Translations under genes and position numbers: made by a program
Source: Diplolepis rosae
Taxonomy: Eukaryota > Arthropoda > Insecta > Hymenoptera > Diplolepididae
Direction: 5' to 3'
Length of the DNA stretch: 64,000 bases
Assembly (NCBI GenBank): GCA_030998225.1
Contig: JAPYXD010000250.1
Coordinates: 4,216,001 to 4,280,000, forward strand
Shown here: positions 1 to 64,000 of the stretch, piece after piece
Layout: each line of letters starts with the position of its first letter
Position numbering within the stretch: the first letter of the stretch is position 1
The notes under the pieces: model-generated
What the model was told of the DNA's origin: nothing
Databases searched by the model: none
The model's input: only the letters and a program-made list of their open reading frames with translations

Positions 1-23
1 AACGTATGAACCTCTAATTTCCG

Positions 24-2850
24 ATGATATTTAAGTTTGAGACGTCTCAAACCCAAACTTGTGACGAATTGTGAGACGAACTATTAGGTAGAAAATTCTT
101 CTATGAGACGGAAATTTATCCCTAGATCAGGTAACGAAGGAAGACAATAGAAGCAATAAACATTACCTCTATAAACCGAGGGACTCTTATACCGAAGTTT
201 GGGATAAAATTTACCTAAAGGAAACCCTTGTCACTGATCAGCATTTTATGAATTTTAGGTTGACACAAAATTATCATAAAAAACTGTGCTCATATGTGAA
301 CATTACTGATGTAATGTCCGCGAAGAGTGGATATTCGCGAGTATTAAAAAATGCTGATGGCCTGTATAAATGATGAATATAATACTAATATGCTATTCAA
401 ATCAAAAGATATAAAAAACTGAATGTTACAAAAGAATTTTTCTCTAATTTATTTTTACAAAATATTTTTCTAAAAATTCAAGAAATGCAGTAGATGACGA
501 TAGAAAAACGTGATTCAACATAAAAAAGTTTATATATGATTTAATCACGTGGCCTGATAGAGAAATTGCCTTAACCACGCAACTAAAGATATGACATTGT
601 AATGATGAAAACACAGATTTACAACGTTTATACATTAACATTGGAGTCAATGGGTGGAGTAAAGATGATATATCCTGAATGGGTCTTCACACGCGAGTAT
701 TTCGTAGCAAGAGACGAATAGCGTTATGAAATACAAGCGACTCGGAGCGAGTAGATAACTCTAGTATTGCGTGTGCATACGTGTATATCAATGTCTGCGC
801 GCGAGAATGTGCATGAAGTATCGACAGATCAGCGCGAATTCTCCCGATAGCTTATAATTGGAGATGACGAGTACCAGCGAGTCTCGGCAAGTCGCAGAGT
901 CGCGGTTAGTATTTATTGGACTGGAGTTTTAACGTTATTTGGCCTTATTTTTCATTATTAAGGGAAGAAATACTTTACACACAGTTTCATTCGGAATCGA
1001 CTCATGAATGGAAACACACTCGATGTAACCCTTATTCCCTAAATTGAAAAATATGTAGTGTCACAGACATGTTCAACGACAACAATAGAATAGTGGAAAA
1101 AAATTTAGAAAGAATTCGATGTACGGAACAATCCGTTGATATGTCGATAATAATTATGTAATATATATAAAGGATTCCGATTCTTGGAATGTGAAAACAT
1201 TTTGATAATCTGCATGAAAGATGAAGATTATAAAAATAATATATTCTCTTTTATGTCATCAAAACATGACTTGGTAACACTAAGAACAAAAAATTACAAC
1301 ATGTATGTACGCATATGACAATAGGCAGATAAAGAAAAGATAGAATGCAGCTTTTTTCGTAAATAAAGATACCTGACATAATGCAGCAGTGGATTAGGAT
1401 CAAACAAGACGTTAAAAGACACCTTAGGATAAAAAAGATGACTCCGTTGTGAGGAAAGCAAACATTCCTCATCCTTAGATATGAGCTAACTCACTAGACG
1501 ATAAAAATGAATGTGATGCAACCATTTTTTCAAACTTTTAAAACGGGATAGGTTAGAGAAAGAGATGAGAAATCGAATAAAAAAAAATCAACATAAAAGA
1601 CCTCATATGTGCATACTACATAGGTGATGTACGTAAAGGAATGAGATTCATAAAATTTGATAACATGATAATAATTTGAACGAACTTTAGGAATTTTGGA
1701 AAAACCATTTTCTCTTTAATGTTACCATGACATGTTTTCCAGTGAATGTATACAAAAAATCTTGTTGGTCTCTTTTTATTTACTCAAACAAACTTCAATT
1801 GATTTAAACAGCACATCATTTTGAAAAATGGAAAAAATATGTCTTTGTAACACTGAAAACAATAAAGTTACATGTTTGCATGCATATGAGAGTAAGAAGA
1901 TGAAACATTGACAGAATCTACCTTTTTTCGTAAACTGATATATATGACATAATGCAGAAGTGCATTACGATGAGATTAGATGTCAAAAGACACCGCAGGA
2001 TGAATAGGTGGAGTCCGTTGTGAAAAAAGAGAAAATTTCATATCTTCAGATATGGGCTGACTCACTAGACAGTCGAAATGACAGTGATGTAACTCTTTTT
2101 TTCAAACTTTTAAAACTGGATTGTTTAGAGAATGATATAAGGAATCGATTAAACCCTGTTATGTAGCTCGCGTTCAATAAGAAGTTACTTTTTTAAACGA
2201 AAACAATAGAGAAAATTTGTCTCTTTTTAAAAGTTCTAACACGCCTTTCTAAACATTCCAAATTAATTGAATCTTAGCCCAGGTAATAAAGGGAATTATC
2301 AACTTTCTATTGCATATGTAAAAAAGAACATGAAATGCATAGGGGTTGAGATTTCGCTGTTTTCCTGAGTGCATAAATTCGTCTCACTTTCAAAAATTGA
2401 AATTTCCAAGCTCAAACTTGAGACGATTTGGCCCAACAATTTTTGTCATTCAGCTCGAAGTCGAACCCAAAAGCAGGTAGTGGGTCATTACAATAGAGGC
2501 AATAAACCGTACGTGCGGCGTACTCTTAATTCTAAATTGATACTATCCTTCATTAACCCATGAGATTGAACATTATAGAGTTTTCTCGCGAAACACATCA
2601 TATGAGTGCAATGTCTTATATGAGAACGCAACTTGTGGAATGCCCATAAAGTGGCTGTAATTTTAATAAAAAAGTAATCTGAAGTGTTGAATTTGAATCA
2701 AACATTTTCGGTAAGTAATAGAGTATAAAATTATAAAAACTGAGTATGTTATAATTAAACTCTTATGAGCAATAATTTGGAATGACTGCACGAATTTTTC
2801 ATAAATATTTTCAAAAACGTGCGTTCGTTGCATGCAGAAAGTATGATTTT
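24..2850 (+). repeat. Left arm of giant foldback
   Basis: Reads as the reverse complement of 9275-12099 with only scattered differences and small indels. It opens with a palindromic motif, TTTGAGACGTCTCAAA, near 34-49. Small open frames in it are mirrored in the other arm (for example 2369-2563 here and 9555-9749 there), which follows from the duplication and is not evidence of coding. No gene is seen. Confidence 0.9.
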
Positions 2851-2969
2851 ACATCATACTTTATTTATATGCGTCTCTCGGTGAGTTACGTTACTTTTTG
2901 TGAACGTAACAAGTCGTAATAAAGTTACTTTTCGAAAAAAGTAACTTATTCAACTTAAAGATAGTAGAG

Positions 2970-3880
2970 AACATACAGATGATAATGATTTGAACGAACT
3001 TCAGGAATTTTGAGAAAAACATTTTTTCTTTAATGTTACCATGACCTGTTTTCCGGTAAATGTGTACCAAGAATCTTTTTCGTCTCTTTTTATTTACTCA
3101 AACAAACTTCAATTGATTTAAACAGCACATCATTTTAAAAAATGGAAAAAATATGTCTTTGTAACACTGAAAACAATAAAGTTACAACATGTTTGCATGC
3201 ATATGAGAGTAAGAAGATGAAACATTGACAGAATCTACCTTTTTTCGTAAATTGATATATATGACATAATGCAGAAGTGCATTACGATGAGATTAGATGT
3301 CAAAAGACACCTCAGGATGAATAGGTACAGTCCGTTGTGAAAAAAGAGAAAATTTCATATCTTCAGATATGGGCTGACTCACTAGACGGTCGAAATGACT
3401 GTGATAAAACCCTTCTTTTCAAACTTTCAAAACTGGATTGTTTAGAGAATGATATAAGGAATCGATTAAACCCTGTTAGATAGCTCGCGTTCAATAACAA
3501 GTTACTTTTTTAAACGAAAACAATAGAGAAAATTTGTCTCTTTTTAAAAGTTCTAACACGCCTTTCTAAACATTCCAAATTAATTGAATCTTAGCCCAGG
3601 TAATAGAGGGAATTCTCAACTTTCTATTGCATATGTAAGAAAGAACATGAAATGCATAGGGGTTGAGATTTAGCTGTTTTCCTGAGTGCAAAAATTCGTC
3701 TCACTTTCAAGAAATTGAAATTTCCAAGCTCAAACTTGAGATGAATTGTCACACATTATTTTTCTGCCGACTCGAAATCGATCCTCGGCAGCCGGTAGGA
3801 GGCCGAGGCAATAGAGGCAACAAAAGCAACCTCTATAAACCGAGGATCTTTGACTATAGCCTAAAATAAAAATTTATCTT
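2970..3880 (+). repeat. Direct internal duplication of part of the left arm
   Basis: This stretch repeats, in the same orientation, the sequence at about 1660-2560 of the left arm. It includes the motif running from the ttttccggtaaatg area to the 'lower-arm' block with the TTTCCAAGCTCAAACTTGAGA motif. A third partial copy of its start lies at about 3990-4270. Just before it, 2880-2960 contains a short self-complementary AGTTACTTTT/AAAAGTAACT hairpin. The duplicated block explains why part of the arm appears three times in the element. Confidence 0.75.
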
Positions 3881-4324
3881 ATGCAATGCTTGCAATCGAT
3901 CAGATTTCTATCATTTTCAAATTATCAACAATTTTACAAGAAAGACTGCTCATATGTGAATAAAACGTATGTGATATACGTAAAGCAGTCAGGTTTCTAA
4001 AATTTGATAACATAATAATGATTTGAACGAACTTTAGGGATTTTACGAATAATATTTTTTCTGTAATGTTATCGTGACATATTTTCCGGTAAATGTTACA
4101 AAAAATCTTGTTTGTCTCTTTTCTTTCGAGCTTTTGTAATTTTGGAAATAACATGTTCTCTTTAATCTTACCGTGACATGTTTTCCGGTAAATGTGTTCA
4201 AATAATCTTGTTTGTCTCTTTTTATTGATTTAAACAAGCTTTAATTGATTCAAACAAGCACATCATTTTCAAACATGGAAAAAACGTGTCTTTGTAACAT
4301 TGACGAAAAAGCTAAAATTTCATA

Positions 4325-4790
4325 TCTTCAGATATGGATGTCCCGGAAGTTAGAAACGCAAACATAATATTTTAAAAAATAAAAGTTTTGCTGAGTTTTG
4401 CTAGGCGAGTACAGCAATAACCCCATATAACATTTTCTAATCAGATTAATATTTTCCAAATGAAAACTCATTTTCGAAATACACAATTTATCACCGACCC
4501 GGGATTTCACAAAAATGGGAATTTTGTAAAACAAAAAGTTTTGCTGTGTTGTGCTAGGCGAGTACAACAATAAATCCCAATAACATTTTCTAATCAGAAT
4601 AATATTTTTCTAATTGAAACTCATTTTTAAAACATAGTCCATCACTGATCCGGGATTTCCCAAAAATAGAAATTTTGAAAAACAAAAAGTTGTGCTGAGT
4701 TGTGCTAGGCGAGTACAACAATAGACCCTCATAACTTTTTCCAATCAGATTAATATTTTTCAAATGAGAACTCATTTCTCAGAGTTCCAA
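4325..4790. repeat. Tandem repeat of ~150 bp, three units
   Basis: The motif GTGCTAGGCGAGTAC or a close variant recurs at about 4400, 4551 and 4705. Between these positions lies the same block, containing a TTTTCTAATCAGATTAATATT-like string and an ACCCGGGATTTC-like string. An inverted, shorter array of the same unit is at 7085-7345. The 4335-4370 edge (a CCCGGAAGTTAG motif) is mirrored at 7785-7825. The array is therefore part of a second palindrome nested in the giant foldback. Confidence 0.8.
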
Positions 4791-5334
4791 GAGCTATGTT
4801 CACAGTTCTGGATTCTTCTCAAATATTTCTAAAAACAAGTCCAAATAATTTTTGCAAATCTCATTTTCAACAGTTCTAAGTGTCCGGTTGAGAGTTCTGT
4901 ATTCAACTTAAATAATTTTACAGATAAGTCTGAACATATTTTGTTCTAAAATCGAAGTTCAAGAAACTATGACACTTCAAAGTTTTCAAAAATCTGGGTT
5001 TTGAGAGTTCCAAGAGTTCTTTTTAGAGTTCTCTATTCCAGAAATCTTTAATGAACTTCTCATTGGAAGTTTTTTCAATTCTAAAGTTTCCTTGATACTT
5101 TTTCTCAGCAAACTAAAAAAAACATGTTTACCGACCGGGCTCAATTTGCCATTCAATATTGTATTATTAGACAAAAGGGGACTTTCAGGTTTTTGATGAC
5201 ATTGACGACATCACTAGACCTAGGGTGACTATAGTTGATATTCGAAAATTAGGACAAAAAAGTTTGAAAAGTGAGGACAAGGTAGGACAGAAAAGTTTGA
5301 AACAGATCTTTTCTGTCTTACTTTGTCCGTCAAG

Positions 5335-6350
5335 CTAGGTCCATCAAGCTAGCGCTTCCACAATCGAAGTTCCCCAATTTTTTTATATTAGAATTATGGG
5401 CATTTTTTGGGCTTTTTTGGGCCCCATTGCCGATTTTTGGGCTCCAATTCTTTTTCCGAAAAATCAAATTTCGTGTGGAGGTGCTAGCTTGATTTAAGCT
5501 TGATTCAAGCTAGCACCTCCACTATACAAAAATTGAAATAAATTAAAAATAAACTACATCAGAATTTTAGGTGGCCAATAAACAGGACCATTTCTTGAGA
5601 TGATGTTTTCATCGGACGTTTCCTTAAATAAGGCGATTAAACCGTTATCTTTATGGCATGTAGCGCCATCCTATTGAAATCACAAAACAGTTACACCAAT
5701 ATCATGAATTTTTGGTGACAAAAATTTATTGATCATTGCTCTGTAGCGAGCTTTATTGACAGTAACGTGTGGAGAATACTCTTTGTTTAAAATTGCGCGA
5801 ATTTAAAAGAGTGACTATTAAGGGGAAGGGGTCGGTTTTGGAGTTCAACCAAAAAATTAGAGACTCTATTGACGTCAAAAAATGTCGAAACAGATTGTTA
5901 TCATGCAAAAAAATTTACATGTGGTAGGTTAGAGGTAGTTTCCGCCGTAAAGGGTTGGAGCACAAAAATCGATATGGACATTTTTGAATAGCCCAAAAAA
6001 GCCCAAAATTCTGGTACCCTTTAATTTCTGAAGGGCTTATTTTTTAAAAAGAGGGTTGTTCTTTTGGAAAGAGGGTGGTTTTGGAAAATTGGTTTTACGT
6101 GATTTCCACAGCCTAAAAAAAGCCCAAAATTTTGGTGTAGTTTTATTTTAATTTATTTTAATTTTTGTATAGTGGAGGTGCTAGCTTGAATAAAGCTTGA
6201 ATCAAGCTAGCACCTCCAAACGAAATTTGATTTTTCGGAAAAAGTATTGGATCCCAAAAATCGGCAATGAGGTCCAAAAAAAGCCCAAAATTCTGATATA
6301 AATAAATTGGGGAACTTCGATTGTGGAGGTGCTAGCTTGATGGACCTACA
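5335..6350. repeat. Inner foldback around the element centre
   Basis: Positions 5335-5560 are mirrored by 6120-6350. Each side carries a smaller palindrome, GTGGAGGTGCTAGCTTGA followed by its own complement, at about 5480-5520 and 6170-6220. The short sequence between the arms carries a decayed mariner transposase. The recurring string GCCCAAAATTCTG and the sequence AGCCCAAAAA show further small duplications. Confidence 0.75.
5560..5800 (-). pseudogene. Mariner-type transposase remnant (C-terminal catalytic part)
   Basis: Read on the minus strand, one frame gives a mariner-like stretch: HVTVNKARYRAMINKFLSP, then two stop codons, then FQ-DGATCHKDNGL, ending in NGPVYWPP. The DGATCH block is the second catalytic aspartate region of Tc1/mariner transposases, and the tryptophan-proline-proline block precedes the third acidic residue. 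The first catalytic block and the C-terminus are absent. It sits between the arms of the inner foldback, so it is a dead passenger or the fossil of what once mobilised it. Confidence 0.75.
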
Positions 6351-7084
6351 GAAAAGTTTGCAAATGAGGACAAGATAGGACAGAAAAGTGACTATTTTAT
6401 TAAATATTATCAACCCTTAACATCTCATATTTTTATTCTTGAACCCTGTTGCGTTTTAATTAATAATCTATTGAGTTCAAAGATTTTTTTAAGTTGCTGA
6501 GGCTTGCCAATTGACTAAGAAATCGTTAGATGGCATTGAATGATAAAATTTTGTACAAGAAAAGATCCAAAAGTTGATTAAAAAATAAAAATGTATCTTT
6601 TTAAAAATCCGGACAAACACCCGGACACAGTCATAAATCCTATAGGACAACTCCCACAAGCCCTAAAATGAGGGCATGTCCAGGGAAATCCAGACGGATG
6701 GTCAACCTAACTAGATCATACATTGCGTACATGCCAAATTTCAATCAACTTAAACAACATTTGTCCAACTTAGGACGATTTATATTTTGAATACTCATTT
6801 TATATCAGGTTCAAAACTGTTCAGTTTTCAATTCTTCATTTCGGAAACAATTATGCTACAAAAAACGTGCCGTCTCGGCATTCTACATGTGCGTATATTT
6901 TTGAAGCTTTAATTTTAAGACTTAAAATTTCAAGTTAATATTTTCTCGAAAATGAGATTTTGAAATTTATTTGAATACTTTGAAGTACCATAGTTTTATG
7001 AATTTTAATTTCAGAATAAAATGTATTTAGACTTATTTTTAGAACTATTTGAGAAGAAGCCAGAACTGTAAACAGAACTCTTCG

Positions 7085-7345
7085 AACTCTGAGAAATGAG
7101 TTTTCATCTAGAAAATATTAATCTGATTAAAAAATGTTATAAGGGTTTATTGCTGTACTCGCCTAGCACAACTCAGCACAACTTTTTGTTTTTCAAAATT
7201 CCCATTTCTGCAAAATCCCGGGTCGGTGATGGATTATGTGTTTCGAAAATGAGTTTTCATTTGAAAAATATTATTCTGATTAGAAAATATTATAAGGGTT
7301 TATTGTTGTAATCGCCTAGCACAACTCAGCACAAGTTTCGAATTC
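7085..7345. repeat. Inverted counterpart of the ~150-bp tandem array
   Basis: Two units of the tandem array at 4325-4790 appear here in reverse orientation. The flanking TTCTGAGAAATGAG/CTCAGAGTTC edge matches about 4775-4800. The following stretch to about 7,830 includes a poly-T run near 7,540-7,553 and more GCACAACTCAGCACAA-type short repeats. No gene is seen in it. Confidence 0.7.
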
Positions 7346-7876
7346 TTGAAATTATTTTTTTATAAAATTCCGATTTTTTTATTCCGAATTTTTTAAAAAT
7401 ATTTTTAAAATTAGGCTTTCGAAATTACAGCACAGCAATGAAATTTGTATTTGTTACTCAATAAAAATGTTATTGAGCTATAAAAATGTTATTAGCTGTA
7501 AAAATCCAGAAAAACATTTATTTTTGTACATTCAAAATTTTTTTTTTTTTTTTTGTTTTTTTCGAAAAGCGGGCAAAGTTGAGAAATTTCTGCTAGCAGC
7601 ACAAAATTGGGTGCACTTGAGAGTACCTAGCACAACTGTCAGTTTTATGTTATGGCAAAGTTGCGGTTCTAGCAAAAAAAAAGTTTTTCAAAATTTACAG
7701 CCGTAATTTTTGATTTTTCAAAAAATTGTTTGAGGCACAAATCAGCACAACTCTAGCACAACCTAGCACAACTTTTATTTCTTGAAAATATTATGTTTGC
7801 GTTTCTAACTTCCGGGACATCAGATATGGCCTGACTCCTAGACGGTCGAAATCATCATTCATTCTTACAGTTTTTA

Positions 7877-8600
7877 CATTCTCATCATGGATGAGAAGGT
7901 ATTGGTTTCATGTGAAAAATGACTTTCGAAATTTTCATCAAATCTTTACGTTTTGAGACCCCCTGAGTCAGAAAAAATGGTTTTTACGAAAGTGTCTGTC
8001 TGTCTGTCTGTAGTAGGTCGTGTGCGGAATAACTCTCGATAGAATTATCAGATTGAATTGAGCTTTGGTACACTTTATCGGAGCCGAAAAAGTAAGGACA
8101 AGTTCGTTAACCAGCCACATCCAATCAAAATTGAGGGATGGAGCACTACTTTTGTGTTTTTGAAAATAATTTTTTGAAAAAATCAAAAATTTCAATACTG
8201 GTTTTAGATAGTGCTCATAAATCTCTACAAATTACCCTGATAACATTTTTTGATTAAATCAAAATTAGAAATGTTACAGCATATTCAAATTCGAAAAAAG
8301 TCAATATCAAAATTCCATTTTCCAGTTAAATTATACGAGATACGAAAAAACGTTATGACACAATATTATTTTCTACATAAAGACCTACAAATTTGAATTG
8401 TAACATTTTTTCATAAGATGTATATTTTCCTTTATAATTAAAAAAAAAACTATTGAAATCCAAAATTCAATTTTTTAACAATAATATGTAAAATACGAAA
8501 AAAACGTAAGAATACAAAGTTGTTCGTTTCAAAAAGATCTACAAATTTTGTCTGACGTAGTTCCTGATAAAACATATATTTTTCGTTTCAATTCCAAAAA
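7877..8600 (+). mobile_element. TA-type MITE, family with terminus CATTCTCATCATG (copy 1)
   Basis: Begins TACATTCTCATCATGG at 7875 and runs collinear (reverse-complement) with the complete copy at 28471-29558, losing similarity near 8,600. It carries the same GTCTGTCTGTCTGTCTG microsatellite near 7,997-8,012. On the minus strand it carries a 75-residue open frame also present in the other two copies. Its right end is missing or unrecognisable. It lies inside the giant foldback and so probably inserted into it. Confidence 0.7.
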
Positions 8601-9274
8601 AAAAAACGTTTCGTGAATCGTGACACTGTGATATTGGCGCATGACAATAAAAAATAAATAAAAGGCGCGCCGGCTGACGCCTGTTTTCATTAGAGTCCCT
8701 AGTTTCTATTACTATTTACAAAAGATATAAAATATATGTTTCCTCTGTTTCACGTGATATACAAATAAGAAATACGGAAAGTAAAAAACTTCCCTGTTAA
8801 GCTTGGGTAGAAATAAGGTTGTCACGAGGCCGCAGAGTTAGAGATTATGCAGCTTGTAAATTTGAAGGTTATTTATGATTTTTTGCGAATTTTGGTAATT
8901 TTATAGATTTTTTTTATCCGTCATAAAATTTGTATAAAGGTTGAATAGTACACGTATCCAACGTTCCTTTTTCATCCACATACCTACAAAACAACGCAAG
9001 ACAAGGTTACAATAATTTATTTTAAGAAGTGCTATTGAATAAAAAGCTACATATAAGTATGGCAAATGAGGTTGAAAATTCAAGATTAAAATGAGTTCAA
9101 TTTTGCAAGTAACGTTTCTTTTCCTTCTTGCAATGCTCGCTTCTCTTTTATGCAGTAACTCTTTCAGGCACATAGAACTGTATAATAATCATCAAAAGAA
9201 TCGTTCTTTCAATGCAAACTTACAAATCCAGTGCCTGTATCCGGGGTGTAAAAGAATGTATAATAAATAAATCT
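8600..9274. other. Spacer inside the giant foldback, no gene seen
   Basis: AT-rich sequence with a short GC-rich patch, AAAGGCGCGCCGGCTGACG, near 8,662. A 90-codon minus-strand frame at 8901-9173 has no motif I recognise. It may be a leftover of the element that forms the asymmetric part of the spacer. Confidence 0.4.
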
Positions 9275-12099
9275 TACTTTCTGCATGCAAGGAACGCACG
9301 TTTTTGAAAATATTTATGACAAATTCGTGCAGTCATTCCAAATTATTGCTCATAGAAGATTAATCAAAAGATACTCAGTTTTTATAATTTTATACTCTAT
9401 TACTTACCGAAAATGTTTGATTCAAATTCAACACTTCAGATTACTTTTTTATTAAAATTACAGCCACTTTATGGGCATTCCACAAGTTGCGTTCTCATAT
9501 AAGACATTGCACTCATATGATGTGTTTCGCGAGAAAACTCTATAATGTTCAATCTCATGGGTTAATGAAGGATAGTATCAATTTAGAATTAAGAGTACGC
9601 CGCACGTACGGTTTATTGCCTCTATTGTAATGACCCACTACCTGCTTTTGGGTTCGACTTCGAGCTGAATGACAAAAATTGTTGGGCCAAATCGTCTCAA
9701 GTTTGAGCTTGGAAATTTCAATTTTTGAAAGTGAGACGAATTTATGCACTCAGGAAAACAGCGAAATCTCAAACCCTATGCATTTCATGTTCTTTTTTAC
9801 ATATGCAATAGAAAGTTGAGAATTCCCTCTATTACCTGGGCTAAGATTCAATTAATTTGGAATGTTTAGAAAGGCGTGTTAGAACTTTTAAAAAGAGACA
9901 AATTTTCTCTATTGTTTTCGTTTAAAAAAGTAATTTCTTATTGAACGCGAGCTATATAGCAGGGTTTAATCGATTCCTTATATCATTCTCTAAACAATCC
10001 AGTTTTAAAAGTTTGAAAAAAAGGGTTATATCACAGTCATTTCGACCGTCTAGTGAATCAGCCCAAATCTGAAGATATGAAATTTTCTCTTTTTTCACAA
10101 CTGACTGTACCTATTCATCCTGAGGTTTCTTTTGACATCTTATCTCATCGTAATGCACTTCTGCATTATGTCATATATATCAATTTACGAAAAAAGGTAG
10201 ATTCTATCAATGTTTCATCTTCTTACTCTCATATGCATGCAAACATGTTGTAACTTTATTGTTTTCAGTGTTACAAAGACATATTTTTTCCATTATTTAA
10301 AATGATGTGCTGTTTACATCAGTTGAAGTTTGTTTGAGTAAATAAAAAGAGACCAACAAGATTTTTTGTACACATTCACTGGAAAACATGTCATGGTAAC
10401 ATTAAAGAGAAAATGGTTTTTCCAAAATTCCTAAAGTTCGTTCAAATCATTATCATGTTATCAAATTTTATGAATCTCATTCCTTTACGTACATCACCTA
10501 TGTAGTATGCACATATGAGCAGTCTTTTACGTTGATTTTTTTTATTGGATTTCTCATCTTTTTCTCTAACCTATCCCGTTTTAAAAGTTTGAAAAAAGGG
10601 TTGCATCACATTCATTTTTATCGTCTAGTGAGTTAGCTCATATCTATGGATGGGGAATGTTTGCTTCCTCACAACGGAGTCATCCTATTTATCCTAAGGT
10701 GTCTTTTAACGTCTTGCTTGATCCTAATGCACTTCTGCATTATGTCATGTATCATTATTTACGAAAAAAGCTGCATTCTATCTTTTCTTTATCTGCCTAT
10801 TGTCATATGCGTACATACATGTTGTAATTTCTTGTTCTTAGTGTTACCAAGTCATGTTTTGATGACATACAAGAGAATATATTATTTTTATAATCTTCAT
10901 CTTTCATGCAGATTATCAAAATGTTTTCACATTCCAAGAATCGGAATCCTTTATATATATTACATAATTATTATCGACATATCAACGGATTGTTCCGTAC
11001 ATCGAATTCTTTCTAAATTTTTTTCCACTATTCTATTGTTGTCGTTGAACATGTCTGTGACACTACATATTTTTCAATTTAGGGAATAAGGGTTACATCG
11101 AGTGTGTTTCCATTCATGAGTCGATTCCGAATGAAACTGTGTGTAAAGTATTTCTTCCCTTAATAATGAAAAATAAGGCCAAATAACGTTAAAACTCCAG
11201 TCCAATAAATACTAACCGCGACTCTCTACGACTTACCGAGACTCGCTGGTACTCGTCATCTCCAATTATAAGCTATCAGGAGAATTCGCGCTGATCTGTC
11301 GATACTTCATGCACATTCTCGCGCGCAGACAATGATATACACGTATGCACACGCAATACTAGAGTTATCTACTCGCTCCGAGTCGCTTGTATTTCATAAC
11401 GCTATTCGTCTCTTGCTACGAAATACTCGCGTGTGAAAACCCATTCAGGATATATCATCTTTACTCCACCCATTGAAACCAATGTTAATATATAAACGTT
11501 GTAAATCTGTGTTTTCATCATTACAATGTCATATCTTTAGTTGCGTGGTTAAGGCAATTTCTTTATCAGCCCACGTGATTAAATCATATATAAACATTTT
11601 TATGTCAAATCACGTTTTTCTATCGTCATCTACTGCATTTCTTGAATTTTTAGAAAAATATTTTGTAAAAATAAATTAGAGAAAAATTCTTTTGTAACAT
11701 TCAGTTTTTTATATCTTTTGATTTGAATAGCATATTAGTATTATATTCATCATTTATACAGGCCATCAGCATTTTTTAATACTCGTGAATATCCACTCTT
11801 CGCGGACATTACATCAGTAGCGTTCACATATGAGCAGAGTTTTTTATGATAATTTTGTGTCAACCTAAAAGTCATAAAATGCTGATCAGTGACAAGGGTT
11901 TCCTTTAGGTAAATTTTATCCCAAACTTCGGTATAAGAGTCCCTCGGTTTATAGAGGTAATGTTTATTGCTTCTATTGTCTTCCTTCGTTACCTGATCTA
12001 GGGATAAATTTCCGTCTCATAGAAGAATTTTCTACCTAATAGTTCGTCTCACAATTCGTCACAAGTTTGGGTTTGAGACGTCTCAAACTTCAATATCAT
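9275..12099 (-). repeat. Right arm of giant foldback
   Basis: Reverse complement of 24-2850. The inner edge lies near the motif TTTCTGCATGCAAGGAACGCAC at 9278, mirrored at about 2,825-2,845. The outer edge is AATATCAT at 12092-12099, directly followed by the 9-bp target duplication. A 147-codon frame at 10646-11089 is the longest in the arm but shows no domain, and its partner in the left arm is broken into a 73-codon frame, so I do not call it a gene. Confidence 0.9.
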
Positions 12100-12188
12100 T
12101 AATTTCCGATGGAAGTGTCTGTGTGAAGAAAGGTTTTAAATATTACAAAAAAAGCATAAATTGTATTTGAATTCGCATCCGATCTTGC

Positions 12189-12656
12189 TCTCCAAACCTG
12201 AATCAGTGAAAGGCCACTTATTCGCAGTGACTATTCACTGATGGCAGCAGCCATAAGTCTTTCACTGAGAATCAGTGAAATTGGACTGATGAATCAGTGA
12301 AATTTGACTGATAAATCAGTGAAATTCGACTGATAAATCAGTGAAATTCGACTGATAAATCAGTGAAATAGCTTCAGGTGGGAGTAATAGAACCAGCAAT
12401 ATATTTTAACGATCGATGAACTCGTTTATTTTAGGTTAAACAACACTAAAACAAAATTACGTAATTATTATTATTTTTAAGAAACAAAAAATCTGTAAAG
12501 TATGGATGAAATTTTTGAATTCGCGAATTCAAAAGTTATGTTCACGTGACGCATTCACTGATTCCTCAGTGAAATCAAAGCAGGACGCTGATTCATCAGT
12601 TGAAATATTTTCACTGATATAATTAGTGACTATTTCACTGATTCAGGTTCAGAGAG
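12189..12656. mobile_element. MITE with CTGAATCAGTGAA inverted ends and internal 22-bp tandem repeat
   Basis: The left end CTCTCCAAACCTGAATCAGTG is mirrored by the right end near 12634-12656 with a mismatch or two. Inside, a 22-bp unit built on AATCAGTGAAATTCGACTGAT repeats about four and a half times at 12270-12366. The terminal sequence is itself part of this repeat, so ends and interior share a motif. No open frame of note. Confidence 0.75.
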
Positions 12657-13349
12657 TACACTTTGAGATTTATTTGGTGTGAAGTAAACTGGAAAAATCA
12701 TTACTATAAAGTAAAATACTTGAAAAAAAATTTTCAAAATATTTAATATTTTTACACGAATGTATATGCAGTCGACCGGCAATCGAAATACACAGGCTCG
12801 AATCCCGGTGCATTCAAAATCGTCTTTTTTTCCACAGAAAGATTTCCAAATTCTTTAAATTTAAGTCTGTAACTATGAACGTATTAATATGTTTAATGTT
12901 TTTAAATTATTCAATGTTTTATTAAAACAATTAAAATAGTAGATTGTATTGACCCTTGATTCAATTTATAATAGACTTCTTTATTTTTGGAACCTAAAGC
13001 CAATGCAAACGTACCAAGTTTTATTAAAACATTTTGAATTCAATATAATTCTGAAAGGTTGAGAATAAAAGGTTTAAATATTTGAAAAATACATAAAATA
13101 TATCGACATTAGCACAAGAAATCGTACACTAACTTTAATTTGGTATGAAGCAAAATTGAAAATAAATCCTTTAGAATAAAACATTTTGAAAGAACTTTTA
13201 GAATACATAACATATTTTTAATGAAAATTTCAATATATAAGTATAAATAAAAAGGTTTGATTATTCAAAAGTAAAATATATTATATCTAATTTTAAAGTG
13301 ACATGTTTGATAACATGTCTGCTATTATATTGACCCAAAATTCATAGAA
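12657..13349. other. AT-rich spacer with a weak tRNA-like patch, no gene
   Basis: No protein-like frame is present. At about 12772-12826 the sequence contains GGCTCGAATCCCGGTGC, similar to a B-box/T-arm of a tRNA. I could not fold a cloverleaf around it, so it may be a SINE remnant or chance. Confidence 0.35.
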
Positions 13350-13968
13350 TTTTTTGTTTATTTCTCGTTATTTTGGCATAGGGTCAGATTCTTTTTATTT
13401 TCTTCGAATAAAATTATCACTATTAGATATAAAAAGACTCAAAAAAAGAAGGCAAGGCAAACGTTTCGGCCACATATGGGGGCCCTCTTTAGTGCCATAA
13501 ATTCAAAGATTAATTCAAAATTTCTCTAAAAGATTAGAATCTAGGAGATAATTTGAAAAAGGATTATCATAGAAATTAAAATCTTATCCCATAGCTTGCA
13601 ATTCAAAATGAAGTAGTCCAGTATGCAGCATCACGAATTGAAAAAATATTTAAAGTTCACTGTGAATAAAAAACCGGATAAAATGAAAAAATTTAAGACT
13701 GCACACGAACCGAGCGGAATTTTTTATTTTTTTAATTTTATTATTAAAGAAGGATGCCAAATTGGTTATCAATGGCAAAACGCGAACGAGGTTTACATTT
13801 ATGAAAACTTTTCGTGAAGACTTTGTTACCGGAGTCTCTCACAGAATTATCTGAACTGTTTTAAATACCGACACGGGACATGTGGCTTTTCTGACCGACA
13901 ATTTTTTTTTTATAAGCAATCCTGAGAGGTTCTTTTCCTCCTTGAAGAAGACTATTGTCCTATACATA

Positions 13969-15438
13969 CACGGAGAAAAATAGTTGAAGTAATTTTACTC
14001 AACTTCCGATCAAATTTGGGACATAAGGACAAGTTAGAAGTTATTTAGTATCATTGTATTTATTTGTGATATATTAAATGTTCAAAAATGAATCAAAGTT
14101 GAGTAAAATTCAAAAGTGTAGGGTGAAGTATGAAAGCGTGCATTACAAATTTTTAAATATATATATATATATATTATTACTCGTAGTACAACTATAAAAG
14201 ATCAATCTTTTATTAAATCACAAAAATAGTAGAGCTTTCCGTTCATTCTACTCTACGCTTCAATCGAAAGTTGAGTAAACCGTGAAACGCAAGATTTATT
14301 CCAACAGCTACATCTATTCACGCAGGAACGAATGAAAGTAATCTGCGCCTTGGGCACACATAAAAAATTTTTAATTTCAAAAACTTAAATTCTTAAAATG
14401 AAATTGATATTATGAAAATTTCAACAAAAAAAAGTCGATAAGTGTATTACATAAAATATGAAATATCACATAAATTACTCAGGCAGAATAATAATTTGGA
14501 ATTCGCAAATGTAAAATTTGAAAATATAAAACACAGAAAATAAAAGAACCTTCTTTTAAATGTTTTTATACATAATACTTCTTAATAATAATGAAATTTT
14601 TTAATGTAAATTTGAAAATTTAGTTTCACTTAACTTCATACGTCGTTATAATAAAAATGTATACTAAATGTAATTTAATAATTATATTACATATATTAAT
14701 AATTATAGTTATAATAATTGATTAATCATATTAATTTTTAAAAATATTTTATTAATCATTTATGGAAAAAGTTGATTTATTTTTACTTGAGTATGGCTAA
14801 AAAATTTTATTGACGGCACTTACTCTCACAAGCTCTGAATATCTCATGCAGTCACTATATAAGAAAGTTCCAAATTTTATATCTGAGCATTGTAAGCGAG
14901 CGTGTGCGTGATTCGACGAAAGCGTATCGTACTATATATGTGTTGTTATTGGGTTTATATATGTAAGGTTATATGTTTAAGTGTATTTGTAATTTTAAAA
15001 ATGATTGGCTACGCCCGTAATGGTGTGAATGTATTTGTAAGTTGTTTATGAATATACCGGATGACTATTGTCAGGCTCGAGGTAAGAATTTTTTTTTATT
15101 TGAGAGAACCATACCATTGCCAGTTCAAATAATACGCCCGATGCTCATTTTACCCAACTACGGTTTGAAGCCTATGTTTGAAGCACCTTAAGCGTCGGTG
15201 ATATACTCATACATTTCATGTTAACCCACTGACGCATGTTGGTGCCCTGTCGTCGATAACGTTTTACTCAACTCCTTACTATTCCCTATGTAACGCCTAT
15301 TCTTATTCACTTTGGGTGAATTAGGTATATATCAAATTGATTTTACCCGACTAGGATTTAATAGATGTTCAAATGTCCTTATGTCCCAAGTTTAATCGAC
15401 GGAGTTGAGTAAAATTACTTCAACTATTTTTCTCTGTG
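13969..15438. mobile_element. TA-flanked inverted-terminal-repeat element, non-autonomous
   Basis: The left end CACGGAGAAAAATAGTTGAA matches the reverse complement of the right end (CACAGAGAAAAATAGTTGAA). The inverted similarity runs about 70 bp, through an ACTCAAC and a GGGACATAAGGAC motif. TA dinucleotides flank both ends (13967-13968 and 15439-15440), the Tc1/mariner-superfamily signature. The interior holds an (AT)n microsatellite at about 14156-14178 and no transposase. Short GTTGAGTAAA motifs from the end also recur inside near 14,099 and 14,270. Confidence 0.75.
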
Positions 15439-15898
15439 TAGCTAAGAAATTCGAGAAGTTTATGGTGATTTTCACAAGTGGACGAAATTGTGTATTTTTC
15501 AAGAAACGATTTTGTATATCAGCTGCACGGACAATCCATTTAACATTGAATTTGCAAGCAAGGCATTACAGAAACAAAAATTATTATAATATCTATACAT
15601 GTATTCTTACTGAATTTTATTTGAGTATGCTCAGAAATAAAAAAAATTGAAAGTTGTTTATTTCCGCATTCAGATTTATTCTGAGACGTTTTGAAAAAAT
15701 AATACATTTATCTTTAAAAAATAAGAAAAATGCAATATTATTATTTTTGATGTTAAGTATCACATTTGAATAGTATTATTAAAATTAAATTTGTTCTGAA
15801 AATCGCCAGAACTATTAGATATTCCACCTTTATACTGAATGTGCCATTTTTAAATTTTAAAGTGAACGGTCGAAATCATCATTCATTCTTACAGTTTT

Positions 15899-16323
15899 TA
15901 CATTCTCATCATGGATGAGAAGGTATTGGTTTTATGTGAAAAATGACTTTCGAAATTTTCATCAAATCTTTACGTTTTGAGACCCCCTGAGTCAGAAAAA
16001 ATGGTTTTTACAAAAGTGTCTGTCTGTCTGTAGTAGGTCGTGTGCGGCATAACTCTCGATAGAATTATCAGATTGAATTGAGCTTTGGTACACTTTATCG
16101 GAGCCGAAAAAGTGAGGACAAGCTCATTAACCAGCCACATCCAATCAAAATTGAGGGATTGAGCACTACTTTTGTGTTTTTGAAAATCATTTTTTGAAAA
16201 AATAAAAAATTTCAATACTGGATTTTGATAGTGCTCATAAATCTCTAAAAATTATCCTGATAACATTTTTTGATTAAATCAAAATTAGAAATGTTATAGC
16301 ATATTCAAATTCGAAAAAAGTCA
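15899..16323 (+). mobile_element. TA-type MITE, CATTCTCATCATG family (copy 2, truncated)
   Basis: Matches copy 1 (7877-8600) closely from its start, including about 35 bp upstream (CGGTCGAAATCATCATTC), which shows the two copies share a flank. It stops at the right arm of the surrounding inverted-repeat frame. An 81-residue minus-strand frame at 15970-16215 corresponds to those in the other copies. Confidence 0.7.
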
Positions 16324-16425
16324 ATTTTTTTGAGTATTTTTATATCTAATAGTGATAATTTTAATCGAAGAAAATAAAAAGAATCTGACCCTATGCCAAA
16401 ATAACGAGAAATAAGCAAAAAATTA

Positions 16426-16789
16426 TATCTAATATTTCATCAAACAGCACACTTTAAGATTTCATTGGTATGGGGATAAACATTTTTAAAATTACACGAC
16501 TTTTTGTAACATGTTCAACCCCAAGATATAGAATCCAGAAAAGAATTTCTAAAAATATTTTAATTAGGTTAACAAATCACTATAAAGACATATTTAAACA
16601 AATCTTTTAAAATGTTAATTTTTTTACAGACTTATTAATTTCCTTCAAAGGGATCTAAATTGAAATTTCTTTTGTAATATTTTTCTATAAAATAAATCAC
16701 TTTAACGAAAGTTGAAACTCCAGGTAAACCTGTAATTTCCGATGGTAGTTTATATATATATACAAATTGTCATGTAGAAGATGTAAATT
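16426..16789. other. AT-rich spacer, no gene
   Basis: No frame of interest. At 16728-16751 the string AAACCTGTAATTTCCGATGG resembles the sequence into which the giant foldback inserted (15-23 joined to 12109 onward), suggesting both are pieces of one repeat family. A short TATATATATATA run follows. Confidence 0.4.
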
Positions 16790-18720
16790 CCAAAAAATGT
16801 TATAATTAAAAAGCTTGAAATTTTGTAATTAAAATTTTAATATAAAACTTTAAGCATTTATTGACTTTCAATTACATTGGAAAGTTTGTTGTTTACTGTT
16901 CAAATCTTCCTCCGATTTCACAAGAACAGACAAATTAAAAAATACAAAATATTTCATTAAAAAAATTGAACTCGACCATATGATCTTGTCAAATTGTAAC
17001 AAGATTTGAACACTTCGGACAAAAATTTTTATGTAGAATTTGATATCGATAAATATTTACATGTTCATATGAAGATATGAATGAACACATATTTTAGCTT
17101 TTTAATTTGTCCACATCTATTAAAAAATTTTTCCTTTCCTTAGACCATTTCATTTTTTTAATGAAAAGTCTGTGCTTAGGCTACAAAAATGTGAGATGAA
17201 AATATTTCTAACATAAAACTGAGAATGTAAATTATAAACTTGAATTTTATGTTTATTTCTTCTTAATAGAAAATATCTCTCTAACTAAAAAGTTTTTAAA
17301 TGTACAAAATTGATATGAAGTATGGAAATTTGAATAGGAAAATATATATTGATTCAAATTTGGAACATTTATTGGCATCTAATTTTACTGAAAGTTTATT
17401 TTTGAAGTGTTAAAATGCTTATACAATTTTACACGATATTTCAGATTTTTATTTTAGGCAGATTTTTTCCAAAATATCGGAAAAAAAGTGTTGTTTCTTA
17501 AATAACATATTTCGTAAATTTGAAATTTTCGTCTGCTTCGCGCCTCTTTTGCACGGTTTTGACAGAAATACACAATTCTCAATTCCGACTCGATAACCGA
17601 AAGCGTGAAATCTAAAAATAGCATTGCATGGAGGAAGCGAGGAGAATAAGGAGAAGTGGGACGAGTCGTTCTCGCGTGCAAGAGCAACGAGGAAGAAACA
17701 AGGGCAGCGCGCGCCAGTGTGCACAGATCTGACACCGACGCAGTCACAACTACAGAAGCACCTCCTGTCCGTGAGGAGCGAGTAGGGAAAGGCGGTGGCG
17801 CGCGCTGCCTTTCTTTCTTCCTCGTCACTCTGGCACGCGAGAACGACTCATCCCACTTCTCCTTATTCTCCTCGCTTCCTCTTTGGAATGCTATTTTTAG
17901 ACTTCACATTTTACGCTTTCAGTTATCGAGTCGAAATTGAGAATTGTATTTCTCTCGACTCCGTGCAAAAGAGGCGCGAAGCAGACGACAATTTGAAATG
18001 TATGAAATATGTTATTTGAGAAACAACACTTTTTTTCAAATACATTGGAAAAAATCTGCCTGAAATAAACATCTAAAAGATCGTGCAAAATTTTATAAGC
18101 ATTTGAACATTTCAAAAATAAACTTTCAGTAAAATTTCTTGCCAATAAATGTTCAAAATTTGAATCAATATATATTTTTCTATTTAAATTTCCATACTTC
18201 TAATCAATTTTGTACATTTGAAAAATTTTCAGTTAGAAATATATTCTATTAAGAAAAAATAAACATAAAATTCAAGTTTAAAATTTACATTCTCAGTTTT
18301 ATGTTAGAAATATTTTCATCTTAAATTTTTGTTGCCTAGGCACAGACTTTTCATTTAAAAAACGAAATGTTCTACAAAAAGGAAAAATTTTCTAATAGAT
18401 GTGGATAAATCAAAATGCTAAAATATGTGTTATCTTCATATGAACAAGTAAATATTTACCAATATCAATTTTTACATGAACATTTTTGTTCGAAGTGTTG
18501 AAATCTTGTTACAATTTGACAAGATCATATGCACAAGTTCAATCTTTCATATGAAATAACTTGTGATTTTTAATTTGTCTGTTCTTCTGAAATCGGGGGA
18601 AGATTTAAAAGGTAAAAAAAAAAATTTCCAATGGAATCCAAGGTCAATAAATGCTAAAAGTTTTAAATCAAGATTTTAATTACAAAATTTTGAAGCTTTG
18701 TAATTAGCTTTATAAATGAC
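16790..18720. repeat. Palindrome with GC-rich centre (module A and its mirror)
   Basis: Positions 16790-17745 are mirrored by 17770-18720 around a centre near 17,757. Both arms hold AT-rich sequence; next to the centre is a GC-rich block (GGCGCGCGCTGCC, GCGAGAACGACTC, TCCTTATTCTCCTCGC). That block gives overlapping frames of 90-124 codons on both strands. These frames are mirrored, rich in Arg/Ser/Thr and without domains, so I treat them as by-products of composition. The same block recurs at 23580-23760 and 43560-43740. Confidence 0.8.
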
Positions 18721-21700
18721 TACTTGTATCAGAAAGTAATTCAGCTCTGTACAGCATTTTTATAATTTGAATTCAAAATAGGTGCTTAGGCCAGAAAAAA
18801 GTAAGATACAAATTTTTTCACCATAAAACTAAGAATGTAAATTTTAAATTTATTATGTCATATGTTTATCTCTTCTTATTGGAAAATACTCTGCACATAA
18901 TTCTTTGCTTCGATATTTTTTAAATGTACGCGAACATTTAAGAAATTCATAAGTATTTCACCTTTTTATGAAAATTACAAATTTCCAAATAACACTTTGA
19001 TTAACAAAGCTAAAAATTCGTCAATAATTGATATATTGTATTGTAAGTTTAAACATAAGATGACTTAAAATTTCACAATGACATTATTTTTCAAGTACTT
19101 AAACCTTTCTTCAATTTTGAGAATTCCTTCAAAGGTTTATTTCAGGTGAGTGACTTTTTCTTTTTTTAATGAAAAATTTTATAATTCCAAATTTGACTCA
19201 TCTTGTATCATTGTAAAAAGATTTTGAAACTTCAAAAAAAATTTTTCAGTTTAATTCAAAGTCAATAAATATTCAATGTTTGAAAATGAAATATTAAGTG
19301 AAAGATTTTCAAGCTCTGGGAATCAACTACTTTAATAACACAATTTTTCTTCTTCGTAAAGCATCTCAATTTTCAAATTTTAAATACAGATTTCAAACTC
19401 AAAACCTATTTGCCGGAAATGAACGTCTCAAAGATCTTGTAGAAATAAAGGGAGATTTGAATACTTCAGAAATAAATTTTCAGTAAAATGGTGAACTCAA
19501 TAAATGTTCAAAACTTAAATCAAGATATCAGTTTACAAATTTTTAGTTACGTAAATTGACTACTTCAATTTGAAAATTACTTGAAAAAAATCTTATATTT
19601 AAAAAAATTAGGCACATAAAATAACGATTTAAAATCCACATTCATAGATTCATGCTAAAAGCAGATCAAAGTTTATTAATCTTACGTTTTAGTGGCGTAT
19701 GCACAGATTTTTAATCAAAAAAATGAAATAAAAGAATCTTTCAATGAAATTCAAAGTCTATAAATGCTTAAAGTTTTATCTCATGTTTCTTAGGTCTAAA
19801 ATTAAAATATTTTGCACCAGATTTGAATTTAAATTTCATCCTAATTTTATGTGGCCTAAGCACAGACTTTTATTTTAAAAAATATTTATTGATTTCAACT
19901 CCGACATAAAATTTTATTTCGAAGTGTTTAAATCTTGTTACGACTTCACAAGATCTTATGGATGTTTTTCCAAATATCAAGAAAAAAATTGTAATCTTTA
20001 AAATGAAATAATTTGTCAGTTTTAATTTTCCTATTCTTGTGGATTCGAAGAAAAATTTGAACACTAAACAATGAATTTTTCAATGAAATACAAAGTCAAT
20101 AAATGCTTTAAGTTTTATGTAAAGATATTAATTACAACATCTTCAAGTTTTATGAATCAACCACTTGATTTAGAAAATACATGTAATTACTGTTTTGAAC
20201 GTTCATTGAACGATAAAAAAATTTTTTCTTTCAAAACAAAATTAGTTATTATGCACTTAGAAAAAGATTTGATTGAATCAGAGAAAATGATTGTTTGAAC
20301 GACTTTCTTTGATTCAAACAAATGATTTATTGAAATGAAATAAAATTTATTTGATTCAAACAAAATATCTTTGAACCAAATAAATGTTTGTTTGGATCAA
20401 ATTAATTTTTCTTCAAAACAAAGAAATTAGTGCATTGATATATGGTCAAACATATAATTTGTTTGATTTACGGCAGAAATTTATTTGATTTAAAAAAATA
20501 TTTATTTGGTTCAAAGATATTTTGTTTGAATCAAACAAATTTTGGTTCATTAAAACAAAACATTTCTTTACGTCAAAGAAAGTGTTTCAAACAAATAATT
20601 TTTTTGCTTCAATCAAATATTTTTTCTGAGTGTGTATATATTCAGAGCCTTTTAAAAGATACAATCTGTTATTAAATATATGCTATTTTTTAATTTAATG
20701 AGGAAGAAACCAATCATTTAGTTTGCAAAAATAATATTTTGTATCGTTCAATGAACGTTCAAAACTATAAATATGTGAAAATATTTCAACTTTGTAGAGC
20801 ATTTTTATATGTTGAATTCAAAAACTGTGCTTAGGCCACAAAAACGTGAGATGAAAATAGTTTTAGTAAAAAATTGAATATATCAATTTTGAATTTGAAA
20901 AGTACTTGCTGAAGAAAAACTTCTGGAAAATATTGTAGAAATAATGGAAGATTTAAAAACTCGAAAAATAATTTTTTAGCAAAATGAAAATTCAATGAAT
21001 GCTTAAAGGTTTCAAGTTAAGATATCAATTGAAAAAGTTTTGTAGCTTTGTAAGTCAACTGTACTTCAATTAACAAAATTTTCTTTTTCTTACAGCATTC
21101 AATTTTTTCGAAATAAAAGTCTGTGCTTAGACTACATAAAATTAAGATAAAATTTAAATTTAAATCCGGTACAAAATATTTTCATTTTAAACCAAAGAAG
21201 CATGAGATAAAACTTTAAGCATTTATTGACTTTAAATTTCATTAAAAGATTCTTTGATCAGTGTTCAAATCTTTCAACAATTTCGCAAGATCAGCTAAAT
21301 TCAAAATTTTACGAAATATTCAATTAAAATAATTACACTTATATTTCGAATATTATAAAAAACATATGCTTAAAATAAATATTTATAAGATTTTGTACAA
21401 TTGTCAAAAGATATGAGCGCTGAAAGAGTAAATTTTGAGTAAAATTTTAAACTAATGAATGTTTGAAGGTTTGTGCAAAAACATCAATTAAAAATTGTTT
21501 TAACTCCATAAATTTCATCAATTACAGTAATAAGAAAATTTCGACCTTCTGTAAAGCATTTTATTGTTTTGATTAAAAGTCTGCGCATACGCCACTAAGA
21601 CGTAAGATTAATAAACTTTGACCTGCTTTTACCATGAATCTATGAATGTGGATTTCAAACCGTTATTTTATGTGGCTAAATTTTTTAAATATAATATTTT

Positions 21701-23760
21701 TTCAAGTAATTTTCAAATTGAAGTAGTCAATTTACGCAACTAAAGATTTGTAAACTGATATCTTGATTTAAGTTTTGAACATTTATTGAGTTCACCATTT
21801 CACTGAAAGTTTATTTTAAAAGTATTCAAGTCTCCCATTATTTTTACAAGATCTTCAAGACTTTTATTTCAGACACATAATTTTTTTTTTGTACATTTTG
21901 GTGTTACCGGTATTATAATATTGAGGAAAGTAGATGGCCTTTCCGGTTTTTTGTATAGATACTTAAGTTCGTGAAATATGGAAGATACAAATAATTTTTG
22001 AGTTTGAAATCGATATTTTATATTTTATAATATAAAGTATTTTCATCTTACGTTTTTGTAACCTATGCGGAGACTTTTAATTTGAAAATTGAGATGCTTT
22101 ACGAAGAAGAAAAATTGTGTTATTAAAGTAGTTGATTCCCAGAGCTTGAAAATCTTTCACTTAATATTTCAATTTCAAACATTGAATATTTATTGACTTT
22201 GAATTAAACTGAAAATTTTTTTTTGAGGTTTCAAAATCTTTTTACAATGATACAAGATGAGTCAAATTTAGAATTATAAAATTTTTCATTAAAAAAATAA
22301 AAGGCACTCACCTGAAATAAACCTTTGAAGGAATTCTCAAAATTGAAGAAAGGTTTAAGTACTTGAAAAATAATGTCATTGTGAAATTTTAAGTCATCCT
22401 ATGTTTAAACTTACAATACAATATATCAATTATTGACGAATTTTTAGCTTTGTTAATCAAAGTGTTATTTGGAAATTTGTAATTTTCATAAAAAGGTGAA
22501 ATACTTATGAATTTCTTAAATGTTCGCGTACATTTAAAAAATATCGAAGCAAAGAATTATGTGCAGAGTATTTTCCAATAAGAAGAGATAAACATATGAC
22601 ATAATAAATTTAAAATTTACATTCTTAGTTTTATGGTGAAAAAATTTGTATCTTACTTTTTTCTGGCCTAAGCACCTATTTTGAATTCAAATTATAAAAA
22701 TGCTGTACAGAGCTGAATTACTTTCTGATACAAGTAGTCATTTATAAAGCTAATTACAAAGCTTCAAAATTTTGTAATTAAAATCTTGATTTAAAACTTT
22801 TAGCATTTATTGACCTTGGATTCCATTGGACATTTTTTTTTTTACCTTTTAAATCTTCCCCCGATTTCAGAAGAACAGACAAATTAAAAATCACAAGATA
22901 TTTCATTTAAAAGATTGAACTTGTCCATATGATCTTGTCAAATTGTAACAAGATTTCAACACTTCGAACAAAAATGTTCATGTAAAAATTGATATTGGTA
23001 AATATTTACTTGTTCATATGAAGATAACACATATTTTAGCATTTTGATTTATCCACATCTATTAGAAAATTTTTCCTTTTTGTAGAACATTTCGTTTTTT
23101 AAATGAAAAGTCTGTGCCTAGGCAACAAAAATTTAAGATGAAAATATTTCTAACATAAAACTGAGAATGTAAATTTTAAATTTGAATTTTATGTTTATTT
23201 TTTCTTAATAGAATATATTTCTAACTGAAAATTTTTTAAATGTACAAAATTGATTAGAAGTATGGAAATTTAAATAGAAAAATATATATTGATTCAAATT
23301 TTGAACATTTATTGGCAAGAAATTTTACTGAAAGTTTATTTTTGAAATGTTCAAATGCTTATAAAATTTTGCACGATCTTTTAGATGTTTATTTCAGGCA
23401 GATTTTTTCCAATGTATTTGAAAAAAAAGTGTTGTTTCTCAAATAACATATTTCATACATTTCAAATTGTCGTCTGCTTCGCGCCTCTTTTGCACGGAGT
23501 CGAGAGAAATACAATTCTCAATTTCGACTCGATAACTGAAAGCGTAAAATGTGAAGTCTAAAAATAGCATTCCAAAGAGGAAGCGAGGAGAATAAGGAGA
23601 AGTGGGATGAGTCGTTCTCGCGTGCCAGAGTGACGAGGAAGAAAGAAAGGCAGCGCGCGCCACCGCCTTTCCCTACTCGCTCCTCACGGACAGGAGGTGC
23701 TTCTGTAGTTGTGACTGCGTCGGTGTCAGATCTGTGCACACTGGCGCGCGCCGCCAACCC
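17757..23760. repeat. Compound palindrome of about 6 kb with ~3-kb arms
   Basis: The half from 17757 to about 20,700 is mirrored by about 20,760 to 23,760: frame 17795-18019 on plus equals 23439-23663 on minus, residue for residue, and short motifs such as AAGCTCTGGGAATCAA (about 19,310) recur inverted at about 22,135. Similarity is high in the outer 1.5 kb and weaker with gaps towards the middle. It overlaps the palindrome at 16790-18720, so one module occurs three times in alternating orientation. No transposase is seen anywhere in it. Confidence 0.85.
20280..20640. repeat. Cluster of short self-complementary TTTGATTCAAACAAA motifs
   Basis: Variants of TTTGATTCAAACAAAT and its complement occur about ten times. 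A similar but shorter cluster lies at 47160-47340, at the equivalent place in the related foldback. This marks the inner loop region of the family. Confidence 0.65.
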
Positions 23761-24178
23761 TCTATAGAAATTCTGATGGTAAATCATGTCTGGATTTTCT
23801 AACTTTCATTATTTACCGACGTGCAAAGTGCACCTTCAAAGTAACTCCAGGTTACGCGTTCAGAGGGCACGTTTATCAGCCCACTTATGTGAAATTCTCT
23901 TATTCCATTACTTTAGCAATCTCCCAACTCATCTCTGGCTCAGTGTGTTCAGATTGCAAACTGGGGTACCTACAGACGTCGTGTGAAGCGAGTATGAAGA
24001 GACGACGGGGCGAGGAGAATGAAAAGTAGTAAGAGTCGTTTTCGCGTGCGAGAGCGACAAGGAAAGAACAAAATCAGCGCGCCGCGTCATCGCTCTCTAC
24101 TCGCTTCACACGGATACAGCGTGCAATCCTGTTTGTAGGTAACCCAGTTTGCAATCTGAGCACACTGGGTTAGCTATA
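23761..24178. other. GC-richer junction segment related to the foldback core, no gene
   Basis: Contains two pieces, GTTCAGATTGCAAACTGGG near 23,948 and its partial complement CCCAGTTTGCAATCTGAG near 24,143. They bracket a block (about 24,000-24,110) that resembles the GC-rich core with TCGTTTTCGCGTGCGAGAGC. It looks like a small separate palindrome or a distant copy of the core. No frame of note. Confidence 0.45.
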
Positions 24179-24345
24179 CAGGGTGTCTAAAAAGTCTCGG
24201 GACGGTTGGATATTTCTTCAGGTACAATATTTTTCAAAAAAGTAAAGGTCATTCCTGAAGTAAATTTCAACGAGGAATTCAATTGTGACCTTCATTTTGA
24301 CCTTGAAGTTGACCTTCATGGCTTTTTCAAGGTCAACTTTGGGCC

Positions 24346-24702
24346 GGTATCTTGAATGATACATTGATAGGCCCTTTCTTCATCGATGGTAATCTCAATG
24401 CCCGTGCATACGAAGAGCTTCTCGGAAACCAAATTGTATAAAAAATAAGGGAGATTACAGGCGATAATTTTCAAAATATTTTGTTCCAGCAGGACGGAGC
24501 AGCGGCTCATTACGGTAGGGAATGTCGAGCATATTTGGATACTCAGTTCCCTCATAGGTGGATTGGAAGAAGGGGTGAAATCGAGTGGCCTGCTAGATCT
24601 CCTGATCAGACGCCTCTCGACTATTTTCTTTGGGGTTATTCAAAGTGCAAAGTATACTCAACGCAACCCCAAAGCTTAAACGAATTGCAGGGCAATGCTT
24701 AA
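24346..24702 (+). pseudogene. Tc1/mariner-superfamily transposase, C-terminal catalytic fragment
   Basis: One frame reads through FFIDGNLNARAYEELL, a stop at 24439-24441, then FQQDGAAAHYGRE, RWIGRRGEIEWPARSPD and TPLDYFLWG, ending at 24702. The QQDGAAAH block contains the second catalytic aspartate and the SPDQTPLDYFLWG block the third acidic position (an aspartate, as in DDD-type mariner relatives). The helix-turn-helix DNA-binding part and first aspartate are absent, and the stop breaks the frame. A dead copy of a transposase that would bind the element's inverted ends. Confidence 0.85.
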
Positions 24703-24764
24703 CGCAAACGTAAATTGCTTAGAAAAAACCTTGAAGATCATCACCAAGATTAATAAAAAGCTCA

Positions 24765-25560
24765 CCAATGAATTTCTCGTTGAAATTTACTTCAGGAATT
24801 ACACTGACATCTTGGAAAACTTTGTTAATTTCAAATAACATTCAACTGACCTGGAACGTTACAATTGACCTATGACTTGGGTACGTACTTGAACGTAGTA
24901 TTTTTCGCTCTATCGATTGCAGATGTGAAAAAAGAGGGTTTCCATTTAAAAAAACAAATTTGACCTTCAAAAAGCCATGAAGGTCAACTTCCAGGTCAAA
25001 ATGAAGGTCACCATTGAATTACCCGTTGAAAAATACTTCAGGAATTGCATTGACCTTTTGGAAAACTGTTTCTTTCAAATAACCTCTAATTGACCTTGAA
25101 CGTTACAATTGACCTACGACTTGGGTACGTATCTAAACGTAGTATTTTTCGCTCTATCGATTTCAGATGTAAAAAACGAGGTTTCCATCTAAACAAACAA
25201 AGTTGACCTTCAAAAAGTCATGAAGGTCAACTTCAAGGTCAAAATGAAAAGTCACCATTGAATTCCTCGTTGAAATTTACTTCAGGAAATGCATTGACCT
25301 TTTGGAAATCTTTTTTTATTTCAAATAACCTCTAACTGATCTTGAACGTTACAATTGACCCACGACTTGGGTACCTATGTGAACGTAGAATTTGTGCTCT
25401 ATCGATTGCAGATGTAAAAAAAAGGGGTTTCCATTTAAAAAACAAAGTTGACCTTCAAAAAGTCATGAAGGTCAACTTCAAGGTCAAAATGAAGGTCACC
25501 ATTGAATTCCCCGTTGAAATTTACTTCAGGAATGACCTTCACTTTTTTGAAAAATATTTT
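24765..25560. repeat. ~245-bp tandem array rich in AAGGTCA
   Basis: The phrases GAACGTTACAATTGACC (about 24,852; 25,097; 25,345) and CATGAAGGTCAACTTC (about 24,976; 25,219; 25,465) repeat at about 245-bp spacing, giving roughly three units. Each unit carries several AAGGTCA or TGACCTT heptamers in both orientations; others lie in the left end at 24,240-24,340. Confidence 0.8.
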
Positions 25561-25605
25561 ACCTGAGGAAATATCCAACCGTCCCGGGACATTTTAGACA
25601 CCCTG

Positions 25606-26412
25606 TATATATCGTTCCCCCACTCTGGCGCCCTGCACCGCATCTAGGTTTATAATATCGTTGCTCGTCTGCAGATACGCTTATTTTCATTTGCACGGCA
25701 GAGCTGCTGAAGATTAAATGTCAGAAAACCATAGTAAAAAACACGCGGTTTACGAAGTTCGTACTCCTTATGTTACTTCGTGGTTTAACCACAAATTTAG
25801 TTAGTAAATAAAGTAAATATAACCTTACTCTGACTTTATATTTTAAGAAATTCCTTACTTGCATTTCATCGTGAGTAAGAAAAAAAAAGAAATATGTGCA
25901 GATGCAAACAAATATAAAACTTCGATTTTAACGCTACTTCCCTTCTCACAAATATTTCATTACGATCTTTTCATAGTTTCGGATAATAAAATGAAACGTA
26001 GCAGTTGCATGAAAGCATACAACTTAAAGTGTAAAGGAGAAAAGCATAAAAGTAAAAGGGCACACACAATTACACCTCTCTCTTTTTTTCCTTCTATGAT
26101 TCTCTGCTCTGTGTGCTTTCGGATTTATACTGCCACGTAACTGCACCATGAGACGACATTCACAGAATATAATTTAAAAGTTTAGGTCTTTTCAATAAAA
26201 CGTGAACAGAAATCGAATCTGTGAAACTTACATGACGCGCTTGATGTATTCTTCTCCAGAAGTTGGAGGCGACGATTGAATAATGTCTTCGTTTATTTCA
26301 CCTGCATATAACACTGGTTCCTTGAAAAAATATGTCATTTTTGGAATATTTGGAAATATATTTAGCACATAGGCCTTGTACGAATTGGATGAAGTGTGCT
26401 CAAAGCGTACAC
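25606..26412. other. No gene recognised
   Basis: Holds a 93-codon plus-strand frame at 25859-26140, Lys/Ser rich, without motif. Nothing in the flanks supports it as a gene. Confidence 0.35.
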
Positions 26413-26621
26413 CAGAGATGGGTTGTGACGCGTCATTCGAGGTTTTTCACGTAAAATACATAGGTTTATACACGAAGTAAAATACGTATTCTAAGTTATT
26501 TACCCTTCACAACATAAGGAATACATTGTGTAAAAAACTGTGGACGTAAAACACGTAGTAATATACATGTAAAAAACAGTGTTATACACGTGGTATATTT
26601 ATCATACGTACCCATCTCTGT
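26413..26621. mobile_element. Short hAT-like MITE (209 bp)
   Basis: Starts CAGAGATGGG and ends CCCATCTCTG, an inverted pair. TACAC flanks both ends. CAG...CTG ends with this GATGGG motif resemble the end of the hAT element at 43,518 (complement CAGGGATGGG). The interior repeats an ACGTAAAATAC motif several times. Confidence 0.65.
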
Positions 26622-26641
26622 ACACACTAGTTGACGGTAGG

Positions 26642-28284
26642 CAGAGTTGGGTAATTAAAATACTCTAGGTAATTTACGTAGTTTTTTAACGTAAAGTACT
26701 AGGTATTTTACCCCATTGGTTCTCTACATGATGTAAATTACGTGGTTCTAAAATGGTGGATGATCCTGCATTTTCCTAAAAAATTAGAAAATTGTCGATG
26801 TTAAGAACAGTGTAAGATGCGAATACAGCAAGTATGGTTTACTTTCTTGAAATTCTCAGCATATTTACAAGACCACAAATAGATAATTTTGAAAAAATAT
26901 AATGCAGAAACATTTTTTAGCACAAAATAATACAATAATGAATTTTAAAAACTTTTTTTAAAAAAGTTTCGATAAATTATACCTACTAATCAAATTTTAC
27001 CTGCGAGTAGTATTGCCTCTTTAAATAATCTATATTTTTAATAAATATTATCAAAATTAAGAAATATAAAATTTAAAACAAAAATAATAAAATCATTGTT
27101 TTTGTTCAGTTTTTCAAAAATAGGTTTAAACATATCAATAAAAAATATTTTTAAAAAAAGAAAAGAATAAGGAACTACAAATTGATACCAAATATTCTTA
27201 AATAATTTGAAGGACCTACTTGAGAATTTCCATTTTTCAGTTCAGATGTAGAAATATCATTATCCGCAATTATGATGTCCTCACTAATTGGAGTATTATT
27301 TTCTTCACTAGCATCAATGCCGCTTAGTCGACTGCAAACATTCCTTAAATAAAATGTTTAAAATAATCCACATAAATTTATTTATGTGAAATAAATGTTT
27401 TTTTTATGTGAAATTTATGTTTATTTATGTGAAAATAAAAAAAAATTAATTTTATTTATCAATATCCCCATTGAAAAAATCCTCGTGTTATTTTCGGACG
27501 AAGAAAACACGAGGAAATCCGTGAGTCAGAGAATTAATCCTCGCTGAATTCCTCGAAGAATTTGAAAATCCTCGGGGATTTCCTCATGTTTTCCTCGTCC
27601 GAAAATAGCACTAGGATTTTTTCAAGAAGATATACATCATTAAACACAAAACTTCTCCAAAATATGAATACAAAAACATATGAACAGCTTTCAGTTTCAT
27701 ATATTAAACAACAATTTATAATAATAATAAAGTATGATCGTGAAAAATATTTTTTAACTATACAGATAAAACGGAGATACAGTAAATGCAAAGAAAATCT
27801 CGCAAATCTATAAAAATTTACGAATTTTATTAATACATAATCGCACAAATATTTGAATGAACAAAAATAACAATATTCTACAATTGCTTACCTGTACAAC
27901 TACATACCTGTGTCCCAAAAGGCGATTATATCGAACATTTGTTAACACTGCTACAAAATAAACATTTTGCAACATTTTTATTTTTCTCTTGCAGGCGCAG
28001 AAAGTTCTATTTATTCCATGGAATATATGGATGCCCGAAGTGTGATTTTATTTTCCCCCGTTTATTTTTAGTTGACAGTGATGATATTGTTTAATTAACA
28101 ATGTTCACGTTCAAAACAAACTTTTAGGGAACGGAACTTTGACAAAGTGAAGTTATATACAGTTCTATAAGGCCGCAATCTTGGCACGTAAATTATTAGG
28201 TATTTTACTGGTTTTCTACGTGAAATACCTCACTTAAGTAATTTACGTATAAAACCTCGAGTGCCGCGTCACTGCACAACCCTG
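26642..28284. mobile_element. Non-autonomous hAT-like element
   Basis: Starts CAGAGTTGGGTAATT. Ends ACGCGTCACTGCACAACCCTG-like, whose complement CAGGGTTGTGCAGTGACGCG is close to the start of the MITE at 26413 (CAGAGATGGGTTGTGACGCG). Palindromic TTTACGTA motifs occur at both ends. No transposase; the interior carries an inserted small foldback at 27471. Target duplication not clear. Confidence 0.5.
27471..27625. mobile_element. Small foldback/MITE (~155 bp)
   Basis: TTGAAAAAATCCTCGTGTTA at the left is mirrored at the right end by AGCACTAGGATTTTTTCAA. The pairing continues through TTTTCGGACGA and AACACGAGGAAATCC. Nearly the whole length forms one hairpin. Confidence 0.75.
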
Positions 28285-28470
28285 ACAGTCTTGTGCTCTT
28301 CGCATACGTTTAAGTTTATTTCTTATAATTTAATACTGAAGCTCAAACCAACTTAATGATATTAAAGATGATGTAAATTAGTCATTTTCTCAAATTCACT
28401 AAGTTTCTTTTTCAGATTAAGTGAAACAGGAAATTCAATTTACTTAAGGCTCTATCGGCCTTAAGGAATA

Positions 28471-29558
28471 CATTCTCATCATGACACTCGCGCTTCGCGC
28501 TCGATTTTCTGTATGCATTTTTGTAACTTTTTAATAAATTACATGGTTATTGATAAATTTATTTTCTTCCAAATCTTTTAAAAAGGAAAAACAATCGTAG
28601 ACTTTATTTAAGGAAATGATTTTGCAGAACAACGCTTATTTCGTATCACATATTTTGGTGAAAAAAATCGAATTTATTTAATATTAAAAATCAAAACATA
28701 AAATATACATCCTGTCCTGAAATGTCTTAATGAGAATTTGTAGACCTCATTTAGGAAAACAATTTTCCATCCAAACGTTTTTTTTGTATCTCTCATATTT
28801 GGTCTAAAAAATGGAATTTTTGAATTTTAATCGTATTTTTTGGAATTGAAACGAAAAATATATGTTTTATCAGAAACTGCGTGAGACAAAATTTGTAGAT
28901 CTTTTTGAAACGAACAACTTTTTATTCTTACGTTTTTTTCGTATTTCGAATGTTATTGTTAAAAAATTGAATTTTGGATTTTCAATAGTTTTTTTTTTAA
29001 TTATAAAGGAAAATATACATCTTATGAAAAAATGTTACAATTCAAATTTGTAGGTCTTTATGTAGAAAATAATATTGTGTCATAACGTTTTTTCGTATCT
29101 CGTATAATTTAACTGGAAAATGGAATTTTGATATTGACTTTTTTCGAATTTGAATATGCTGTAACATTTCTAATTTTGATTTGATCAAAAAATGTTATCA
29201 GGATAATTTTTAGAGATTTATGAGCACTATCAAAAACCAGTACTGAAATTTTTGATTTTTTCAAAAAATTATTTTCAAAAACACAAAAGTAGTGCTCCAT
29301 CCCTCAATTTTGATTGGATGTGGCTGGTTAACGAACTTGTCCTTACCTTTTCGGCTCCGATAAAGTGTACCAAAGCTCAATTCAATCTGATAATTCTATC
29401 GAGAGTTATGCCGCACACGACCTACAGACAGACAGACAGACACTTTCGTAAAAACCATTTTTTCTGACTCAGGGGGTCTCAAAACGTAAAGATTTGATGA
29501 AAATTTCGAAAGTCATTTTTCACATAAAACCAATACCTTCTCATCCATGATGAGAATG
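28471..29558 (-). mobile_element. TA-type element, CATTCTCATCATG family (copy 3, complete)
   Basis: Both ends carry CATTCTCATCATG in inverted orientation, each flanked by TA (28469-28470 and 29559-29560), giving a complete 1,088-bp element. It is oriented opposite to copies 1 and 2 and shows their full length. It carries a CAGACAGACAGACAGA microsatellite near 29,424 and a 71-codon plus-strand frame at 29252-29467, equivalent to the frames in the other copies. No transposase is present, so it depends on one encoded elsewhere. Confidence 0.8.
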
Positions 29559-29598
29559 TAAAAAGAATATAGTTTGGAATTTTTTTTTTAAAATTGTT

Positions 29599-29838
29599 GA
29601 TAAACAAAATAAAGCTTCTTTCAAGTGCAAATACTGTGATCAGATGTACAGAAAGCATGCCACTCGACAAATAGAGCACTTAAAAAAGTACATAAACTGT
29701 CCCGAAACTGTCAAACAATTATTTAAATCAAAGCGTAATTTGTGCGAAGAAAATTTGAATTACTTGTTCTTTATGTTTGAATATAATATTCTGGCTATAC
29801 AAATTTTTTTTTTGATATTGAATTCCGATAAAACTTGA
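29599..29838 (+). pseudogene. BED-type zinc finger fragment, hAT-derived
   Basis: The frame reads KCKYCDQMYRKHATRQIEHL followed by KKYINCP: a Cys-x2-Cys pair, then His and Cys at the spacing of BED fingers, the DNA-binding domain of hAT transposases. No transposase core follows; the frame drifts into low-complexity Phe/Ile sequence and ends at 29838. Probably a fragment of a hAT transposase gene truncated by later insertions. Confidence 0.65.
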
Positions 29839-30252
29839 CATTTTATCGTAGTTCATTTTTATGAAACCTTCACTATTGCAATTCATAGTGTTTGGAAATA
29901 AATTTACAATATTATAATGTTTAATAATAAAGAAAATATTGGTGTAGGTATGGTAAAATTCCCTTAAATTCTCTGAAAATTCTCAAGTTGTCTTAAAATG
30001 ACGATCACAGTCACGAGAACGTGACCAGATTTTAAAAGTCCGAGAAATTTAGAGCTCTAGGACCCCATCTCGATTCGCCAAACCATAAATTCTCCGACGC
30101 GCGGTAAACTTCACGCTGTAAATTCTAAAAATTTTCAGGCGCGCATTGTGACTTACAAGAAAGGCATACGTTTATCAAAATGCAGATGATTGTCGGTAAT
30201 AAGTGCAGATATTCGTGATATAAAGTAACAGATGGAGCTACAGGTAAGTTTA
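29839..30252. other. Spacer before the gypsy element, no gene
   Basis: Slightly GC-richer patch (30,000-30,150) containing GACGCGCGGTAAAC and CAGGCGCGCATTGTG. No open frame and no recognised motif. Confidence 0.35.
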
Positions 30253-30514
30253 TGTAACACCCCAAATGGGTGTCGGTAAGAATGATTTCTTCACAGGAGA
30301 GTTCTCGACTGCCTTAAACGTAAAAACGCAAAAGGTAGGGAGTTAATAATAAATTTAATACTTCGGTTTAATTTCACTTTGAATTTACACACACATAAAA
30401 TTTATTTCCAAGATGTTTTAATTATTAAGATATAATTAATAAGCTGGAAGTCTTGGGTGCGGTTCGCGGGTGTAAAATTAAAAACTAAAACTTCTATCAA
30501 ATTTAAAAATGATA

Positions 30515-31271
30515 AAGGGTTTCCCAATAAGGGTGATATGTTTTGAAATTGAAAAAAAACACTGAATGTTCATTCGGAATTGATCGAAATCTTTTTTATT
30601 ATATTGGATATTCTATGCCATTTATGATTTAAACAATATATCGGCCAAATGTCCCCCGAGACTTGAGCCAAAAATGCGCCTCATCAGAAAAGATGATTTT
30701 TTGATGAAAATTGGGATCATTTTCAATTGATTCCAGAGCCCAATCCGCGAACTCCCGACGCAAACGATGGTCATTAGGCTTCAGTTCTTGGGCCAGAATC
30801 ATCTTATAGGGATGCAGGCCAAGATCCAATCGCAAAATACGCCAGGTAGTCATCCTAGACAGGCCCAATTCCTGAGATCGGCGTGGCACGGACAATTCAC
30901 GGTTTTCCTCGATACTGGCCTGTACGGCGGCTATATTCTGTGTAGAACGTGCGGTACGCATACGATTTTTAGGCTTAGTATCCAATAGAGTAAATTCACT
31001 CTCCAACTTATCGATTATTCGACGAATTGAGAGCGCGGATGGAGCAGAATGACGACCATATTTTGCACGATATGCTCTTTGAACACCGACTAAACTTCTC
31101 GAATTTTGATAAAATAATTGGACAATTTCCAAACGTTGTGGAAGCGTGAAACTACTCATGATTAAATGGCAAACCTTACTGATGACAACTGACAGCAGAC
31201 GTCAAAAATTTCAGTTCAAATGAGCCCGATAGGGACATTCAAAATCATATCACCCCTATTGGGAAACCCTG
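30515..31271 (-). mobile_element. 757-bp internally deleted Tc1-like element
   Basis: Left end AAGGGTTTCCCAATA and right end (complement) CAGGGTTTCCCAATA are inverted, with TA duplicated at 30513-30514 and 31272-31273. The empty site is seen in the other LTR at about 39,022. It contains one open frame (30629-31159). A nearly identical copy is at 58053-58795. It inserted after the retrotransposon did. Confidence 0.92.
30629..31159 (-). CDS. Truncated Tc1-like transposase, N-terminal 176 residues
   Basis: Opens MSSFTLPQRLEIVQLFYQ, a helix-turn-helix start. A paired second DNA-binding region lies at about residues 25-110 (with RRSQELGLSRMTTWRILR as the second recognition helix). The catalytic core begins with IIFSDEAHFWL near residues 154-164, which holds the first aspartate. 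The frame then leaves the family: after KSRG it reads TFGRYIV and stops, whereas the next frame over the same bases reads GGHLADILFKS, which looks like the normal C-terminus. A deletion therefore removed the middle of the gene and shifted frame. The product would bind DNA but could not cut. The start codon lies 36 bp from a GACTGACATTTTTGACGTC-like leader shared by both copies. It may be a repressor-like or simply a passive frame. Confidence 0.75.
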   Translation of the reverse strand: MSSFTLPQRLEIVQLFYQNSRSLVGVQRAYRAKYGRHSAPSALSIRRIIDKLESEFTLLDTKPKNRMRTARSTQNIAAVQASIEENRELSVPRRSQELGLSRMTTWRILRLDLGLHPYKMILAQELKPNDHRLRREFADWALESIENDPNFHQKIIFSDEAHFWLKSRGTFGRYIV

Positions 31272-31632
31272 TACAAGGAAAATCGAGAGAGAAAAGCGAG
31301 CGACTGTCTCGAAAGAGTCAAAAATCAATCTGAATCTCCAGCCGAGAAACGATTATAAAAATCCGGCCCCTCTGCATATACTTTCTTGGTTTCGAGAAAC
31401 GCCCCTGCCCCAATTGCAGCCAGTAAAAACAGGGTTTACTTCCACTTTTCCTGAGTTTTCCCTCCACCAAGAAAATCTGTAAAAACATTGAGAGCCTCCT
31501 TAGTCCCGTCCGCTTGGACATTTATGACCTTTGCGATGGCTCCCAGGTCAAGTCAAAGGGTCCTCGAGAAACTAGCCTGCGCCTTGTTGCCTTGTTGCTT
31601 TCCTAATATGAGACATCGTGAGTGAAAATAAG

Positions 31633-32743
31633 CTACGAATCTGGATGTATGTATGCCTTTTCCAATCGATTTGAGTGAACGGTCTTTTTCTCGTTGGGTT
31701 TAATTTGCAATTCGACATTCCGGTCGTCAAAAACTTGGGTTATCTGATATGGACCTTCATAGTAATCTGACAATTTATTGGCCATATCGCCTTTCTGCAG
31801 TCGAACGTATTCGCCTATCCTGAAAGTACGGGGATTCAATTTTTTATCGTAATTTCTTTTATACCTTTGTTTGGCTTCATTAATATTTGTAATAGCTTTT
31901 GCTTGGGTTTCGCTTAACTTATGAAGAAGATCGTCCATATGCTCGATGAAGGTACCCGGAACACAATCTTCTTCGAATTCTGAGGGTATTCTAGCCTTTT
32001 TGCCGAAAATGAGCTCGTGAGGCGTAAATCTGATAGCTTCGTGAACAGAAGAATTATAAGAGAACATCGCGAACCTCAACCACTTGTCCCAATCCGTTGT
32101 ATTCATAAAGTGACGCAGGTACTCCACGAGGACACTGTGGCTGCGTTCCAATGCGCCTAAAGATTGAGGGTGATATGCAGTAGATTTAAACTGACGAATT
32201 TTAAATATTTTACAGAATGGACTGAATAGCTGACTCATAAAATTACTGCCCTGGTCAGTCTGAATTGATCTTGGACAACCGAACCTAGTTATAAAATTTT
32301 CTGCTAGAGCCATAGCAACTGTAATTGCTTCTTGGTCTGGAATAGGGATTGCTTCCGAGTATTTAGTTAGGCAATCCTGCAATGTTAATATATATATTTC
32401 AGTCTGTGGTGCTGGGGAGTGGACCCACAAGATCCATTTGTACTTTGTCGAAAGCTTCTTTTGGCGTATCGGTTATTTTCATGGGCTGTCTGGTCTTTAC
32501 TCGCACGATTTTTTTTTTCTGACTACTTTCGCAATATTTTACGAAATTTTCTATATCGCTCCTCATTCTAGGCCAACAAAATCTTTCACGGATTCGATTT
32601 AGAGTTTTATTAACACCTCTATGTCCTCCGATTACTGAATTATGAGCTTCGCGTATAATATTTTCTCGTTCTGATTCTAAGGGGACTTTTATTTCACCGG
32701 TGCAAACGTGAATCGTAATCCCCGTGTCTAAATATTTCTGCAA
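31633..32743 (-). pseudogene. pol: Gypsy integrase region of pol
   Basis: Two overlapping frames. 32743-32399 carries the zinc-binding part (EAHNSVIGGHRGVNKTLNRI, then CWPRMRSDIENFVKYC, with an HH-CC arrangement) and the first catalytic aspartate in QMDLVGPLP. A frame change near 32,410-32,430 leads to 32430-31633: TKYSEAIPIPDQEA, IQTDQGSNF (second aspartate), GALERSHSV (glutamate), and a C-terminal part ending PYQITQVFDDRNVELQI and VHSNRLEKAY. It would insert the cDNA copy into the chromosome. No chromodomain is visible. The frame change makes this copy non-functional unless the element tolerates it. Confidence 0.88.
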
Positions 32744-33944
32744 TTAAATCTTCTACCTCAAGCCATGTAATACCATCGAAACCATTACCATATCTCGACA
32801 TACTAACAGATTTTTCGTTTAAGGAAATCATTGACATTTTCAAAGCTTTCAAAATAGATTTTAAGTCATTTTTTACAATCCTGTCATCACATGATTCTTT
32901 AATTACTGCGTTAAAGATATATCTATTACCGTGTTGGAAGCTCAAAATTTGACCTACTTCAGGCTCCGCTTGCTGAAGCTCGTCTGGCCGAATAAAACCT
33001 TCACTACTTAGATCTCGACTTGTGATACTGTTAAACTTGCAGTCACGCGAAACGAAATGTAACAAATTGTCCCCTCTTGACACTAATTGATCCTTTTTGT
33101 AAATAATACAATCCCTATCAATAAGATAAACATGAGCAATATCGAGACATGCATTTGAATTATCCGAATCAAATTTAATACGGTTAGATTCAGGACAGAC
33201 CTTACTTGTAAATTTACGTTTTCCTGGACTGAGTCCGCCTAATTCTCCGATACTTACAGTCTCTTCCTCCAGGTTATTCATCGACACATGTGCCAGTGAA
33301 ATGCTGATACGAGGGTCCCTAACAGGCCAAATTTCTGTCTCTCGCTCGGCCATCAGCGAATTGACCATAACATCTACTTCTTTACCTCGCCTGGCGTCCA
33401 GTGAGTTTTTACTTTGAAGATTTTTGGTCACTAACTCCGACAAATAAGTACCTCCTCCCACACAGATTTTTCGGCGATTTTGAGTCGTGGAATTGCTACT
33501 GATTGTGGGGTTCCCTATCAAGCTTACAGAACTTACACTATCTAGTTCTGTCTCCGTTTCTTCCCATGGGGGTATGCAACACAGAGTGTGGTAGTCCCCG
33601 TTAGCCTGACGAGAGAGCGGGTTGTCAACCTCCCTAAAGGGTGATGACCTACTTTCGGACTCAACAGCTGATTCATAAAAATCGCTTCCTGAATCTGACT
33701 CAGAATCTGAGTCAGATTCAGGAAGCGATTGTCATTGTCGATAGAAATTTTCGATTTGTTTTCTGCATGTTTCAAGTCGGTCTGACATGAATCGTTTTGA
33801 ATAATTTCTTTTACTTCAGAATTCGTCAAAAAAATTCGACCAATCAATTCCTGATTCCATTGATTGAGATAGTCATCCTGATTATTTACCTTAACTACCT
33901 TTTCAACTGTCTCGCTATTACGCAAATTATCTATAGGGTTTCGT
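32700..33944 (-). pseudogene. Extra pol segment with a TARG1/OARD1-like macrodomain
   Basis: Lies between RNase H and integrase, where most gypsy elements have only a linker. The first part (about 33,925-33,735) is Asn/Gln/Glu-rich. An acidic tract SLPESDSDSESDSGSDF lies at about 33,730-33,680. The macrodomain is at about 33,104-32,724: a GD/HFVSRDC N-terminal block, GNRYIFNAVIKE (lysine at the catalytic-lysine position of TARG1), then MSRYGNGFDGITWLEVEDLI (aspartate at the catalytic-aspartate position). The glycine-rich substrate loop is poorly conserved. After a one-frame change near 32,740 the closing strand DTGITIHV continues into integrase. Members of this family remove ADP-ribose from acidic residues. 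Homology is from motif order and spacing, not a search. Confidence 0.72.
33681..33729. repeat. Perfect 49-nt palindrome inside pol
   Basis: Twenty-four bases (starting ATCGCTTCCTGAATC at 33681) are followed by one base and their exact reverse complement. On the minus strand it encodes the Ser/Asp/Glu-rich tract just upstream of the macrodomain, and it coincides with the place where the reading frame changes from the Asn-rich part to the acidic part. Confidence 0.9.
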
Positions 33945-36144
33945 GATAGTGAATCCGCGTTTGAGTTAATTCTTCCAGGTTTATATACTACGTTGTAATC
34001 ATATTCAGCCAGCCGCAGCTTCCAGCGAGCAAGTTTTGAAATGGATTCTTTATATTATGCAAGCACACGAGAGGCCTGTGATCAGTGACTAATGTAAAGC
34101 GTTGACCGTACAAATATGGTCGGAAATGCTCTACTCCAAAAATAATGGCAAGAAGTTCTTTTTCGGTCGTGGAATATCGCGTTTCGGGTGCATTTAAGGT
34201 ACGAGATGCGAAAGCGATTGGTAAGTCTTTACCAATTTCGCCCTGACTTAGCACTGCTCCGAGTGCATAGTCCGAAGCGTCAGTAGTAACGACAAATGCT
34301 TTTGTAAAATCAGGGTACTGAAGGATCGGTTCAGAAATAATTCTATCGCGTAAAGCTTCGAAGGCACTTTGTTGTGAATCACCCCACTGAAATTTCACGT
34401 CGAGTCGTGTTAAATAATTTAAGGGTTTAGCTATTTTCGCAAAATCGGTGATAAATTTACAATAATATCCTACGAGTCCAAGAAATTGTTTTATATTTTT
34501 CCTATTTTTGGGGATGGGGAAGTTCCTTACTGCTTCGATTTTGCTAGAATCTGGTTTCACACCATCCTAAGTTATTACGTGTCCAAGATAAGCAATTTCT
34601 TTTCATAAAAAGTTGCACTTATCAGGCTGTAATGTCAACCCAGCACTTTTCAATCTTCCCAGGAGCTTCCTCAACTTCCTTGAGTGCTCTTTCAAGGAGT
34701 TAGCATAGATGACAATGTCATCCATATAAACAAATAGCTTGACTCCTTGGAGGCCAGAGAGAACCTGATCCATCAGTCTCTGGAATGTAGGGGGTGCATT
34801 CTTCAATCCGAATGGCATACGTTTAAACTCGTAGTGACCATGAGGAGTGGAGAACGCAGTATTTGCTTTTGATTCGGGATCCATTGGAATCTGATGGAAT
34901 CCTGAAGCAAGATCGAGCGTAGTAAAATACTTCGCTCCTCCCAGTTGATCGAGAATATCGGTGATATTCGGCAAGGGGTAGGCATCACTTATCGTTTTTT
35001 CGTTAAGTGCTCGGTAGTCGATTACCATCCGCCACCGTTTTCTACCCTGCGAATCGGCCTTTTTGGGAACAATCCAGAATGGGGAATTGTAAGGTGAGTT
35101 GGAAGATTCGATAATGTCGTTTTTTAATAAGTCTCCCACTTGACTCTTTATTTCCTCCTTATGTATTTGTGGGTACCTATATATTTTAGCATGTGTTGGT
35201 ATTTCGTCAGTTGTTTTAATTTTATGAGCAGTAACAGAAGTGAACCCTAACCTGTCTCCGGGGATATGGAATTGATAAGGGTAAAGGTTAACGTCAGTTA
35301 AAAGGGAAGTTGTTTCGTCCTCTGACAAGTCTTGTAATTTTAAATTTTTAATAACGTCACAAAAGCGTTTGGTTTTCACAGTTTCTTTTGTTATATTATC
35401 GTCAGTTTCAGTACACGTCCGTATTTGAGGTTTAACAATTAAACAATCTTCCAATTCAACAGGTGGAAGCGTTAACTCAATCGGTTCATACGTTGAGTTA
35501 ATAGCAAAAATCGAGACAGTATTGTCTGATTTTGGAGTCACTAGGACTTCGCCTAAGTGCACATTTGGCCCCGTTTCGATTCTACGAATATACCCATTTT
35601 TTAATCTAGTTGATTTTATAGTTAAGGTCACTAATTTTTTTGTACGCGGGGGTAAATATATGGTATCATGGGTTTCGAATGGGAATGTTTCCCTGTTAAC
35701 GACTAATTTTCCATTTCTTGTATCATCAAATTGAAGAGTAGCACCTTGAGTGCTTAAAAATTCGATTCCTAGAATTCCTTTCTGAGCTATAGGAAAATCG
35801 GTTGGTACAATTTGAAACTTACATTCTATGCCCTTTAAGAAAAGTGTTATTTCGCCTTTTGTTTCAATTAAACCTTTGCCTATTCCCGTAAGATAGAAAA
35901 TTTTATTTTTATTCAATTCTAAATGTGGCCTTATCGCATTTTCTTTGAGCAAATTTAAATCAGACCCGGTATCGATTAGTATATTAACGTTGTTTGTTGA
36001 AAAGGCGCTATTTTCAAGTAATATTACCGGTAATTTAGAATTTTTATTTTTGTTTAAGGCGCAGAAGATTCGTCGGATGGCCGGTTTTGTAATTTTCTCG
36101 AGCTGTTCTCGTTCGAGGACTCGTGACCGCGCTTTTCCTTCCAA
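33945..36144 (-). pseudogene. pol: Gypsy protease, reverse transcriptase and RNase H region of pol
   Basis: The frame 36144-34603 contains the aspartic protease motif LIDTGSDLNLL, then reverse transcriptase with WRMVIDYRALNEKT, LDLASGFHQIPMD, PFGLKNAPPTFQR and the active-site YMDDIVIY. Two in-frame stops (about 34,600 and 34,570) separate it from the thumb/connection and RNase H in the same frame: FLGLVGYYCKFI, VVTTDASDYALGAVLSQ, STTEKELLAIIFGVEHF and LVTDHRPLVCL. A frame change near 34,045 leads to the closing VVYKPGRINSNADSLSR. The frame starts 91 bp before gag ends, in the -1 frame relative to gag, suggesting expression by -1 ribosomal frameshifting. It would copy RNA into DNA in the cytoplasmic particle. 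Dead in this copy. Confidence 0.92.
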
Positions 36145-37477
36145 TGAGAGCCCTGATTGCGGTTCCGAAAAAACTGCTCCTTTAAATGCTCAAATTTCGC
36201 GCGAAGAATACATTTTTCGGCGAGATGCCCCTTCATATCGCAAAAACCGCAAATCTTTACATTTTGGTTTCTCTGGACATTTTTCTCATTTTTGCTATCA
36301 CTAAAATGAGAGGGTTCAGAACGACATTGACGTTTGTAGTGTCCCTTTTTACCGCAATTGTAGCACCTAGCATCATTTTGTTTTGATGGTCCAGCTTCTT
36401 GCCCCTGTATGTGAGCTACCTGTTTTACATCAGTGTAAAAACGACCTACTGTCGGGGCGGTTATGCTGGAATTAGGTGAATGGACGCGATGGAGCTGTTT
36501 TAAATGTGATACTTCGCTTTCCACCAGTGTGGCTATACTTATTGCATGCTGAAGGCTAATAGGGTTCCTAGAGGACACGCGCGATTCGATCTCAGGATTC
36601 AACCCTCGAATAAAACAAGATGTACCATTCCTATTTGCACCGAGGCGCATTCCGGCGGCAGCTTCGACTGGGAAACTTTGATCGATTGTCTCGATAGTTT
36701 TACGAAGAATTTCGCTGACTCTTATTCCATACTGCAAAACAGATTCTGAGTTTCTCTGAATGACACTGGACATGTCAGCCTGCAGCTGACTCAAATCTCA
36801 GTGAGGACTGAAAGCAAGGCGTAAAATATCTAGAAGTTCTCCTAAATTTTCAGGCTCATTGGTGTTTTGCAAATAAGCATTTGCATCACCTTTCACACGA
36901 GTCCTGATGAGCTTAGTTAAGAAGGGTCTATCTCCAGGATGTACTGATTGTTCAGCAAATTTAGAATCACGAATAAAGGTAGCTACCGGTGGAGTGTTGC
37001 CGTCAAAATCGGGACCATTTCAGCTGCAATTTTAATACTAAAATATCGTTTATTTGGAGGGGAAAACATCACTCCAGGCGACTGAGATGAGACAGTAGAA
37101 AGTGGGTCAGTGCGGACATGAGAAACTGCGTCAATTGGTCTCAAATTTGAAGTTATATTTTCACCATGGCTATTCCCTGGAAAGAGAAAATATCGACACT
37201 GTTCTCCAGGTGCTGAGGAGTCATTGGTAACTAAATTGGGGAAATCTGGTGCAGGTACCAGGTAAGCGATTCGCGAATTTTGCGGGATGATAGTCATTTG
37301 GCTGAATTCGAGTCTAGCCGCCTGAGAAGCGTTGCTACTTGTGGACGCTTGATTTACGGAGATAGAGGCTACAGCATTCTGATCACGTGCCACATTTGAA
37401 CTAGGGATTTCCCTACTATTTTCCACTTTGAATAAAAAACAAAATAAATAATAATAATAATATACAAAAATCACCAA
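36054..37477 (-). pseudogene. gag: Gypsy gag with two zinc knuckles
   Basis: The upstream frame (37477-36983) is Ser/Asn-rich and ends with a frame change near 37,013. The next frame continues with FIRDSKFAEQSVHPGDRPF and a capsid-like helical region, hits a TGA stop at 36800-36798, then continues to 36054. The last part has two CCHC knuckles, CYNCGKKGHYKRQC and CGFCDMKGHLAEKC, which bind RNA in the particle. It ends in a basic/serine-rich tail overlapping pol. The stop and frame change make it non-functional. The first codons are uncertain. Confidence 0.85.
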
Positions 37478-38739
37478 ATTTCACAAAAATTTAAGTAAGA
37501 AGAAATCTGACGGGAAATGTAATTTTCGAAACTCTTAATGTCAAATTTTCAGCTTAAATATTACAAAACCAAAACTTCTACATCTATATTAAAAATAAAA
37601 AGACCCTAAAGCTCAGAATAAAGATGAAAGAATACGTGCGAGACTTACATTCGTGTTGTTTCTAATCCAGCACATTTATTGCGCTCGTACAGCTATCACT
37701 TTTTCACAAACAAAAACGACCATAGAGATCGTTCTAATCACTTTTCCTATAAAACCACACTCAAAACTGGTCACATAAAAGTTGGTGGGCTGCTATACGT
37801 CGTCTTTCTTGCATATACCGTCCGCTGTTGAAAATCTAGGTCGATGGGCTTCTAGAAGATCCTCGGCGATGATGCATTCCGCAGGTTCTGATATAAGTGC
37901 GATTCTGACAAATTTACGGCTGTCAGTCGCTGCATCAATTCGACTTTTGAATTGGTGAGCACCCTTGCATTCGCCTTGCGATAAAATATCGCAAACCTAC
38001 CCGGAAAACCTCTCCTTTGAGGAAAAAACGTGTAGGAAGGGTGAGGGCTGCTTAAGATGTAACAGTGCCCTAGTTTCCAGTACCAATAATGGCTCTGGAG
38101 ATTGTAATTCCTCCTATCTCGATAAGTGTCCTTATTTACTCCATACAATTTTCGAAGTGTTGATGACGATAGAAGATCGATCGATTTGTATTCCTTTGCA
38201 AATCTCCCCCTATGGAGCTACTCGATCCGCCCCATAAGTTCGAAAGAAAAGGAAGATTACGGAGAAGAGAAGGTGATGATCCTCGAATTGGCGATATCCT
38301 CTGGTCCTGTAGATTTACTGGTCCTTGCCTTTGGTCCTTGTGATTTCGTCCTCGCCGTCTTCTGCCGATGCTTGTCCTCTGGTTTAAAATTTCTTAGTTT
38401 TCAAGTCGAGAGTTTCGTAAAACTTGAATTTAATGATATTGTATTATATAGAAAAAAAAGGTCATTTGATTTTTTAAAACACAGAACGCTCACTTCCACA
38501 TATGTTTTTAAATTCACAGTATGAACACATACTTTAGTGAACTAACGCGAATCGCGACCCGTGATTTTTTATTTTTGTTTTGTACGTTAAAAGTCCAAGA
38601 CCAAGAGCTTTAAGATATATGAAAATCAGTACATAGTGAAATTAATACCGAATACTTAAAACCACTTGACACCTGTATCACTGTAATTCACAATTTTCTT
38701 CTTTTCAAATAAAGTTTATTAATCCCTAACCTTGGCAGT
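37478..38739 (-). other. Leader between 5' LTR and gag, no clear gene
   Basis: Untranslated leader of the retrotransposon. A 132-codon plus-strand frame (38126-38524) and a 98-codon minus-strand frame (37852-38148) show no motif. A run encoding Tyr-rich sequence (TAATAATAATAATAT) is at about 37,447-37,461. Confidence 0.5.
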
Positions 38740-38757
38740 ATCCCACCGCTGTCACCA
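38740..38757 (-). promoter_or_regulatory. Primer-binding site
   Basis: On the minus strand TGGTGACAGCGGTGGGAT begins four bases after the 5' LTR's TTACA end. TGG is the complement of a tRNA CCA end. The sequence looks most like a tRNA-Leu 3' end; the tRNA identity is inference. Confidence 0.65.
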
Positions 38758-38761
38758 ATTT

Positions 38762-39333
38762 TGTAATACTCCAAATGGGTGTGGGTAAGAATGATTTCTT
38801 CAAAGGAGAGTTCTCGACTGCCTTAAACGTAAAAACGCAAAAGGTAGGGAGTTAATAATAAATTTAATACTTCGGTTTAATTTCACTTTGAATTTACACA
38901 CACATAAAATTTATTTCCAAGATGTTTTAATTATTAAGATATAATTAATAAGCTGGAAGTCTTGGGTGCGGTTCGCGGGTGTAAAGTTAAAAACTAAAAC
39001 TGCTATCAAATTTAAAAATGATACAAGGAAAATCGAGAGAGAAAAGCGAGCGACTGTCTCGAAAAAGTCAAAAATCAATCTGAATCTCCAGCCGAGAAAC
39101 GATGATAAAAATTCGGCCCCTCTGCATATAGTTTCTTGGTTTCGAGAAACGCCCCTGCCCCAATTGCAGCCAGTAAAAACAGGGTTTACTTCCACTTTTC
39201 CTGAGTTTTCCCTCCACCAAGAAAATCTGTAAAAACATTAAGAGCCTCCTTAGTACCGTCCGCTTGGACATTTATGACCTTTGCGATGGCTCCCAGGTCA
39301 AGTCAAAGGGTCCTCGAGAAACTAGCCTGCGCC
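38762..39333 (-). repeat. 5' LTR of the gypsy element
   Basis: About 572 bp, matching the interrupted left LTR with about a dozen substitutions (for example TGTAATACTCC here against TGTAACACCCC there). Runs from TGTAA (internal edge) to CTGCGCC (outer edge) on the plus strand. It should hold the promoter of the element, but I could not fix a TATA box. Confidence 0.9.
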
Positions 39334-40832
39334 ACATGTCGAGTGGACGATACAATGGGTGGTTTTTTATGCGTTTTTTCCCTCGCAAAATAGTTTCACT
39401 TTTCTTAGTAACCCTACTTTAAATTTTTTAAGTAACTCTACTATAATACAAATTGGAAATAAGATTTATCGCCTATGTTTCTAACAATTCGATGAGCGTG
39501 AGAACTTACTCTCTAAACCTAAACAAACTCCAAGACTTCCCTTATCTAGAAATTATAGAATAGTATATTATACATTTTTCATGCTTAAAACTTAAAATTT
39601 AGTACATCTCATATTTCAAAAATAAAGTGTCACTCAAAATACGTTTCTAGGGTTCCAAGAGCGTCCTAAAATCATTCAAACATTCTTGTCTCTTTGCATC
39701 CTGTCACATGTTTATTCTGAGCTTATTTTAGATACTATTTCTTAAATTTGTACCTCTATTTCTTAACATGAACAATAAATCTTTTTTTATATATGGTTTG
39801 GTGCTATTTATATTGTAAATTGCATTCTAAGATCTAAGAAATATTACTAATTAGAAATTATAGGTAATTAAATGAATCTACTTTATCTGATCGGTAAAGT
39901 AGTTTGTTCGCGCCAGTCAGCGATCATCACATTTAATGGGAAAATTCAAAAAATTAATTCCTCTGAACAAACAAAACAGGCAATTTTGCGTGAAATGTGC
40001 TACAAAAAAATACACAGGAGATGTTTTTTATGTTCTGTTGTGCGTTTTCATCATTTTCGTTCCAAAAAGTAAATTTCTTGATGAAAAACAGTCAACTGCT
40101 AAATCAATTCCATAAAAGGGATTTTTAGGTTATTTGATCCGGGCATTGAAATAATAGTGACAAACATATAAGATTGAAATCCTATTCACATAACCCAGGG
40201 TATTATATTACCTTTTTTTAAAAATAAGAACTAAAAGCACAGTATATAATAAACAATATGTATGTAATACCGAACTATGCCTACATATTCACCTGAAAAA
40301 GTAATATTAGCGTTGAGATATTTTTAATTCTAGGAATGAATAAAAGTTCAACATACATCGTAGGATTTGCATGTATGAAATTTTTTAAATGATATTTCAA
40401 TATTATTAATGAAAATTAAACGATAAGATTCACAGTAACAACATTAATTTTCAAAATCAGCCTAGATTGAAGTAATGATACCATTTAATATTATACAACT
40501 GCACATATTTTCATTTATAAAAGTAGTTATTTAACATTGATATATTCTTAAAATATTTGAACGCTTAATATATGGTATAGGAACTATTTATAATAATTAT
40601 CTTTAAATCTTTAAGAGCAACAAAATAATAGACGCATCATGTCCAAAACATCTCAGAAACTATATATAATCAACACTGGTAAATATAATATTTTTCATTA
40701 ATAATAAAAGTTTCGATTTCTGAATACTAAATATCATTTCTGAACGTATTATACTAATTCATTTTTCAGTCATTATGAAATACTGAAAAAGCTTTTATTT
40801 TTCGATAAGTAAAAAAGAAATACTGTCAGTTC
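39334..40832. other. AT-rich stretch downstream of the hAT gene, no gene
   Basis: No frame of interest and no clear hAT left end (I looked for a CAGGGATGGG-like start). Part of it is probably the 3' untranslated and terminal region of the hAT element; part may be older flank. Confidence 0.35.
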
Positions 40833-43054
40833 TCAATATTCATCAGATTGATTAGAATCTTTTTTTTTCAAAGAATAATATATGTGAACTAATTTCTTCG
40901 ATCTTTCGGGATTTAATCTATTTCTAATCGAATTATGTACGTAAGACCAATTAGAAAACAGTCTTTCTAACTGTGCTGTTGAAGCGGGGATTTTTAAACG
41001 TCTCTGTGCAAGTTGAGACAAGCGCGGGTATTTATTTTCTGCAAATGACCAGAATGTCACTGGAGACTCGATGTTTTTCGTGAACAGCACTCTGAAAAAT
41101 CCTTTTTTATTCTTGTACTCTTCTACTTCATTTAAACCGGAAGCGTCCAAATTTTCTAACAAAAAATTTTCAACATCGTCCATCTCTTTGAAATTTACCT
41201 TCTGTCCATGACATCTCGGATGCAGATAATTTGCAACGAGTACGTATATGTTTAAAGCTTTTTTTCGCCTATAGTTAAAAAAGTCTTCAAATTCTTCATG
41301 CCCTTCGGGAACAACTAATTGAAGCCATTCTTCTGAAGCATCTGCTATACTGAAATGTGTTGACTGGCATTTATTTATGAGCACGCAAACTGGATCAAAA
41401 ACGTTAATGCAAGATCGCACTCGAACTTCCAACTCTTCATCAAAAAGAAGCATTTTAACTTCTTGCTTCACTTTGAATTGTCCTTCAGCAATAATGGTTC
41501 GCATAGGATTTAAATTGAGTATAAAATTTACAAAATGATCTCGATAAGTACACCACCTTGTGTCACCCACTAAAACAATTTTAACGCCTCCTTGTTTCAA
41601 AATTTCTTTTTTTAGGTCAGGATGCTTGAAATTGTTAAGAATTGTAGTAACATATTTTGCTATATCTAAGTTAACAATGTCTTTAGCAAGCAAGTTTCCG
41701 CTGTGATTATTACAAGTAAGATGCCATGCTTCTATATCTTTACCCATTCGAACCATTGGAGAAGCATTGTCAGATACTACCGCATAAATTTTTGTGTTAT
41801 ACATTTCTTTTGCCAGAACCATGTCCTCTTCAAAAACTTTAGTTAAATTTTCAGCGTTTTCACTCTGTCTCGTAAAGTCCCAGGATTCAAGAAAATATGT
41901 TTGATTTGGTGCATTGTGCAACATGTATGCAACATTTTTAGTATTAGCAGAAGAGTTTTTCCAGCCATCAATGAGTAAGACCGATTCTTTATCAATTGCG
42001 TTTCCACATGCCGAATTTTTCTCATAAAATTTGTCCAGCAAAGTCGTAGAAAGTGTTTTTCTCGTTGGGGGTTTATACCCCGGTCTCAGTTTCTTTAGGA
42101 AACTTCTAAAAGTTACCGATTCTACAGCACTATGAGCTATATTGCAACCAGCGAAAAATTCTGTTAGGGCGATGTTTATTTCTTCATTTTCCTTTGTGGA
42201 AACGGAGTCAAAAAATCTAGACTTATGTTGAGAATTAACCTTGCTAAGACAACTTTTTTTTCGATGACGAAAAGCAGACATGTTTTTTACAGAATTTACG
42301 TCAGGGATTTGGTTTGATTCCTATAGTTTGAAATACAACAGAAAATTAAATTTTTTCACAAGAAAAATGATTTTCAAATTACGTTAACATCATTAATTAT
42401 TTTCACTTACATATTCTTCTACGTAGAAGTTTGGTAACAGAAAATTATTATCCATTATTGCTTCATTTTCTACAACAGTGGTTTTAGACGTGTAGTCTGT
42501 ATTCGACGACGTGCTACAACTTTCCATCATCTCGTGCTCTTCAGCTTCTTTTATAGCTTCTTTAGCGTTTGGCGACATTTCGGTACTTTCACCAAAGTTT
42601 ATATTATTTGACGCGATTTCATCGTTGTTAGCGGCTTTTGACGGCAGCTTGCAAATATTTCTATATAAAAGTTTTATTTCCATTAACATTTTCTACTCTA
42701 TTCTATAAATTTATTGATACCTATTACAATTTACTTCAGTATTTCATTAAAACTTTCAATATAGAACCTCCTGAAACATCCTATATAGAAACCTTTAGAA
42801 GGACCTGCTTGGTGACACATATAGAATTTATTCAGGTGCCCAGTAGTTTTATCTAATATTCTAAACAAATACATATTAAAAAATAACCTGTGAGCTTTTA
42901 GTCTAGCTACAGCAGTGTTTGCAAGAATTTTCCTGCAAACCAAGCAACGTGCTACACTCTTTTTAGTATTTTCATTCTTTTCTTTTTTATAACCAGCTTC
43001 TCGCCAAAGATTATGATTTGGTCCACCAGCCCTACTCATTTTTACCCTAGACAT
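40833..43054 (-). CDS. hAT transposase, three exons, apparently intact
   Basis: Predicted exons 43054-42888, 42660-42411 and 42320-40833 have GT-AG borders and matching phase (167+250+1488 bp), giving 634 residues with no stop. Exon 1 starts MSRVKMSRAGGPNHNLWRE and, across the first junction, forms a BED zinc finger: CLVC, then H-R-N-I-C, whose last Cys is supplied by exon 2. Exon 2 is acidic and Ser-rich. Exon 3 has the catalytic core: DGWKNSSANTKN, AVVSDNASPMVRMG and HLTCNNHSGNLLAKDIV. It ends with the hAT dimerisation region WSFAENKYPRLSQLAQRRL to SNWSYVHNSIRNRLNPERS. It should bind the element's ends and cut them. The canonical splice sites and open frame suggest this copy is recent. Confidence 0.85.
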
Positions 43055-43518
43055 GTTATAAAAGAAAGCACTTTATCAGTAAAGATAATTTATTATTTAA
43101 AAAAGTATACACAATTTATAACCTACAAAAAATATACTTGATTTTAAAACACTAGTTTATAAAATAGTTTAGTATATTTACCACAATTTTATAAAAGTAG
43201 AGGCGTTTAATATCTTTAATAATTTCTGCTAATAACACTTGCCCACTTATTATAAACGATTTTAAAAATACCTAATCTTACTTACTTTCTTTATATTATT
43301 TGTTGCTTGCCTCTTTGAATATGAACCGTTAATGTTTTCAAATTTAGAACTTCGCGGCATACAATACGTCTACATTGGAAATGACCAATAAGATGTCACT
43401 CACATTTCAAAATTATTTTACGACATTTTAACGTCTAAAATGTAACAATTTGCGTATAATACATGGTTTTTTTACGCATAACGTAAAAAATAAATTACGA
43501 CGTGTCGTTACCCATCCC
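40833..43518 (-). mobile_element. hAT transposon, right end defined, left end not found
   Basis: The right end reads ACCCATCCCTG at 43508-43518; its complement CAGGGATGGGT is a hAT-type terminus and matches the ends of the MITEs near 26413 and 26621. Between the end and the gene start (43055-43500) lies AT-rich promoter sequence. Because I could not see the partner end on the left, the true extent past 40833 is unknown, perhaps cut by the gypsy insertion at 39333. Confidence 0.6.
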
Positions 43519-45244
43519 TGGCCACGGTAGTATAGACAGGTCTGGCAACTCCCGTGGTGGGGGCAGTGTGCTCAGATCTGATACCGAAGCAGTCGCAACT
43601 ACAGAAGCACCTCCTGTCTGTGAGAAGCGAGTAGGGAAAGGCGGCGGCGCGCGCTGCCTTTCTTCCTCGTCGCTCTTGCAGGCGAGAACGACTCGTCCCA
43701 CTTCTCCTTATTCTCCTCGCTTCCACCTTGCAATGCTATTTTTAGATTTTACCCTTCCTACGATATGGCTATTTGCAGTACTGCAAGCTGCCACAAACAA
43801 GAAGAAGATTTTACCCTTCCGGTTATCGAGTCGAAATTGAGAATTGTATTTCTCTCGACTCAGTGCAAAAGTAGTGCGAAGCAGACGCCAATTTGTAATT
43901 TACGAAATATGTTTTTTAAGAAATAACACTTTTTTCCGATATTTTGGAAAAATCTGCCTAAAATGAACATTTAAAAGATCGTCTAAAATTTTATAAAGAT
44001 TTAAACATTTCAAAAATAAACTTTCAGTAAAATTTGATGGCAATAAATGTTCTAAATTTAAATCAATATATATTTTTCTATTTAAATTTCCATACTTCGA
44101 ATCAATTTTGTACATTTAAAAAATTTTCAGTAAGAAAGATATATTCTATTAAGAAAAGATAAACATAAAATTCAAGTTTAAAATTTACATTCTAAGTTTT
44201 ATGTTAGAAATATTTTCATCTAACATTTTTGTAGCCTAAGAACAGACTTTTCATTCAAAAAATGAAATGCTCTACAAAAAGGAAAATTTTTCTAATAGAA
44301 GTGAATAAATTAAAATGCTAAAATATGTGTTTATCGATATCTTCATATGAACATGTAAATATTTACCGATATCAAATTTTACATGCACATTTTTTTTTGG
44401 AATGTGTTTAAATCTTGTTACTACTTCACAAGATCTTATGAATGTTTTTCCAAATATCAAGAAAAGAATTGTGATCTTTTAAATGAAATACTTTGTCATT
44501 TTTAATTTTCCTATTATTGTGGATTCGTAGGAAGATTTGAACACTAAACAAAGAATTTTTCAGTGAAATACAAATTCAATAAATTCTTAACGTTTTATAT
44601 GAAGATATTAATTAAAATGCTCTACAAAAAGGAAAAATTTTCTAATAGAAGTGAATAAATTAAAAAGCTAAAATATGTGTTTAATGATACCTTCATATGA
44701 ACATGTAAATATTTACCGATATCAAATTTTACATGAAAATTTTTTTTGAATGTGTTTAAATCTTGTTACAATTTGACAAGGTCTAGTGGACGAGTTCAAT
44801 CTTTTTAATGGAATATTTCGTCATTTTTAATTTGTCTGTTCTTTTGAAATTGGGGGAAGATTTGAACAGTAAACAAAAACTTTTCCAATAGAATTCAAGA
44901 TCAATAAATGCTTAAAGATTTATATCATGATTTTAATTACAAAATTTTTAAGCTTTGTAAATAAACTACTTGATTCAGAAAGTAATTCAGCTCTGTAGAG
45001 CATTTTTATATTTTGAATTAAAAATCTGTGCTTAGGCCACAAAACAGGAAGATAAAATTCTGTCACCATAAAACTGTCACGTCCCGCGACTCTACCACCT
45101 AGAGTAATAAACAAATTAAGAAACCCATGAAGAGATCAAGGCAAAATTACCACGTCCTTGATTATATTGACTCAACAGCAAGATCTAACAAGAAATAGGA
45201 AGATCGTTAAAATCGAAAGGCAAATCTAAATAGATATATTTGGC

Positions 45245-45720
45245 TGTGACATTAACGCCAAGTAATAAATTTCATCGTAACGTGACTCATCAGGAAAGGA
45301 AACTCATTCGACTTTAAACACCAAAATATGGAAAAGATCGTACACCTTGTTTTTACTTCCACAGTAGTTGACCTTTTCCTTAGAATCGAATAACAGATAA
45401 AATAGACTTGATATATTTGACTATGACACTAATGCCAGGTAATATATTTCATCGAAGCATAAGTGATCAGAGAAGGCAACTCATCCGATCTTAAATACCA
45501 AATATGGAAAAGATGATACACCTTGTTTTTACTCCCACAGAAGTTGACCTTTTCGTTAGAATCGAATAACAGATAAAATAGAATGCGACATTAGTGCTAG
45601 GTAATAAATTTCATTGGAGCACGAGTCATCAAAAAAGGCAACTCATCCGATCTTAATACCAAATATGGAAAAGGTGGTACACCTTGTTTTTTACTCCCAC
45701 CATAGGTGACCTTTCAAAGT
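45245..45720. repeat. Three ~165-bp repeats in the LTR upstream region
   Basis: The phrase TACACCTTGTTTTTACT with AATATGGAAAAGAT before it recurs at about 45,340, 45,515 and 45,680. The units are 80-90% alike by eye. They lie just upstream of the TATA box, as enhancer repeats do in the U3 part of LTRs. Confidence 0.8.
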
Positions 45721-45721
45721 T

Positions 45722-45729
45722 CTATAAAA
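45722..45729 (+). promoter_or_regulatory. TATA box of the solo LTR
   Basis: CTATAAAAA stands about 28 bp before CAGTTCAGTCAC at 45751, which resembles an insect initiator (TCAGT). Likely the LTR transcription start. Confidence 0.65.
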
Positions 45730-45752
45730 AGCGAAAGTTCCAATAGAGATCA

Positions 45753-46040
45753 GTTCAGTCACTTAGTCGACATCCAATTTCTACAATGTAACCAATGTGA
45801 GTTCAGTCACTTAGTCGACATCCAATTTCTACAATGTAACCAATGTGAGTTCAGTCACTTAGTCGACATCCAATTTCTACAATGTAACCAGCGCGAGTTC
45901 AGTCACTTAGTCGACATCCAATTTCTACAATGTAACCAATGTGAGTTCAGTCACTTAGTCGACATCCAATTTCTACAATGTAACCAACGTGAGTTCAGTC
46001 ACTTAGTCGACATCCAATTTTCACAATGTAACCAACGCGA
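45753..46040 (+). repeat. 48-bp tandem repeat, six units
   Basis: The unit starts GTTCAGTCACTTAGTCGACA and is 48 bp long (a multiple of three), so it gives a 127-codon frame (45706-46089) of 16-residue repeats (HLVDIQFLQCNQ). Position just after the LTR start makes it transcribed; I see no evidence that it is translated. Confidence 0.88.
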
Positions 46041-48244
46041 GTCCAGTCCAGTACCATCATCTCTACACGGCGAGTTCAGTTCAGTCTAGTCCAGTTTCAT
46101 TATCTCTACGCTACGAGTTCAGTCCAGCCTCATCAGATTTTACAGCTACTCAGACGAATTCTTACTCGACGCTGAGTTCAACGACATTAGAAAGTGAAGG
46201 GGAATCACCTTCCAAAATTCTCTCTAAAACTAGGATCAAGAATCGACTAGACCAACCGTCTCAACTACGAATTTCCCATCAAACAAGTACTATCTCATAG
46301 ATTACGACGAAGACTCAACTGACCACCTTCGCTCCACTGGACTCAATAAATCATCAGGCAATTTTCACTCGGGGTAATCACAAAGGTACATCTAAATTTC
46401 AATTAGATTTCCAATTCCATGATGCTTATTCGTTTCTCAATTTGATTGTCAATAAACATACTTATTATCGATAACCATTCTCAATCACTGACTTCTTCTC
46501 ATCCCTTAGAGAGGATCCTTTTCGATCCTTACATAAAACGAGGAATCTTTTAAGAAGAGAAATGTTACGTTCCTGACGTAACAAAACTCAGAATGTAGAT
46601 TTTAAATTTCTTATGTCATATGTTCATATCTTCTTAATGGAAAATACTTTGCACATAATTCTCTGCTTCGATATTTTTTAAATGTACGCAAATATTTAAG
46701 AAATTCATAAGCATTTCACCTTTTTATGAAAATTTAAAATTTCCAAGTAACACTTTGTTTGATAATGCTAAAAATTTGTCAATAATTGATCTATTGTATT
46801 GTAAGTTTAAACATAGGACGACTTAAAATTTCACAATGACATTATTTTTCAAGTACTTAAACCTTTCTTTAATTTTGAGAATTCTTCCCGAGGTTTATTT
46901 CAGGTGAGTGACATTTTCTTTTTTTAATGAAAAATTTTATATCTTTAAATTTGGCTCATCTTGTATCATTGTAAAAAGATTTTAAAACTTCAAAAAAATT
47001 TGTCAGTTTGATTCAAAGTCAATAAATATTCAATGTTTGAAATTGAAATATTAAGTGAAAGATTTTCAAGCTCTGGGAATCAAGTACTTTAATAACACAA
47101 TTTTTCTTCTCTGTAAAGAATCTATATTTTCAAATTAAAAGTCTCCGCATAGGTCTTTGTTTTGAAGAAAAATTAATTTGATTTAAACAAATATTTATTT
47201 GGTTTAAGGATATTTTGTTTGAATCAAGCAAATTTTATTTCATTTAAACAATTCATTTCTTTAAATCAAAGAAAGTCATTCAAACAATCATTTTCTTTGA
47301 TTCAATCAAATCTTTTTTGAGTGCATAATAACTAATTTTGTTTTGAAAGAAAAAATTTTGTCATCGTTCAATGAACGTTCAAAACTGTAATCACATGTAT
47401 TTTCTGAATCAAGTGGATGATTTATAAAACTCAAAAATGTTTTAATTAACATCTTCATATAAAACTAAGAATTTATTGAATTTGTATTTCATTGAAAAAT
47501 TCTTTTTTTAGTGTTCAAATCTTCCTACGAATCCACAATAATAGGAAAATTAAAAATGACAAAGTATTTCATTTAAAAGATCACAATTGTTTTCTTGATA
47601 TTTGGAAAAACATTCATAAGATCTTGTGAAGTAGTAACAAGATTTAAACATATTCCGAAAAAAAATGTGCATGTAAAATTTGATATCGGTAAATATTTAC
47701 ATGTTCATATGAAGATATCAATAAACACATATTTTAGCTTTTTAATTTATTCACTTCTATTAGAAAATTTTTTCTTTTTGTAGAGCATTTCATTTTTTGA
47801 ATGAAAAGTCTGCTCTTAGGCTACAAAAATGTTAGATGAAAATATTTTTAACATAAAACTGAGAATGTAAATTTTAAACTTGAATTTTATGTTTATCTTT
47901 TCTTAAAAGAATATATCTTTCTTACTGAAAATTTTTTAAATGTACAAAATTGATTCGAAGTATGGAAATTTAAATAGAAAAATATATATTGATTTAAATT
48001 TAGAACATTTATTGCCATCAAATTTTACTGAAAGTTTATTTTTGAAATGTTTAAATCCTTGTAAAATTTTAGACGATCTTTTAAATGTTCATTTTAGGCA
48101 GATTTTTCCAAAATATCGGAAAAAAGTGTTATTTCTTAAAAAACATATTTCGTAAATTTCAAATTGGCGTCTGCTTCGCACTATTTTTGCACGGAGTCGA
48201 AAGAAATACAATTCTCAATTTCGACTCGATAACCGAAAGCTCGT

Positions 48245-48408
48245 TCGGTCGTCTAAAGGCAGACGCAAAGCCGTGGGAAATATAAGTCAAATGGATAAAA
48301 CACAGATAAGCAAAATTGCCTATTCTAGTGAATTTTCGTCTATTTCACTCTTGATAATTAAGAACTATATGTCCTTCTTTTTTGCATCTTCTGGCAGACG
48401 ACCGACCA
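48245..48408. mobile_element. Short MITE with CGGTCGTCT ends
   Basis: CGGTCGTCTAAAGGCAGA near 48,246 pairs imperfectly with TCTGGCAGACGACCGA near 48,392. It begins exactly where the compound palindrome ends, so it may be inserted at the edge of it. Confidence 0.5.
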
Positions 48409-48545
48409 ACGGAAGGGTTAAATAGACCCTAAATGTTTAGTCCCATGACAGTGTTTGTGCGTGGGCTAAAGCAGAAGATAATGAGGAAGAAAGAGATACA
48501 TAAATACACCATTCTCTTTCTGTCTCATAACTTTTTGTTTTAAGC

Positions 48546-48834
48546 ATGGAAACTAGATATAAGGAGACCAATCTCTTATGGTCATACTTCACAAAACATG
48601 AAATGAAGTTCTGCCAAGTACTTAGTTAAAAAACTTCCCGATGAGGGCACGTGTGTTCCCTGGGTGCAAAATGGCGGCATCTACGGTTTATAAGCATCGT
48701 GTATTAGGCGTCGCCATTTTGCACCCAGGGAACACACATGCCCTCATTGGGAAGTTTTTTAACTATGTACTTGACAGAACTTCATTTCGGGAATGGATAT
48801 ATGGAGATTGGTCTCCTTATATCTAGTCTCCATG
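48546..48834. mobile_element. Near-perfect ~290-bp hairpin
   Basis: ATGGAAACTAGATATAAGG at the left is mirrored by ATCTAGTCTCCATGG at the right, and pairing continues almost without break to the centre near 48,690 (GGGTGCAAAATGGCGGC / GCCGCCATTTTGCACCC-like). A 61-codon frame across one arm is a by-product. Either a foldback MITE or a source of double-stranded RNA. Confidence 0.85.
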
Positions 48835-49098
48835 GTCCTTCCATTTTTTGAACGCGTAAAGTTAAGCTCAGAGTTCTACTTTTTTAACCTTGCTCTGGGT
48901 GGAGGGTTGAGAGGAGTTTGGTGACACTGTCATTAATGATGATAAAATGTTGAAAAAAACTATAACAATTTGTGATACATATGTATATCTATTTCTTAAA
49001 AAAGTAGAATAAATATTTTTATACGTTTTTTCCATCGATCATCTTTTAAATTCTATCACCTTTTTTAATATGAAATTTAGCATCTACAATAATCATAT

Positions 49099-49202
49099 CC
49101 CGAACAGCACCATTGTCCCACATTGTCCCATGGGACGCTTACGGGACTGTTTGAGAGCCCAGAACCGTCCTGGGATATTGACGGGATAATGGTACTGTTC
49201 GG
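49099..49202. mobile_element. Tiny MITE (104 bp) with CCGAACAG ends
   Basis: CCGAACAGCACCATTGTCCC is mirrored by GGGATAATGGTACTGTTCGG with two differences. The centre holds further short TCCCA/TGGGA pairings. The following stretch to 49,740 is AT-rich with no gene. Confidence 0.75.
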
Positions 49203-49740
49203 TCAAGAATCTATCATCTACAATTTTTCAGATTATCTATTTTTTTCCATCTTCTAAAGTACGTAATCTTTTAGAATTTCTCATCAATATTTTTTTCTAT
49301 TTACTTAATCTATATCGTCTGATTTATACATCCATTAATATCGAGGTTAATATATCATCTGTTACGTTCGAGAAACTATTATTCATCATCATCTTTCGCA
49401 TTTTATATCATTTATTCTTCGATGAAATATATTATCTCTATCATCTCCGGCCTCGAAATTGATTATTATTATATTTATTCGTTATTATTTTTGCTAAGTA
49501 AAAATAATGACAATATATTGATTTTAAAACAGCAACAATTTAAACAATAATAATAATACTTATTAACATGGCAATACCCTTGTATTATGTGAAAATAATG
49601 TAAACGAATTTACGTAAATACGCAATATTTACATACTATTGTGGGGATAGATTGATGTAATCTTTATGTAAATGTACCATCTAGAATTTATATGATATTT
49701 ATATGAATTTTATGTAATTCTGGCTACAAAAGTAGCGATT

Positions 49741-50320
49741 TCAATTTTATTGACCCAGCCAAAAAAGTCTAGCTGGTTTTACGGAAGTTATTCCAACAGG
49801 TTTACCATGCCAATTCACCGTTTGGATTTTCCAACTGGTTTTCTCATAAAGACCTTTTTTTATCCAGCTATAAAAGACCAGCTGGTTTTTTAAACTGTTT
49901 TTTATATAGTTTTCCAAAAGGTCTTCTAGAATGGTCCTTTTTTCCAACTCAAAAAGATCAGCTGGTTTTTTCAAATGGTTTCTTAATTTGGTTTGAAAAA
50001 AAAATGTTTTTCAAGTTTTTTAAAGGTGCCGTAATATGCATAACTAAAAACTAGGACGTCTTCAGAAAACTTTGATATATATTTTTCCAAACCAGATGGA
50101 AAAACCAGCTGGTCTTTTGAGTTGGAAAAAAGGACCATTTTAAAATACCTTTCAGGAAACCATATCAAGAAACCAGTTGGAAAAACCAATTGTCTTTTAT
50201 AATTGAATTAAAAAGACCTTCTGGGAAATCCAGTTGGAAAAACTAACTGGTAAATTGGCACAGTGAAACAGTTAGAAAACAAACTGGTTAAACCAGATTG
50301 ACTTACCCAGCCGAAAAAAT
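49741..50320. repeat. Foldback built from repeated AACCAGCTGGT motifs
   Basis: GACCAGCTGGTTTT-type palindromes recur about ten times, and the left half (49,780-49,980) pairs with the right half (50,085-50,260) around a centre near 50,020. A TTGAC...CCAGCC direct repeat stands at both ends. The 75-codon frame at 49747-49974 simply translates the motif. From here to 50,660 no gene is seen. Confidence 0.65.
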
Positions 50321-50660
50321 TAGTATTTTTAATAATATTAAAACACGTCACTTACAAGTGCTTGGATTGCAATAATAAAAAGAAGGTGAATAAATTTTGT
50401 ACACAATCTTACATTTATTTTAACCTATAATAGTAACAATGTTCAATGTCATGAAATTATTATTAATATTCAGGCTCAACCAATATCAATTACACTTTCA
50501 TGAACAAAAGTACAATATACGTTTGAAGGCTTAAATTTTTTCTGACATTTTTCAATGATATTATATTTATAATTTTTATTGAATTTTCAAAAAATTTTTG
50601 CAAATTAATATATAATTACTCAAAGCAAAAGCATGAAAAATAAAAACAATCCTCAAAGCG

Positions 50661-52334
50661 TTACTCCTTTTTTTTATCAGAAGAAATAATCATTTTCATG
50701 ATTTCTCCAAAAGTTTTCATGTCGTTGCGCCTTTGGGATAAAAATTCTTTTTGTCTTCTCTTAGCTGCTTCCTCTTTTCTTTGCAAATACTCTTCCAACC
50801 ATTTTGGAGCCGATTTGTTGGTGCTGCTGCAGGTTTTTCTTTTTTTCTTTAAGTCAGGAGGAGAAAATTCGTCGTCATCTTCATTAGTCGTCGGCGTTTT
50901 CCGTTTCAGCTCCACATTACATCCTATACCTGATTAATAAAATAATATAAATATACACTTTCCAATACATTGTAGAGCATTTCATTTTATAACAGAGTAA
51001 AGGTTTTTTTAAAGTAATAATCGAATTACTAGAATGTTCACAATTAATTTTAAAACGACGCGGAAGTCATCGTACATTCCTGTATACCGACATTTTTATA
51101 TTTTAAATTGATTTTTCGTATTATAAAGAATTCAGAAAATAATTATTTTTTGTAAGATGTTCAAGAATTTCTCAACAAATTTGCATTCATTTTTCTTATA
51201 TTGTTCTTAATTTATGAAAAGTTTATCGATTCGCCCGAATGGCTTGAACAGCAAATTGGCTCTTTTGCTATACGATCTAATTTTTATAACAATTTCAAGA
51301 GATAGAGACCGCAGGAAATTTTTTAAAACAATTCTTGATAATCTTTGACAACATTTTTCTCTGCAAGTAGTTATCATAAAAAATTATTCGAAAGTACAAA
51401 ATATGATTTTATCATTATTCACTTTTTACTTTACTTTTATTGTTTACCTTTAATAATTTAAAGTTTTCTCATGTAACCAATATTTCATGCAATAATTTAC
51501 AATGTAGAGTATGTCATAAAAATTTTAATTAATTTCAATGATAACTATACGCAAATGATACCTTTACTTGAAGAAGCAAGCGCGACTGGCTCAATGTTAT
51601 GCCGCTTCCCGAGAATTTCGTCAAATTCGTCAAAAAATTCGAATTCTTTCAATTTTTTTTGTCCTGTTGCTTTAGGTCCTCGATTTTCCTTGTGCTTTAT
51701 GTACATTTTTTTCAAGTTCTTCCATTTCTCCCGAGTTTGCTTCCAATTGTATTTATATCCTGAATTTTCTATTTGGTTAGCAATGTCTTTCCACATGCTT
51801 TCGCTGAATATTCCTGACTTTTCGAGTTTCGGGACTTGATCTTTGTAAAAACCGATGAGCGCACTGTAAAAATTATTTTATTAAGGCAACTTTTGAACAT
51901 AACTGCAGTATCATGTTTTGCATAATTCCATTTTAAATGTACAAAATAAAAACCAGAGGACAATTCTTCCAGAAATTTTTGGAAATCCTAGACAAGAATT
52001 TTCCTATAAATTGGGCGTTATATGAAATTTTTTTTATAAATATTGAAATAAAAATAAACCTTGTTGACGACGTCGACCATTTCGCTGCAATTTTGCTGCT
52101 ACTCGGAGCAGATACATCTCCGTCCAAGTCCAAGTCAGTAAGTGTGTTGTCGTCGCTGAAACTCGAGCATCCAGGCAGAAAACAAGACGATTCATTCTCG
52201 TTGTCATTATCATTGTCGTCATTATCATTCTCGAAATAATTCTTATCGGCATTTTGTTGCACGAGGGAAAGTGGTGCGTCCTGTATTTCAATGTCCTTTG
52301 GGGGAGAGAGGAAGATGTCGATAATTCCCTGTTT
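50661..52334 (-). CDS. Harbinger Myb/SANT-like DNA-binding protein, three recognised exons
   Basis: Predicted exons 52334-52060, 51863-51562 and 50923-50661 join in phase (275+302+263 bp) with GT-AG borders; the start exon upstream of 52334 is not identified. The middle exon holds a Myb/SANT- or MADF-like trihelix: ALIGFYKDQVPKLEKS, ESMWKDIANQIENSGY and NWKQTREKWKNLKKMYIKH. Exon 1 is strongly acidic (a DNDDNDNDNENES run) and has a Ser-rich end. The last exon has a basic stretch (KKKRKTC) and a Lys/Arg coiled-coil-like tail (YLQRKEEAAKRRQKEFLSQR). In PIF/Harbinger transposons such a protein carries the transposase into the nucleus and to the ends. The frame has no stop. Confidence 0.72.
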
Positions 52335-52415
52335 CTGCAAAATAGCACGAAAAATTGATGTTTTTAGGCATCGTTTGACATTCATGAGATTGTTCGAAAT
52401 ATATATTTGTTTCAA

Positions 52416-53446
52416 TTTAAATAAATTAGTTGTTAATCGAACGAATTTCGTATAATTTGTATTTCATATGTAATCAGCATCGATAAAAGAACCTTTTAAA
52501 TCTACAGATCATTTATAAAATTTCCTATCATCATTGTCATTCTCAGAAAGAAAAAAAAAGATTTTTCTTACTATGTCCTTGTAAGTAATTGACGATTTTA
52601 AGGAATTTTTATTTCATTTGGAGATTTTCATTTTCATTTCATGGAAGTGTTAAGAAAATTACCATTATTACATTTTTCGGAAATTCTGAGTTAAACTTTA
52701 ATTTTCTATTGATTACTGTTTTTATTATCATTTGGGTGATGGGATTTAATGGATATTAGAATAGCGGGTTATAACCTCCGTGTTTAGAAAATTTTCTAAA
52801 ACCAAGAAAAAAGTAATTAGAACTACATTACAATCATTTATATAAAAAGAAAATAAAAACAATGAAAAATTCCCAATTACAAGCCTTTATTTTTTTTTGA
52901 ATTTTGATAAATGCTCACCTCTCTCGCATACTCTTTTACAAAGATTTTTTATTTAATTTCATCCAGAACATATTTTCATTTGCATCGTTGCAATGATTTA
53001 ATTGCGGTTTTCGTAATCTATTTGAAAACATGAAAAAAATATATAACAATTGATTTTAAAAAAAATTGATTAAAATTCCTACTAAAAACGTATAACAAGA
53101 AGTCATTGAAAGAATCAATTATAATTTTTTAATTTTATTAGGAACCATCTTTCAATCTTTTGAATGTTTCCTATTTAAGGATGCGTTTTGGATGCGCGGT
53201 CGGTGCAAATGAAAAAAAATGAAACAAAGCGTTTTGCTTTTTAAATTTCGAAATTTCCTTTTCTTCTCACCAACAATTTTTAAAACAAATAAAAACTGAA
53301 TACAAATGCAAAGAACTGGGAAACTTGGAGAAGCGTAAAAAAATAAAGAACAAAGATGCACCTGCACAATTAAGATAAAAATACTTTCAATAAAAATTTC
53401 CAAAATTTTGAATGAATAAAAAAACATTGTTTACATATTTTATAAA
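52416..53446. other. Stretch between the two Harbinger genes, no gene
   Basis: AT-rich with no domain-bearing frame. It should contain the first exon of the Myb-like gene and the end of the nuclease transcript, but I could not define either. Confidence 0.35.
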
Positions 53447-54161
53447 TTAGTAAAGATTACGGCGAGTTGCTAATTGAGTCGCTAATCGATCTCGTCTTAA
53501 AATTCCTGCTTCATCATCGTGGATGTCCTCGACAAATAGTCTGTTTGCCTCGTCCACGTCCTCGTTTCTCGGTTCTATCCCTTCTGCAATGTACTCTTCT
53601 AATTTGTTATCGTTATAATTGAGGCAAATATTGTGAAGCACGCATGCGGCGATGATTGCCAATGGTATCAAGTCCAGTCTGACCATGTACAAATACTTCA
53701 GTCTTCTGAAACGCCCTTTTAGCAAGGCGAAAGCTCTTTTGATGCTGCTTCGATACTTAGAAAGAACTGAATTAAATCGAATTTGCATTTGCGTTAATCC
53801 ACCTCGGTTCATGTACGGTGTAATACACCAGTTTCATAATGGATAAGCTTTGTCGCCCAGTATGAATTCGTCATTCGGAAAATATTTCCGAGGATTATCG
53901 TGAATTAATTGAAAAATGTCAGAGGAGCGAAAAATCCTACTATCGTGAGCCGAACTAGGAAAGCCTGCGAAGCAGTCGATGAATTTCAACGATGGTATGC
54001 AAATAGCCTGCAGGGTTTCTGCGGTGAAAAGTTTGCGACAAACGTAAGATTGCGGATCCCTAGACGGAGCTGGAATCTGAACGTACATGCCGTCGATGCA
54101 TGCTATAGCGCCCGGTAGATCGTGGAAGGATAAATTGATTCTTTCGATCTCGTTCAAGGTA

Positions 54162-56071
54162 CCCGTGTAGAAATTGCCCTATCTTTCCTTATTTCAAGTT
54201 GGGTTCTAGTGGGGCCCGGACTAGAATTTCCTCATCTAGAAAAAACTGGTAGGGGCCCTGTTAGCACCCGATTAGTATTTCTAGTCCAGAAAAAACTGAT
54301 AGGGGCCCTGTCAGGTTCTAGTGAGGAATTCCTTGTTTCGCTTAAGTATGGAAAATCTATTTGTATCTGGCGGGGCCCCGACTAGAGAATCCCTATTTGT
54401 AATATTTGTGGTTAAGGTTAGGTCCATTAGATACAACATAACCTTTATTCTTTATTCTCATTAAAATTTGATCTTATCTGATAAAAATGGAGATTTTCTG
54501 AACACGGTCTTGGATAAAATCAATACTTAAGAGGAAGCAACAACATTTAAGAAAACTTTTTCATAATTTTAACTCGAATTCGCATGTAATTATAATAATC
54601 ATATGCGAGCACGTTTGTGTATGTGTGTGTATCTTATTGTGTCGAGGTAATAACAATAACGAAACATGTAGTTCAATTAACATGGGGTGAATAGTAAAAT
54701 CAATTGAAGCTTCCATAATAAACATAAGCGGTAGAAGTTACTACATAAGTGTAGTTAGAAAAACAAGCTATTGATAAGTAAATAAGTGTACTATTTTTTT
54801 AATAGTTTTTCGTTATGCGATAATTTTCTTGATTCAAAAGTTTCATCATATTTTTGGAATTGAAAAAACTCAAATTTTTTAGATTCTGAACATACGTTGA
54901 TTTTACTCTTAAAAACAAAAATTAAAGGAATCATAACGTGTATAAAGTATCACTAATATACAATAATAAAAATTAATACTTCTAAAATGTACATGAAGCT
55001 TTTTATTATGTAATGTTCTTTAATACAAAAATTTGACCTGTTTATTTCAAAAATATTTCATTTTATAGAAAATCGATTCAATAATTAAAAATTTTAATCA
55101 GAATCATAAATTGGCATAAAATTTAAAAATTCCCGGTTACACGGGGCCCATACACTTGTTACACGGCCCTGCAGTAGTTGCAGGTTATAAGCGCTATTTT
55201 CTTTCTTGTATTCCAAGCGTGCGCAGCCGAGAGGCTTAGTCGTTAGGTTAGTAATGCGTTAATTATAAGTAGAGAGGGTTCGAACCCGCAGCGTTAAGAA
55301 TAATTTTTAATACTACCCAAACGAGCGTTTGTGTAGTGTAGAGGGGAATGTGTGTTTGTAGGTAGGTTTGTATATAAAAATAGTAAATTAAAGACTGCTT
55401 GAAAGTAAATAATGTTTTGAAATGTACTAATAAGAATATTCATCGATTCAACTACTGCTCTTACTTGATTTACCCTTATGTTCCTGCGGTTCACTTAACT
55501 TCAAAAATTACACTGGGGCCTTTGTAAACTATGGAAAGTAAGTTAAAAAGTAGTCAAACTTACTGAGATTTTTTTTAGTGTACTTGTAATGAAAAAGTAC
55601 TGTCAATTTACTCAGAAAAAAATTTCCTAGCTTAAAAACAGATTTTTTACTGTGAAAACAGTAAACTTAACCTTCCAAGCGAATATCCCTCCATTGCCGT
55701 TAAAAATGTTAAATATTAGAGTCTTAACTCGAATTTCCCCTGTACTTTTTCTCTCAGTGTGGAAAATCGTTTTAATTTATTATTTTCTCAGTGAGATACC
55801 TGAACAAAATTGGTCACGCGACTCTGCTAATATATGCCCTTAAATTCAATGCGGAAGTCCAATAGGGCCCTAATGGTGTCCTTTTTTGTAGGTGGGGAAG
55901 TGTAAGGGCTGACCTCACTAAACCCCTACTAGAAAGTCTAGTAGGGCCCACCTCGATAAAAGCGTTTCGTTACCGACGGGGCCCTGACTAGTTTTCCACG
56001 CTAGATCTCGATTAGAGATGGGGCAAACTCGTCGGGGCCCCACTAGACCCCTATAAAAATTTCTACACGGG
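54162..56071. mobile_element. 1.9-kb TA-flanked insert with GGGGCCC-rich ends
   Basis: Both ends read CCCGTGTAGAAATT in inverted orientation and are flanked by TA (54160-54161 and 56072-56073). The end regions carry repeated CTAGTGGGGCCC and AGGGGCCCTG motifs; the interior is AT-rich. No transposase. It interrupts the Harbinger nuclease gene exactly between IIKWP and LNEIE. The interior has a tRNA-like patch at about 55,200. Confidence 0.88.
55205..55310 (+). other. tRNA-derived SINE-like segment
   Basis: GCAGCCGAGAGGCTTAGTCG (A-box-like) is followed about 50 bp later by GGGTTCGAACCCGCAGCG (a perfect B box with paired T-arm). The two are at tRNA-like spacing but the middle does not fold into an anticodon arm I can trust. 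A tRNA-derived SINE head is likely; the tail is unclear. Confidence 0.5.
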
Positions 56072-56231
56072 TAGGCCATTTTATAATTGCAGGTGCCAAA
56101 TGATTAAAAACTTCGATGACTCTCACAAAACAGTGGTGTAGAGATGATTTGCCGAGATCGAACTTTTCTGCGACCGATCTGACGGAAAAAATGTACTCAT
56201 ATAGTAATATAATGTTTGCAAATATAAACAT

Positions 56232-57529
56232 TTTGAATTATTAATCTTTTGATTTCGATAGAATGTACATTTCAAAATAAAATTGTATTGAACTTGAATT
56301 TTATAACAATAAATTTTCCTCAACATTTTAACAAACCTTTCTCTCAATCATTTTCTAAAGATACGAGATAATCAAGTTTTTCGCCAGTCAGTTCTGTTTC
56401 GTTAGTACTGTTGAATGATAAAGTATTAATTTAAAAAAGTTATTAATAATGTTTGATAATAAAGTATAGATAGCATAATTTTTGGTGAAGAAGTGACGAA
56501 CTTCTGATAAATACGAGTAAAAATTGATTTAAAAAGCTCATGGAGACCTCAGTTTGATGTTGAAAATGACGCTGTTAATCATGATGATCTTACCACCGCA
56601 AGGCGATAACGGAATCCGCAAGTTTTGATTGACTAACGAAAAAGTTGAATATTTCGATCATTCTTTGAGCATTTAGTAAAAAGATAAAGAAGGAACTTCT
56701 TAGAATTTCAAGATTTCATGATTTAAAAGTATTCTGTTCACACTTTAACACAAAGTCCTGGAATCAAACAATGCACAATGCACATTTGCGAATTTTCGAA
56801 TTCGAGAGAAAATTAGCGATTCAACGGTATTCAATTGATCATCATTATTCGATGGAAAAAAAGTCGTCTGCCAATTTTTCTTGTAACTATCACTCGCAAA
56901 ATAAAAGAAGGTTCTCTATTTAAAAAAGCATAAAATTGATCGACATTGCGTCATCTAAGCCGTGAATTGACTTTTCAGTCTGCAGGATCAGGAAAATTGT
57001 CTTACGACAAAAAATTGATTGACAGTCAATAGTATATGCGATTTTTATCATGCTTCAACTAAACGCTCATTCTCCTTTTTTTCACTTTCTCAATCTAAAT
57101 TACTTCTGAATTTCTACTACAGATGAGACCTTTCATTTTGTTTCTTTTTCTTTTCAGTAATTCTATACGTGATTTTCTACTTTGATGAAAAAAATCTGTT
57201 TGCACGTATTTTATTCTCACCTCGTCATTATTCAAGAAAAAGAAATAGAAAAAAGTCGCACAAATTGATTTCGATGATGAAACACGATTCTCCACATCCA
57301 TGTTGTACAAATTTTGATGACATAATATATATTGATATTCTTCTGTCTTTAACTAACGTCAACTTTTTCAAAAGTAGACTATCGCAAAAATTCGTGATCC
57401 GTATGCATACGCATTTGAAGTGGCTTTTTCGAATGAAATAGGGTAGGTTTAAAATGCATCTATAAATTACAAGAATTTCATATACAATAGTTTCGGTCAC
57501 ATTTCGAAAATAAAGACTCTTGTGTTTGT
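56232..57529. other. AT-rich stretch, no gene defined
   Basis: Upstream of the Harbinger nuclease gene and probably holds its first exon and promoter. Frames of 70-105 codons at 57095-57545 overlap on both strands and have no motif. Confidence 0.35.
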
Positions 57530-57998
57530 AAAATTGACGAAACATTGGAAAAACTAAATAATTTGAAAATTGTGTTTAAAGAATCAATATGATTGATCAA
57601 AAATGCTAAAAATTGTAGGATTTTGCATTAATTTTTAGATAACCTTCCTTAAAATTCAAATTTCTTTAATTCAAGCCTTTACATTAATGTTGACAGTTAA
57701 TTTTTGTTTTTTGTTTTTTAATTTGAATAGAATATATATAATTTTCTATTTAAATTCCTGATTATTATTGCACAAAATTTGAAATTTTATTATTCAAAGA
57801 AATACGAATTTCGAAAGAGTAATTTACAAAAATTAACTGACAACATTAATGTAAAGGCTTGAATTAAGGAAGTTTGAATTTTAAGGAAGACTATATAAAA
57901 ATTAATGCAAAATCCTACAATTTTTAGAATTTTTGATCAATCATATTGATTTTTTAACACAATTTTTAAATTATTTAGTTTTTCCAATGTTTTGTCAA
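57530..57998. mobile_element. Foldback of ~470 bp
   Basis: 57533-57690 is mirrored by 57830-57998 (for example TTGTAGGATTTTGCATTAAT against ATTAATGCAAAATCCTACAA). The loop near 57,760 is AT-rich. No frame. Confidence 0.85.
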
Positions 57999-58052
57999 TT
58001 TTTCATAAGAAACCGACGTTGCCAAAAGTCAAATGAGCCAAATATATATATA

Positions 58053-58795
58053 AAGGGTTTCCCAATAGGGGTGATATGATTTTGAATGTCCCTATCGGGC
58101 TCATTTGAACTGACATTTTTGACGTCTGCTGTCAGTTGTCATCAGTAAGGTTTGCCATTTAATCATGAGTAGTTTCACGCTTCCACAACGTTTGGAAATT
58201 GTCCAATTATTTTATCAAAATTTGAGAAGTTTTGTCGGTGTTCAAAGAGCATATCGTGCAAAATATGGTCGTCATTCTGCTCCATCCGCGCTCTCAATTC
58301 GTCGAATAATCGATAAGTTGGAGAGTGAATTTACTCTATTGGATACTAAGCCTAAAAATCGTATGCGTACCGCACGTTCTACACAGAATATAGCCGCCGT
58401 ACAGGTCAGTATCGAGGAAAACCGTGAATTGTCCGTGCCACGCCGATCTCAGGAATTGGGCCTGTCCAGGATGACTACCTGGCGTATTTTGCGATTGGAT
58501 CTTGGCCTGCATCCCTATAAGATGATTCTGGCCCAAGAACTGAAGCCTAATGACCATCGTTTGCGTCGGGAGTTCGCGGATTGGGCTCTGGAATCAATTG
58601 AAAATGATCCCAATTTTCATCAAAAAATCATCTTTTCTGATGAGGCGCATTTTTGGCTCAAGTCTCGGGGGACATTTGGCCGATATATTGATTAAATCAT
58701 AAATGGCATAGAATATCCAATATAATAAAAAAGATTTCTATCAATTCCGAATGAATATTCAGTGTTTTTTTTCAATTTCAAAACATATCACCCTT
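58053..58795 (+). mobile_element. Second copy of the deleted Tc1-like element, right end lost
   Basis: Starts AAGGGTTTCCCAATAGGGG after TA and is nearly identical to the element at 30515-31271 in reverse. Its right end stops after CATATCACCCTTA and runs into a (TA)n microsatellite, which also stands on its left side. The inverted end is thus truncated. Confidence 0.88.
58165..58695 (+). CDS. Truncated Tc1-like transposase, second copy
   Basis: Same 176-residue frame as at 30629-31159 with about five substitutions (for example NLRSFVG for NSRSLVG). It keeps the DNA-binding part and the IIFSDEAHF first-aspartate block and ends GTFGRYID after the same frame-shifting deletion. That two copies at distant places share the deletion shows the deleted form itself multiplied. 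Whether a protein is made is unknown. Confidence 0.75.
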   Translation: MSSFTLPQRLEIVQLFYQNLRSFVGVQRAYRAKYGRHSAPSALSIRRIIDKLESEFTLLDTKPKNRMRTARSTQNIAAVQVSIEENRELSVPRRSQELGLSRMTTWRILRLDLGLHPYKMILAQELKPNDHRLRREFADWALESIENDPNFHQKIIFSDEAHFWLKSRGTFGRYID

Positions 58796-58951
58796 ATATA
58801 TATATATGTATGTATGTATATAGAAGTTGTAATTATTGTATAAATAATGAATTATCATTACGAATGTACCGCGATGGCATTACATTTTATTCCGCTTCAT
58901 TTCGCTTGTTACGGGGATTTTCTTTGGAGACTTGCAAAACTAGAAGAGATA

Positions 58952-60243
58952 CACTACCGTCGGAAATTGTGCGCACGGTGCTCGTGATCGCTATTGAAAA
59001 TCACTGCTGACTTTGAACCACGATATCTCGGTGAAAAAAAGAGACAGGGCATTTTTAAAAATATAGTTGAAAAGCTTATGAAATTCCACGTCTAGTGATG
59101 CTCAATAAATATTTTTTCGACTTTTTGAAAATAATACAGCACGTGAGGAGTTGAAAAAAAAATTCAAGATTTTCTCATATTCTCTACCTCAACTTCAACT
59201 TTTTGCATGACCTAGGAAAATTTTTTCCAACATCTGAAAATTATATGACATAAAGTCTAAAATCTTATCTTTAATTTATGCCAAGAAAACTTAAAAATTA
59301 TTCATGGGTGCCCGAGATACGATTAAAAATGTTCAATCGTATCTGAGTTGAATTTTAATCGACGATCACAATTCTCGGACGGTTTGTTACTCGCCAGTCC
59401 TCGCCTCCTTCGTTGAAGCAGGACCAAAATGGCCACGCACAGAGGTGGCGCATAAGTGGAGCCCTCTTATATGTATTTTTGATTCTGTTCATTAGTAATT
59501 TTTATTTCGAATTATTCTAAATTTCAAAAAATATTTATTGTTATTTGCGATTATTAAAAATTATTTAAATCCAATATTATCCCCATATTAACGAATAGAA
59601 CAATGATATGTAAACATTTTTTATTTCTTAAAATTCTTATAAACTAGAACATTAATAAAAATTTTAATAGTCATTGTAAATATTAACTAAGAATTAAAGA
59701 AAAGGAAATAAAGGAAACACGTTCTTGGATCAAAGAACATATAAGAGAGCTCCACTTAAGCGCCACCTTTGTGCGTGGCCTATTCGGTCCTGCCTCAACG
59801 AAGGAGGCGAGCAACAAACCGGCCGAGAATCGTGATCGTCGATTAAAATTCAACTCAGATACGATTGAACATTTTTAATCGTATCTCGGGCACCCATGAA
59901 TATTTTTCAAGTTTTCTTGGCTTAAATTAAAGATAAGATTTTAGACTTTATGTGTTAAAATTTTGAGATTTTGGAAAAAATTTTCCTAGGTCATGCAAAA
60001 AGTTGAAGTAGAGAATTTGAAAAAATCTTGAATTTTTTTTTTAACTCCTCACGTGCTGTATTATTTTCAAAAAGTCGAAAAAATATTTATTGAGCATCAC
60101 TAGACGTGGAATTTCATAAGCTTTTCAACTGTATTTTTAAAAATGCACTATCTCTTTTTTTCACCGAGATATCGTGGTTCAAAGTCAGCAGTGATTTTTA
60201 ATAGCGATCACAAGCACCGTGCGCACAATTTCCGACGGTAGTG
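58952..60243. mobile_element. TA-flanked foldback with ~520-bp arms
   Basis: Ends CACTACCGTCGGAAATTG and its complement, flanked by TA (58950-58951 and 60244-60245). 58952-59480 is mirrored by 59735-60243 with few differences, leaving a ~250-bp AT-rich loop. No open frame. Tc1/mariner-superfamily target preference; non-autonomous. Confidence 0.92.
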
Positions 60244-60245
60244 TA

Positions 60246-61675
60246 CATACTTTTATTGCGGATCTGGTACGTTTGTTAACACAAACATGCAGATGCAGGA
60301 TCTAACAAGTTTCACGTAAATTTCTGCTTTTGCATGATGTTTGTACGAGATAATTTTCTGGCCAGACATTTTCTTTAAATTAATTCAAAATTGAAAATTT
60401 TCGTTTCGATTCTCATGTTTTACGGAAAGCGCAATCTTCCTGTACCGATCCCACTACCGTCCCACAGGCATCCAGTGGGAGTCCGTCTACCTTCTTGCAG
60501 GCAACAGGCAATCAGGCATCCTAATGTCCGTTTTTTTGTGACGGTTAATTGAAATTCGGTCGGTCAGTCGAATCGTCCCGTAAATGTTCCGAGTATCACG
60601 TAACCACCCCGTAGGATAATTACGAGAAAAATTTAGTGAAAAAGAAACAAGTTTTCTCGACTTTTTACATTTTCGTTTAAAAAGTTGAAAAGATAAATTT
60701 TGCTATAATTGCCTAATAAAGGACGATAATCAGGCAATTATTGGGCATATATTAAGTTCACATCTAATATTTGCCCGATGAAGGACGTTAATTGAGTTAA
60801 ATATTTCAATGCGCACGCGTGGCCAAAAAATTGTCAAAAAATTGTCAAACATTGAATTCACAGTGAATTCTTAAGCCGTGCGCATATCACACCACTCATG
60901 AATTCACGGAATGAACAAAAAATAACGGAATTCATCACAGTAAATTCATCGTGAATTCACGAATACCGATTGGGTTATGAAGTACGGCAGGTGATATGAT
61001 CATATGAGGGAAACATGCAAGTTATGAATCTGTGTGCGCGAGAGTACGTGAGAATTTTCGTATTTCGCGTAACCTCGCACAGAACATATACACCGTAATA
61101 TATTTAATTTCGATTCAATTTTTGTCACCCCTAGATTTTGAATAAAAGAATCCGTGGAATACTTATATGTTATATATTAAAATTTCATCGAATTGTGTCG
61201 TCCAATCATTGTGAATCTTCTTTTTTCATTCGCAGTCCGTCAACGCATGCGCATTTTTAATTACGCTACAGCGTAAAGCTACCGTTCAGCCAGTTCGCTA
61301 GGGGTTCTTTGCATTGAAAAATGAATATTGTTTCACATGAAATTAAATCGTCTGGAATTAGATCAAAAGAATTGCTAGACCGGCAATGTTTGTTAAATAG
61401 ATAATCGACAACTGTGATAAACTTGAATAACTTGACATTTGGACGTATGAAATCTTTATTTATTTTGCAAATCTACTCATACTTTCAGGTAACTGATCAC
61501 AAGAAAAAAATATCGTATCTGCATGAATTTCAGACGTAGTCAAAAATGCATTTAAGCATGTTGAACACATGTTGTGCTGTTTAATGTAAGCAGTTATACG
61601 ACTAGTTGTGTAAAAATTCTAACAATCTCTAACAGCTGGTAAAGCATAATCGTGCGCTTCTGCATCTAGTGATGG
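60246..61675. other. Intergenic stretch, no gene
   Basis: Contains a short pair of GAATTCAC/GTGAATTC motifs at 60,850-60,965 that could form a hairpin, and a CCCACTACCGTCCCACAGG patch near 60,450. No protein-like frame. Confidence 0.4.
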
Positions 61676-61997
61676 GACATCGAAACATCGAAAACATCGA
61701 TGTTTTGGTTTCGATGCATCGATGTTGTCACCCTCGATATATTGATGTCGATATCGATGTTCATGTTCGTGTTTCGATTTCGATGTTTTGTTTCTCATCA
61801 GAAATCATTAACGGTTTCATCGTTATAGTTCATTGAAATTGAAAGCTGCAAAATTGATTAAGTGAAAGAATTTGTTTATCAGAGTATGCAAGGTAAATAA
61901 ATTAATATGTATTTCACTTCTGTTTTTAAATATGTATTTAATACTTCCAATTCTAATTTTCAATCATAAATGAAATCAATGTACCCTATAAAAATCT

Positions 61998-62302
61998 GTT
62001 TTTAGTTAAATTCATAAATCCGTGATCTCTTATTATCTCCTAAAACAAAAAACGAAAATCAAACATTTTCGACATCAATATTCAACCTCCAAACTTAAAT
62101 AATATTAAAATTATTAGATTTAAGGATTATTAGATATAAGAATATTATAAGATATAAAAGTGGGACATTATAGAAACTGCTTTTTCAAATTTTAATATTA
62201 GTTAAATTTGCAGGTTGGATATTGATGTCGAAAATGTTTGATTTTCGTTTTTTGTTTTAGGAGATAAGAGATCACGGATTTATGACGTTAACTAAAAACT
62301 AA
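61998..62302. repeat. Foldback of ~300 bp inside the hAT leader
   Basis: About 90 bp at 61998-62090 (AAATCCGTGATCTCTTAT, AACATTTTCGACATCAATAT) are mirrored at 62212-62302. The loop is AT-rich. Confidence 0.8.
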
Positions 62303-62802
62303 TATCTTATAATATTAAAAATTATTATTATATATTATTATATATAATTATAAATAATAATATTAAATATTTTACATTAAATTAAAAAAAAGTATATTAC
62401 GTCTAGGTTATTTGGCACATCCAATTTGTTTTCGCAATAGGATTCCACCGAGGTAGTCCCGCTTTTCAGTACTGTCTTATTTTTAAATAAATCAGTATTT
62501 TACAACCAATAGTTCGAATTATTCATTATTATCGTTTTTTTGCAATTAATAATTTATATATTTTTAAATTAACTTTCGAAAATAAATATTGAAAAGCAGT
62601 AGAACATAATCGAATTTTGATATTTATAGTGTAGAAGAAAAGCGACGAGCACTTAAAATTCAGAAGCTAGAATAAGGTGCTAAAATTGAGTGCTTCATGT
62701 TACGCTGAAACTTGCTAAAACTTTATAATTCTGCATTTTTTTCTGAATTTTGAGACGTAAAAAGTAATTTTATAAGTTTCCTAACGTGATTGAATTTTCA
62801 GA

Positions 62803-64000
62803 GTGACGTCTTTTTGCGTCAGTGTCGTTAGTATGGGTCGGAATCCAAGCGTGTGGTGGACACATTTCAAGAAAATCGACAAGAATTCTGCGTCTTGCGT
62901 ATACTGCGACAAAGTGATAGTGACATCAGGAAACACCTCAAATTTAAAAGGTCATTTTGAAGCAGTTCATGGCAGCATAATAAAAACAGAAAGAGAAAAT
63001 AATAAACGGAAAAGCACGCAAATTCCTTTGAACCTTGATCAAAACAGATTAAACAGCGAACAGTAGTAGCAGTTCCATTCCTGGTTGCAGTTCCACTCCT
63101 GGTTGCGGTTCTGTGCGTAGCTTGTCAAGCAAGATACCATCAAGAACTAACGAAATAAGTATTAAAGATTGTTTTGAAAGCATGAAATCGTTTGAAGAAG
63201 GTGGCAGGAAGCATACCAAATTAACGAATAAGATACTGTTCATGATCTGTAAGGACTCTCAACCTGTGGCTACTGTAGAAAGAGAAGGATTTAAAGAACT
63301 TATGACACGTTGCTCCAAGTTACAAAATACCATGCCGAAAGACGTTTGGAAGTCGTTTAGATAAAAAATATGAAGAATTGTCAAAGGATTATAAAAGATT
63401 TTTAAAAACAGTCAAGGATATAACTCTAACAACTGATCTCTGGAGTGACACGTTAAATACTCGAAGTTTTCTAGGAATTACGGCTCACTTTCTTCAAGGA
63501 TCAGAAATCGTGAGCGGGGTAATAGGAGTTTATGACTTTCCAACAACTCACACATCCGCTCATCTAGAAGAAAAGCTACGAGATGTGTGTAACGAGTGGG
63601 AAATAAATCTGGATCAAATCAGCGCAATCGTTACAGACAATGCGTCTAATATAGTAAAAGCCGTGGAGGATTTTGTCGGTAAAGATCGCCATATAGGATG
63701 CTGTGCACACAAAATTAATTTGGTGGCCACAAATTCCATTAAAGGCATTAAAGACTTGGTAACTTTAATACAAAAAGTCAAAGCTATCGTCACGTCGTTC
63801 AAGCAATCTAATAATGCCAGTAATGACTTGAAAGCCGCTTCTGAGCTTAAACTTAAACAAGATGTAGACACAAGGTGGAAATCGACGTTATATATGTTAT
63901 TAAGGTTCATCCTCCTTCGTCCTATTGTTAGCGAAATTCTTTTCCATCAGCCTTCAGCACCTTCTATGATAACACCACAAGAATTCGAACAGTTATCAGA
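62803..64000 (+). pseudogene. hAT transposase (BED finger plus core), 5' part, frame broken
   Basis: The first frame has a BED zinc finger, VWWTHFKKIDKNSASCVYCD followed by NTSNLKGHFEAVH (Cys-x2-Cys, then His-x3-4-His). It stops at 63064; a shift of frame there continues in SSSIPGCSSTPGCGSVR and NKILFMICKDSQP to a second break at about 63,355. The third frame then runs on to the window end: LTTDLWSDTLNTRSFLGI, SAIVTDNASNIVKAV (catalytic aspartate region), IGCCAHKINLV and DVDTRWKSTLYML. The C-terminal dimerisation part would lie outside. The two breaks could be decay or unseen introns, but no good splice sites show. Confidence 0.82.

What the first reader, a model, noticed from the sequence alone, without database searches (positions are those of the whole stretch)
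32724..33104. Macrodomain of TARG1/OARD1 type embedded in gypsy pol
Between RNase H and integrase, a ~127-residue stretch follows the macrodomain plan: GD block, HFVSRDC, GNRYIF, VIKE lysine, and GNGFDGITW aspartate. Spacing between the two putative catalytic residues matches TARG1 (both aligned by eye without gaps over 28 residues around the lysine). The glycine-rich loop is degraded. Known family activity is removal of ADP-ribose from proteins; in a retrotransposon this could counter host PARP-based restriction or act at integration. The role is inference.
Basis: partly seen in the sequence, partly recalled or inferred. Interest (0 to 1): 0.9.

Follow-up and report, generated by a model that had tools for sequence, protein, structure and literature searches.

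The report
Macrodomain fused to retrotransposon integrase
A family of insect jumping genes carries, directly in front of its integrase enzyme, a domain related to a cellular enzyme that strips ADP-ribose tags off proteins and DNA, and selection has kept it there, so ADP-ribose signalling probably matters to how these elements spread.

Summary
Window 33119-32697 (- strand) is an OARD1/TARG1-type macrodomain in one open frame: phmmer to human TARG1 E=1.6e-9. It is not a chance insertion. Of 59 pol proteins picked by integrase similarity alone, 40 carry it; 39 macrodomain rows, window included, form one integrase clade at 100/100. The nine carriers with a named host are all from Hymenoptera. In the window's own genome 150 of 150 scored copies match, from 1829 candidates. 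Between three close element families dN/dS is 0.11-0.13. The domain sits a fixed 20 residues from the integrase zinc domain in 37 of 39, while the distance from RNase H varies 142-518. The TARG1 catalytic lysine survives in 36 of 40, the aspartate in 23 of 40; the glycine-rich loop is lost clade-wide, not decayed in this copy. Pfam PF01661 misses it. Precedents exist: macro ORFs in fish ERVs, NADAR in algal Gypsy Pol. Best reading: an N-terminal integrase domain handling ADP-ribose at integration; activity is untested.

The parts
32697..33119 (-). OARD1/TARG1-type macrodomain (first strand to last helix), one open frame
   Evidence: phmmer to TARG1 E=1.6e-9; OARD1-only HMM 56.5 bits vs at most 3.7 for decoys; 142 of 145 identical to P0122
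32699..32743 (-). last strand of the macrodomain, read in the next frame and running into the integrase zinc domain
   Evidence: ORF 32743-32399; the same junction is in one frame in P0001 and P0122
32898..32900 (-). Lys codon aligned with TARG1 catalytic Lys84
   Evidence: K in 36 of 40 element macrodomains
32775..32777 (-). Asp codon aligned with TARG1 Asp125, in GNGFD
   Evidence: D in 23, N in 8, E in 4 of 40
33120..33731 (-). part of the low-complexity linker between RNase H and macrodomain (N-terminal part of the 345-aa ORF; the start of the linker lies in another frame)
   Evidence: no Pfam hit for 33200-33731 at E<=1; in close pairs the linker is the least conserved part
32399..32743 (-). 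integrase zinc-binding domain (H2C2) ORF
   Evidence: PF17921 E=2.4e-21
31633..32472 (-). integrase core and C-terminal region
   Evidence: PF00665 E=7.5e-11
33988..34566 (-). RNase H region ORF
   Evidence: PF17919 E=5.6e-37, PF17917 E=3.9e-33
34603..36189 (-). protease-like and reverse transcriptase ORF
   Evidence: PF00078 E=6e-39; PF00077 weak, E=0.081, below cut-off
36054..36797 (-). Gag C-terminal part with CCHC knuckles
   Evidence: PF00098 E=4.8e-5
38759..39321 (-). 5' LTR (approximate limits)
   Evidence: the repeat finder D1 98% and D2 97% to the 3' copy
30250..31571 (-). 3' LTR (approximate limits), interrupted by a DNA transposon at about 30520-31271
   Evidence: the repeat finder; sequence

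Best explanation
A Ty3/gypsy lineage took in an OARD1/TARG1-type macrodomain directly in front of the integrase zinc domain, and a clade of these elements (all carriers with a named host are from Hymenoptera) has kept it under purifying selection as, most likely, the N-terminal domain of its integrase. SHOWN by sequence: family identity, position, fixed distance to the integrase, co-inheritance with integrase, dN/dS well below 1 between close families, retention of the catalytic lysine. INFERRED: that protease processing leaves the domain on the integrase; that in the window's subclade (Lys and Asp both kept in the window copy) it removes or holds ADP-ribose on the integration complex, most likely on cDNA ends, on integrase itself or on chromatin proteins at the target, by a TARG1-like lysine chemistry with an altered loop. 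My odds: identity 0.97; functional part of the element 0.95; N-terminal domain of mature integrase 0.75; ADP-ribose binding or hydrolysis in at least the window's subclade 0.5 (hydrolysis 0.35 to 0.4).
For: A profile of 12 element macrodomains, without the window and without its near-identical relative P0122, finds TARG1 in PDB at E=1.1e-23, next DarG at 6.4e-4. hhalign of 39 element domains (window left out) against OARD1: probability 99.6, E=4.8e-24 over 151 columns; an OARD1-only HMM hits 30 of 59 pols at E<1e-3 and 0 of 649 decoys at E<=1. 40 of 59 integrase-selected pols carry the domain; integrase tree: 39 rows one clade 100/100; the element domains form one group against 14 OARD1 rows, 100/100. 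20 residues to the integrase zinc domain in 37 of 39, range 19-21, against 142-518 on the RNase H side in 32. Lys84 column K in 36 of 40, fifth most conserved column; in 45 loci of the window's genome K 40, R 5. dN/dS of the macrodomain 0.11 (families A-B, dS 0.90), 0.11 (A-C, dS 1.05), 0.13 (B-C, dS 1.26), in the range of the integrase between families (0.05-0.18). TARG1 chemistry: Lys84/Asp125 dyad (passages); TARG1 removes ADP-ribose from protein Asp/Glu and from terminal phosphates of DNA and RNA (passages).
Against: The glycine-rich loop GAGIA is in none of the 39 rows with letters there, so ADP-ribose binding may be weak or gone. Asp125 is Asp in only 23 of 40, and in the subclade with the named bee and ant rows (P0144-P0159) the second loop is shortened. 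Lys84 is not universal: R 2, Q 1, A 1 of 40. Two carriers (P0165, P0174) fall outside the main clade. The RT tree is weaker: 4 changes of state; one clade not rejected, AU p=0.12. The domain evolves faster than RT, RNase H and integrase (43% identity where integrase is 65%). Within families dN/dS is 0.14-1.20, mostly on few changes. The good fold model used OARD1 rows, so its match to TARG1 is partly built in; the single-sequence model was poor (pLDDT 48.7). No activity, processing or expression was measured.
Confidence: 0.55

Rival explanations
1. Reader, not eraser: the domain binds ADP-ribosylated chromatin and steers integration there, as chromatin-reader domains joined to other gypsy integrases are thought to do.
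For: Fixed distance to integrase; macrodomains include readers, and TARG1's own ALC1-like class holds both readers and erasers (passages). Fusions of chromatin-reader domains and Gypsy integrases are reported in Ectocarpus (passages). Asp125 is replaced by Asn in 8 of 40, compatible with binding without full catalysis.
Against: A pure reader should not need the lysine that is kept in 36 of 40 (inference); the glycine loop is lost.
Confidence: 0.2
2. Structural or nucleic-acid-binding domain: the fold was kept as a scaffold in front of integrase (like the N-terminal extension of some retroviral integrases, recalled) and ADP-ribose is no longer the ligand; the lysine serves DNA or protein contact.
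For: Loss of the glycine loop; the subclade with the bee and ant rows keeps Lys in 8 of 10 aligned rows while its second loop is shortened; fixed spacing to integrase.
Against: The lysine sits exactly at the TARG1 catalytic position, GNGxD is kept in the window and several relatives, and W129 in 35 of 40.
Confidence: 0.25
3. A released protein that counters host PARP-based restriction anywhere in the cell, like viral macrodomains.
For: Fold shared with viral macrodomains (Foldseek hits to alphavirus domains); fast evolution relative to the rest of pol.
Against: No variable spacer on the integrase side: 20 residues in 37 of 39.
Confidence: 0.1
4. Chance insertion of a host OARD1 fragment or a decaying passenger without function.
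For: Frame changes in this copy; related elements without it, some perhaps with remnants.
Against: 39-row clade, dN/dS 0.11-0.13 between close families, long open frames that hold the domain in the same genome.
Confidence: 0.02

Closest known systems
Human TARG1/OARD1/C6orf130 (ALC1-like macrodomain ADP-ribosyl hydrolase)
   Different: Part of a retroelement pol, next to integrase; glycine-rich loop replaced; loop after the first strand two residues shorter; Asp125 variable across the clade.
DarG macrodomain (bacterial antitoxin, DNA ADP-ribosyl glycohydrolase)
   Same: Same ALC1-like class; keeps only the lysine of the dyad (passages), as some elements here do; weak profile hits (E=6.4e-4; E=0.015, 14.6 bits, cut-off 250).
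   Different: Stand-alone antitoxin; more distant than TARG1.
Macro domain ORFs in epsilon-like endogenous retroviruses of ray-finned fish (Basta et al. 2009, as cited in PMC4977317)
   Same: A macrodomain taken up by an LTR retroelement (one passage seen).
   Different: Described there as additional open reading frames in retroviruses; here inside Ty3/gypsy pol, next to the integrase, without env. The original paper was not read and the macro type there is not known to me.
NADAR domain in Ectocarpus Gypsy Pol (PMC12477816)
   Same: A Ty3/gypsy Pol that acquired an ADP-ribose-linked domain across a whole lineage (passages seen).
AlkB-type m6A demethylase in orchid Gypsy elements (PMC9289625)
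   Same: Plant-derived modification eraser taken up by a gypsy lineage (abstract and outline seen).
   Different: Separate ORF, other chemistry, activity shown in vitro.

Membership tests
TARG1/OARD1-type macrodomain (ALC1-like class) | Significant full-length sequence relation to OARD1 above other macro classes | tested here: met
   TARG1 1.1e-23, next DarG 6.4e-4
TARG1/OARD1-type macrodomain (ALC1-like class) | Macro fold | tested here: met
   AF2 with 47 rows pLDDT 80.1, pTM 0.77, Foldseek and VIA best to TARG1; 46 of the 47 rows were OARD1 proteins, so not independent; the single-sequence model was too poor to judge
TARG1/OARD1-type macrodomain (ALC1-like class) | Catalytic Lys84 | tested here: met
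   present in the window; K in 36 of 40
TARG1/OARD1-type macrodomain (ALC1-like class) | Dyad partner Asp125 | tested here: met
   present in the window; across the clade D 23, N 8, E 4 of 40
TARG1/OARD1-type macrodomain (ALC1-like class) | Glycine-rich loop GAGIA | tested here: not met
   absent in the window and in all 39 rows with letters there; so it is filed as a diverged relative and not as a TARG1 orthologue
TARG1/OARD1-type macrodomain (ALC1-like class) | ADP-ribosyl hydrolase activity | not testable with these tools
   needs purified protein
Pfam Macro PF01661 | Hit over the curated cut-off | tested here: not met
   none at E<=1 for the window; 1 of 12 relatives, at E=0.095; PF01661 search of the window's genome reports 3 places, none giving an OARD1 or element profile hit
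Ty3/gypsy LTR retrotransposon | RT, RNase H, then H2C2 and rve integrase in that order, between LTRs | tested here: met
Ty3/gypsy LTR retrotransposon | CCHC Gag | tested here: met
   PF00098 E=4.8e-5
Errantivirus-like gypsy with env | env ORF between integrase and 3' LTR | tested here: not met
   integrase frame ends at 31633 and the LTR begins near 31571

The most novel reading that the evidence does not exclude
A whole clade of Ty3/gypsy elements of Hymenoptera carries an ADP-ribosyl hydrolase or reader as the N-terminal domain of its integrase, so that de-ADP-ribosylation (of cDNA ends, integrase or target chromatin) is a step of their integration, with a chemistry that does without the glycine-rich loop.
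Probability: 0.4. Interest if true: 0.88.

Novelty: new variant of a known kind. Interest (0 to 1): 0.74.

Why it matters
Accessory domains fixed in LTR retroelements show which host process the element must face. Here the fold of an ADP-ribose eraser has been kept under purifying selection next to the integrase in a lineage with many copies. Together with macro ORFs in fish ERVs and NADAR in algal Gypsy Pol it suggests repeated recruitment of ADP-ribose enzymes by LTR elements, and makes the question whether ADP-ribosylation restricts or guides integration directly testable. It also shows a set of macrodomains that PF01661 does not see.

Tried and rejected
Pfam, NCBIfam and PHROGs gave no family-level hit for the window piece (DarG model E=0.015, 14.6 bits against a cut-off of 250). 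Scans of viral contigs and genome contigs confirmed no relative. The linker 33200-33731 has no Pfam or NCBIfam hit. The single-sequence fold was too poor to use. A host OARD1 gene was sought with a mammalian OARD1 (P0002) in the window's genome: the 150 scored matches (of 782 candidates) are at most 34% identical, and the 15 fetched as loci all give element macrodomain hits; no host orthologue was recognised, but the other 135 were not examined and a multi-exon gene could be missed, so this is inconclusive. The three PF01661 places in that genome (L001-L003) match neither the OARD1 nor the element profile. Origin from an insect OARD1 could not be tested for lack of insect OARD1 rows among the 120 listed. 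In the sister group, P0162/P0163/P0167 show only a weak C-terminal match (hhalign E=9e-4, probability 22, 32 columns): remnant or chance. Ten paper searches (open-licence PMC papers, several lists capped at 15 to 25 titles) showed me no title or abstract about a macrodomain in Ty3/gypsy pol; papers below the caps, subscription papers and Repbase were not searched. Considered and dropped: chance similarity, assembly chimera (an in-frame junction in other records and loci).

Full report
OBSERVATION. The segment lies on the minus strand in a 345-aa open frame, 33731-32694. phmmer of window:32697-33200:- against PDB sequences finds five distinct human OARD1/TARG1 sequences at E=1.6e-9 to 2.1e-9; the next match is at E=0.26. 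The alignment runs with few gaps from 'YKKDQLVSRGDNLLHFVSRDC' to 'GFDGITWLEVEDLIAEIFRHGD'; 27% identity. A profile of 120 OARD1 proteins scores the piece 56.5 bits, and the best of 1001 decoys 3.7. Pfam Macro does not reach E<=1, although the human stretch itself does (E=2.3e-6).

THE ELEMENT. Two LTR pieces repeat at 98% and 97%; the 3' copy is split by a DNA transposon with inverted ends. Order on the minus strand: CCHC Gag, protease-like/RT, RNase H, linker, macrodomain, integrase zinc domain, integrase core. There is no room for env between the integrase stop (31633) and the LTR (about 31571). Pol is spread over several frames in this copy; one frame change falls in the last helix/strand of the macrodomain.

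RELATIVES. The first protein search returned one protein, P0001, where the end of the macrodomain (25 of 32 identical) runs in one frame into the integrase. A second search returned the OARD1 family (120 of 3326 listed). The third, scored on about 121 integrase residues of P0001 only, returned 59 proteins from 106 candidates, none with a precomputed Pfam Macro label. The window macrodomain alone finds 32 of 59 by phmmer, worst E=2.2e-4; an OARD1-only HMM finds 30 of 59 at E<1e-3 and none of 649 shuffled or reversed pols. A profile of the window and 24 of these finds 40 of 59 at E<1e-7, of which 16 were not used to build it. A re-built profile leaves the other 19 without a match better than E=0.014. 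Wherever RNase H was also found in a carrier, the domain lies between RNase H and integrase. By motif, the stretch from the RNase H end to the zinc domain is 215-590 residues in carriers and 41-134 in the five non-carriers where both motifs were found. P0122 is the closest relative: RT 168 of 173, RNase H 172 of 179, macrodomain 142 of 145, integrase pieces 107 of 111 and 241 of 260 identical; it is a 1436-aa protein.

HISTORY. On the integrase tree 39 macrodomain rows (window and 38 pols) make one clade at 100/100; the other two carriers, P0165 and P0174, stand in a neighbouring group with six that lack it, so 2 changes of state are needed. The RT tree is weaker (4 changes; one clade not rejected, p-AU 0.12), and P0169, without the domain, falls inside the main group there (its integrase branch is long). 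The macrodomain tree separates 40 element rows from 14 OARD1 rows at 100/100 and repeats several integrase subgroups, as expected if the domain travels with its integrase. One gain with later loss is the simplest reading; three sister rows show a weak C-terminal match that may be a remnant. Nine of the 40 carriers have a named host, six species in five genera, all Hymenoptera (Anthophora retusa taken by its genus); the two named non-carriers are from a spider and a fungus.

OWN GENOME. The window lies in an assembly of 757.7 Mb in 428 contigs. The window macrodomain finds 1829 candidates, of which 150 were scored and all 150 matched, down to E=8.5e-20; by my count of the table 133 of 150 have no stop inside the match, and 14 of the first 30 lie stop-free in open frames of 1000 aa or more. 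Mammalian OARD1 (P0002) alone finds many of the same places, the window's own among them. In 45 fetched loci (36 distinct sequences; some loci cover the same place) an H2C2-like motif follows in 44, in the same frame in 42; the lysine is K in 40 and R in 5, Asp125 D 32, E 6, N 3, H 3, gap 1. The PF01661 search reports only three other places, so annotation by that model misses these copies.

SELECTION. Pairwise dN/dS (Nei-Gojobori) on 24 of the 30 loci, which I sorted into seven families by eye; left out were the window's own copy, four near-duplicates and one short match, and pairs with dS under 0.01 or over 3 were dropped. Macrodomain A-B 0.11, A-C 0.11, B-C 0.13 with dS 0.90-1.26; seven further between-family pairs 0.09-0.29 with dS 2.0-2.9, near saturation. 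Within families 0.14-1.20, on few changes except F (0.14 at dS 0.53). Integrase pieces, from 16 loci: between families 0.05-0.18, within 0.08-0.53. The pairs are not independent and stop codons were skipped, but purifying selection on the domain between families is clear. In distant pairs of pol proteins the domain changes faster than RT, RNase H and integrase (43% identity where integrase is 65%).

ACTIVE SITE. Of 40 element domains (window and 39 pols; partial P0157 left out) the Lys84 column is K 36, R 2, Q 1, A 1, the fifth most conserved column. Asp125: D 23, N 8, E 4, others 5. Trp129: 35 of 40. An Asp (31) or Glu (6) stands at the strand-1 site that may match the adenine-binding Asp of macrodomains (recalled; alignment off by one column). 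GAGIA, the glycine loop of OARD1, is in none of the 39 rows with letters there; examples of what stands there are TTETG and TTPVS. In the subclade with the named bee and ant rows (P0144-P0159) the second loop is shortened while Lys stays in 8 of 10 aligned rows. DarG keeps only the lysine and SCO6735 neither residue, yet both are hydrolases (passages), so variation at Asp125 does not exclude activity.

MECHANISM. The distance from the Cys (column 150) of the last macrodomain strand to the first zinc-domain His is 20 in 37 of 39 pols (19 and 21 in the others), whereas the RNase H end lies 142-518 residues before the lysine (32 pols). The domain is thus one block with the integrase and loosely tethered to RNase H; I infer that processing leaves it as the integrase N-terminal domain. 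TARG1 removes ADP-ribose from Asp/Glu and from terminal phosphates of DNA and RNA (passages), both conceivable on an integration complex. That step is inference. Reader and scaffold readings remain open and are scored as rivals.

KNOWN AND NEW. Macro ORFs in fish epsilon-like ERVs, NADAR in Ectocarpus Gypsy Pol and AlkB in orchid Gypsy are precedents for the kind. I saw no report of a macrodomain in Ty3/gypsy pol or joined to an integrase in the listings of the searches named under Tried and rejected. Hence: new variant of a known kind.

Noticed in passing
window 30520-31271 and 58123-58692: A DNA transposon with inverted ends and a DUF4817 HTH ORF (Tc/mariner-like by eye) sits inside the 3' LTR; a nearly identical ORF lies on the + strand at 58123-58692.
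   Followed up: partly
window 40836-42320 and 63306-63998: hAT-like ORFs: DUF659 in both (the second below the Pfam cut-off), Dimer_Tnp_hAT in the first.
   Followed up: partly
window 53450-54178: Two ORFs that by eye look like a broken Harbinger-type transposase.
   Followed up: no
window 45706-46086: 48-bp tandem repeat, 6.2 copies, read as an open repetitive ORF.
   Followed up: no
proteins P0162, P0163, P0167 (sister group): Stretch before the integrase holds a possible remnant of the macrodomain C-terminus (hhalign E=9e-4 over 32 columns).
   Followed up: partly
protein P0169: RT groups with the macrodomain clade but the integrase does not and the domain is absent; perhaps a recombinant.
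   Followed up: no
L001, L002 (C412), L003 (C370): The only three PF01661 places reported in the 758-Mb genome; not OARD1-type by our profile.
   Followed up: partly
window's genome: No OARD1 match above 34% identity among 150 scored; the host may lack a conventional OARD1 gene, so element copies may be its closest relatives of OARD1. Not settled.
   Followed up: partly
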